A stretch of 39,107 nucleotides of DNA from a virus. The translations under genes were made by a program, and so were the position numbers. Each line of letters opens with the position of its first letter. The first letter of the stretch is position 1. The DNA lies in IMG/VR virus record IMGVR_UViG_3300032291_000781, positions 1 to 39,107 of that record, one strand, 5' to 3'. Shown piece after piece: positions 1-39,107 of this stretch. The notes beneath the pieces were generated by a model. The model had not been told where the DNA came from, made no database searches, and was given only the letters and a program-made list of their open reading frames with translations.

Positions 1-123
1 AGCAACCTGCCGGAGTTTTTAAAGGACGCATCGTTGATAGTCATGCACAACGGCATAAGTTTCGATGCACCAGTATTGAATCGCTTATGGAAGACGAAGA
101 TTCGTTTGAGTCGAGTATTCGAT
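1..123. repeat. Terminal redundancy, left copy (identical to 38985-39107)
   Basis: The first 123 bases are repeated exactly at the end of the contig. The repeat lies inside the polymerase coding sequence and joins the two halves in frame, so it is best read as the overlap of a circular assembly and not as a packaged direct terminal repeat. Confidence 0.97.
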
Positions 124-1608
124 ACATTGATAGTAAGCAGGCTTCTCGACCCGAGCCGAGAGAACGGACACAGCCTAGAAGCGTGGGGACACACACTAGG
201 GTTTCCGAAGATTGACTATGCAAGGGTTTGGCAATGGCTTATGGATCGTAGTGAGGAGTATGATGGCGAGTGCTTTGATAATCCTCATCATGCTCTTCTT
301 GACGATTACTGTATTCGTGATGTTGAGGTAACTGCAAAACTCTATGAGCATTTAGTTACCGAGATTGAACAGAAGCAGTTTAGTCAGGAGTCCATTGAAC
401 TTGAACAGAGTGTTGCAGCTATCATTGCTCAACAAGAAAGGAATGGTTTTAAACTTGACCAAATCTATGCAACCTTGCTACTTACTGACATCAAGTCAAA
501 AGTGGCAGGAATATATGAGCAGATGCAACAACGATGGCCTCCCTACACTGTCGAACGATTCTCAGAAAAGACAGGAAAGAGACTCAAAGATAGCGTGGTT
601 ACTTTCAATCCCGGAAGTAGACAACAGATCGGAGAGAAGCTAAAGGAACTTGGGTGGAAGCCTAAGACCTTTACACCTACGGGACAGCCTATTGTTGATG
701 AATCTGTGCTGGAGAAGCTGGACATTCCAGAGGCTAAACTGATTGCTGAGTACCTGATGTTAAACAAGCGTATCAGCCAGATTGAGTCATGGATGGAAGC
801 TGTAGGTAAGGATGGAAGAGTTCATGGTAAGGTAATTACCAATGGTGCTGTGACAGGTCGTATGACACATAGCAGCCCTAACATGGCTCAGATTCCTAAT
901 GCAGGTTCAGTTTATGGCCCTGAGTGCAGGGAATGCTGGACTGTTGAAGAAGGTAATGTTTTGGTAGGCTGCGATGCTTCAGGACTTGAGCTTCGTATGC
1001 TTGCTCACTATATGAAGGATCAAAACTATGTCAGAACTGTCTGTGAGGGATCATCTAAAGATGGTACAGATGTACACACAGTTAACCAACGAGCAGCAGG
1101 ACTCGCTAGTCGAGACAATGCAAAAACTTTTATCTACGCCTTCCTCTACGGTGCGGGAGATGCGAAGATTGGTAGCATCGTTGGAGGATCAGCGGCAGCA
1201 GGTAAGAAGCTTAAGGAAAAGTTCCTTGAACAGACACCAGCCCTTGCAAAGCTCATCAAGCTTGTCTCCAGCATCTCAGCTAAGGGATATGTACCGGGGC
1301 TAGATGGTAGGAGAATTTGGGTACGATCTGAACACGCTGCTTTGAACAGCTTACTGCAAGGTGCAGGAGCTATCGTTATGAAGAAGGCTCTGGTTATCTT
1401 CAACGATAAGATCAAGGCAAACAAGTGGCCTGTTAAGCTCGTAGCCAATGTGCATGATGAGTTTCAGTTTGAATGTCCTAAAGATATTGCCGAAGATGCT
1501 GGCAAAGCTGCTAGGATGTCAATCATTGAAGCTGGTGAGTATTTCAAGCTTAGATGTCCTCTTGATGGGGAATATAAGATTGGAAGAAATTGGAGAGAAA
1601 CTCATTGA
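1..1608 (+). CDS. DNA polymerase, family A, T7 gp5-like (3' part of gene split by contig ends)
   Basis: This is the replicative phage DNA polymerase with 3'-5' proofreading. It is codons 36-570 of a gene that starts at 38880 and crosses the contig junction in frame. In full-length numbering, Exo II is N52-GISF-D57. Polymerase motif A is DASGLELR (D360), motif B is RDNAKTFIY plus LYG (K410), and motif C is H520-D-E. Several stretches, including the C-terminal GxNW, read like T7 gp5. At 570 residues it is well short of T7 gp5 (704). The long basic thioredoxin-binding insert of the T7 thumb is not seen between about residue 195 and the FNPGSR segment. The stop codon overlaps the -35 box of the next promoter. 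Identity is certain at family level; thioredoxin independence is inference. Confidence 0.97.
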   Translation, partial: SNLPEFLKDASLIVMHNGISFDAPVLNRLWKTKIRLSRVFDTLIVSRLLDPSRENGHSLEAWGHTLGFPKIDYARVWQWLMDRSEEYDGECFDNPHHALLDDYCIRDVEVTAKLYEHLVTEIEQKQFSQESIELEQSVAAIIAQQERNGFKLDQIYATLLLTDIKSKVAGIYEQMQQRWPPYTVERFSEKTGKRLKDSVVTFNPGSRQQIGEKLKELGWKPKTFTPTGQPIVDESVLEKLDIPEAKLIAEYLMLNKRISQIESWMEAVGKDGRVHGKVITNGAVTGRMTHSSPNMAQIPNAGSVYGPECRECWTVEEGNVLVGCDASGLELRMLAHYMKDQNYVRTVCEGSSKDGTDVHTVNQRAAGLASRDNAKTFIYAFLYGAGDAKIGSIVGGSAAAGKKLKEKFLEQTPALAKLIKLVSSISAKGYVPGLDGRRIWVRSEHAALNSLLQGAGAIVMKKALVIFNDKIKANKWPVKLVANVHDEFQFECPKDIAEDAGKAARMSIIEAGEYFKLRCPLDGEYKIGRNWRETH

Positions 1609-1632
1609 CACCTCACGAAAGTGTGGTATAAT
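1605..1632 (+). promoter_or_regulatory. Perfect-consensus sigma70 promoter ahead of tRNA-Leu
   Basis: TTGACA (1605-1610), a 16-base spacer and TATAAT (1627-1632). The predicted start (about 1639-1641) coincides with the first base of the tRNA, so the transcript would begin at or next to the mature 5' end. The -35 box contains the TGA stop of the polymerase. It likely also feeds the SSB gene and the genes downstream. Confidence 0.88.
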
Positions 1633-1640
1633 TTATATAT

Positions 1641-1725
1641 GCGAGTGTGGTGGAATTGGTATACACAGCAGACTTAAAATCTGCCGCCGAAAGGATTGAG
1701 GGATCGTGACCCTACACTCGTACCA
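1641..1725 (+). tRNA. tRNA-Leu (anticodon UAA)
   Basis: A cloverleaf with a long variable arm, as in class II tRNAs. The acceptor GCGAGTG (1641-1647) pairs with CACTCGT (1715-1721), with one G-U pair. The anticodon stem GCAGA/TCTGC encloses loop CTTAAAA with anticodon TAA. The discriminator is A and the CCA end is encoded (1723-1725). It reads UUA codons. It is the only tRNA seen, lies between the polymerase and SSB genes, and has its own consensus promoter. Confidence 0.96.
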
Positions 1726-1754
1726 ACAACTGAAATTTAAATAAGGAAATTAAA

Positions 1755-2174
1755 ATGGACAACAAACCAGTCAAAATCGCAGGCCAACTCTTCTGGGCTA
1801 ACTGGATGAAGGAATTCAATACCAAGTTTAACGAAGAGAACAACAAGTATGAATGTACTATTGGTATGCTCTCTGACAAGGCTTGTGAGGCTCTGAAAGC
1901 GCAAGGCATTGTGATTAAGAACAAGGATACGATGGGTAATTACATCGTTGGTAAGTCTAAGTTCCTGTTTGAGCCTATGGACACCGAAGGTAATCCTGTG
2001 GACATTGGCAAGATCGGTAACGGCACTAAGGTAACTGCTCTGGTTGGCTCCTATCGCCACAAGATGAGTGCTCGATTCGGTGCTGCTCCGTCTATCGGCA
2101 AGATCATCGTCACTGACTTGGTTGTCTATGGTGGTGACGCTGATAGCGAAGAAGATGACTCAGACATCCTCTGA
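1755..2174 (+). CDS. Single-stranded DNA-binding protein, T7 gp2.5-like
   Basis: 139 residues. The protein is OB-fold-sized and ends in a strongly acidic tail (residues about 128-139, DADSEEDDSDIL), the hallmark of SSB proteins that contact polymerase and helicase through the C-terminus. It lies directly after the polymerase/tRNA and before the exonuclease, as expected for a T7-type replication module. The start ATG follows an AAGGAAAT ribosome-binding site. The gene overlaps the next start by 20 bases. The assignment rests on size, acidic tail and context more than on a diagnostic motif. Confidence 0.8.
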   Translation: MDNKPVKIAGQLFWANWMKEFNTKFNEENNKYECTIGMLSDKACEALKAQGIVIKNKDTMGNYIVGKSKFLFEPMDTEGNPVDIGKIGNGTKVTALVGSYRHKMSARFGAAPSIGKIIVTDLVVYGGDADSEEDDSDIL

Positions 2175-2913
2175 AGACATCAAGATTGCACTGGTAGATG
2201 CTGACTTTCTTGTCTATCGTATTGGGTTCAGTACGGAGGATGAGCCAGTTGGCATCGCTAAGGCTCGATTAACGGAGTGGTTAGAGAACTTTATCTATGT
2301 GAATCTCAAGGCTGACGAATACAAAGCTTGGATTACAGGTAAGACTAACTATCGTTATGACATCGCCAAGACAGTTCCTTACAAAGGTAACCGCAAGGAT
2401 GTAGCTAGACCTAAGCACTATGAAGCCTTACGGCAGCATTTAGTGAAGCGTCATGATGCTATCCTTACTGTTGACCAAGAAGCTGACGATGCGGTAGCTA
2501 TCGAGTCTACAAAGCTCTTAGATAACTGCTGGATTGTTCATGTGGATAAAGACTTGGATCAGTTGCAAGGTTGGCACTACAACCCTGTTAAAGATGAGAG
2601 GTACTATTTAGATGACTACAGTTCGTATAAAGCGTTTTGCACTCAAATACTCACGGGTGACAGGATTGACAACATCCCGGGCTTGGACGGTATTGGCCCG
2701 AAAAAGGCTGATAAAGCTCTCTCGAAAGCGACCACCAAGGCAGCGCTCATTGAAGCTGCGTTTGATAAGTATCAAGAACTTGGCTATTCGGCGGAGTATT
2801 TTAAGGAACAAGGGCAGCTCTTGTGGCTGAGACGATATGAAGGAGAACTATGGCAACCGCCAAACAAGTTGCAACCAAGTACGGATTCCGTAGCGGACTT
2901 GAAGAGCGAATAG
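2155..2913 (+). CDS. 5'-3' exonuclease / flap endonuclease family, T7 gp6-like
   Basis: 252 residues from ATG 2155, which overlaps the SSB end; the frame is open further upstream but that would run deep into SSB. Residues 11-20 (IALVDADFLV) hold the first metal-binding Asp cluster. QEADDA is the second cluster, VHVDKDLDQ the third. LTGDRIDNIPGLDGIGPKKA is the helix-three-turn-helix seen in polymerase I 5' nucleases. It removes RNA primers or degrades host DNA to supply nucleotides. It overlaps endonuclease I by 64 bases. Confidence 0.92.
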   Translation: MTQTSSEDIKIALVDADFLVYRIGFSTEDEPVGIAKARLTEWLENFIYVNLKADEYKAWITGKTNYRYDIAKTVPYKGNRKDVARPKHYEALRQHLVKRHDAILTVDQEADDAVAIESTKLLDNCWIVHVDKDLDQLQGWHYNPVKDERYYLDDYSSYKAFCTQILTGDRIDNIPGLDGIGPKKADKALSKATTKAALIEAAFDKYQELGYSAEYFKEQGQLLWLRRYEGELWQPPNKLQPSTDSVADLKSE

Positions 2914-3254
2914 CTGAACAACTAGACAAGTTAGGTGTTGAGTACACATACGAGAAGGTTAAGCTGAAGTACATTAAACCTGCTTCCTCTCATGTCTATA
3001 CACCTGACTTTGTACTGGCTAACGGGATCATTGTGGAGACAAAGGGACGCTTCTTAGCACCTGATCGTCAGAAGCATTTGTTAGTTAAGAAACATAATCC
3101 TGAGCTTGATATTCGCTTTGTCTTTAGTAATTCAAATGCTCGTATCAGCAAGACATCCAGAACAACCTACGCTATGTGGTGTAGGAAGAACGGATACCAG
3201 TTTGCTGATAAGACTATTCCAGAGGAGTGGATCAATGAGAGTAAAGCTGATTAA
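2850..3254 (+). CDS. Endonuclease I, Holliday-junction resolvase, T7 gp3-like
   Basis: 134 residues; T7 gp3 is 149. The PD-(D/E)XK active site is visible: GLEE (E18/E19), TPDF (D53) and ETK (E63, K65), matching the spacing of T7 endonuclease I (E20, D55, E65, K67). It resolves branched DNA before packaging and helps degrade host DNA. The start ATG 2850 lies inside the exonuclease end and follows an AGGAGA ribosome-binding site. The gene overlaps the next small ORF by 20 bases. Confidence 0.93.
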   Translation: MATAKQVATKYGFRSGLEERIAEQLDKLGVEYTYEKVKLKYIKPASSHVYTPDFVLANGIIVETKGRFLAPDRQKHLLVKKHNPELDIRFVFSNSNARISKTSRTTYAMWCRKNGYQFADKTIPEEWINESKAD

Positions 3255-3405
3255 AGAGAATGAAGATGGCAGTGCAAGCTATCTCTTTGACCTAGATGCG
3301 GATGAGGCTGATTCGCTTCTCAGGCTTGGCATCCTAGAGGCTATCAAAGCAGGTATTCGTGATGGCGATCTATTGAAAGTGGAAGGTGAAGATGTCAGTA
3401 GTTAA
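3235..3405 (+). CDS. Small acidic protein of unknown function
   Basis: 56 residues, MRVKLIKENEDG onward, with no recognised domain. It is acidic and soluble. The start ATG 3235 lies inside the end of the endonuclease gene and follows AGGAG at 3221-3225. Its end overlaps the ThyX start by 14 bases, so it is translationally coupled on both sides. Tight packing and a good ribosome-binding site support expression; function unknown. Confidence 0.75.
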   Translation: MRVKLIKENEDGSASYLFDLDADEADSLLRLGILEAIKAGIRDGDLLKVEGEDVSS

Positions 3406-4024
3406 TGTGGTGTGGACTACACCTAATGCAGAAGAGACCATTGCATACTGTGCTCGTGTAAGTAACCCAGAGAATCAGAATGCTCAAGCAACAGCGCCTA
3501 AGCTTCTGAAGTATCTGATTAAGCACAAGCACTGGAGTCCATTTGAGATGGTCAATGTGTGCATGGAGATTGAGACTACCCGTGATATTGCTCGGCAGAT
3601 TCTGAGGCATCGTAGCTTTAGCTTCCAAGAGTTCTCTCAGCGATACGCTGCTGTCCAAGGCTTTGAGTTGTCTGAGGTACGCCTACAGGACTTGAAGAAT
3701 CGACAGAACAGTATCGAGGTTGGTGATGATGCCTTGCATGGATGGTGGTATCAGGCTCAGAAGCGTATCCGTGATGATGCTGAGTTCATGTACAATACAG
3801 CACTGGCTAAAGGGGTTGCTAAAGAGCAGGCTCGTAAGCTGCTGCCAGAGGGCATGACAATGAGCAAGATGTACATGAATGGCACACTGCGTAGTTGGCT
3901 GCACTATGTGGATATTCGCTGTGACAAGGCTACGCAGAAGGAGCACCGAGAGGTCGCTGAGAAGTGCCGTGAAGAGTTAACTAGATTGTTCCCTAATGTA
4001 ATGGAGGCTATGAATGCTGATTGA
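3392..4024 (+). CDS. thyX: FAD-dependent thymidylate synthase ThyX
   Basis: 210 residues. It makes dTMP from dUMP using methylene-tetrahydrofolate and FAD, raising dTTP supply for phage replication. The signature RHRxxSxxxxSxR is present at residues 72-84 (RHRSFSFQEFSQR). HWSPFEM near residue 47 and the C-terminal RSWLHYVDIR are also typical of the family. ATG 3392 is chosen over the in-frame GTG 3386 because GGAAGG precedes it at good spacing. It sits in a nucleotide-metabolism cluster with MazG-like, NrdAB and glutaredoxin genes. Confidence 0.96.
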   Translation: MSVVNVVWTTPNAEETIAYCARVSNPENQNAQATAPKLLKYLIKHKHWSPFEMVNVCMEIETTRDIARQILRHRSFSFQEFSQRYAAVQGFELSEVRLQDLKNRQNSIEVGDDALHGWWYQAQKRIRDDAEFMYNTALAKGVAKEQARKLLPEGMTMSKMYMNGTLRSWLHYVDIRCDKATQKEHREVAEKCREELTRLFPNVMEAMNAD

Positions 4025-4322
4025 AGAATACCAAGAACTAGCGTTTAAGACTGCGCTAGAGACTGCCAAGAACCCTGCTTATATGGTATCTAACCTTACC
4101 TCTGAAGCTGGTGAAGTTGCAGGTAAGTATGCCAAGTGGATTCGGGATGGTGTACTAGACGAAGCAGGTATGCAAAAGGAGATTGGTGATGTGCTGTGGC
4201 AGATCGCTGGTCTATCGACAGTGATGGGTTGGAGCTTGGCTGATCTGGCGAGTAAGAACTTGCAGAAGCTGGCACAACGACAAATGAACAATACTTTGAA
4301 AGGTTCTGGCGATGAGCGATAA
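4014..4322 (+). CDS. MazG-like nucleotide pyrophosphohydrolase
   Basis: 102 residues, a single all-alpha NTP-PPase domain. The metal-binding pattern is seen as SEAGEVAGKYAKW (ExxE-like) followed by EIGDVLWQIA (ExxD). Such enzymes hydrolyse (d)NTPs to monophosphates; in phages they are thought to trim noncanonical nucleotides or ppGpp pools. The start overlaps the ThyX end and GGAGG precedes it at 4004-4008. It overlaps the next gene by 11 bases. Confidence 0.85.
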   Translation: MLIEEYQELAFKTALETAKNPAYMVSNLTSEAGEVAGKYAKWIRDGVLDEAGMQKEIGDVLWQIAGLSTVMGWSLADLASKNLQKLAQRQMNNTLKGSGDER

Positions 4323-4596
4323 TAATCAAGACTATACTGGCTATGGCTTCATGTACCGTGATTGTGGTGGTAAGGTTTCCAAGCATGAGGTAACTGTTGA
4401 TGAGGTTACATGGCCTGAAGTGCTTAATGACTTCGTTAACTTTCTTCAAAGCGTGTACGGCTACGAAATCAAGTCCTCTATTCGTGTAAAAGAGCCTTAC
4501 TGGATGAAGCATGACAATGTTTCTCCTGAGATCATTGCATACCATGAAGTACATGGATGGAACGGTGAATTCTTCAACGATGAAGCTGACTGGTAA
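4312..4596 (+). CDS. Hypothetical protein, 94 aa
   Basis: Not recognised. It is an acidic, aromatic-rich soluble protein with no membrane segment and no cysteine pair. It starts inside the end of the MazG-like gene and ends two bases before the metallophosphoesterase start, so it belongs to the same transcript and is probably translationally coupled. Confidence 0.75.
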   Translation: MSDNNQDYTGYGFMYRDCGGKVSKHEVTVDEVTWPEVLNDFVNFLQSVYGYEIKSSIRVKEPYWMKHDNVSPEIIAYHEVHGWNGEFFNDEADW

Positions 4597-4598
4597 GC

Positions 4599-5369
4599 AT
4601 GAGAATTCTAGTTATTCCTGACTGCCAAGTCAAAGAAGGAGTACCACTAGAGCATCTGGAATGGGCAGGGAAGGCTATCTGTGAGTATCGACCTGATGTG
4701 GTTATTAACATCGGTGACTTTGCGGATATGCCTTCACTGTCTACCCATGATGTGAAGGGTTCTAAGTACTTTGAAGGTCTTCGATACAAGAAAGATGTAG
4801 AGATTGTTAAGGAAGCTATGAAGAAGCTCCTGAAGCCTTTGCGTGATCTCCAGAAGACACAACGAGATACTAAACACAAGGTGTATAAGCCTCGTATGAT
4901 CCTGACTCTGGGTAACCATGAGAATCGTATCAATCGAGCAGTTAACAACAACCCAACTCTTGAGGGTTTGATCTCTGTAAAGGATTTAGACTATGATAAA
5001 GATTGGGAAGTACATGACTTCTTACACCCTGTATTCATCAATGGTGTTGGTTTTAGTCACTATTGGCCTGTTGGTGCGATGGGCAGACCAGCAGGTACTG
5101 CAAGCGCTATCATTAACAAGCTTCATATGTCTTGCATTGCTGGACACCAACAGGGTAAGCAGATTGCCTATGGTAAACGGGCTGACGGGATGCCTATTTG
5201 TGCTATCATTGCTGGTAGCTACTATATGCACGATGAGGACTATATGGATCAACTGAGCAATCGTCACTGGCGAGGCTTGGTTGTGTTGAATGATGTGAAA
5301 GATGGGAGCTTCGATGAGATGCTTTTGTCGATTGACTACTTGGAGCGTAAGTATGCAAAAGAAATGTGA
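4599..5369 (+). CDS. Calcineurin-like metallophosphoesterase
   Basis: 256 residues. The di-metal motifs appear in order: PDCQ near residue 7 (D/H site), GDFAD (about residues 40-44), GNHE (about 107-110) and GHQQG (about 180-184). These fit the calcineurin-like fold; the substrate (nucleic acid, cyclic nucleotide or phosphoprotein) cannot be told. Such genes recur in replication modules of podovirus-like phages. The gene overlaps the next by 17 bases. Confidence 0.88.
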   Translation: MRILVIPDCQVKEGVPLEHLEWAGKAICEYRPDVVINIGDFADMPSLSTHDVKGSKYFEGLRYKKDVEIVKEAMKKLLKPLRDLQKTQRDTKHKVYKPRMILTLGNHENRINRAVNNNPTLEGLISVKDLDYDKDWEVHDFLHPVFINGVGFSHYWPVGAMGRPAGTASAIINKLHMSCIAGHQQGKQIAYGKRADGMPICAIIAGSYYMHDEDYMDQLSNRHWRGLVVLNDVKDGSFDEMLLSIDYLERKYAKEM

Positions 5370-5859
5370 TACCTGCTTCTATGCCTTGATGGACAAAGAA
5401 TCGGATGCTCCATGCGTCTCCTGTCGTGGCTATTCTAACTATGTGGATGGATTCATGTATGCGCCTAAGTCTCATGGCTCACAGACGCTGCAAGAATGTA
5501 TTGATGATTGGTTTAAGTCAAAAAGTGATGAAGATTACTCTGACTTTGGTGGAGGAAGTACTTTGAAAGATTATCCCGAATTAAACTACAACACCGTGAG
5601 CAAGCCTAAACACTATATGCTGTTTGAAGAGCAAGGCATCGAGGTTCGTGATGTTATTGAGCAACTCATGAAAAGGGTTTACACTGCCTATAATGAAGAA
5701 GAAAGCACAACAGTTCCTTTTTCTCCTATGTTTGACTCTGACTATGTACAAATGATGCAATATGTAATGCGCTTCATGGACAAGAATGGTGTTGAGGACT
5801 TGAAGAAGGCTCGATGGTATTTGGATAAGCTTATTGATGCTTATGAATCTGACATTTGA
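5353..5859 (+). CDS. DUF3310-type protein with N-terminal CxxC pairs
   Basis: 168 residues from ATG 5353, inside the metallophosphoesterase end. Residues 5-24 hold two CxxC pairs (C5/C8, C21/C24), a probable zinc knuckle. Residues about 75-168 contain SKPKHY near the start and a YVMRFMDKNGVEDLKKARWYLDKL helix, the pattern of DUF3310, a domain found in T7 gp1.7-like nucleotide kinases. The central stretch (about 108-120) is longer than usual. A role in nucleotide metabolism fits the context but is inference. Confidence 0.78.
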   Translation: MQKKCDTCFYALMDKESDAPCVSCRGYSNYVDGFMYAPKSHGSQTLQECIDDWFKSKSDEDYSDFGGGSTLKDYPELNYNTVSKPKHYMLFEEQGIEVRDVIEQLMKRVYTAYNEEESTTVPFSPMFDSDYVQMMQYVMRFMDKNGVEDLKKARWYLDKLIDAYESDI

Positions 5860-5998
5860 AGAATTAAAAGAGAAGCTTCAAAGGGTTGACGAGGTTACAC
5901 TGCTGGAGTTGCTGGACATTCGCAGTGAGGACATCGTTGAGCGCTTTGAAGACTATATTGAAGAGCAACAAGACAGACTAACTAGGGAGATAGAATGA
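5843..5998 (+). CDS. Small acidic helical phage protein, 51 aa
   Basis: The sequence MNLTFEELKEKLQRVDEVT and the rest are dominated by acidic, amphipathic helices (TLLELLDIRSEDIVERFEDYIEE). It resembles small proteins commonly seen in phage replication clusters, but no function is known to me. The start overlaps the previous gene by 17 bases; the TGA stop overlaps the NrdB start (ATGA). Confidence 0.8.
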   Translation: MNLTFEELKEKLQRVDEVTLLELLDIRSEDIVERFEDYIEEQQDRLTREIE

Positions 5999-6951
5999 GA
6001 AACCTTCTGACGAAGAAGACAGCGTATACTTTTGACTATCCAGAGGCACTGGCCTTTGCAGATAAACAGAACGGAGTGTTCTGGACATTTGATGAGATTG
6101 ACCTTGAGAAGGATGTGCATAGCATCCTGACAGACTTTACCCCGTCCGAGCGTCATGGCGTGACTACTTCACTGAAGCTGTTTACCAAGTATGAGCGTAT
6201 CGTTGGTGATGAGTACTGGTCAGGTACAGTTAAGCCTAACTTCCAGCATCCTGATATTGGCTTGATGGCTGATGCCTTCTGTTACTTTGAGAGCAATGTC
6301 CATGCACGATTCTATAACCGGATTAATGAACTGCTAGGCTTGGCTACTGAAGAGTTCCATCAATCGTGGCAATACGATCCTATCTTGGCTAGTCGTATCG
6401 GTTATTTGGATAGCATTGTCAGTGGTCGTGATGTTCCTCTGTCCTTGGCTGTGTTCAGCATGATGGAAGGCTGTGTCCTGTACTCTAGCTTTGCTTTCCT
6501 GAAGCACTTCCAGAGCAATGGTAAGAACAAACTGAGTAACCTTGTGGCAGGTATTAACTTCTCCGTTCGGGATGAGAATATCCACCATGAAGCAGGTGCT
6601 TGGTTGTTCCGTACCTATGTGGAAGAGAATAAGGTAGACAAGGAATGGATCAAGGATCGTGTGTATCAAGCTGCTAAGGCTTTGGTTGACCATGAGCATC
6701 GTATTGTTGACCTGCTGTTCTCTCAAGGGGACATTGAAGGCATCAATGCACCAGCAATGAAGGCTTTTGTGAATGCACGAGCTAACATCTGCTTGAACAA
6801 CTTGGGCTTTGACAGTATCTTTGATGAAGCTGGTGATACAATTTCTGATTGGTTCTATCTTGGTATCTCGTCATCGACTATCCATGACTTCTTTGCCAAG
6901 GTTGGTAACCAGTACAATCGTAAATGGAATGAAAAGGGCTTTGTATGGTGA
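5995..6951 (+). CDS. nrdB: Ribonucleotide reductase class I small subunit (NrdB)
   Basis: 318 residues. It houses the di-metal/tyrosyl radical site that activates NrdA. Likely ligands are E67 (a carboxylate at the usual Asp/Glu position), E99, H103, E158 (MMEGC), E194 and H197 (RDENIH). The putative radical tyrosine Y107 lies four residues after H103, as in E. coli. One oddity: the first Glu and His are spaced ExxxH (E99-SNV-H103) and not the usual ExxH. The gene overlaps nrdA by 7 bases. Identity is secure; metal type and radical chemistry are open. Confidence 0.93.
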   Translation: MRNLLTKKTAYTFDYPEALAFADKQNGVFWTFDEIDLEKDVHSILTDFTPSERHGVTTSLKLFTKYERIVGDEYWSGTVKPNFQHPDIGLMADAFCYFESNVHARFYNRINELLGLATEEFHQSWQYDPILASRIGYLDSIVSGRDVPLSLAVFSMMEGCVLYSSFAFLKHFQSNGKNKLSNLVAGINFSVRDENIHHEAGAWLFRTYVEENKVDKEWIKDRVYQAAKALVDHEHRIVDLLFSQGDIEGINAPAMKAFVNARANICLNNLGFDSIFDEAGDTISDWFYLGISSSTIHDFFAKVGNQYNRKWNEKGFVW

Positions 6952-8657
6952 ATACACCTGTATTGGACAATAAGTATGAGTTCCTGAGTGCCGAGCGTAA
7001 GCGTCTGCAACAACAGGGATTGCTTCCACACTGGTATCAGACAGGTGGATGGGGACTCTTTAAGAGTAAGTACATGGAAGGCTCTACGAGCTTTCGTAAT
7101 CGTGTGGAGCAGATCGCTGCTACGGCAGCTAAACACGCACCTAAAGATGGAGTGGATTGGTATGCTAAATTCTTCGAAGTCATCTGGAATGGTTGGTTGT
7201 CTCCGAGCACTCCGACACTGGCTAATCTGGGTACTAACAAGGGTATGCCTGTGGCCTGTAGTGGTCAGTACATTGGTGATTCTGTTGCTGACTTCTATGG
7301 TGAGCTTCTTGATACTGCTGTGCTCACTAAAAATGGCTTTGGTACTAGTGGATACTTGGGAGATATTCGACCCCGAGGCTCGCAAATCGCTACTGGTGGG
7401 ACTGCTTCGGGAGTTTTACCAGTCTTCCAAACCTATGTAGACGCTATGAAGCGTGTTACTCAGGGTGTCGCCCGTAGAGGTGCTTGGGCAGGTTATCTGC
7501 CTATTGACCATCCTGACTTTAATGAGTTGGCTGATTGGGTGAAGAATAACCCTGATGATGCCAATGTGGGTTGGACTGTTAGTGCTGACTTTATGGACTC
7601 TCTTGACTCAGGGCATCCAGAGGCAATTGAGCGTTACCAGAAGGCTTTGAAGCTGAAGATGTTGACAGGTAAGGGTTACTTCTTGTTCACCGATAAGGTG
7701 GCTGATGCTCGTCCTGATACATATAAGGCTCATAACTTGGATGTTAAGGCTTCTAACCTGTGTACAGAGATCATGCTGCACAGCGGTGAGGATGAGACAT
7801 TTACCTGTATCTTGGCTAGTATGAACTTGGAGAAGTATGATGAGTGGAAAGACACGGATGCTGTATTTACTGCGACAGTATTTCTCGATTGTGTTGTTAG
7901 TGAGTTCCTGTCGATGGCTACTGGCAAGAGAGGCTTTGAAAAGGCGGTATCGTCAACTGAAAAGAGTCGTGCGCTAGGCTTAGGTGTTCTTGGGTGGCAT
8001 TCGCTGCTGCACAAGCGTAAGATTCCCTTTGAGAGCTTCCAAGCTCAGAAACTTAATGTGGAGATTTTTAGTGACCTTAACAAGAAGTCAACAGAGGCAA
8101 GCAGGTATCTCGCACAGCAACTTGGAGAGCCTGCTTATTGCAAGGGATATGGAGTCCGAAATACACACCGCCTTGCTGTTGCTCCCACCATGTCAACAAG
8201 CCAGCTTATGGGCGGGGTATCTCAAGGTATTGAGCCATTTATTGGAAATGTATTCGTCCAGCAGGGTGCAGGCGGAGAAACCATCCGAGTAGTGCCTGAG
8301 TTGCTTGAGATCATGAAGCGTGAAGGTGTTTATAGCCGTGAGACATTGCTTGAGATTGCAAGTCAGGATGGCTCTATCCAGAATGTTTCATGGATGACTG
8401 ATGAAGAAAAGCAGGTGTTCAAGACAGCATTTGAAATTGATCCTTATGCTATCTTGGGTCAGGCTTCTGATCGACAGCAGTACATCTGCCAAGGTCAGTC
8501 CATCAATCTGTTCTTCGGTGCAGATGATCCAGAGGAGCATATCAGTGCCGTACACAAGGCAGCGTTCAAGGATAAGAATATCCTGAGCCTGTACTATATC
8601 CGTACCAAAGCTGGTGTCAGTGCCAGTTCTGGTGAATGTGTTGCTTGTCACGCATAA
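6945..8657 (+). CDS. nrdA: Ribonucleotide reductase class I large subunit (NrdA), lacking the ATP-cone
   Basis: 570 residues against about 760 for E. coli NrdA. Catalytic residues are complete: C105 (VACSG), N271-x-C273-x-E275 (NLCTE), a second redox Cys in TFTCILASMNL, Y550/Y551 of the radical path (LYY), and the C-terminal swinging C565-VA-C568 pair. The N-terminal ATP-cone is absent because the protein begins near the catalytic barrel, so the dATP off-switch is probably missing. The gene overlaps nrdB by 7 bases and is followed by a glutaredoxin, its likely reductant. Confidence 0.95.
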   Translation: MVNTPVLDNKYEFLSAERKRLQQQGLLPHWYQTGGWGLFKSKYMEGSTSFRNRVEQIAATAAKHAPKDGVDWYAKFFEVIWNGWLSPSTPTLANLGTNKGMPVACSGQYIGDSVADFYGELLDTAVLTKNGFGTSGYLGDIRPRGSQIATGGTASGVLPVFQTYVDAMKRVTQGVARRGAWAGYLPIDHPDFNELADWVKNNPDDANVGWTVSADFMDSLDSGHPEAIERYQKALKLKMLTGKGYFLFTDKVADARPDTYKAHNLDVKASNLCTEIMLHSGEDETFTCILASMNLEKYDEWKDTDAVFTATVFLDCVVSEFLSMATGKRGFEKAVSSTEKSRALGLGVLGWHSLLHKRKIPFESFQAQKLNVEIFSDLNKKSTEASRYLAQQLGEPAYCKGYGVRNTHRLAVAPTMSTSQLMGGVSQGIEPFIGNVFVQQGAGGETIRVVPELLEIMKREGVYSRETLLEIASQDGSIQNVSWMTDEEKQVFKTAFEIDPYAILGQASDRQQYICQGQSINLFFGADDPEEHISAVHKAAFKDKNILSLYYIRTKAGVSASSGECVACHA

Positions 8658-8668
8658 CGAAAGGAAGT

Positions 8669-8857
8669 ATGAAGACTGTAGTTTATAGCAAGGAAAACTG
8701 TCCTGCTTGTACTACTCTGAAAGCAAGGCTCACTCGTGAGGGTGAGTCCTTTACAGAGATTATGGTAGGTAGGGACATTACTCGGGAAGAGTTCCTGAAG
8801 GAGTTCCCTCAAGTACGGATGATGCCTCATGTTGTATTCGTGGCTGAGAATGAATAA
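8669..8857 (+). CDS. Glutaredoxin-like protein, truncated by an in-frame TAA
   Basis: 62 residues up to the stop. The N-terminus is a thioredoxin fold with redox site C11-PA-C14 (NCPAC) and a cis-Pro loop (MMPHVVF, P53). It probably reduces NrdA. The start ATG 8669 follows AAAGGAAG. The product is short: glutaredoxins of this type are about 80 residues, and the missing C-terminal segment is present in the same frame just after the TAA at 8855-8857. The gene is either recently broken, read through, or carries a sequence error. Confidence 0.85.
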   Translation: MKTVVYSKENCPACTTLKARLTREGESFTEIMVGRDITREEFLKEFPQVRMMPHVVFVAENE

Positions 8858-8914
8858 AACAATGGCTACTATGCGGGTAGTCGAGATGATTACCTGCATT
8901 CACATTATCGCTAA
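8858..8914 (+). pseudogene. In-frame C-terminal remainder of the glutaredoxin gene
   Basis: Continuing in the glutaredoxin frame after the TAA gives NNGYYAGSRDDYLHSHYR and then a second TAA (8912-8914). The AGSRDD stretch matches the position of the GG-x-DD-like glutathione-binding motif in glutaredoxins. With one sense codon in place of the TAA the protein would be 81 residues, the normal length. There is no separate start or ribosome-binding site for this piece. Confidence 0.7.
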
Positions 8915-8954
8915 TACATGGCGACATTGGTAATTAACAAAGGAGTTGGAATTA

Positions 8955-9692
8955 ATGGCAAGCAAAGCAGTACCCGCCAAGGCAGAGACAATTAAAGAGA
9001 AACAATCCAACAGCCTTCGTCTAAAGCTGGATGATCTTATGGTGATTAAACCTAAGACAGACAAACAGAAAGACTTCTTTGAGGCATATCAAGCCTCTAA
9101 CTACTTCATGGCTCTGCATGGAGTAGCAGGTACGGGTAAGACATACATTGCCCTGTACAAGGCTCTTGAGGAGGCTATGGATCGCAATAATCCCTTTAAC
9201 AAGGTGACTGTTATCCGTAGTAGTGTTCAGAGTCGTGATATTGGATTCTTACCGGGAGATGCAGACGAGAAGATGGAGGTGTATATTCAGCCTTATCGAC
9301 AAATCTGTAGTGACCTGTTTAAGCGCAAGGATGCTTGGGATCGTCTAGTCGAGCAAGGACACATTGAGTTCGTATCTACCTCGTTCATCCGAGGAACTAC
9401 CTTCTCAAACAGTATCATTATTGTCGATGAGGTTCAAAACCTTACCTTTGAAGAACTAGATACAGTTATCACTCGTGTTGGTGACAAGTCAAAGATTATT
9501 TTCTGTGGTGACTACAGGCAAACTGACCTTAAGAAGAAGGATGACAAGAGTGGTATCTTGAAGTTCTTTGACATTGCAGGTAAGATGAAGGAATTCATTC
9601 GTATTGAGTTCTATATTGAGGATATTGTTCGTAGCTCATTGGTTAAGAACTATATCATTGCCAAGACTAAGTATGAGGATGGAGATGAGTAA
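8955..9692 (+). CDS. phoH: PhoH-like P-loop ATPase
   Basis: 245 residues. Walker A is at residues about 56-63 (GVAGTGKT) and Walker B is IIIVDEVQN. The RSSVQSRDIGFLPGD segment is characteristic of PhoH proteins. A predicted ATPase/helicase of unclear role, common in phages. ATG 8955 is chosen over the upstream in-frame TTG because AGGAG (8941-8945) is well spaced. It overlaps the next gene by 8 bases. Confidence 0.92.
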   Translation: MASKAVPAKAETIKEKQSNSLRLKLDDLMVIKPKTDKQKDFFEAYQASNYFMALHGVAGTGKTYIALYKALEEAMDRNNPFNKVTVIRSSVQSRDIGFLPGDADEKMEVYIQPYRQICSDLFKRKDAWDRLVEQGHIEFVSTSFIRGTTFSNSIIIVDEVQNLTFEELDTVITRVGDKSKIIFCGDYRQTDLKKKDDKSGILKFFDIAGKMKEFIRIEFYIEDIVRSSLVKNYIIAKTKYEDGDE

Positions 9693-10314
9693 AGCTAACG
9701 AAAACATTGAAGAACTCATGATGATGATGCCAGAACAGAAGGGTCTTATCCGTACTATCACTCAGCAGATCAACACTCACTTGGTGTTCATTGATGATGA
9801 TATTGTCGCTCCTAGCAGCTATCGTGATGTGATCCATTGCCTAGCTACTTGTGGCGAGAACGATTCAGTTAATTTATTGGTAAATAGCTCAGGTGGTCGC
9901 ACAGATAGTATCTGGCAGATCATTGAAGCAATGAAAGGATGTCGAGGTGATGTATCTGTTACAGTTATTGGTGCTGCGTATAGTGCTGCCTCTATGCTGG
10001 CTTGTATGGCTCCTGAGTGTTATATCGCTGATAGTGCTGAATTTATGTTGCACACTGCCCATTATGGTTCTATTGGGACTGTGCCAAATGTTAAAGGACA
10101 GACTGACTTCGCTACACGACAAATTAACAAGCTCCTTGACCAAGCCTACAAAGGCTTCTTGACCGACAAGGAACTGGAAGAGTTGAAGAATGGTAAGGAG
10201 TTCTGGTTTGACTCTGAAGAGGCAGGTAAGCGTATGGTTCGTAGGTACAAGTATCTAGCTAACCTACAAGCACCTCCAAAGCCTAAGAAGGTTAAACAAG
10301 AGGAAGTAGAATGA
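9685..10314 (+). CDS. ClpP-like serine protease
   Basis: 209 residues. The ClpP fold is shown by NLLVNSSGG, the nucleophile loop SAASM (S103) and MLHTAH (H123). The expected third acid is unusual: the region aligned with the ClpP Asp reads GKEFWF, so Glu may replace Asp. It lacks a recognisable head-maturation context, since it closes the replication/metabolism arm and not the capsid module. It overlaps PhoH by 8 bases and ends one base before the terminator. The substrate is unknown; it might process a phage or host protein. Confidence 0.88.
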   Translation: MSKANENIEELMMMMPEQKGLIRTITQQINTHLVFIDDDIVAPSSYRDVIHCLATCGENDSVNLLVNSSGGRTDSIWQIIEAMKGCRGDVSVTVIGAAYSAASMLACMAPECYIADSAEFMLHTAHYGSIGTVPNVKGQTDFATRQINKLLDQAYKGFLTDKELEELKNGKEFWFDSEEAGKRMVRRYKYLANLQAPPKPKKVKQEEVE

Positions 10315-10315
10315 C

Positions 10316-10356
10316 AAAGGCCCGTTAGAGCGATAAACTCTAACGGGCCTTTTTCG
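10316..10356. terminator. Intrinsic terminator at the convergence of the two arms
   Basis: A perfect 15-bp inverted repeat: AAAGGCCCGTTAGAG (10316-10330), a 7-base loop, then CTCTAACGGGCCTTT, followed by a T-tract on the plus strand. On the minus strand the tail is weaker (CCTTTGTC). It stops rightward transcription after the ClpP-like gene and probably also leftward late transcription after the last lysis gene. Confidence 0.95.
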
Positions 10357-10584
10357 TTACTTCTGATTCTGGTGGAACAAGGTAACAAAGGCAGCGATGA
10401 AGCCGCCAACTAACAATACTGGTTTAGCAACCTTGGCTAACCATTCTAACACGGTGAAGGCTCCGGAGGCAGCGTTAAATGCTGCTACCATTCCCTCGGT
10501 ATCTTCAGCTACTTTATCAACCTTAGCTTCTACTTTGCATAGTCGCTCATAGATTTCTGCATGAGAAACTTCTTTCTGTGTCAT
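10357..10584 (-). CDS. Small one-TM protein, possible holin-type lysis accessory
   Basis: 75 residues. A hydrophilic coiled-coil-like N-terminal half (HAEIYERLCKVEAKVDKVAED) precedes a C-terminal membrane segment (PVLLVGGFIAAFVTLFH, about residues 55-71). It is the last gene of the late arm, overlapping the 3TM holin gene in ATGA fashion. Position suggests lysis; holin, antiholin and spanin-like roles cannot be separated from sequence. Confidence 0.7.
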   Translation of the reverse strand: MTQKEVSHAEIYERLCKVEAKVDKVAEDTEGMVAAFNAASGAFTVLEWLAKVAKPVLLVGGFIAAFVTLFHQNQK

Positions 10585-10991
10585 TTCTTAGACCTCATAT
10601 CAGCAAGTTTCTCCACAGTTCTACCACCAAAGTAAGCTAAGAAGATGATCTGTCCCCACTGACCTAACAACTGGACATATGATTCCTGAGCATTGTATCC
10701 GAATGCAGACATCATGGTGAACAAGAAGTAGGCAACAAAGATAGCAGCAAGAGCCAATGGACGGATATTCTTAGACAGCCAAGAGTCGGAGGACATATCT
10801 GCAACCCAACGCTGCGAGATATTATCCTGCTCAATCCTGTACAGTTCGGTATCGTTAGCCATCTTAGCCAATTCACCATTCTGTGCCAATTCAGCTAACT
10901 GAAGTTGAGCCTTAGCCTTCTGTTCTGGATCAGGGATAAGCTTATCAATTAACTTACCGCCAATACCTAATAATGAATCTAGTAACAACAT
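10581..10991 (-). CDS. Holin, GTA_holin_3TM type
   Basis: 136 residues. The N-terminal LIDKLIPDPEQKAKAQLQLAE and RWVADMSSDSWLSKNIRPL, followed by hydrophobic segments (LALAAIFVAYFLFTMMSAFG and QLLGQWGQIIFLAYFGG), match the 3TM holin family first noted in gene-transfer agents. It would form the inner-membrane lesion that releases the endolysin. The endolysin is far away on the opposite arm (36426-36950). Confidence 0.85.
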   Translation of the reverse strand: MLLLDSLLGIGGKLIDKLIPDPEQKAKAQLQLAELAQNGELAKMANDTELYRIEQDNISQRWVADMSSDSWLSKNIRPLALAAIFVAYFLFTMMSAFGYNAQESYVQLLGQWGQIIFLAYFGGRTVEKLADMRSKK

Positions 10992-11003
10992 ATCTATCCC
11001 TTG

Positions 11004-11471
11004 TTATTTGAAAAACATAACAACCCCTGCTACGATCAGCGAGGCAGCTAACAGGATAAACAAGATAACCAAGAATATCTCTGTAGCTTTAATCATTCTG
11101 GCTCTAGCCCTAGCTCTAGCCTTTTTGTCTGCCAACGCAGCAGCTTTACGCTTGGCTACGATAGCATTACGCTCCATCAGTAAAGCATTCCACACATCTC
11201 CGTTGCCAGAATAGACTAAAAGCTCCTTAAGCTGCTTCTCAGCATCTACCAGAGCCTTAGCATTCATGACAACCTCTAAAGCCTCAGAAGTATCCGACCT
11301 GCGTTTACTCCCTTTGGCTTTAGTGGCTTCCTTAATCACTACATCCTTTGCATCAAAGAACTTCATGATGTCGCTAGAGATAGCTTGAATATCCTTACCC
11401 ATCTTTATAGCAGCTTGCACACCTTTAACGGCTGCTTGTGCTGTTGCAAAAGCGGTAATAGGATCAATCAT
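11004..11471 (-). CDS. Membrane-anchored late protein of unknown function
   Basis: 155 residues. The start MIDPITAFATAQAAVKGVQAAI is of a type common in podovirus late regions. The middle is basic and alpha-helical, with an Arg/Ala-rich run (KKARARARARM). A C-terminal membrane helix (IFLVILFILLAASLIVAGVVMFF) ends the protein. It may be a virion or lysis protein lying between the ejection proteins and the holin; function unknown. The start overlaps the preceding mini-ORF stop (TAATG). Confidence 0.8.
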   Translation of the reverse strand: MIDPITAFATAQAAVKGVQAAIKMGKDIQAISSDIMKFFDAKDVVIKEATKAKGSKRRSDTSEALEVVMNAKALVDAEKQLKELLVYSGNGDVWNALLMERNAIVAKRKAAALADKKARARARARMIKATEIFLVILFILLAASLIVAGVVMFFK

Positions 11472-11533
11472 TACTGTACTTCTTCGTAAGTGTTTAAGTG
11501 ACGCTTTTCAAAGAATTTAGATTTAACAATCAT
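11471..11533 (-). CDS. Mini-ORF, 20 aa
   Basis: Encodes MIVKSKFFEKRHLNTYEEVQ. Expression is suggested by GGGAGA, contained in the end of the upstream 861-aa gene (GGGAGATAA), five bases before the ATG, and by TAATG coupling to the next gene. Alternatively it is a leader for coupling with little role as a peptide. Confidence 0.5.
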   Translation of the reverse strand: MIVKSKFFEKRHLNTYEEVQ

Positions 11534-11535
11534 AG

Positions 11536-14121
11536 TTATCTCCCATATCCTTCAAGCAGCGCAGGATCATACTGAGTCTCGGGACGCTCACGCTCCTGTG
11601 CTCCGATAGCTCCACCTGTGAGTGCCCCGAATAACCACGAAGAAGAACTATTCTTCATGACTTTACCCATCAAGCCCATTGCTCTATCGGTAAAACCACG
11701 AGTCTGGACTTCGCCCATAAACTTAGCAGCATCTTCAAGAGACTTAGGATTCAATAGAAACTTCTGAACTTCAGCAGATTCATTATCATCAGCACTCTTT
11801 TGGAAATACCTACCCAAATGGTTAATAAACACACGAGGGGCTGTCATGATCTGATTTCGGAATTCACCAGCAGTAGTAGCTGCTTTAGTCCCGGTCATCT
11901 CTTCCCACTTAGACTTACTGATAGTGTTAATGTTGATTCGCATAGCAAAAGGATTATCCTTTAAACGCTGAGAAGCTTCAACAACATCTCCTAACAGCTT
12001 TGTCTGAGAAGCACCAAAGACCTTTTCAAATGCCTTTTGGTTTGTCTTAAACAGTTCCAAACGATCACCGGGAGCATTTAAGACATCATCCAGCATTGCT
12101 GACTTAATGCCTTCACGAGCAACAGCATCTTTACCTGCGACCTGCAACAAATTATCTAACTGCTGAGGATTGGACAAAGCTGTACGAACAACTCCACGGA
12201 TACCATCAGTAGAACCATAAGATTGTGTCCACAAGTTCTCGATCTTATCAATCTTAGCCTGCTTTTCAGCATTCAAGATAGCAGTACGATTGTCCCTTAA
12301 CTCCGTGACACGGCCTGCAAGACTTTCCAGTCTCTCACGCAAACCCGGAACCTGACTGATCTTGTCCTTGTTCTGGGCTAAATAGCGCTGTAACTGAGCA
12401 GGGTTAATCTCACCTGTATTAGTATTGATGACTGAACGATTCTTGCTTAAGTCCCACAAGAAAGCATCTTCAACAATCTTAATACCTTCAGGTGAATCGC
12501 CAACTACAGACATAATCTGTTTTAAACCATCCGAAGACTTTGTAGCTTTAGGAACTACATTATCCAAGAAGGTAGCACGATCCACTTGAACCACACCTGC
12601 TTCATTAAAAGGTAAACCGATTCGGGTAGCATATTCCTTGTCGATTGCACGATAAGGAGCACTGAAGGCAGGATCAACTGTATCAATAGCACCGTCTACT
12701 TGTCGCTTCAATTCGACCAACATACGGTACTGGTCAGAACCTCTCTGAGCACTTCTTAAAGCTTCATTTGTTTCTCGCTTCAAGCTATCCAAAGCTTTGA
12801 GATTAACATCATTAGTAACCCCTGCATCTTTAGCAATACGATACTTTTCAGTTATTCTCGCAGAAGCTGGAGATTCAGGTTTAAAAGCCTGTTTAATCTG
12901 AGAATACAGTTTAGGAAACTTATTAAAGATATCCTGATTAGTGGAATCGGTAACAAAATCTCGTAAAGCTTTAGCAGATTCTCCGGGTAAAACAATACCA
13001 GCTTTTTCAGAGTTATCAATTAACTCGTCATACTTAGGGCCAATCTCTTTCTTCAATGCTGATTCTTTTGCAGAAATAAGATTAGTTAAACGAGACCCAA
13101 TGTCTTCAGCGCTCGGGCCTTTAGCAAGACCTTCAGACAACTCAAGAATACGGTTATTAATATTCTCTAATCCGACTTCACGCCTTGCTGTGGACTTTGC
13201 AGCATCGGCAACAGCTTGAGCATTCTTTTGCCCTGCTTCCGAAGCTTTGCGTTTAACATAGGCATCAACTTCCATCATGCTTGGAGCAAGTTTACCTTTA
13301 ATTGAAGATAATTGCTGTTCAGCCTGTTCGTACTGTCTCTTTAAAGAAGCAGTAAAAGGAGAGTTATCGCCTTTAGCAATCTGGCTCTGTAAGTAACTAG
13401 AGATAGTGGTATCGCCATTAGACGAAGCCAGCATCGGAAGGGCAATTCCGGTAGACTGTTCGATCTCAGCAGCCCTAGCAATATTACCTGCTAAGTTAGG
13501 GTTTGCCTGCAAAGCTGTTAAAGCTTGGCGAGAAGCCCGACCAGAGCCAGCCAACTGAGAAACCTGATTAGCTAAATCCTTAGTAGCTGAGAACACACCG
13601 CCTACATTGGATAACTCACCTAAGTTACGCATTGACCCTACAGCCATGCCACCAGTTAAACCGCCAAGCAAACCTCCCACCACTTCGCCTGCTTGTCCAT
13701 AACCTTCAGGAGCAGCACGAGCACCAAATTCACCCGTAATACCAGCAGTAGCACCTAAAGCACCTTCTGCAATCAGTTGCCTTCCCGTAGTAGGGATAAC
13801 CGATTGAGCAAGTTGTCCTGCATATGGAGCAGCTTTAGAACCTCGTGCCAGTAATTGAGCACCTCGGGCGACACCTGCCATAACAGGGACAGCCGCAGCA
13901 CCTTGAATAGCTGATTCCAAGTAAGTACGATCACGAGCCATCTCGGTAGGGGCAACTGTAGGATAACCTTCTGTTGGAATTTGAGCGGCTAATTCAGAAG
14001 TCTCACCAAAATCAGCACTTAGAGCAAATCCATTACGAATAGCTGTTGCTCGGATTTCATCCTTAGATGTGCCCTCTGGCACATTTTTAATAACTACGCC
14101 GTTAGGCAAACGCACATCCAT
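11536..14121 (-). CDS. Large internal virion (ejection) protein
   Basis: 861 residues, the longest protein here. The N-terminus (DVRLPNGVVIKNVPEGTSKDEI) is a small domain seen at the start of several podovirus internal proteins. Residues about 65-165 are Gly/Ala-rich and could insert into membrane. The rest is long alpha-helix with many Lys/Glu/Gln, consistent with coiled coils, and a Gly/Ala stretch lies near the C-terminus. Size and position between nozzle/fibre genes and lysis genes match the T7 gp15/gp16 slot. No transglycosylase motif is evident. Confidence 0.75.
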   Translation of the reverse strand: MDVRLPNGVVIKNVPEGTSKDEIRATAIRNGFALSADFGETSELAAQIPTEGYPTVAPTEMARDRTYLESAIQGAAAVPVMAGVARGAQLLARGSKAAPYAGQLAQSVIPTTGRQLIAEGALGATAGITGEFGARAAPEGYGQAGEVVGGLLGGLTGGMAVGSMRNLGELSNVGGVFSATKDLANQVSQLAGSGRASRQALTALQANPNLAGNIARAAEIEQSTGIALPMLASSNGDTTISSYLQSQIAKGDNSPFTASLKRQYEQAEQQLSSIKGKLAPSMMEVDAYVKRKASEAGQKNAQAVADAAKSTARREVGLENINNRILELSEGLAKGPSAEDIGSRLTNLISAKESALKKEIGPKYDELIDNSEKAGIVLPGESAKALRDFVTDSTNQDIFNKFPKLYSQIKQAFKPESPASARITEKYRIAKDAGVTNDVNLKALDSLKRETNEALRSAQRGSDQYRMLVELKRQVDGAIDTVDPAFSAPYRAIDKEYATRIGLPFNEAGVVQVDRATFLDNVVPKATKSSDGLKQIMSVVGDSPEGIKIVEDAFLWDLSKNRSVINTNTGEINPAQLQRYLAQNKDKISQVPGLRERLESLAGRVTELRDNRTAILNAEKQAKIDKIENLWTQSYGSTDGIRGVVRTALSNPQQLDNLLQVAGKDAVAREGIKSAMLDDVLNAPGDRLELFKTNQKAFEKVFGASQTKLLGDVVEASQRLKDNPFAMRININTISKSKWEEMTGTKAATTAGEFRNQIMTAPRVFINHLGRYFQKSADDNESAEVQKFLLNPKSLEDAAKFMGEVQTRGFTDRAMGLMGKVMKNSSSSWLFGALTGGAIGAQERERPETQYDPALLEGYGR

Positions 14122-14130
14122 ATCAATCCT

Positions 14131-15261
14131 TTACTTTTTTGGTAACGAAGACCAATCCACAGTTTTTGGAGCAGTTTCCTCGCCTCGTTCAGCCGCCGTA
14201 GGAAAGTATGTCCCAACATTTCCGGGGAAGTTAGCAGCCTGAGCAGCGCCTCTAAAACGATTAATTTTAGCATCATACCGGGCAGAAGCACTGTTTTCCA
14301 GAACCGATCCCAGAACATAGAGTTGCTTCTGAATATCAGCGTTAGGAACACCTGTAATCTTCTTGTTAACCCAATCCAAAGCACCTTGAACCAGTCGTGG
14401 ATCAACACCAGTACGGCGAATGTCCTCATTAGAGAGTTTATTCTCACCCACAGCCTTAGCAACTGTTGTACGGGCAGCCTCCCATGTCTGAGAGTTGTTA
14501 GACTTAGATGTTTCGTTAATTAACCGTTTAGCAAGTTTAGCTGAGTTAAGCATAGACACCTCAGATTCAGTAGCTTTGTCGGCAGCGTTAACAGCACCGA
14601 CAATATCAGGAGCCATCTTAATTTCAGGACTAACACTTAATTTGGAAGCTCTCTCAGGAGCATCGCCAATACGAGCAATCTTAGTACCATCCTTCTTATT
14701 AATCAAGAAGATACCTTCTTTTGTCTCGCTAAGTGCGGTAGGCTCATTAGGGTCAACAGGAACAAGGTCAGAAATGTTACCCGATTGTTCATAAGCAGCC
14801 ATACTAGGAACAGTGTATTTACCAGTACGAAGTAACTGCTGCACAGGATCAGCACCTGCTTTCTCACGAAGATTCTTGGTAATCTCAGATTCTGTCTTAC
14901 GAGCAGACAGTTCCGCAGCAACACGCTGTTGATAACGAGTAGTCAGTTCATTGACCAGTTGATAATCCTTGTTCTGCATCGCAGTCTGAATACCTTGCTT
15001 CAGCGACTCAGGATTAGTAAGATCAAGATTCTGCAACATACCTTGACGCTGCTGGACACGCATTAACTCAGGGTCTTGACCACCAAGCATACTACCGATA
15101 GCGCCGCCTAAGCGATTAGCACCAGCATAGATGTTAGCAGTAGCCCTTTGGAAAGGGTCTAACTGAGCATAGCTCATTGCCTGCTTTTCGAGGGCAGCAT
15201 CACGCTGCATTTGGAGGGATTCTGGAGTGATCCCAAATAAACTACTTACGACTTCAGCCAT
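14131..15261 (-). CDS. Probable internal virion protein, 376 aa
   Basis: Not assigned by motif. Mostly alpha-helical with an Ala/Gln-rich N-terminal half (SLQMQRDAALEKQAMSYAQ). It lies between two other probable ejection proteins and its start overlaps the previous stop by one base (TAATG), so the three are likely made together. The role is inferred from context. Confidence 0.65.
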   Translation of the reverse strand: MAEVVSSLFGITPESLQMQRDAALEKQAMSYAQLDPFQRATANIYAGANRLGGAIGSMLGGQDPELMRVQQRQGMLQNLDLTNPESLKQGIQTAMQNKDYQLVNELTTRYQQRVAAELSARKTESEITKNLREKAGADPVQQLLRTGKYTVPSMAAYEQSGNISDLVPVDPNEPTALSETKEGIFLINKKDGTKIARIGDAPERASKLSVSPEIKMAPDIVGAVNAADKATESEVSMLNSAKLAKRLINETSKSNNSQTWEAARTTVAKAVGENKLSNEDIRRTGVDPRLVQGALDWVNKKITGVPNADIQKQLYVLGSVLENSASARYDAKINRFRGAAQAANFPGNVGTYFPTAAERGEETAPKTVDWSSLPKK

Positions 15262-16277
15262 TATAAACCTCCAACATCACGGTTATCCATCCAAGGGCTT
15301 GCATTAGCAATATATGGATTAGCTGTCCCTGAACCACCTGCAACATAAGTACCTGAAGGTGCGCTGTAAGGAGTACTCATCCAGTTAGAGATACCTTGAG
15401 CAAAGGCAGGATTACGAGACAAGCCAGAGATAGCATCAGCCATCGGATTGTAGGAATTAGCTTGTTGCAACGCTTTAGCAGCATTAGTACCGCCACTGAA
15501 CAAGAACTGCCCCACATTAGCGCCCGCCTGAGCAGAACGACCACCCAACTGAGCGCCTAAGTTCAGAGCATCCTGACCAGCAGCTTCAAGGTTCTGAGAC
15601 AGACCAAACTGAGTCTTAAGCGGGTTGTAGCCAGCACTGCCAATATCCAAACCAGTACTGAACAAGCCAGTACCAAAGGTAGTCTGTGCTCGGCCTTCCT
15701 TCATTGCATCAGCAGCCAACTGACGATCCTGCAATGCCTGAGAATTAGCCAAAGCTGTAGCATAAGGGTTAGCAGCCAGCAAGTCACCGCCTTGAGCAAC
15801 CTTCAAACCAGTAGTACCACGGTTGTAATCACCTTGACTTAACTGTGCCCATGCCTGTTCACGGCTAGGAGCTAACAAAGCCTGCTGAGATTGCATCCAC
15901 TGCTGTGCGGCAGCTTCAGGAGTCTGAGCAAGATAGCCTTGACCAAGGTTCATCAACTGCTGTTGAGCAGCCAGTGCCTGATCCGCTGTTTGCATACCGC
16001 TAGTGCCTGCCTGAGACAGCAAGCGATCACGCATTGCCGCAACTTCAGGAGATACATCATACCCGGCAGAGATTAAGTTACCTTTAGAATCAAACTTAAA
16101 GTCAGACCCACCAAAGCGAGTGGTAATACCAACAGGACGGAATCTAGCCGCATCTGCTGCAATTTGAGCAGACCGAATTTGAGCATTAGCAGATGTTTGT
16201 GCGGCTTTTTCAGCCGACCTGCCTTGAAGAGCACCTCCGATAGCACTCCCGGCAGCCGCAGCAATAATAGGCCACAT
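15261..16277 (-). CDS. Probable internal virion/ejection protein, 338 aa
   Basis: The N-terminus MWPIIAAAAGSAIGGALQGR is hydrophobic and Gly/Ala-rich, followed by Ala/Gln-rich helices and a Gly/Asn/Ser-rich C-terminal half. This pattern recurs in phage proteins that cross the envelope during DNA ejection. The start overlaps the YkgJ-like stop by one base. No enzyme motif is seen; function is inferred from composition and place. Confidence 0.65.
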   Translation of the reverse strand: MWPIIAAAAGSAIGGALQGRSAEKAAQTSANAQIRSAQIAADAARFRPVGITTRFGGSDFKFDSKGNLISAGYDVSPEVAAMRDRLLSQAGTSGMQTADQALAAQQQLMNLGQGYLAQTPEAAAQQWMQSQQALLAPSREQAWAQLSQGDYNRGTTGLKVAQGGDLLAANPYATALANSQALQDRQLAADAMKEGRAQTTFGTGLFSTGLDIGSAGYNPLKTQFGLSQNLEAAGQDALNLGAQLGGRSAQAGANVGQFLFSGGTNAAKALQQANSYNPMADAISGLSRNPAFAQGISNWMSTPYSAPSGTYVAGGSGTANPYIANASPWMDNRDVGGL

Positions 16278-16519
16278 TATTTATTCTCCTGTTTTTGAAG
16301 ATCACTACAAGCTTGGTAATTAAGAGCATACCAAGCCTTCTTAGACATTTTTTGTTTAAAATACATTTCGTATCCTTTATCTACATTGCAAATAGCTGGC
16401 CTTGTTTCATAGATGGCGCATTTATTGTCTTCCTGTAAATGCGGACATTTAGCTGCTTTACAGCACAACCCGCAGCCAGAACATTTGAACTTTTCATGAT
16501 CTTCTTCAATGTCAACCAT
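16277..16519 (-). CDS. YkgJ-type cysteine-cluster (Zn/Fe-chelating) protein
   Basis: 80 residues with the signature CSGCGLCCKAAKCPHL then CAIYETRPAIC, i.e. CxxCxxCC...C...C...RPxxC, typical of the UPF0153/YkgJ family thought to bind zinc or an iron-sulphur cluster. It is unusual in the middle of a structural operon and is coupled by TAATG to an ejection-protein gene. Role unknown. Confidence 0.85.
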   Translation of the reverse strand: MVDIEEDHEKFKCSGCGLCCKAAKCPHLQEDNKCAIYETRPAICNVDKGYEMYFKQKMSKKAWYALNYQACSDLQKQENK

Positions 16520-16545
16520 ATATTAAACTAATTTAGGTTATGTCA

Positions 16546-17895
16546 TCAAGTCTTCATAATATATGCCAAGGCATAGTATGGAGGCAAGTTGGCACTATTA
16601 CCGGAAACACCAGCATCACTCATTGCGTGAGTATGGCCACCTTCAGCAGATGACAAGCCAATCGTAGCTTCCACTGTACCCGGACGGAGCCTGTAGGACA
16701 CATTCTGAGAAGCATTGAGGTTACTGTTAACAGCAATAGAGGTAGTAGCAGTCAGTGTATCAGTTTCAGCAACAGTCTCGTTAGAGGCCAAGAAGTGAGC
16801 GTGATCGCCTACAGCATAAATATCGTGAGTGTGACCAACAACCACAGAATCTTTGCTACCACCAGAAGAACCCACGACAGCAGTGCCAGCAGAAGCAGAG
16901 ATGTTAGCAGTGCTACCAATTGACAGATCAGTATCAACATTATAAGTACCCGTTCCACCAGTGCCAGTACCTAACGAGGTAATCTTAGTACCGAAAGGAA
17001 TACCAGTACCGGACAAGTATTGACCAACAGCCAATGTACCAGAAGTCACTGCGGTAACATTGAGGACAGTGCTGGTTAAAGTTACTGCAACAGAGGAAAC
17101 CTTACCAGTACCTGTAATGGTAGTGCTCGCAACAGTCTGCGAAGAACTGACAGTATAAGTACCAGTACCACCTGAGCCACTTCTAAATGCAGTAATTGTA
17201 GTACCAGAAGTAATACCTGTACCGCTAATCTCCTGACCAACAATAATAGTTCCAGAAGCAAGAGCGGTAACTGTAAGTTCAGTACCAGCAATCGAGCCAG
17301 TAAACGAAGAAGCAGAGCCAGTATAAGAGACTGAATAAGTACCTGTACCGCCAGTACCTGTACCCAAGGCAGTAATAACTGTATCCGAAGGGATACCAGT
17401 ACCAACAACCTTCTGAGCGGCAGCCACAGTACCACGAGAGACAGCCGAAACCGTCATTGTCGTACCGGAGATAGAAGCAGTAGCAGCAGCACCGGAGATA
17501 GCCGTAAACACAGCTTCCATCGAGCCTGCACCCATGACAAAGCGACCACGCAAGTCAGGAGTACTGTTTTGACCATCACACAAAGCCCATCCACTCGGGA
17601 TCGAAGCAATAGAACCACTCCAAAGGATAATAGAGCCTGCCGGGAAGAGTGCTGTCACATAGTTAACAACAAAGGCTGTACTGGCTAACTGAGTGGTGTT
17701 AGTGCTGGTAGCTGCTGTTGGAGCAGTAGGGGTTCCGATAAAGGCGGGACTGTTTAAGTCTGCCTTGGTTGCAATAGATGTTGCAATACTGTTAAATTCA
17801 GTATCAAACTCTGCACCTTTAATAATCTTTAAAGGATTACCTGTAGATAAAGAATCCTTACTGGTGAAGTTAGTACTTTTAGTGTAGTCAGTCAT
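16546..17895 (-). CDS. Tail fibre/collar protein with a tandem-repeat insertion
   Basis: 449 residues. A phage tail-collar domain is visible at residues about 88-125 ([31 protein letters not shown]) and resumes at about 345 ([14 protein letters not shown]). HxH pairs (HTH, HAH, HTH) resemble metal-binding fibre tips. Between these halves are three Gly/Thr/Ser-rich repeats of about 60-65 residues. The C-terminal [12 protein letters not shown] is the usual end of collar proteins. It likely recognises the host surface. Confidence 0.85.
16890..17480 (-). repeat. Three tandem repeats (about 60-65 aa each) inside the collar-domain gene
   Basis: Each unit contains a variant of SGTGIPSGTxITxLGTG followed by TGGTGTYxVS. 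They begin near [23 protein letters not shown] and [11 protein letters not shown]. The units are diverged in DNA, so the duplication is not recent. Boundaries are approximate. Confidence 0.8.
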
Positions 17896-17897
17896 AG

Positions 17898-19445
17898 TTA
17901 GACAATCTTTCCATTTTTAGCTTGAATTTCGAGCTTCTGGATACTTAAAGCAGACCCTTGAATATCTGCTTCATAACCAGTCTGAATAACCTTACCTGCT
18001 CCTGTCGGATATGCAACCAAGGTATGTAATGCTGTACCACCGGAGTATACAGCCGATGCAGTATTATACTCGCTTACGCCGAAATATGCAACCCCTTGTT
18101 CAGGAATATTTGCATTTTGTGCATAATAATTACCAGTAAAGTCATAGCCCCATTTAAGAGCCACTGCTTGACTAGAACCGCCAATAACCACCACCGAAAG
18201 TTTCTTCAAGACAGAAGTTACAGAAGGTGTACCTAAATCGGTATGGTTGGTAAAGTACTGGAATCGGTAACTAGTAGTATCATCAATATAGCCAGTGTAA
18301 GTCCCAACATAACCTTCTTTACCGATCAATAAAGTACCATCAGCTTTCTGACAGAAACTCTTAGGTTCGATATTAGACCAAGTAGTTACCCGAGCAGAAC
18401 CATCCTGTAAGCTGGTCTTGGTATCAAAGCAGTATGTTGACTTTAGCACAGGCAGTGTCAGCAAGTAAAAGCCATCACGAGGGTTGTAAACAGCCTTGAT
18501 GTTAGCCTTATTCTCACTGGCAACAGCACTCATTAAGTCATTATGGACATTTTTGGACAAGTCACGCAAAGGAGCAGACTTTTCTTGAATGGTTCGCATA
18601 ATGCTACGAACACCTGTCTCAGACAAGAAGATAATATCAGTACCTGTCTCAACCACCGAATCACGAGCAATGCAGCCAATACCTGTAATCGTATCGTACA
18701 AAGTCATTTTTGCAGGATCGGTAGCTCCTTGATAGATTAAGATATTACGATAGCCGAAGATATACAAGAAGTTGTTATGGACAGCTAATGCGGTAATCGT
18801 ATCGCCACCTTTAGGCCACACTGTAGTGGTATCTAAAGTACCAGAAGTACCTGTTCCGTATTTATGAGGGTTTTTAATGTCAGACCACTGCACAGTTACT
18901 TTATCAGAACTAGTATCGGCGTTCCAAATACGGCCTAAAGCGGAGATAACGATATTGGCTAACTGAACTGTACCGTTATATCCTGCTTCTTGGTCAAGAC
19001 GATAATATGTAGTTGTCGAAGTAGCCGGATCATAGCCGATTGGAACATGGCCTCGCTGATAAAAGTACAAATCACCGTCCAAGTAGGCAGTAGACCAGTT
19101 ACTATCGGTAATCGTAGGCGCAGTACCTACACCGTTAAAGGTAAGCTCAATCAGCGCACCGTTATGCAATCTAAACAGTTTATTGTTGCCTGCACATACG
19201 GTATAACTAGTACCGTCTCTATCAATAATCTCGGCAATGGCTTTAACATCGGCAGTGCCTAATGCAGTATTAGTGGTGTTTGCCTTAGCCCATCCCTTAC
19301 GAGCACCTACACGACCATACTGGTCAATAATGCAGTTGTTCGCAACTAAAGCAAAACCAGAAGCTAAATCCAAGGAACTATCTTGAGTGTTCAGGCCATA
19401 GAAGCCCGGAGCAGTAATAGAGTATGTTTGAATTTGTTGAGCCAT
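17898..19445 (-). CDS. Tail nozzle / stabilisation protein (tail tubular B-like)
   Basis: 515 residues, rich in beta strand. [16 protein letters not shown] near the N-terminus, then repeated Tyr/Trp/Asp-rich strands and [15 protein letters not shown], resemble the beta-propeller nozzle proteins of podoviruses. It lies directly upstream of the collar fibre and downstream of the small tail adaptor, the order expected for a short tail. There is no signal or membrane segment. Confidence 0.75.
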
Positions 19446-20099
19446 TTACACAGACTCCCAAGTCTCTTCCTCAACATATCGAGAACTCTCAATGGCGATA
19501 GCATCCGACAGGGAAGACTTATACAAGGCATAAGCTTCAGAACTATTCAGACCACCATCCTCACCACGCTCAACCAAGGCACGAGCAAATGCACCAAGAA
19601 CGATAGGCTCTTTAGGAGTCAGGATTGTGTCGGTATCACTGGTAAGCTCAGGCTGAGGAATGTACAAGTTAAAGTACAAGGTAAGACCTGCCGTAGGGAC
19701 AGGGTAGAAGTCAACCTTGGTATCACCAGTGTTATGGACACCGTTAAAGTTGTAGTACATCGGATTACCTGCTGCTGTATTATTCAGCAGATACTGAGAC
19801 ATCATCTTAGTTGTCAGGGCATTGATGACAGACTTATTGGTAATGTCCTGAGCATCAATAACCTTGAATCGAGTACCGGAACCAGTCAGCACATAGCCGT
19901 AAGTATCCTCAGTAGTCTCGATAATCAATGTATCTGTCAAAGCATTCCAAGCATAAGCATCTTCTACTTGTCGTTTGGCATCATTAACCAACTTACCCAC
20001 AAGTTTAGATAAAGTATTCTCGGCTACAGTGGTGACTTCTGGTTCACGCATACGAATCAGAATGTCATTCACAAGATCAAGGTATGTTGGTAATGCCAT
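19446..20099 (-). CDS. Head-tail adaptor (tail tubular A-like)
   Basis: 217 residues. The start MALPTYLDLVNDILIRMREP, the following VGKLVNDAKRQVEDAYAWNAL, and the late FYPVPTAGLTLYFNLYIPQPEL are typical of the ring protein between portal and nozzle in T7/P22-like tails. It abuts the nozzle gene with no gap. Confidence 0.82.
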   Translation of the reverse strand: MALPTYLDLVNDILIRMREPEVTTVAENTLSKLVGKLVNDAKRQVEDAYAWNALTDTLIIETTEDTYGYVLTGSGTRFKVIDAQDITNKSVINALTTKMMSQYLLNNTAAGNPMYYNFNGVHNTGDTKVDFYPVPTAGLTLYFNLYIPQPELTSDTDTILTPKEPIVLGAFARALVERGEDGGLNSSEAYALYKSSLSDAIAIESSRYVEEETWESV

Positions 20100-20101
20100 A
20101 A

Positions 20102-20254
20102 TTATTTAGCTTTCTTAGATTTCTTCTTAGGCTGTTCTTTGCCTGCTTCGGATAATGCAATAGCAACTGCTTGTTTCTGAGGTTTACCTTCTTTGACCAT
20201 CATAGAGATATTCTCAGATACTGTCTTTTTAGATTTACCTTTTTTGAGTGGCAT
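20102..20254 (-). CDS. Small basic Lys-rich phage protein, 50 aa
   Basis: Begins [20 protein letters not shown] and continues [18 protein letters not shown], ending in a Lys-rich tail. Small proteins of this pattern are widespread in phage structural operons; function is unknown to me. It fits exactly between the adaptor gene and the next, with a TTAATAAGGAATT ribosome-binding region upstream. Confidence 0.88.
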
Positions 20255-20270
20255 ACAAATTCCTTATTAA

Positions 20271-20519
20271 TTATTCTGGTTGAGCCGCTGTAGCTGCTTC
20301 AAAGGCAGCAATAACTTCAGGTGTCCAAGCAGCATTGGCAATGTTGGCAACCTGAGCAGGCTGACCTGTCAAGTCTTCACCGGGACAAATAGAAGTTCTG
20401 TGATAAGTCTCAGCAATCTGAACACCATCACGAGTAATGCGAGTAACTTCACGAACAAGGATAATACCATTCTCTGTTACCGTGATCTGGTCAATAAGTT
20501 TAGTTTCTAATAATGACAT
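20271..20519 (-). CDS. Hypothetical late protein, 82 aa
   Basis: MSLLETKLIDQITVTENGIILVREV then TYHRTSICPGEDLTGQ and AAWTPEVIAAFEAA. This pattern is familiar next to tail-fibre genes of many phages, but the role is unknown. Soluble, no cysteine cluster. It lies between the tail fibre and the small basic protein. Confidence 0.82.
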   Translation of the reverse strand: MSLLETKLIDQITVTENGIILVREVTRITRDGVQIAETYHRTSICPGEDLTGQPAQVANIANAAWTPEVIAAFEAATAAQPE

Positions 20520-20532
20520 TGTATATCCTTAA

Positions 20533-22098
20533 TTAAGTAGTCTCGTAAACAAGTGTTGTGTAAAGCGTAGCTGCCGCATCCATACCCAAGTTAGAAGCTC
20601 CACCTGACTGCACAGCAAAGCCCTTAGCTACGGTAGCATTGGCATCTACCACCATTGCAACTTGACCTGTTAAAGAAAAGTTGGCAACATAGGCAAAAGA
20701 CACACCACCACTGTTAGTAGCACTGGCCGAGGTAAAAGGCAGACCTGTAATGGTAAATTGACCAGTACCTGTGTGGCCTGTCCATGTAAGCTGAATGTTT
20801 GCAACAACACGATTACCAATCTTGGTATAGCGACCAACTTGGACAGAATAAGTACCTGTACCTGCCGAAGTAGCACCTGCCACGACCGGAGTAAAAGTAC
20901 CTGTTTCATAGTCACTAAAGTCAGCGTGAGACAACACCCTGAAGCTAGGGGTTCCTGACGATCCGTTAGGTGCTGCAAGAACAGTCTTGGCAGTCTGGCT
21001 AGAGAAGTCAGAGCCAGAGACAGCAAGAGTGCCGCCAAGAGTTAAGTTACCTGTGCTAGTCACCGTACCTGTCAGCGTCAAGCCGTTAACAGTACCTGTA
21101 CCACCCACGCTGGTAACAGGAGCAGTGCCACTAGAAGCAGCAGTTAAGCGACCTTTAGAGTCAACAGTTAAACTGGCATAAGTGTACGAACCAGCAGTAA
21201 CGGCAGTGTTTGCCAAGGTAGTAGTAACAGAAGTAGCACCACTACCTGTAACATCACCGCTAAAGGTAATAGTCTGGTTGCCTGTAATGTAAGTGTTGGT
21301 GTCGATAGAAGCACCGCCACCTGAGCCTCGCTTAATAAAGCCTTGGCCTGTTAATTGAGAAATATTCTCGATAACTCTACCAACAGTAAGAGTACCGCTA
21401 GAATATGCTAAGGCAGCACCACTATTGGCGGATGCTGTAGCAACACTTAAACTGCTCAAATACCCAGAAGGGTTAGTGTTGTTGTAAGGAGTAAACCCTA
21501 AAGCAGTAATAACATCGGTATCTGAAAGAGTGACAGAGCCTGTGCGTGTATTGAATGAAGAAACACCCGAAGCAGCGGACAGACTGACCCATGCCGAACC
21601 ATTATAGACACGCATCTCAGGAGTACCTGTATTGAAGTACAGAGCACCTGTCAATAAAGCGTTACCATCATTATCAACCGATGGGTTACTAGACTTAGCG
21701 CCTAAGTAACGATCATCAAAGTTATCGTAGAGGGTCTGGGTAGAGGCTAAAGCAGCCTCAGCAGCAGCTTGAGCAGTCTCAGCATTAGTCTCAGCAGTTT
21801 CTGCGTTAGTCTCGGCTAACTCGGCAGCAGTCTGAGCAATTTCAGCAGCAGTCTGAGCAGATTCGGCAGCAGCTTGTGCAACCTCAGCGGCATCACGAGC
21901 ATCCTGAGCATCCTCAGCAGCAGCAGTAACAGTGGCCTCAGAACCAGCAGCAGCCGCAGCACTGGATGAAGCAGCAGCAGCGGAGGCAGCAGCATCATTC
22001 TTATAACCTAGTGCTTCATCAGCAATAACTCGTACTTCGGTAACATCCGTATCTGTACGAGCCTCACCTGTTCCACCGGGGCCGCGATAGATTGTCAT
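20533..22098 (-). CDS. Tail fibre protein with alanine-rich coiled coil
   Basis: 521 residues. Residues about 34-115 are an Ala/Glu/Gln-rich helix with repeated AETNAETA and AQTAAEIAQ units, a likely trimeric coiled-coil shaft. Residues about 130-330 carry beta-rich Thr/Ser/Gly repeats with FNTRTGSVTLSDTDV and ALGFTPYN, standard phage fibre motifs. The C-terminal 170 residues form a beta-rich head domain with no recognised chaperone cleavage site. It is likely a receptor-binding fibre. Confidence 0.85.
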   Translation of the reverse strand: MTIYRGPGGTGEARTDTDVTEVRVIADEALGYKNDAAASAAAASSSAAAAAGSEATVTAAAEDAQDARDAAEVAQAAAESAQTAAEIAQTAAELAETNAETAETNAETAQAAAEAALASTQTLYDNFDDRYLGAKSSNPSVDNDGNALLTGALYFNTGTPEMRVYNGSAWVSLSAASGVSSFNTRTGSVTLSDTDVITALGFTPYNNTNPSGYLSSLSVATASANSGAALAYSSGTLTVGRVIENISQLTGQGFIKRGSGGGASIDTNTYITGNQTITFSGDVTGSGATSVTTTLANTAVTAGSYTYASLTVDSKGRLTAASSGTAPVTSVGGTGTVNGLTLTGTVTSTGNLTLGGTLAVSGSDFSSQTAKTVLAAPNGSSGTPSFRVLSHADFSDYETGTFTPVVAGATSAGTGTYSVQVGRYTKIGNRVVANIQLTWTGHTGTGQFTITGLPFTSASATNSGGVSFAYVANFSLTGQVAMVVDANATVAKGFAVQSGGASNLGMDAAATLYTTLVYETT

Positions 22099-22277
22099 AC
22101 AATTTCCTTAGTCTTCTTAGTTTGTTTAACGACTTTAACTGTTTGTTTCTCAGGCGCAGGAGTCTCGATAATCTCATACCATTCAGGATTATCTCTAAAA
22201 CTCTTAATATCTACTTCACGAGTAACTGTGGCAATAGTTTGAGGTCTAGTGCTATGCTTCATTTGAAAGCGTACCAT
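22095..22277 (-). CDS. Hypothetical protein, 60 aa
   Basis: Not recognised: MVRFQMKHSTRPQTIATVTREV, then DNPEWYEI and a Lys/Thr-rich tail. The DNPEWYEI segment is common in small phage structural-region proteins. The start follows AGGAGA at good spacing; the stop overlaps the tail fibre start by four bases. Confidence 0.75.
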   Translation of the reverse strand: MVRFQMKHSTRPQTIATVTREVDIKSFRDNPEWYEIIETPAPEKQTVKVVKQTKKTKEIV

Positions 22278-22317
22278 ATATGTATTCTCCTTTGTTTATT
22301 ACTCACTGTGTAAGCGA

Positions 22318-22350
22318 TAAAGAAAGGAGAAGCCCCGAAGGGCTCCCCTT
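22318..22350 (-). terminator. Intrinsic terminator after the major capsid gene
   Basis: On the minus strand a hairpin GGGGAGCCC-TTCG-GGGCTTCTCC with a stable TTCG tetraloop is followed by TTTCTTTA. The outer stem uses G-U pairs. It would partly stop transcripts after the capsid gene, making capsid/scaffold mRNA more abundant than downstream tail genes. Confidence 0.85.
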
Positions 22351-22364
22351 AAGCTACTTACCTA

Positions 22365-23288
22365 TTAGGCAGCAGAAGCGTCCACGATGATTGGCACACA
22401 AGCGTAGTCACGCAGTTCGCCAACGCCGTACAGGGTGTCAGCAGTGAACAAGTTACCGAGGTATTCTTGTTTGTACTGAGTCTGAGCACGAACGCCGATC
22501 TGCTCAACCAGAACAGCCCAATCACGATGGAACATCAGGCCGACACGGTCAGTGGTAGAGTTACCAGCAGCGGTATCGCAGTTGGTAGACACATACACTT
22601 TCACGCCGTAGATGTCACCGAACTCACCGTTCATCAGGGTAGTACCGTTACCCTTGAAGGCTTGCTCGGTGAAACGGTTGATGCCCAACATGGAGTTACG
22701 AGCAACCGGAGGAACCACCAGCGAACGACCGTCCATAGGCACATCCTGATCGTCCAGCAACTGGATAGCTGCACGGATACCAGCATCAGCGATGTTGGCA
22801 GCGTTGGACGAAGAGTAGGTGTAGGCAGCGCCAGTCGAACCGATGATACCACCAGAGTACTGAGCGTTAGCGGAGTTACCGCCACGAGCAGCACGAGCCA
22901 GTTGGATCAGCGAAGAATCAACCTTCTTGCCCAGAGCGTGACCAGCGTCATCGGTGTAGAAAGAACGCAGGCTCGACAGAGCTTGGGCTTCCACGATGTC
23001 TTCGATCAGGCGGCTGTACTCGAAGTGTTGGTTGATAGAGATTGGCACATCGCCTTCGGTAGCGGCAATCAAGGTGACTTGAGAGCCAGCAGCCTTAGCG
23101 GAAGCTGTACCACGGGTAGGCGAAGGAATGTGAACGGTGTCACCTTTCTTGCCCTTGAAGCTCATCTTCTTGACCAGATTGGCCATGACGAGGGATTTTT
23201 TGTAAGCGGCAACAATCTCATCGCTCCAAACTTCGGGGATGAAGGTTGCTGCGGTGGTTACTGTTACATGATCTGTACCTAAAGCCAT
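22365..23288 (-). CDS. Major capsid protein
   Basis: 307 residues. The start MALGTDHVTVTTAATFIPEVWSDEI, SFKGKKGDTVHIPSPTRG, INQHFEYSRLIEDI and the C-terminal LGNLFTADTLYGVGELRDYAC match the HK97-fold coat proteins of podoviruses. The DNA is visibly richer in C/G-ended codons than neighbouring genes, consistent with high expression. It lies between scaffold and terminator. Confidence 0.92.
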   Translation of the reverse strand: MALGTDHVTVTTAATFIPEVWSDEIVAAYKKSLVMANLVKKMSFKGKKGDTVHIPSPTRGTASAKAAGSQVTLIAATEGDVPISINQHFEYSRLIEDIVEAQALSSLRSFYTDDAGHALGKKVDSSLIQLARAARGGNSANAQYSGGIIGSTGAAYTYSSSNAANIADAGIRAAIQLLDDQDVPMDGRSLVVPPVARNSMLGINRFTEQAFKGNGTTLMNGEFGDIYGVKVYVSTNCDTAAGNSTTDRVGLMFHRDWAVLVEQIGVRAQTQYKQEYLGNLFTADTLYGVGELRDYACVPIIVDASAA

Positions 23289-23321
23289 TTGGAATACTCC
23301 TATAAATTCAAAAATTAAAAA

Positions 23322-24113
23322 TTATTTAACACGACCCTGTGCATAAGCTGCCATGATTTCGGGTTGTAGCAGCTCATAACGATCTGGGTCAGTCATCTTA
23401 AGACGGATTAAATCCGCTCGGCGGTAAACTTTCTTTGCAACTTCGCCAGTGCCGCTAGTATCGACAGAAGCGGCCTTGAGAGCTTGTGCTTGCTGTTTCT
23501 TACCAGTTTCCTGAACGGAGTTAGTGCGAACCTGCTTTAATTCCTTAAAAGTGCTGAGAAGTTCATCTGCTGCTTGGAAGTCAAACTCTGCATCTGCTTT
23601 AGCGTATAAACTAAGACGGATTGGACTAGCTTTCACCCACTCCTGAAATCCAGTATCGTTGGCGATGTCGCCAAAGTCAGGATGTTTGGATGCAAGCTGC
23701 TGTGCAGTCTTCATACGCTTAAGTTCCAGATTAGCTTGTTTAGCCTCTAAAACAGCGGGATTATTCTCGATTGCTCGTTTAATGGAATCTTGCGGATTCT
23801 CAAAGAAATCAACTTCGGGCGTACTTTCAACAGCAGGTTTAGTTTCCGTTTCGAGTTGCCGTTTAAGGAGTTGATCTGCCAAAGAGCGTACTTCGTGAAC
23901 TTCCTGTGCCTGCTTACCAATCATCTTTTCAGCTTCTTGGTGCATCTTAACAATGTCCTCAAGGGACTTATTCTTATACTTGTCAGGAATGATCTTGTCA
24001 ATTACGCTTTCCTGCTTTAAAGGTTCTTCCACTTCTTGTGGAGTCTCTAAATTAGAAATTTCTTCTGTTGGAATATCGTTACCCTCTAACGATTCGTCAT
24101 CAATTAATGCCAT
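23322..24113 (-). CDS. Scaffolding protein
   Basis: 263 residues. Highly charged and helical with an acidic N-terminal third (SLEGNDIPTEEISNLETPQEVEEPL), a KYKNKSLEDIVKMHQEAEKMIG helix, and a basic C-terminus (YRRADLIRLKMTDPDRYELL). This composition and the position immediately upstream of the capsid gene are those of podovirus scaffolds, where the basic C-terminus contacts coat. Confidence 0.85.
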   Translation of the reverse strand: MALIDDESLEGNDIPTEEISNLETPQEVEEPLKQESVIDKIIPDKYKNKSLEDIVKMHQEAEKMIGKQAQEVHEVRSLADQLLKRQLETETKPAVESTPEVDFFENPQDSIKRAIENNPAVLEAKQANLELKRMKTAQQLASKHPDFGDIANDTGFQEWVKASPIRLSLYAKADAEFDFQAADELLSTFKELKQVRTNSVQETGKKQQAQALKAASVDTSGTGEVAKKVYRRADLIRLKMTDPDRYELLQPEIMAAYAQGRVK

Positions 24114-24139
24114 ACTGTCTTTCTCCTGTCTCTTCTGAG

Positions 24140-24177
24140 ATTATAGGACTATGAAATGTGAATACTGATAATCAGTA
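24140..24177 (-). promoter_or_regulatory. Candidate regulated promoter ahead of scaffold/capsid
   Basis: On the minus strand a perfect -10 TATAAT (24140-24145) has no good -35. At the -35 position sits a 7-1-7 palindrome TACTGAT-A-ATCAGTA (24163-24177, plus-strand reading). This arrangement suggests a site for an activator or repressor controlling the scaffold-capsid transcript. The regulator is not identified. Confidence 0.6.
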
Positions 24178-24202
24178 CTTACCCGTTAAAAATAAAGTGA
24201 GG

Positions 24203-24445
24203 TTATTCTGGAACAGCGTAAGAGGCTTTCCTCTCCTGCGCCAGCTTCTCACTTCGTTTGCGTTCCCATGCGTCATAAGCTGTTGGGAAAGCACCTGAGA
24301 TGCCCTCCAACTTCATATTGACAGCGGAAACAATTCTGGTTGCGTATAAACCGCAGGCTCTGCAAGAGAGTTCCCTGACGGATTCATCAACCAATGCTTC
24401 AGAAATGTGTCCATCCACACAAACAAACTCAAACATTCGTCTCAT
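24203..24445 (-). CDS. FmdB-like zinc-ribbon protein, 80 aa
   Basis: C9 in MFEFVCVDGH and the pair C28-RA-C31 in LSCRACG form a zinc-ribbon-like pattern, followed by ATRIVSA and LEGISGAFPTAYDAWERKR. Small proteins of this form are common near capsid and portal genes of podoviruses; function unknown, possibly a regulator or minor head factor. Confidence 0.82.
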   Translation of the reverse strand: MRRMFEFVCVDGHISEALVDESVRELSCRACGLYATRIVSAVNMKLEGISGAFPTAYDAWERKRSEKLAQERKASYAVPE

Positions 24446-24447
24446 TG

Positions 24448-24684
24448 TTATGCCTCCTGTTGTAGTTGAGTATAGACTTCTTCACAAGTCTTCTTGCGGT
24501 TTAGAACCAAATCTAGAATGTCCAACTGTCCTAGTCGGTAGTTTAATGTTTGTTCGTCTTTCACAGTGCGAACATTAACTAGATTAGCTTCTAATTCTTT
24601 GAGGTCTTCAATCAGATATTTCCACCCTTCGGTAGACATCATGTTGAAGGTTTCCTCGTAATACTTTTGAAGTTCCTTATCCAT
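24448..24684 (-). CDS. Hypothetical head-region protein, 78 aa
   Basis: MDKELQKYYEETFNMMSTEGWKYL then YRLGQLDILDLVLNRKKTCEEVY. A helical, acidic protein whose pattern (FNMxSTEGW, LGxLDxLxxxLN) I recognise from podovirus-like structural operons, without known function. It lies two bases upstream of the zinc-ribbon gene and follows GGGGAAACTCC/AAGGAG-like sequence. Confidence 0.8.
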   Translation of the reverse strand: MDKELQKYYEETFNMMSTEGWKYLIEDLKELEANLVNVRTVKDEQTLNYRLGQLDILDLVLNRKKTCEEVYTQLQQEA

Positions 24685-24713
24685 TCGGGGAAACTCCTTT
24701 CTTAATGTTTATT

Positions 24714-24875
24714 TTATGACAACTGATACGCCGAGCTTGGGTCTCTGACGGTAGGGTCAACTAAAGCATCGGTAGCAATTGCCAATGCCTTAACTACTTG
24801 TGGTCTAAAATACGATTGCATATTTTCTGCCGAACTATATTCGGTAGGTAACTCTAGAGTTGTTAAAGCTGCCAT
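24714..24875 (-). CDS. Hypothetical protein, 53 aa
   Basis: Encodes MAALTTLELPTEYSSAENMQ onward to AYQLS. Not recognised. Soluble, no cysteines. It fills the space between two structural-region genes; expression is plausible from position. The upstream gene ends three bases before its start. Confidence 0.65.
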   Translation of the reverse strand: MAALTTLELPTEYSSAENMQSYFRPQVVKALAIATDALVDPTVRDPSSAYQLS

Positions 24876-24878
24876 ATA

Positions 24879-25925
24879 TTAACTTGTTTGTAAAGCAAGG
24901 CCAAAACCAGTACCACAGTTAAAGTAGGTATATGATTCACCGTTAACAACTAATGTATCGCCAGTAGTGCCAATAGCTCCGTTAGTCCAATATGCTGGAG
25001 TAGTACCAGATACTGTCTGTATCGGATGACCAAGTGCCCCTAATTGTAAAAATATAGGTGTTACTTGATAGCAAGGAGAACCAGTTGCTGTAATCGAGTT
25101 CTTACGCAAACTAGCATTAGTTTGGTTCAGTGAGCCAATATTTAATGTAGCCAGATTACTTGTAACACCGCTTGTATCGTATGTACCATAAAAAGTACCA
25201 GTATTCACATCAGTTACGCCAAAAGCTGCACTACAAACAGTTTGTGCAATTGCAGTGGTAGTGGCTGTTGGGACTACAATAGCTGCCGATGTAAAAATCG
25301 AGGATACAGAGTGGCAATGCTGAATAAAAGGTGCTCTGCCATAAAAACGGTGAACATCAGACATTGATGTTTCCCATATCGCCTGCATACCACGACCTTC
25401 AGAGATAATTGTAATAAACCGTGGAGTGGCAATTAAATGAATCACTGTACCTGCTGTGGTAAGTATCGAAGTATTGTTTGTATGTGTTGCAGTTGTTGCC
25501 GTGGTAGTTGAATACCTCGGGCCTTCGTTGGTTAACACACCCAAAGATGTAGCACTAACAGCACCAGTCAGGTTAAATGTATTATTTGAACTAGCGTTTG
25601 CTGAACTTAAATGACTTAAGTTTAACGATGCGTACTTTAAAGCTGTTCCTTCGACACAAGGAGCACTCATCACCAAGTTACACTGCGTATCGTTAGCTGC
25701 ATAACCAGTTGCGGCTACATCTGCGATTGTTGGGCGATCAGAAGCATTATTACTTCCAACATATGTCCATCCCGCAGGCGTAGCATCAATGATAACAGAT
25801 GAAGCTGTACTAAACCCACCCAAAAGAGCTGTAGTTGGATTACTAGAGGTGCATAAACGAGCAATATCTCTGATTGCCCGCATTGAAAGAATGTTAGATG
25901 CGCCTACTACTAATTTTGCGTACAT
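24879..25925 (-). CDS. Probable virion surface/structural protein, 348 aa
   Basis: Not assigned to a family with confidence. Rich in Thr, Ser, Ala and Asn with many predicted short beta strands, as in decoration or fibre proteins. It begins MYAKLVVGASNILSMRAIRDIARLC. It is followed downstream by small head-region genes and preceded by two other beta-rich, probably external proteins and the collagen-like protein, suggesting an exposed head or appendage role. Confidence 0.65.
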   Translation of the reverse strand: MYAKLVVGASNILSMRAIRDIARLCTSSNPTTALLGGFSTASSVIIDATPAGWTYVGSNNASDRPTIADVAATGYAANDTQCNLVMSAPCVEGTALKYASLNLSHLSSANASSNNTFNLTGAVSATSLGVLTNEGPRYSTTTATTATHTNNTSILTTAGTVIHLIATPRFITIISEGRGMQAIWETSMSDVHRFYGRAPFIQHCHSVSSIFTSAAIVVPTATTTAIAQTVCSAAFGVTDVNTGTFYGTYDTSGVTSNLATLNIGSLNQTNASLRKNSITATGSPCYQVTPIFLQLGALGHPIQTVSGTTPAYWTNGAIGTTGDTLVVNGESYTYFNCGTGFGLALQTS

Positions 25926-25928
25926 ATA

Positions 25929-26123
25929 TTATACTCCTGTAACAATTTGAGCTTTTGAATCTGTTACTGGATCATTGGCTACAAAATAAATCGTTTCTGA
26001 AACAACTATATAGTTATAACTGTTATTTGTTGTTTCTTGAAGCTGTTGTAATTCTGAAATAGTGCCAGAGTAGGTATATACAGTTCTATTACCAAAATAA
26101 TTTAAAATTTCTTGGTTTGTCAT
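25929..26123 (-). CDS. Hypothetical protein, 64 aa
   Basis: MTNQEILNYFGNRTVYTYSGTI then NNSYNYIVVSETIYFVANDPV. Tyr/Asn-rich and beta-prone. Not recognised. It lies three bases from both neighbours in a run of probable virion proteins. Confidence 0.7.
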   Translation of the reverse strand: MTNQEILNYFGNRTVYTYSGTISELQQLQETTNNSYNYIVVSETIYFVANDPVTDSKAQIVTGV

Positions 26124-26126
26124 ATA

Positions 26127-26594
26127 TTAATTTCCATAGTAGCTAAGTATAACACTAAGTCCAGCACCTGCGGATGCAGCTAAAGGCGATGCGTCTATAA
26201 TATCTACAAAAACATAGTTACCCGCACTCACAAACTCATTAAGGGTAACGGTAGTGATTGATGTATTAGCTGGGATACTGACATTGTCTTCAATAATTAC
26301 TGAAGAGGCATAAGTAGTACCGGAGCGAAAACGCAATTTAGTATTGGATACCTTAGCAACTTTAGAAAGTCTTAAACTAGCTGTTGTCAGTAAACTATCT
26401 GTAGGAAAGTAAAAGCCAACATTACTAATATTATTACTTATTCTTAGAGTTACATTATTTCCAGTACTTACAGTTTTTGTCTGTAGTTTAGTTCCAGCAA
26501 TCAAGTTAGAAGCATTAGCAGAGTTTACTGTTTGTACATTGGTAAAGATTTTACCTAGCGTGTTGTCTATTAAAAAATTTCTTATTCTTGGCAT
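26127..26594 (-). CDS. Hypothetical beta-rich structural protein, 155 aa
   Basis: MPRIRNFLIDNTLGKIFTNVQ, then alternating Ser/Thr/Val strands (VTLRISNNISNVGFYFPTDS, SNTKLRFRSGTTYASSVI) and a C-terminal SAGAGLSVILSYYG. It looks like a small jelly-roll-type domain, fitting a decoration or carbohydrate-binding protein. Family not identified. Confidence 0.65.
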   Translation of the reverse strand: MPRIRNFLIDNTLGKIFTNVQTVNSANASNLIAGTKLQTKTVSTGNNVTLRISNNISNVGFYFPTDSLLTTASLRLSKVAKVSNTKLRFRSGTTYASSVIIEDNVSIPANTSITTVTLNEFVSAGNYVFVDIIDASPLAASAGAGLSVILSYYGN

Positions 26595-26595
26595 A

Positions 26596-27456
26596 TTACA
26601 CTTCTACCGTGGTCACCACAGCTCTCCAAGATAATGTAACACTAGTCAAACCAGTGACATACAGATTAATTGTTTTATTGGTGTTATCAGCCCGAGCATC
26701 AATATTGATACCCGCCGAACTTCTAGCAATAATGACTTCATAAATATTGCCCAAGTCTGAAACAGTATTAGCCTTGTTTGATGCTACACTTTTTAAAGTG
26801 AAGGCAGCATAATTATTTTCAGAACTTGTTTCACGAGCCACTACATCTGCTGTGTACAATACATTTTTATCAACTGTAGTAGGTATTCTTGTGTTACTCA
26901 CTCCACCAATAAATATTTCTGTTTCAGTAGCATTGGTTGTAGTACCTGTTAAGACATATTCTCCCGAATAAGGACTAGTACTACCGCCATCACCAGATAC
27001 AGTCTCCCAGCTTACTGTTGTACCATCAGTTTTTAAATATTTACCTGCATTACCTGTTTGGGTAGGGAGAAGCTCATTTAAAGAGGCTGCTCCGTTCTTA
27101 AGCATGGCATACACACTTTCAGCTTGCACTGGAGTGATCTCACCTGCATTGATTTCTTTACCGTTAGACAAATAAAGAACAAGAGAGTTATCAAAGTCAA
27201 TTTTAGCATCTACTACAGAGATACCATCTTTGCCCGGATTACCGTCTAAACCGTCTTTACCGTCAATTCCGTCTTTACCGTTAACACCGTCAAAACCACG
27301 ATCCCCTTGCTCTCCTTTAGGCCCTTGATCCCCTTTTTCACCAGCAGGCCCCGAAGGGCCTTCGAGTTTTTGGATTTCAGTAGCTTTAGATTGGAGTTCT
27401 GCTATTTGACTTCTTAAGTCTTTTATTGCAGCAGCAAGGAGAAGTGCCTTATCCAT
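26596..27456 (-). CDS. Collagen-like virion protein, 286 aa
   Basis: Residues 1-30 form a helix/trimerisation segment (LLAAAIKDLRSQIAELQSKA). Residues 33-77 are 15 uninterrupted Gly-X-Y triplets (GPSGPAGEKGDQGPKGEQ and on), able to form a collagen triple helix. Residues about 80-140 follow as a small globular linker with GKYLKTDGTTVSWETV, a phage fibre motif. The rest is a beta-rich C-terminal head. It is likely a trimeric fibre on the head or tail. Its start overlaps the portal stop by 8 bases. Confidence 0.85.
   Translation of the reverse strand: MDKALLLAAAIKDLRSQIAELQSKATEIQKLEGPSGPAGEKGDQGPKGEQGDRGFDGVNGKDGIDGKDGLDGNPGKDGISVVDAKIDFDNSLVLYLSNGKEINAGEITPVQAESVYAMLKNGAASLNELLPTQTGNAGKYLKTDGTTVSWETVSGDGGSTSPYSGEYVLTGTTTNATETEIFIGGVSNTRIPTTVDKNVLYTADVVARETSSENNYAAFTLKSVASNKANTVSDLGNIYEVIIARSSAGINIDARADNTNKTINLYVTGLTSVTLSWRAVVTTVEV
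27226..27360 (-). repeat. 15 Gly-X-Y codon triplets (collagen-like)
   Basis: A perfect run of 45 codons with Gly every third residue, including GKDGIDGKDGLDG. Prolines at X positions (GPS, GPA, GPK) and charged pairs (KGD, KGE, KDG) would stabilise a bacterial-style triple helix without hydroxyproline. Confidence 0.93.
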
Positions 27457-29464
27457 TCAAAGTATCCTTAAAAGTTTGATCGGATTGTGTCTTGGCTTTC
27501 ATCTGTGCAAGAGCGATACGCTCGTTAGAGTCAATATCCTTCTCTTTAAGCATTAAATCAGCCAATTTCATCCGTTTAGCGAAGTCAGCATCCTGATCGA
27601 GGTTGGTAGCAGAGGCTTGAACCACTTTTACCCGTAACTCTTCAGGCATCAACTGTGTTTCCACCATTGTTTGCTCTGCTTCGGCCTGATATTTCTGAGT
27701 CTGAGCCTGTAACAGTGCCAAATCAGCCTGCAACTTAGCCATAGCAGCTTCTTGTTGCATCTGAGCTTGCTGTTGAGCTTCAGGATTAGGTTGACTCATC
27801 TGTTCCAGAGCAGCAATAAGCTCATTTCGGTTGGTCAGAGAGCTATTGCTCAAGATACCTTTGAGAATCAGAGGCAGAACCGGAGTGTTCGGGCCTAAAG
27901 TCTGCAACAAAGCAATGAATTGCTGCTGTTCAAACTCACGAGCCAAGATACCAAGGGTAGCTGTCGGGATAAACTTAACATCCACAGACGGATAACGCTC
28001 GGGATCGAACTGCATATAGCGCCAAGCAGCCTTGTTGATGAACGGAATCAAGAAATCTTCTTGAAAGTTCGTCAAAGTACGCTTGTATTTCTTGATAATG
28101 CCAGCCATTGCCATCGACATACCACCTGCACCGGAGTCACGAGGAGCCGCAGAAGGCATACCTGCACTGTCAACAGTACCTGTAGCTTGTAAAAGCAGTC
28201 GCTCGTAGTTCTGAGCAGCGGAAACAGAAGAAGTATCTGCTGTACCGAAGCGCAAAGGCATCATAATCGTAGATGGATCACCGTTGGTCAGGAACGATTT
28301 ACCCGGTTTGACCTCAAACTTAGCACCACGAGGCAGACGAGTAGCGTCCATAGCCATCATAGGAACCGCTGTAAGGGCACGAGCATCGCTGTCCATACGC
28401 AGGCTACCATCAATGGCCTTCTGCATATTGTAGGCCTTCTCAGCAGTACCACGACCCCAGACACGACCGGGGACAGTATCATCCTGATAGACCATGACAG
28501 GACGATCCTTCATCATGTACGGGTTAGCTTCAGCCTTCAGGAGCTTGCTTCCGTTGGCGATAACCACGATAGCTTCAACCAATTCGCAATACTCATCGGC
28601 AAGAGAGTCTTCAGGGAAGAGGTCGGCAACCTCACCATCTTCATTCTCTAACTGCTCAAGGTATTCTTTGGGAACCAAGCCGTAGTAAGTCAGCAGACGC
28701 ACACGACCATCTTGGAAGGTAACCAGTTCATCGGTAGGCTCAAGATCATCATCAGGGCCATCAGTGCCAAGATCAACCTTGCGGTAGATACCTTTCTCCA
28801 TGCCTTCCACGATCTTGTGGACAGACACGAACTTCTCGATAGCGCAGCCCATAGCTTCATCGAAGTTAGGGGCATTAGGATCAATCAGGAAGTTCTTAGG
28901 GTTAACCGGAACCAGCTTAACAGCGGTACGGTCTTTCTCGGTAACACCGATAGCTGCTTGGCCTTGAACACCGGGGATAGCCTGAGTAGCCGGAGCATAC
29001 TCTTTCTCAATCCTCACGGCAATCTCACCGATACCTGTACCGTAAATCTCAGCCATCAACTCGATCTGGTCAATAGCTTTCTTAATCTTGTCACGGTTAA
29101 AGTCTTCCATCAACTGAGCCTTTAACTGCTCAATATCCAGAGGAGTACCGTTCACATCACGAATATCATCCTCGATGTCAAACCATTCGCCCTGACCGAA
29201 GATAGCTTCCATGATCTCAGCGTGGCGGGTCTCGATAGCCTGCTGAGTGGCAGGGGAGATGATACGGCTACGCTCGGAATCACGAGTCTTGTCTTCAGCA
29301 GCCCATTGACCACGGAAGATACGCTCATACTCTTGCCAGTCTGACAGATAGTTCTGATCTCGGTAGTCACGCCACTTGTCAGTGTGAGAGACAACCCAAT
29401 CAGTCAGTTCCTTGTCGGACTCTGAAGGCTCATCGTACTGACTCTGTTCTAAGTTATTTTCCAT
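27449..29464 (-). CDS. Portal protein (head-tail connector)
   Basis: 671 residues, in the size range of P22-like portals. The N-terminal WRDYRDQNYLSDWQEYERIFRG and SRIISPATQQAIETRHAEIMEAIFG, then the PVNPKNFLIDPNAPNFDEA segment, VWGRGTAEKAYNMQKAIDGSLR and MSMAMAGIIKKYKRTLTNFQEDFLIPF, are characteristic of portal wings and stem. The C-terminal 120 residues are Gln/Ala/Lys-rich coiled coil, fitting a barrel. It lies directly after the large terminase. Confidence 0.92.
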   Translation of the reverse strand: MENNLEQSQYDEPSESDKELTDWVVSHTDKWRDYRDQNYLSDWQEYERIFRGQWAAEDKTRDSERSRIISPATQQAIETRHAEIMEAIFGQGEWFDIEDDIRDVNGTPLDIEQLKAQLMEDFNRDKIKKAIDQIELMAEIYGTGIGEIAVRIEKEYAPATQAIPGVQGQAAIGVTEKDRTAVKLVPVNPKNFLIDPNAPNFDEAMGCAIEKFVSVHKIVEGMEKGIYRKVDLGTDGPDDDLEPTDELVTFQDGRVRLLTYYGLVPKEYLEQLENEDGEVADLFPEDSLADEYCELVEAIVVIANGSKLLKAEANPYMMKDRPVMVYQDDTVPGRVWGRGTAEKAYNMQKAIDGSLRMDSDARALTAVPMMAMDATRLPRGAKFEVKPGKSFLTNGDPSTIMMPLRFGTADTSSVSAAQNYERLLLQATGTVDSAGMPSAAPRDSGAGGMSMAMAGIIKKYKRTLTNFQEDFLIPFINKAAWRYMQFDPERYPSVDVKFIPTATLGILAREFEQQQFIALLQTLGPNTPVLPLILKGILSNSSLTNRNELIAALEQMSQPNPEAQQQAQMQQEAAMAKLQADLALLQAQTQKYQAEAEQTMVETQLMPEELRVKVVQASATNLDQDADFAKRMKLADLMLKEKDIDSNERIALAQMKAKTQSDQTFKDTLNG

Positions 29465-29466
29465 TG

Positions 29467-30723
29467 TTAATATCCACTGATTTCATCATAAACCTCGTAA
29501 TCTTCCTCCTCATAGTCAGGAAGGAATGACGAGATAGCGAGTTGTTCGACATAGGCGAGAGCATCAACCAAGTCATCATGCACCCCTTTTGTGGGGAACA
29601 TAACCAACTGATCTTTGAATTCTTCAAAGTCCTCATCCTCATTCAAGACGATGTGACCATGCTCAAACCTTCCCTGTAAAGCCCATACCACACGATCTAT
29701 CTTCTTCTTGTTACCGTGAGTAAGTGTCTGAATGTGAGCAAAGGTGTTGTACTGGCGCATCATGTCCTGCAACACACCCATAACAGCGTTCATGGCTGTT
29801 CCTCGCTCAATACCAATCTGGATAGGCTGATATTCCTTAATGTTCTTTAAGATACGCATACAGGTGTCTTTAATATCCCACCGTCCATGCTCAATCTTAT
29901 CGACATACCACTTATTGTCATTACCTATCTTCACCACGGCAATGGCTGTCTCGTCTAGTCTCTTCTTGTTCTGAGCACCATCTGTGATATTCTCAAAGCC
30001 AGCCAAGTCAATGGCAATGACATAGGAGCCATCCTTGGGCATCTCACCCTCTTTAATCCACTCGGACTTGAAGATGTCAGCACCTGCGGTATCGAAGCTA
30101 GACAAGTATTCCTGCTTGAAAGCGAAGCTACTTAAGCTCCTCTTAGCTGCCTCAATCTCCTTCGGATCAATGGTTTCATTATCCGCTGTAGTCTTGTGCC
30201 AACTCTTCCACTCGGTATCCTCACCTGACTGCCCTAGCTTAAAGGTATCGTAGAACCAGTTACGACCACTAGGAGTGGAGATGAACAAGGCTCTACCCTT
30301 CTTATCCGACAAAGCAGCACGAAGAATCTTCTCCCAGACATCCTGCTTAATAAAGGCACACTCGTCAAGCACCAGATACACCAAGGACACACCACGCAGT
30401 GAGTCAGGGTTATCAGCACCTCTAACGAGGATTTTACGACCATTGATAAGGGTAATCTCAAGGTTATTCACATGAGAAGACTTAATCACAGGCCTACCGA
30501 GATCGTGGAGCAAGTCCCAGATAATGCTACGAGCTTGTCCAAGGGTAGGAGCTACATACATGACGCTAGAGCCTTCGGGACAGTTCAGAGCCTCGATAAG
30601 CAGCGTTACAGCAGACAATCTGGACTTACCACAACGGCGACCAGCAGCTACCACCTTGAAGCGGGTAGAGTCTTTAAAGACCTCTTGTTGCCAGTTAAGT
30701 AATGCAAAGTTAAGCTCAGACAT
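29467..30723 (-). CDS. Terminase large subunit
   Basis: 418 residues from ATG 30723; the in-frame TTG one codon earlier is not needed. It is the DNA-packaging motor. Walker A is VVAAGRRCGKSR (about residues 24-35), Walker B is LVYLVLDECAF, the coupling motif is STPSG. The RNase H-like nuclease begins at YVIAIDLAG, with later acidic residues in the GIERGTAMNAV and PTKGVHDDLVDALAY segments. The start overlaps the small subunit by 8 bases. Confidence 0.97.
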   Translation of the reverse strand: MSELNFALLNWQQEVFKDSTRFKVVAAGRRCGKSRLSAVTLLIEALNCPEGSSVMYVAPTLGQARSIIWDLLHDLGRPVIKSSHVNNLEITLINGRKILVRGADNPDSLRGVSLVYLVLDECAFIKQDVWEKILRAALSDKKGRALFISTPSGRNWFYDTFKLGQSGEDTEWKSWHKTTADNETIDPKEIEAAKRSLSSFAFKQEYLSSFDTAGADIFKSEWIKEGEMPKDGSYVIAIDLAGFENITDGAQNKKRLDETAIAVVKIGNDNKWYVDKIEHGRWDIKDTCMRILKNIKEYQPIQIGIERGTAMNAVMGVLQDMMRQYNTFAHIQTLTHGNKKKIDRVVWALQGRFEHGHIVLNEDEDFEEFKDQLVMFPTKGVHDDLVDALAYVEQLAISSFLPDYEEEDYEVYDEISGY

Positions 30724-31093
30724 CAATCACATCCTCATCTGTGCTTACAGTAGGTTGATTCAAGCCTGTAATGTTGATGCTGATCTGAGGTGTACCACCA
30801 CCCTGCTTTGCAGCCTCAAAGGAAGACACAGGGACAATCCTATCGACAATCAGCTTCCATGCAGCAGCTTGGTTCTTATGTTCATCGTTCAAAGCTGCAT
30901 CGTAAATGGCTTCTAGGACTTTGGCTGACTTAGGTGAATTAAGCATACGAAGCTTATATTCATTGATAATTGCAGCTTCACCTTTAGGACGACCAACTGA
31001 TCTACTTTCTTTTATTTCTCTAAGCTCAGATTTCTTTGGTCTTCCAGCTTTACGCTTAACTTCTTCTGGTTGTTGTTCGTTATTGTTATCCAT
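30716..31093 (-). CDS. Probable terminase small subunit
   Basis: 125 residues, first gene of the late arm and coupled to the large terminase. Two AT-hook-like cores (KAGRPKK, SVGRPKG) lie in a basic N-terminal third, suited to minor-groove DNA binding. A helical middle (KLRMLNSPKSAKVLEAIYDAALND) and an acidic tail complete it. The start follows AAAGGATAAAG. The role comes from position and the DNA-binding look; helix-turn-helix not proven. Confidence 0.75.
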   Translation of the reverse strand: MDNNNEQQPEEVKRKAGRPKKSELREIKESRSVGRPKGEAAIINEYKLRMLNSPKSAKVLEAIYDAALNDEHKNQAAAWKLIVDRIVPVSSFEAAKQGGGTPQISINITGLNQPTVSTDEDVIDV

Positions 31094-31352
31094 TTGTCTT
31101 TATCCTTTCTTAGGGAGACAAAACATCTATTGTTTAAGACAATCCACTTATGCACTTAAAGTACTTTAAAGTTACTTATAAGTTAAGAACTTTATAAGTT
31201 ATATATTATAAGTACTTAGTATATATTCTTATAATATTACTTATAGTATTTAACTTTAACATTCTACATTAACATTCGTTGTATCAACTGTGCAGATTCC
31301 TACTTAGCAACATAAGAGTCCATCACCTTCTTAGTTACTTTCATATCCTTCT
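31094..31352 (-). promoter_or_regulatory. Long AT-rich 5' leader of the late operon
   Basis: About 260 bases between the late promoter and the small terminase start, with no credible ORF. Positions 31150-31260 are packed with short palindromic motifs: ACTTATAGTAT (31239-31249), TTATAAGTACTTA (31206-31218), AACTTTATAAGT (31188-31199), ACTTTAAAGT (31163-31172). The same four motifs occur in the same transcript order in the leader at 35258-35333. It may bind a regulator or fold in the RNA. Confidence 0.7.
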
Positions 31353-31358
31353 AAGTAT

Positions 31359-31387
31359 ATTATACCATGACTTCTTGTCTTTGTCAA
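31359..31387 (-). promoter_or_regulatory. Perfect-consensus sigma70 promoter of the late arm
   Basis: Read on the minus strand: TTGACA (31382-31387), a 17-base spacer, TATAAT (31359-31364). The start is predicted near 31352. It faces the terminase and the whole structural operon. A consensus this perfect would be very strong at once, so timing probably needs a repressor or the AT-rich leader just downstream. Confidence 0.9.
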
Positions 31388-31672
31388 GCTTTTTCTTTGT
31401 CTTGTTACAAATTATTTCATCTTTTACACTTCTTGTAAGTTTCAAGTCATATAAGTGCCTAACTTTTAAGCACTAACGCTACCGCTGATCTGTCCCCAAT
31501 TAAGTCTAAACACTATGGCCTGTCTAGTCTGTCTAGTTTTCCTTGTCTGTCAACTACTTAGCGCTTTAAGTGATATTACTTTTAGTTATGTTAATTTAGT
31601 CCTTTATTGCCTTTTTTGTGAGCGTCAGAGGCTCCTGCAAAAGTTACACCAAAGCCAGCGACCCTCCCCCCA
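31388..31672. other. Non-coding stretch between late promoter and iterons
   Basis: No credible gene. It is T-rich on the plus strand and contains GTCTAG repeats (around 31521-31537). A lone TTGACA lies on the minus strand (31548-31553) without a good -10. GAGCGTCAGAG at about 31620 recurs next to the DnaA boxes (32035). Otherwise nothing clear is seen. Confidence 0.6.
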
Positions 31673-31745
31673 TGACTCAATTGTCGTTAAAGTGACTCAA
31701 GAGTTACAATCTATACTGGTCAGTTACAATCTATACTCATAAGTC

Positions 31746-31761
31746 TAGTTGGTGAACTAGA
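31746..31761. repeat. Hairpin/palindrome CTAGTT-GGTG-AACTAG
   Basis: A perfect 6-bp inverted repeat with a 4-base loop inside the iteron array. It may be an operator half-site pair or part of the initiator-binding region. Confidence 0.6.
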
Positions 31762-31790
31762 GGTAGCAGTGTAGACTGTCTAGTTGCAAA

Positions 31791-31805
31791 TGAGAATCAT
31801 TCTCA
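31791..31805. promoter_or_regulatory. Fur-box-like 7-1-7 palindrome
   Basis: TGAGAAT-C-ATTCTCA is a perfect inverted repeat. With its flanks it matches the classic 19-bp Fur consensus (GATAATGATAATCATTATC) at 14 of 19 positions, and AATGAGAATCATTCTC is a form found at many proteobacterial Fur sites. It lies inside the iteron array, not at a typical promoter. Whether host Fur binds is inference. Confidence 0.6.
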
Positions 31806-31972
31806 ATACGGTGTAGTCACAGTGTAGACTGTCGAGTCACAATCTGGACTGGCAAGGGTGAAGGGCGATGTGGGAACCTACAAAGTACACCTAAGGGTCA
31901 CAACGCACACCTGAAAGTCACAACGCATACTGAACAGTCACAATCTAGTCCCATCAGTCACCACCAAGAAAG

Positions 31973-32114
31973 TTATCCACAGGTTATCCCAGCACTCTAA
32001 AGTTATCCACAGCACTGCAACTATCGTGCCAGCGGAGCGTCAGAGTTATCCACAGGTTGTTAGTCTTATATAAGACCTGTATCTGTGGACAAGTACCACT
32101 ACTGGTGTGGATAA
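31973..32114. other. Putative replication origin: cluster of DnaA boxes
   Basis: Perfect TTATCCACA boxes lie at 31973-31981, 32003-32011 and 32046-32054 on the plus strand and at 32106-32114 on the minus strand. A near match (TTGTCCACA) lies at 32084-32092 on the minus strand. A partial TTATCCCAG follows the first box at 31985. Four perfect copies of a 9-mer in 142 bases is far above chance. Between the plus and minus boxes is a perfect 14-bp AT-rich palindrome GTCTTATATAAGAC (32063-32076). With the adjacent iterons this resembles plasmid/chromosome origins that recruit host DnaA. Confidence 0.85.
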
Positions 32115-32124
32115 AAGTTGCCAA

Positions 32125-32145
32125 GGGGTAGGGTAGGGCAAGGGG
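32125..32145 (+). other. G-quadruplex motif next to the DnaA boxes
   Basis: Four G-runs (4, 3, 3 and 4 G) separated by TA, TA and CAA within 21 bases on the plus strand, a canonical intramolecular quadruplex pattern. It starts 11 bases after the last DnaA box. A shorter GGGTAGGG recurs at about 34927. Confidence 0.75.
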
Positions 32146-32189
32146 TTACAGGGGCTTATAGGCCGTTTAAATCGGTCTAGCAGAAACCT

Positions 32190-32209
32190 GTAACAAAGTG
32201 TAACAAAGT
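32190..32209 (+). repeat. Tandem 10-bp repeat GTAACAAAGT x2
   Basis: Two adjacent perfect copies. TGTAAC is the reverse complement of the GTTACA iteron core, so these could be inverted initiator-binding sites at the right edge of the origin. Confidence 0.65.
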
Positions 32210-32258
32210 CGCCAAAGTGACAGACACGGGGACTGGCTGTGAGAGAATAGAGGCTAGA

Positions 32259-32274
32259 TCAGTAATCGTACTGA
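32259..32274 (+). promoter_or_regulatory. Leader hairpin before the first early gene
   Basis: TCAGTA-ATCG-TACTGA, a perfect 6-bp stem with a 4-base loop, lies 32 bases before the first early ATG and upstream of the CCAAGGAAAC ribosome-binding site. A consensus promoter for this arm was not found in 32115-32300; a weak GTGACA/GAGAAT pair overlaps this zone. Confidence 0.55.
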
Positions 32275-32306
32275 CCTGCACCTCAACTAACCAAGGAAAC
32301 ACCACC

Positions 32307-32486
32307 ATGACCCATCAGTACATCATAACAGGCGAAGATTTCGTGGATCGTTCAATTCCTGAGTCTGCCTTTACATTTCCCTATATCCTCTGCGCTGATT
32401 CTCTCCACCAAGCACGGGATATGTTTTATACAATTTTCCCATCATGTAACATTGTCGCTTGCCTTGTCCGCGAATGTGAAGAATGA
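32307..32486 (+). CDS. Early protein, 59 aa
   Basis: First gene of the early arm, starting MTHQYIITGEDFVDRSIPES. Not recognised; soluble, two cysteines. The upstream in-frame extension crosses a hairpin and non-coding DNA, so ATG 32307 with AAGGAAAC just before it is preferred. Confidence 0.75.
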   Translation: MTHQYIITGEDFVDRSIPESAFTFPYILCADSLHQARDMFYTIFPSCNIVACLVRECEE

Positions 32487-32498
32487 CAGTACAGCCTG

Positions 32499-32559
32499 TT
32501 GACCCGTGACAGGGGTCAATGGAGTGCACTGTCCAGCCATCACCCGATGGCGATGCACT
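32499..32559 (+). promoter_or_regulatory. Nested leader hairpins before the second early gene
   Basis: A 7-7-7 inverted repeat TTGACCC/GGGTCAA (32499-32519) is followed by an outer stem AGTGCA/TGCACT (32523-32528 with 32554-32559) enclosing an inner stem GCCATC-ACCC-GATGGC (32536-32551). The ribosome-binding site CCAAGGAAAC comes right after. It could be a processing site, an operator, or a translational control element. Confidence 0.55.
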
Positions 32560-32575
32560 ACACCAAGGAAACATC

Positions 32576-32770
32576 ATGCAAACATCCGCAACTATCGCCA
32601 AGACCTGCATTGAGATGCACAAAGAAGGCTTTTCCAACTGGGAAGTGCTGGAATATGTCACCTCTGAGGGTGTAGAATACCCTGATGCAGTCTACCTAGT
32701 TACCTGTGCCCTTCGCCTTGACGATGAACAGGTATTCGAGATGGAAGACCGCTACGATAACTGCATCTAA
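32576..32770 (+). CDS. Early protein, 64 aa
   Basis: Starts MQTSATIAKTCIEMHKEGFS; helical and acidic (DDEQVFEMEDRYD at the end). Not recognised. ATG 32576 is chosen because AAGGAAAC precedes it; an upstream in-frame ATG at 32519 lies within the leader hairpins. Confidence 0.75.
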   Translation: MQTSATIAKTCIEMHKEGFSNWEVLEYVTSEGVEYPDAVYLVTCALRLDDEQVFEMEDRYDNCI

Positions 32771-32781
32771 GGAGAATCACC

Positions 32782-33015
32782 ATGCAAACACTGACATTCA
32801 CCACCACCTTGGACAACCAAGGAAAGCCTGATAGCTACACTGTCAACGGCACAGTCACCCTCAATGGTGAATCTGTGCCTGTGGGTTACTACACCACAGA
32901 CTTCAACAAGGCTTTTGGTGAATTGATCTACTGGATTCATGCAGTAGAATCTGACAGTGACAACTCTGCCGCTAATGTGACATTCAAAACCATTGAGGAA
33001 CACAAAAATGTCTGA
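32782..33015 (+). CDS. Early protein, 77 aa
   Basis: Begins MQTLTFTTTLDNQGKPDSYT and is beta-rich and acidic in its second half. Not recognised. AAGGAG precedes the ATG. The stop overlaps a mini-ORF start. Confidence 0.75.
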   Translation: MQTLTFTTTLDNQGKPDSYTVNGTVTLNGESVPVGYYTTDFNKAFGELIYWIHAVESDSDNSAANVTFKTIEEHKNV

Positions 33016-33085
33016 TCGTACCTGTATGATCCTCACCTGTCTTGTCTTCGCCCTTTGGGGTGTTCTTTTGGCCTTGGGCGTGTAA
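33008..33085 (+). CDS. Mini membrane peptide, 25 aa
   Basis: MSDRTCMILTCLVFALWGVL plus LALGV: almost all of it is one hydrophobic membrane helix with a short charged N-terminus. The start overlaps the previous stop and the next gene follows 17 bases later. Such tiny early membrane peptides can act on host envelope enzymes; here that is inference. Confidence 0.55.
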   Translation: MSDRTCMILTCLVFALWGVLLALGV

Positions 33086-33102
33086 ACACTGGGAGTATGA
33101 CC

Positions 33103-33318
33103 ATGAACAAAACCGGATATTTCACAATCAGTGAATCGGGAAAGCGTACTCATTACCGCACCCTTCACAGTGCCGCATTAGCGGCAGACAGGGATTCTAG
33201 CATTGAGAATGTGCTAGAGGTTGACCGAGTGCTAGTCAAGGGGGAAACAGTCTTGCGTGAGCGTTTAGTAACCACTCAAGCGATTGACTACCTGTCCCTG
33301 ATCCGTTTTAAAATCTAA
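33103..33318 (+). CDS. Early protein, 71 aa
   Basis: Starts MNKTGYFTISESGKRTHYRT; basic. Not recognised. ATG 33103 is preferred over ATG 33097 because GGGAG (33091-33095) is then seven bases away instead of one. Confidence 0.72.
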   Translation: MNKTGYFTISESGKRTHYRTLHSAALAADRDSSIENVLEVDRVLVKGETVLRERLVTTQAIDYLSLIRFKI

Positions 33319-33330
33319 GGAGTGAACATC

Positions 33331-33501
33331 ATGAAAACATACGATCAACTCATGCAAGAGTACGAAAAAATCAGTCTAAATTATTTAGCTTTAAAATCAG
33401 GGACTAAGGCTAAAGAATTGATGGGTAAAAGATTAGATAAAGTTTGCGAAGCGTTAGAACAATGGAGAACAGATAACAAACCATTAGATTACATTGAATG
33501 A
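33331..33501 (+). CDS. Early protein, 56 aa
   Basis: MKTYDQLMQEYEKISLNYLA then KAKELMGKRLDKVCEALEQW. Helical and Lys-rich, not recognised. Visibly more AT-rich with A/T-ended codons (TTA, AAA) than its neighbours, perhaps a recent arrival. AAGGAG lies seven bases ahead of the ATG. Confidence 0.75.
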   Translation: MKTYDQLMQEYEKISLNYLALKSGTKAKELMGKRLDKVCEALEQWRTDNKPLDYIE

Positions 33502-33512
33502 TTCCACCCTGA

Positions 33513-33579
33513 TGGATTCTAATGCTAGAATCCATTGGAGTGCAATTAGAGCACTAAATCACGCCTGTGATGTACAGGC
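33513..33579 (+). promoter_or_regulatory. Three consecutive leader hairpins
   Basis: TGGATTCTA-ATGC-TAGAATCCA (33513-33534, 9-bp stem), AGTGC/GCACT (33539-33555) and GCCTGT-GATGT-ACAGGC (33563-33579). No ORF is seen in this gap of about 100 bases. The GGAGTGCA...GCACTA element is shared with the leader at 32521-32560. Confidence 0.55.
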
Positions 33580-33602
33580 AACCAACAAACTGGAGTCCTA
33601 AA

Positions 33603-33938
33603 ATGGCTATCGTTCAAACTCTCGACAAGTATTCATTCATTGAAGCATTCAAGAATTCATCACGCAAGGATCAATTCTCCCGTGATGCGCTGAGGGCTAT
33701 CTATGAATACTTGGAATCCTACAGCGAAGACACAGGCGAGCCTGTGGAGCTTGACATTATCTCTATCTGCTGTGAGTGGGATGAAATGTCATGGCACGAG
33801 ATAGCCATTAACTACAATCTCGACCTGTCGCATTGTGCAGATGAGGATGAGCGAATTGGTGAAGTTGAAGACTTTTTATGCGATCATACTCAATGGTGCG
33901 CCCTTGACGATGGTATGTTTGTCTTTATCAGTTTTTAA
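33603..33938 (+). CDS. Conserved early phage protein, 111 aa
   Basis: MAIVQTLDKYSFIEAFKNSS, then FSRDALRAIYEYLESYSEDTGEPVELDIISICCEW and ending LDDGMFVFISF. Strongly acidic. The combination YEYLE-EDTGE-ELDI-CCEW is a pattern I know from many phage genomes as a hypothetical protein, possibly a host takeover or DNA-mimic protein given its charge; function not established. Confidence 0.8.
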   Translation: MAIVQTLDKYSFIEAFKNSSRKDQFSRDALRAIYEYLESYSEDTGEPVELDIISICCEWDEMSWHEIAINYNLDLSHCADEDERIGEVEDFLCDHTQWCALDDGMFVFISF

Positions 33939-33949
33939 GGGGTTATAGC

Positions 33950-34165
33950 ATGAAAACATCCGAACATTTTGCACTGGATCAGTGGTTGTCAGAGTATCCT
34001 AGACAATCAACCTATGAGGATATTCTGTCGATCCTAAAGACTAACTGTGATTCATGGACACATGAAGAAATTACAGTATGGGAAGTGGTGCAGGACTTTC
34101 CACTAGGACAGGTAGCTCAATTCATTGAGGATACGAAACAGCACTTTGAGAGGGTTACATCATGA
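33950..34165 (+). CDS. Early protein, 71 aa
   Basis: MKTSEHFALDQWLSEYPRQS; acidic and helical (VWEVVQDFPLGQVAQFIED). Not recognised. Its stop overlaps the next start by four bases (ATGA), so both are co-translated. Confidence 0.75.
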   Translation: MKTSEHFALDQWLSEYPRQSTYEDILSILKTNCDSWTHEEITVWEVVQDFPLGQVAQFIEDTKQHFERVTS

Positions 34166-34356
34166 GCCGATACGAAGTCAGATTTAAGTCATCCGATGTA
34201 GTGGCTTTCAGCGCCACTGAACGAGGCATCTGCCAGCACTGGGTAGACTGCAACGATTACGAGCCGGAAAAGCCTATTGAAGACCCGGAAACAGGGATTG
34301 TGCATTGGGTCAAGGGAGATTGTCTTGGATTGTTTACAATCAAGAGGGTCAAGTAA
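34162..34356 (+). CDS. Early protein, 64 aa
   Basis: MSRYEVRFKSSDVVAFSATE then HWVDCNDYEPEKPIED. Not recognised; acidic middle. GAGAGG precedes the start. The TAA stop shares its last base with the ATG of the next gene (TAATG). Confidence 0.75.
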   Translation: MSRYEVRFKSSDVVAFSATERGICQHWVDCNDYEPEKPIEDPETGIVHWVKGDCLGLFTIKRVK

Positions 34357-34523
34357 TGCCTGAAAACAATATATTACTAGTAACCGCAGACGGGAGGATT
34401 CCTTGGCCGTTTCCGACAGTCAATGGCACTCAGACCGATGCGTCCAAGGCTTTGCAGGATGACAAACAGGCGCACAAGCCTAAGACCTACGACTTAACAC
34501 AATGTGAGGATGCACTGCTGTGA
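34356..34523 (+). CDS. Early protein, 55 aa
   Basis: MPENNILLVTADGRIPWPFP then TDASKALQDDKQAHKP. Not recognised. Starts by one-base overlap with the previous stop and ends in a GTGA overlap with the next gene, typical of a translationally coupled chain. Confidence 0.68.
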   Translation: MPENNILLVTADGRIPWPFPTVNGTQTDASKALQDDKQAHKPKTYDLTQCEDALL

Positions 34524-34729
34524 CTAAACTAAAACAATTTACCTACAAATTGAAGGGCTTTGAATTCTATGGGCTGTGCGAAGTACAGTCTATTGAAACG
34601 CTACCCCTAATTGTAGAATGTACTGACCTGTACATTGAGGGATTAGACCACGATGTAAAAGACATTGTGGACTATCAGATTGTCCTCGACATTGAGGACA
34701 TGGTACGCCTTGAAACTGAAAACACTTAA
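34520..34729 (+). CDS. Early protein with GTG start, 69 aa
   Basis: VTKLKQFTYKLKGFEFYGLC (first residue Met by initiation) and an acidic C-terminal half (YIEGLDHDVKDIVDYQIVLD). Not recognised. The GTG is supported by the GTGA overlap with the upstream stop. Confidence 0.72.
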   Translation: MTKLKQFTYKLKGFEFYGLCEVQSIETLPLIVECTDLYIEGLDHDVKDIVDYQIVLDIEDMVRLETENT

Positions 34730-34744
34730 ACTGGAGCAATTGAC

Positions 34745-34891
34745 ATGAAACCATCACACTACACCACGCCCAGAACTCTTGATGAGTGCTATTTCGATCC
34801 CCGAGGACAGGCTTTCTTCCCACCCGATGACAGACACCCTAGCCTGATTCGATGGATTCTTGACCTGATCCTACCTTCTAGGAAGGCTTAA
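34745..34891 (+). CDS. Early protein, 48 aa
   Basis: MKPSHYTTPRTLDECYFDPR then GQAFFPPDDRHPSLIRWILD. GGAG lies eight bases before the ATG. The motif TLxEC-F-P-AF is reminiscent of small phage proteins in early regions. Function unknown. Confidence 0.65.
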   Translation: MKPSHYTTPRTLDECYFDPRGQAFFPPDDRHPSLIRWILDLILPSRKA

Positions 34892-34906
34892 AACACCCCT
34901 AGAAGG
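34874..34906 (+). promoter_or_regulatory. Inverted repeat at the end of the 48-aa gene
   Basis: CCTTCTAGG (34874-34882) and CCTAGAAGG (34898-34906) form a perfect 9-bp stem with a 15-base loop, overlapping the stop codon. AAGGCTTAAAA and AAGGCCTTTAAAA are also repeated here. It may attenuate or process the early transcript; a T-tract for a classic terminator is lacking. Confidence 0.55.
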
Positions 34907-34962
34907 CCTTTAAAATACCTGCCTAAGGGTAGGGTAGCCTGAACACTAAATGGAGCGTTAAA

Positions 34963-35199
34963 ATGCACTGTATTGTCTGTGACAGAAACTTAAAAGACCA
35001 CGAATCGGTGAGGCGACACGCTATCACTAATGAATTCTTGGATATGTGCGATGGATGTTTGAGGGAGATTCCCAACATTCCAACACGGATGCCTCAAGGG
35101 TTTATCCATGTAACTGATCCCTTTGAGGATCGACCAGATGATGACACGGATACATCCGATGTTACAGATTGTTACAATTCAGACCTTGACAATGACTGA
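34963..35199 (+). CDS. Small zinc-finger-like protein, 78 aa
   Basis: C3-IV-C6 and C29-DG-C32 make a two-CxxC zinc site separated by 22 residues, followed by an acidic tail (FEDRPDDDTDTSDVTD). Early phage zinc-finger proteins often act on host enzymes, but no target is known here. Its last codons contain the -35 box of the next promoter. Confidence 0.78.
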   Translation: MHCIVCDRNLKDHESVRRHAITNEFLDMCDGCLREIPNIPTRMPQGFIHVTDPFEDRPDDDTDTSDVTDCYNSDLDND

Positions 35200-35213
35200 T
35201 TGTGACATATAAT
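35186..35213 (+). promoter_or_regulatory. Perfect-consensus sigma70 promoter of the endolysin-primase-polymerase operon
   Basis: TTGACA (35186-35191), a 16-base spacer and TATAAT (35208-35213). The -35 lies in the end of the zinc-finger gene. The start is predicted near 35220, upstream of a 160-base AT-rich leader. Confidence 0.88.
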
Positions 35214-35219
35214 ATACTA

Positions 35220-35379
35220 TATAGACCTATGACATTGCTTCAATGCTTAGATGTTACATACTATAAGTTACTTATATTAAGTACTTATAAAGTTACATAG
35301 AAGCATTGATGTAATGTATAAGGACTTTAAAGTCTTTAATGTGTCTATGTTCCGTTAACTTTCAACAACTGGATTTATC
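35220..35379 (+). promoter_or_regulatory. AT-rich leader with a long imperfect inverted repeat
   Basis: Two arms of about 42 bases (35232-35274 and 35276-35317) are roughly 80% complementary, with TTCAATGCTT opposite AAGCATTGAT. Then comes the perfect palindrome GACTTTAAAGTC (35323-35334). No ORF is seen. Motifs ATACTATAAGT (35258), TTAAGTACTTATAA (35277), ACTTATAAAGTT (35283) and ACTTTAAAGT (35324) match those in the late-operon leader in the same order. Confidence 0.7.
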
Positions 35380-35565
35380 ATGAATGAATTGTCTATCACC
35401 ATGTACGAAGAACTTGACGCACAGGAGCAGGAATTAATCAAGTTTGAATGCTGGTATTACTCTGTGATTGATGACATGGCTAGTCTTATTCGTGCCAATG
35501 GCTACGATAAAGTCATGTACGATGTAATGTGCGCAGTTCAACGAATGTCTGAGGGTACAGAATGA
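35380..35565 (+). CDS. Hypothetical protein, 61 aa
   Basis: MNELSITMYEELDAQEQELI then YYSVIDDMASLIRANGYDKV. Acidic, helical, not recognised. First gene after the AT-rich leader; its stop overlaps the next mini-ORF start (ATGA). Confidence 0.7.
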   Translation: MNELSITMYEELDAQEQELIKFECWYYSVIDDMASLIRANGYDKVMYDVMCAVQRMSEGTE

Positions 35566-35618
35566 TTGTCTCTCTATTTGTCGGTATGTTAACCCTTTTA
35601 AAGGTGGTGCTGAAATGA
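35562..35618 (+). CDS. Mini membrane peptide, 18 aa
   Basis: MIVSLFVGMLTLLKVVLK, entirely hydrophobic with a basic end. It is joined by ATGA overlaps to the genes on both sides, an arrangement that argues for translation. Function unknown; it may serve only for coupling. Confidence 0.5.
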   Translation: MIVSLFVGMLTLLKVVLK

Positions 35619-35857
35619 CTATGTTCAACCTGAAAGTCAATGTTGGTGAGAACGCTACAGTCTCTGTAGCCTTTGACATTCTCTTTGATGAGGATCATCC
35701 CTATGTCGATTATGAAACTATAGAGGTATACTACAAAGGTATTAATATCTATGACACACTTGACATCAAGGACTTGGAAAGCATTGAAGAGCAGATCATG
35801 GATCAATGGCAGGAACTTGAGAACCAAGCATATGAGGCTGATGATGGATACCGATAA
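35615..35857 (+). CDS. Hypothetical protein, 80 aa
   Basis: MTMFNLKVNVGENATVSVAF then YETIEVYYKGINIYDTLDIK and an acidic helix. Not recognised. AAAGGTGG precedes the start; a second ATG two codons later is possible. Confidence 0.72.
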   Translation: MTMFNLKVNVGENATVSVAFDILFDEDHPYVDYETIEVYYKGINIYDTLDIKDLESIEEQIMDQWQELENQAYEADDGYR

Positions 35858-36038
35858 AGTCTGGAATGCTATAACCATCATCCTGATTGCTTTGATGTGG
35901 TTTGGAGGGCTGTATATCGCTGTTAAGGCAGCACCGATGGAAGGGCGTAGGGTTGACTGCTCACTGGTGGAGTTTCACCCTGATTACACCCCTGAAGTCA
36001 GAAAGGCTTGCAGGGAACAACGGAGGATAAAGACATGA
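35844..36038 (+). CDS. Small one-TM protein, 64 aa
   Basis: A membrane helix near the N-terminus (AITIILIALMWFGGLYIAV) is followed by CSLVEFHPDYTPEVRKACR, a motif seen in many phage small membrane proteins. ATG 35844 is preferred over 35841 on spacing to GAGG. Overlaps the previous gene by 14 bases and the next by four. Confidence 0.75.
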   Translation: MDTDKVWNAITIILIALMWFGGLYIAVKAAPMEGRRVDCSLVEFHPDYTPEVRKACREQRRIKT

Positions 36039-36397
36039 AAGTTCAACCAACAACCAAAGAATTGATTGCAATGCTGTATGAGCGACTGCCTGAGTTGTTT
36101 GACCGACCAGCACCTGTGCAAGAGCCTGTGGCGTGGGCAGACATTGACGAAAAAGGCGCTGTATCAGGGTTGCGTTATTGGTCTGACCCAAACAACAGGT
36201 ACGAGGTTGCGCTTTACACCACCCCACCCGCACAGCGGCAATCAGCACGGAGTGCGTGGGTTGGGCTGACGGATGAGGAGTTCAAACAAATCATGCTGGC
36301 GACATACAACATCGACCTAAATGTGCCGGGGCATTATTCCGACGATTACATGCTTTGGAATGCCATTGAAGCCAAACTCAAGGAGAAGAACACATGA
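36035..36397 (+). CDS. Hypothetical protein, 120 aa
   Basis: Helical start (TTKELIAMLYERLPELF), then PVAWADIDEKGAV and VALYTTPPA, a pattern common in phage proteins of unknown role, and AWVGLTDEEFKQIM. CGGAGG precedes ATG 36035. A possible 11-codon ORF (36394-36429) between this and the endolysin carries the endolysin ribosome-binding site. Confidence 0.78.
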   Translation: MKVQPTTKELIAMLYERLPELFDRPAPVQEPVAWADIDEKGAVSGLRYWSDPNNRYEVALYTTPPAQRQSARSAWVGLTDEEFKQIMLATYNIDLNVPGHYSDDYMLWNAIEAKLKEKNT

Positions 36398-36425
36398 GCG
36401 AATTTTTAACCGAAGGAGAACTTAA

Positions 36426-36950
36426 ATGAAAGAAAATTGGGATAAGAGCTTTGAACTGGTAATTCAGATGGAAGGTGGTTATGTCAACGATCCTGACGAT
36501 GCAGGTGGGGAGACTAATCTTGGAGTCACCAAAGCGGCATGGAGTTCCTACATGGCTCGACCTATTGCCGATGGTGAGATGCGAAAGCTAACCAAGGACA
36601 TTGTTAAACCATTCTATAAACGGATGTATTGGGATAAACTCCAATGTGATTCCCTGCCTGATGGCATCGACTACGCTGCCTTTGACTTTGGTGTCAATGC
36701 AGGTACGGGACAGGCTGCTAAGTTCATCCAACGGGCTGTAGGTGCTGCTGATGATGGCTCTATTGGGCCAAATACGCTAGGCTATGTGGCTCGTATGGAT
36801 AAGCATGAAATCTTGGAGAAGTTCACACAGCAGAAGACTGACTTTTACAATGGCATTGTGGCTCGTAAACCATCACAGGCCAAGTTCATTAAGGGTTGGT
36901 TGCGCCGTGTTGCTCACTCTAAAGAAGCAGCAGAATCAATGATGACTTAA
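36426..36950 (+). CDS. Endolysin, GH108 muramidase type
   Basis: 174 residues. The N-terminal domain has MEGGYVNDPDDAGGETNLGVT with catalytic Glu at E16, the GH108 hallmark, then DYAAFDFGVNAGTGQA. The C-terminal third (RAVGAADDGSIGPNTLGYV) is the PG_binding_3 type domain. It cleaves peptidoglycan once the holin opens the membrane. No signal peptide. It lies in the replication operon, about 26 kb from the holin on the other arm. GAAGGAGA precedes the ATG. Confidence 0.93.
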   Translation: MKENWDKSFELVIQMEGGYVNDPDDAGGETNLGVTKAAWSSYMARPIADGEMRKLTKDIVKPFYKRMYWDKLQCDSLPDGIDYAAFDFGVNAGTGQAAKFIQRAVGAADDGSIGPNTLGYVARMDKHEILEKFTQQKTDFYNGIVARKPSQAKFIKGWLRRVAHSKEAAESMMT

Positions 36951-36960
36951 CGAGGACTAA

Positions 36961-38559
36961 ATGGCATCAAAATTCTTGAGGCACATTTCCTGCGATCACT
37001 GCGGTAGTTCAGACGGGAATAGCCTCTATGACGATGGACATACTCATTGCTTTGCCTGTAACACGACAGAGCATGAGCATGAGGCTGAGGACAGGCATAT
37101 CGCCAGATACAACATGGCACGAAAGATCGTGACTGAAATGAGCATTAAAGGCACTTGTAAAGCAATCCCTGATCGTGGGATTAGTCAAGCAACTTGTGAA
37201 AAGTATGGAGTTACAACCGATGGAGAATTTCAGTATTATCCTTACACTGACGGAGACGGAGTTAGAACGGCTGTTAAACAACGCAATGTTCCTACAAAGT
37301 CATTCTCCATCTCCGGAAACTTCTCAGGAGCAACACTATTCGGTCAGTCTATCTTTCATTCCGGAGGAAAGGCTGTCACTATCACAGAAGGAGAACTTGA
37401 CGCTCTCGCAGCTTTCCAGATGCAAGGGAGCCTATACCCTACAGTGAGTATCCGTAATGGTGCTCAGGCTGCTTTGAAGGACTGTAAGGCTCAGTATGAG
37501 TGGCTCAATAGCTTTGACTCTGTGGTTATCTGCTTTGATGCGGATGAGCCGGGGAAGAAGGCAGCTAGGGAAGTGGCTGAACTGTTCGGTAACAAGGCTA
37601 AGATTGTCCAGCATAAGTCAGGGTTTAAGGATGCCTGTGATTACCTTATCGCAGGTGCTACCAAGGATTTTGTGAATGAGTGGTGGAGAGCTACTCCATA
37701 TGTGCCTGATGGTATCGTCAACGCTGCTGACTTGTGGGAGGAAATCTCCAAGCCCGAACCAGTGGCAGAGGCTCAGTATCCTTGGCAGGGACTGAATAAG
37801 CTCTTGTATGGCATTAGGCCAGCAGAGTTGATTACAGTCACCGCAGGCAGTGGATTGGGTAAGAGTCAGTTTCTACGGGAAATCCTGTATAACCTGCTCA
37901 AGACTACTGATTGGAATATCGGAGGGTTGTTCTTGGAAGAGTCAACAAGGAAGACAGCAAGGAGTATTATGAGCCTCCATGCTAACAAATTGTTACACTT
38001 ACCTGACACACCAACGACTGAACAGGAACTTAAGGAGGCATTCGATGCTACTTTGGGAAGTAATCGTATCTATCTTTTTGATCACTTTGGCAGCAGCGAT
38101 GTTGACAATATCTCAAATAGAATCCGGTACATGGCGAAAGCTTGTGACTGTCGTGTTGTGTTCCTCGATCACATTAGTATTGTGGTCTCAGGTCAAGACT
38201 TAGGCGATGAGCGTAAAGCTATTGACAACATGATGACGAAGCTGCGGACACTGGTACAGGAGTTGAATATCACCCTGATCTGTGTTAGCCATCTCCGTAG
38301 GCCTCAAGGCAACCAAGGGCATGAGGATGGAGGTAGTGTGTCTTTGTCTCAGTTGCGAGGCTCAGGAGCCATTGCACAATTGAGTGATGCGGTGATTACT
38401 TTGGAGCGTAACAGCATGGCTGAGAACGAAGAAGAGCGACACCTTACCAAGATTGCAGTGGCTAAGAATAGGTATAATGGGGAAACTGGCCCTGCTTGTA
38501 AGCTTAAATATAACGGGTTTACAGGCAGGATGTTGGAAGTTGAGGAGGAAGTGTTATGA
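36961..38559 (+). CDS. DNA primase-helicase, T7 gp4-like
   Basis: 532 residues. A zinc finger (C11, C14, C30, C33) recognises priming sites. The TOPRIM domain has TEGELDA and VVICFDADEPGKKAA. The RecA-like helicase has Walker A (GSGLGKSQF), Walker B-type RVVFLDHISI and a VSHLRRPQG motif followed by SQLRGSGAIAQLSDAVI. It unwinds DNA and makes primers for the T7-like polymerase encoded just downstream. It overlaps the next small gene by four bases. Confidence 0.96.
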   Translation: MASKFLRHISCDHCGSSDGNSLYDDGHTHCFACNTTEHEHEAEDRHIARYNMARKIVTEMSIKGTCKAIPDRGISQATCEKYGVTTDGEFQYYPYTDGDGVRTAVKQRNVPTKSFSISGNFSGATLFGQSIFHSGGKAVTITEGELDALAAFQMQGSLYPTVSIRNGAQAALKDCKAQYEWLNSFDSVVICFDADEPGKKAAREVAELFGNKAKIVQHKSGFKDACDYLIAGATKDFVNEWWRATPYVPDGIVNAADLWEEISKPEPVAEAQYPWQGLNKLLYGIRPAELITVTAGSGLGKSQFLREILYNLLKTTDWNIGGLFLEESTRKTARSIMSLHANKLLHLPDTPTTEQELKEAFDATLGSNRIYLFDHFGSSDVDNISNRIRYMAKACDCRVVFLDHISIVVSGQDLGDERKAIDNMMTKLRTLVQELNITLICVSHLRRPQGNQGHEDGGSVSLSQLRGSGAIAQLSDAVITLERNSMAENEEERHLTKIAVAKNRYNGETGPACKLKYNGFTGRMLEVEEEVL

Positions 38560-38726
38560 CAGCATGGCATGGCGGTAAAGGATCATCTAGTAGGCCAAGG
38601 CAGGTTAGTAATGAGGACTATGCAAACCGATGGGATGCTATCTTCGGTAGGGATAAACCCAAGGAAGAGCCTATGGGTAAGCCTATTAAGGATGAGCCAT
38701 TGAAGGAAGATGAGAAGAATGATTAG
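38556..38726 (+). CDS. Small conserved phage protein, 56 aa
   Basis: MTAWHGGKGSSSRPRQVSNE then YANRWDAIFGRDKPKEEP. The WHGGKGS-RP-F-IFG pattern is common in phages beside replication genes; function unknown. It is highly charged and likely disordered in the C-terminal half. It overlaps both neighbours. Confidence 0.85.
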   Translation: MTAWHGGKGSSSRPRQVSNEDYANRWDAIFGRDKPKEEPMGKPIKDEPLKEDEKND

Positions 38727-38871
38727 CACTGAACACATCATTGTAGGTGCTACAGGTATCGGCTATCTGATCGTAGGTGTGTTACAGTGGAGCAAGGGAG
38801 AAATCTCTAACGGGATGATCTGGACGGGATACGCCTTTGCTCAGATTGGATTGTGGCTTAACATTAAATAA
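38719..38871 (+). CDS. Small two-TM protein, 50 aa
   Basis: Two hydrophobic segments (HIIVGATGIGYLIVGVLQW and GMIWTGYAFAQIGLWLNI) separated by a short charged loop. Such proteins often sit next to phage DNA polymerase genes; role unknown. The start overlaps the previous stop by eight bases. Confidence 0.78.
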   Translation: MISTEHIIVGATGIGYLIVGVLQWSKGEISNGMIWTGYAFAQIGLWLNIK

Positions 38872-38879
38872 GGATTGCT

Positions 38880-39107
38880 ATGAGGATTGTTCTCGACATT
38901 GAGACAAACCTAGCACACGACAAGATTCACCTTGTAGTGACTAAAGACATTGACACTGGAGAAGTACGCAAATGGAAAGCAGCAAGCAACCTGCCGGAGT
39001 TTTTAAAGGACGCATCGTTGATAGTCATGCACAACGGCATAAGTTTCGATGCACCAGTATTGAATCGCTTATGGAAGACGAAGATTCGTTTGAGTCGAGT
39101 ATTCGAT
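38880..39107 (+). CDS. DNA polymerase, family A (5' part; continues at base 1)
   Basis: The true start of the polymerase: ATG 38880 after AAGGATTGCT. The first ten residues MRIVLDIETN contain the Exo I motif (D6, E8) of the proofreading domain. 35 codons lead exactly to base 38984, and the frame continues at base 1 after removal of the 123-base overlap. Confidence 0.95.
   Translation, partial: MRIVLDIETNLAHDKIHLVVTKDIDTGEVRKWKAASNLPEFLKDASLIVMHNGISFDAPVLNRLWKTKIRLSRVFD
38985..39107. repeat. Terminal redundancy, right copy (identical to 1-123)
   Basis: Second copy of the contig-end overlap. Removing one copy leaves a closed circle of 38,984 bases with the polymerase reading frame intact. Confidence 0.97.

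Follow-up and report, generated by a model that had tools for sequence, protein, structure and literature searches.

In phage lambda, antitermination by the N protein works through nutL and nutR, paired leader elements that are placed on two opposed long operons. Phage HK022 also has two opposed long operons with paired leader RNAs, putL and putR; the put RNA is about 70 nt long, consists of two adjacent stem-loops, and has a proven role at the zinc-binding domain of the RNA polymerase beta' subunit, by which termination and pausing are suppressed with no phage protein needed (PMC9378689).

The window considered here, that is, the whole stretch of 39,107 nucleotides that was analysed (IMG/VR record IMGVR_UViG_3300032291_000781), is a terminally redundant record from an uncultured phage family, with a GC content of 0.44. 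Its late operon and its replication operon are each headed by a 5' leader RNA (leader 1 and leader 2, respectively), and these are paralogues, two copies of a single structured RNA rather than mere stretches of AT-rich DNA (Table 1). The genome diverges around 31.4-32.2 kb into two arms: (i) the leftward or late arm, which carries the small-terminase-like gene and those for the large terminase, portal, head, tail and holin; and (ii) the rightward arm, whose first part (32.2-35.2 kb) contains small early genes without an assigned function and which, from 35.38 kb and on through the circle, carries the endolysin, primase-helicase, DNA polymerase and nucleotide genes. The names of the DNA polymerase and of some structural genes are our own reading of the open reading frames (ORFs). 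The first gene of the replication operon, which encodes 61 amino acids, follows leader 2. Nine of the ten small proteins encoded at 32.2-35.6 kb have no PHROG match and the tenth matches a family of unknown function; no phage N protein was recognised among them. A host search with the small-terminase-like protein over 84,980 genomes gave no match. Between the two arms, four perfect DnaA boxes (TTATCCACA) lie within 142 bp at 31973-32114 (five genome-wide, against 0.25 expected), adjoined by five repeats of the AGTCACAATCT type at 31702-31966; going by these motifs, this region looks like a DnaA-dependent phage replication origin.

Table 1. Features of the two leaders and their surroundings (positions in the window).
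Feature	Position	Strand	Basis or remarks
Terminal repeat, exact, 123-base	1-123 and 38985-39107		Record circular or terminally redundant
Intrinsic terminator inside the late operon	22327-22348	-	9-pair GC-rich stem and T run; directly 3' of the major head protein gene
Small-terminase-like gene, first late gene	31093-30716	-	Directly after leader 1
Leader 1, 5' leader RNA of the late operon	31094-31350	-	Sequence; start approximate; conserved in dozens of relatives
Leader 1, hairpin UGUCU...AGACA (UGUCUCCCUAAGAAAGGAUAAAGACA) enclosing the ribosome-binding site of the first late gene	31095-31120	-	Sequence
Leader 1, 3' half: AACTTATAAAGTT hairpin, distal arm UUAACUUAUAAG, ACTTTAAAGTACTTTAAG hairpin	31155-31205	-	
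Leader 1, core common to leader 2: arm AAGTTAA and ATACTATAAGT ... TAAGTACTTATAA	31206-31262	-	
Leader 1, near-invariant stretch GGAATCTGCACAGTTGATACAACG with small hairpin GUUG-AUA-CAAC	31277-31301	-	Invariant columns, 33 leaders
Leader 1, hairpin P0 (GUAACUAAGA...UCUUAUGUUGC)	31308-31338	-	Sequence inspection and minimum free energy (MFE)
Sigma-70 promoter, late operon	31387-31359	-	TTGACA-17-TATAAT, TG before the -10; 12/12 consensus
Sigma-70 promoter, replication operon	35186-35213	+	TTGACA-16-TATAAT; 12/12 consensus
Leader 2, long rod-like RNA of the replication operon	35216-35345	+	z -4.9 to -6.4; model R1
Leader 2, arms	about 35232-35259 and 35291-35317	+	
Leader 2, apical hairpin (ATACTATAAGTTACTTATATTAAGTACTTATAA), stretch most alike between leaders	35258-35290 (hairpin proper 35260-35290)	+	
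Leader 2, 3' hairpin	35319-35338	+	

A first-pass annotation of this DNA had assumed a promoter before each leader, and both promoters turn out to be perfect. In relatives, too, leader 1 and leader 2 stand behind perfect or near-perfect sigma-70 promoters. Only three perfect promoters of this type exist in the genome, and the third (1605-1632, plus strand) is found directly 5' of a tRNA-Leu(UAA) gene (1641-1725). Since the late and replication operons start at perfect sigma-70 promoters, a control of timing after initiation is plausible. Neither an RNA polymerase nor a sigma factor was found among 30 scanned proteins (a subset of the ORFs).

The same annotation had described four AT-rich motifs, present in both leaders in the same transcript order, as an apparent duplicated regulatory element. 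All four are where it had placed them, in that order, and each occurs only twice in the genome: (i) motif 1, ATACTATAAGT, at 31249 (minus) and 35258 (plus); (ii) motif 2, TAAGTACTTATAA, at 31218 (minus) and 35278 (plus); (iii) motif 3, ACTTATAAAGTT, at 31199 (minus) and 35283 (plus); and (iv) motif 4, the palindrome ACTTTAAAGT, at 31163-31172 and 35324-35333. As a common ordered set, motifs 1, 2 and 4 hold, but motif 3 is out of register: in leader 2 it overlaps motif 2 (TAAGTACTTATAAAGTT), and in leader 1 the two start 19 nt apart and belong to different hairpins. The true homologous core is formed by motif 1, motif 2, the flanking arms and motif 4. Both leaders have a GC content of only about 22-27%, and AT-rich spacers could resemble each other by chance. 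Nevertheless, local alignment of the whole leaders (scoring 2/-3/-5/-2), a comparison suggested in the first-pass annotation, gives a score of 49, well above the highest values from shuffled sequences, 38 when both leaders were shuffled (2000 pairs) and 41 when only leader 2 was (2000 trials); with softer scoring, the values are 88 versus 70 (both shuffled) and 81 (leader 2 shuffled). When leader 1 was compared with every other segment of the genome, on either strand, leader 2 matched it best. Chance similarity was rejected, as shuffles never reach the score of the leader alignment; given, in addition, the reciprocal model matches and the conservation in dozens of phages described below, its probability is practically negligible.

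Relatives were found in IMG/VR through the small-terminase-like gene, the 61-amino-acid gene and the primase-helicase, and both leaders are kept in dozens of them. Two covariance models were used: R1, built from leader 2 only, and R2, built from leader 1 only. With R1, leader 1 is detected in many phages, with a best E of 2.8e-7, but in the search at E<=1 that of the window itself was missed; with R2, the leader 2 of most phages is detected, that of the window among them (E=1e-5). R1 was also run on ten related records (28-40 kb) and detects exactly two places in every one of them, the two leaders, when hits on both strands at one place, and the end-redundant copy in one record (G009), are counted once. 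Together with the reciprocal matches, these counts bear out the duplication of the element. The concerted evolution of both leaders within a phage is weak (permutation p 0.04 and 0.01) and is not relied on here; rare variants common to both leaders are found in L011 and 3300046311_000013.

Distant relatives of the B and C types carry related late leaders. In their helicase loci, no leader 2 was found; it may therefore have originated, by duplication of leader 1, within the clade of the window. As regards the surroundings of leader 1, some relatives have an ORF between this leader and the small-terminase-like gene, either a cysteine-rich one (L056, L061 and L066) or another that begins MSTKQKTPSD (L092 and L149), which suggests gene insertion. 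Two B-type late leaders (L069, 7737-8065; L077, 7693-8036) contain two tandem CTATTAAYAG-TTACTTATA-like units, as if the core had been duplicated inside the leader.

Leader 2 folds into an imperfect rod of some 30 pairs, which starts near the presumed transcription start. Its mean folding z-score over 32 phages is -4.8 (below -2 in 31 of them), versus -0.23 (sd 1.23) for random segments of the same contigs. Folding is better for the transcribed strand than for the complementary one (p 0.01), as would be expected of an RNA but not of a DNA cruciform. RNAalifold gave few pairs on plain MAFFT alignments because indels in the AT-rich core were misaligned; the structure was taken instead from pairing probabilities computed for each sequence and averaged, from covariance models and from the folds of single sequences. 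Covariance folding in relatives, also proposed in the first-pass annotation, gave a divided answer: in the R1-fitted alignment of 39 leaders, which leans towards structure, 74 paired cells are doubly changed versus 44 (sd 4.3) in 300 column shuffles (maximum 59), whereas in the unfitted alignment the covariation is not clearly higher than in shuffles. Leaders of the 'TAACAG' kind have a break in the lower part of their apical helix, with no compensating change. The z-scores, the strand asymmetry and the paired changes of leader 2 support the earlier idea of an element that acts at the RNA level. Two further suggestions of the first-pass annotation, regulator binding and a link between the arms in lytic gene timing, are conjectural, and no regulator was recognised. 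A fold stabler than shuffles and paired changes, which are general marks of cis-regulatory leader RNAs, are both found in leader 2 and, more weakly, in leader 1.

The palindromic motifs are present in both leaders but nearly absent from the rest of the genome, and their sequence is kept, as would be the case if a phage regulator bound the DNA itself at AAGTACTT, ACTTATAAGT and ACTTTAAAGT sites downstream of both promoters. An operator of this kind is, nevertheless, improbable: the arms of leader 2 keep pairing while their sequence changes, the sense strand is the one that folds better, the spacing between motifs varies by indels, and the sites are located about 45-200 bp downstream of the -10. 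The flanking paired arms, in particular, are poorly explained by a plain DNA operator.

Leader 1 has several hairpins and is less stable than leader 2 (mean z -2.1); the copy in the window folds weakly (z about -0.6 to -1.3) and is among the least stable ones. By inspection, the P0 helix is kept despite a changed sequence in L001 and in B/C-type leaders. The stretch AATCTGnACAGTTG(G)ATACAACGAATG is nearly invariant across the 33 aligned leaders, and in distant leaders the small hairpin shows paired changes from GUUG/CAAC to CCCU/AGGG, CCUU/AAGG and CUC/GAG. In the commonest fold, AU hairpins are enclosed by a helix GAAUGUAUAAGUUAA/UUAACUUAUACGUUC, and six leaders show a paired change from UA to GC. 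For pairing, the 5' arm can use the distal arm or, alternatively, a local partner, which gives a rod like that of leader 2: the distal pairing has a probability of at least 0.8 in most copies tested, and the local one is preferred in L001, L003, L009, L021 and L027. Such mutually exclusive pairings could amount to a switch, at the level of translation or of the transcript, to which a small phage protein or a ligand would bind, and the hairpin around the ribosome-binding site, a pattern that by inspection recurs in leaders of the A, B and C types even where the upstream leader differs, would fit the same purpose. But alternative pairings are common in AT-rich RNA, and neither the distal strand nor the hairpin around the ribosome-binding site is present in leader 2, so that a switch could explain leader 1 only; as an account of the pair, it is doubtful.

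Since the apical sequence, and not just its pairing, is kept in both leaders and across phages, a single trans-acting factor probably recognises the apical hairpin of both leaders while the transcript is emerging. The likeliest arrangement would be that the host RNA polymerase engaged on the operon receives a nut/put-like mark, directly or via a small early phage protein; this mark would then control the extent of transcription along the long operons, for example by way of the terminator that follows the head-protein gene. This role, in which the leaders would bind RNA polymerase or a regulator, is the best guess by analogy, to be held tentatively. In its favour is the terminator inside the late operon, seen in the window and, as a terminator-like hairpin with a T run but another sequence, at the same place after the head gene in relatives (by inspection). 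However, the terminator is explained equally well if it is simply leaky, and a leaky terminator after the head gene is known from T7. On the plus strand of the replication operon, terminator scans gave no convincing terminator.

The main rival to a nut/put-like role is mRNA processing or stabilisation: RNase III would process the transcripts at the rods, or the rods would act as 5' stem-loops that keep the long transcripts from decay, and defined 5' ends would be set. RNase III cleaves double-stranded RNA of this kind, and such rods shield 5' ends, as in the T7, lambda and ompA leaders. The rod of leader 2, with its length and its position near the presumed start, and the fact that its helix is kept while the arm sequence changes, make this explanation a real possibility, although not a probable one. 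On its own, it leaves unexplained why the apical sequence is kept alike between the leaders and across phages; to our knowledge, none of the T7, lambda N and ompA leaders has a conserved apical sequence common to two operons. Going further along the nut/put-like reading, the leaders might be antitermination RNAs of a second natural class, with no relation to put, which a lytic-type phage that has host promoters only would use on its replication and late operons; the late leader would act as a co-transcriptional switch between local rod and distal helix, and timing would be set after initiation. This more specific scheme is rather unlikely.

Where no RNA polymerase or sigma factor is recognised in a phage, the timing of its late genes must depend on the host machinery. 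Here, control probably acts after initiation, because perfect host-type promoters precede both operons, and each transcript carries at its 5' end a copy of the same conserved RNA, which is absent from Rfam: no family reaches its gathering score, distant leaders included. With blastn, both leaders gave only chance-level matches against 50,697 records of isolated phages, lambdoid ones among them. In the literature searches, no title or abstract opening describes such leaders, and an earlier description is possible.

With regard to known systems, the leaders resemble four groups in part. (i) The JUMPstart/ops leaders, on which RfaH acts, are likewise promoter-proximal elements that mark long operons; no RfaH or NusG paralogue was found among the proteins scanned. 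(ii) The RNase III or 5'-stabilising leaders of T7, lambda N and ompA have, in common with those described here, a long 5' double-stranded rod near the transcript start. (iii) The lambda nut sites are also paired leader elements on opposed operons, and boxB is similar in form to the small hairpin of leader 1 (CCCU-GAA-AGGG in some relatives), which shows paired changes; none of that kind was assigned in leader 2. Nonetheless, boxA (YGCUCUUUAACA-like) is absent, the best match in the leaders being 7-9 of 12 and no better than in shuffles, and the core here is a long AU-rich rod. (iv) As with HK022 putL and putR, there are two related structured RNAs per genome, each behind one of two opposed host-polymerase promoters. 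But the leaders are 130-250 nt long and AT-rich, leader 2 being one long rod of about 130 nt and leader 1 multi-hairpin, instead of two stem-loops of the put size, and they have no detectable sequence similarity to put. Thus, the leaders differ from nut in boxA and from put in size, architecture and sequence. In any case, the pair provides defined sequences for a direct test of an RNA that controls transcription after initiation and, if the proposed role is true, the idea behind nut and put would extend beyond the lambdoid phages.
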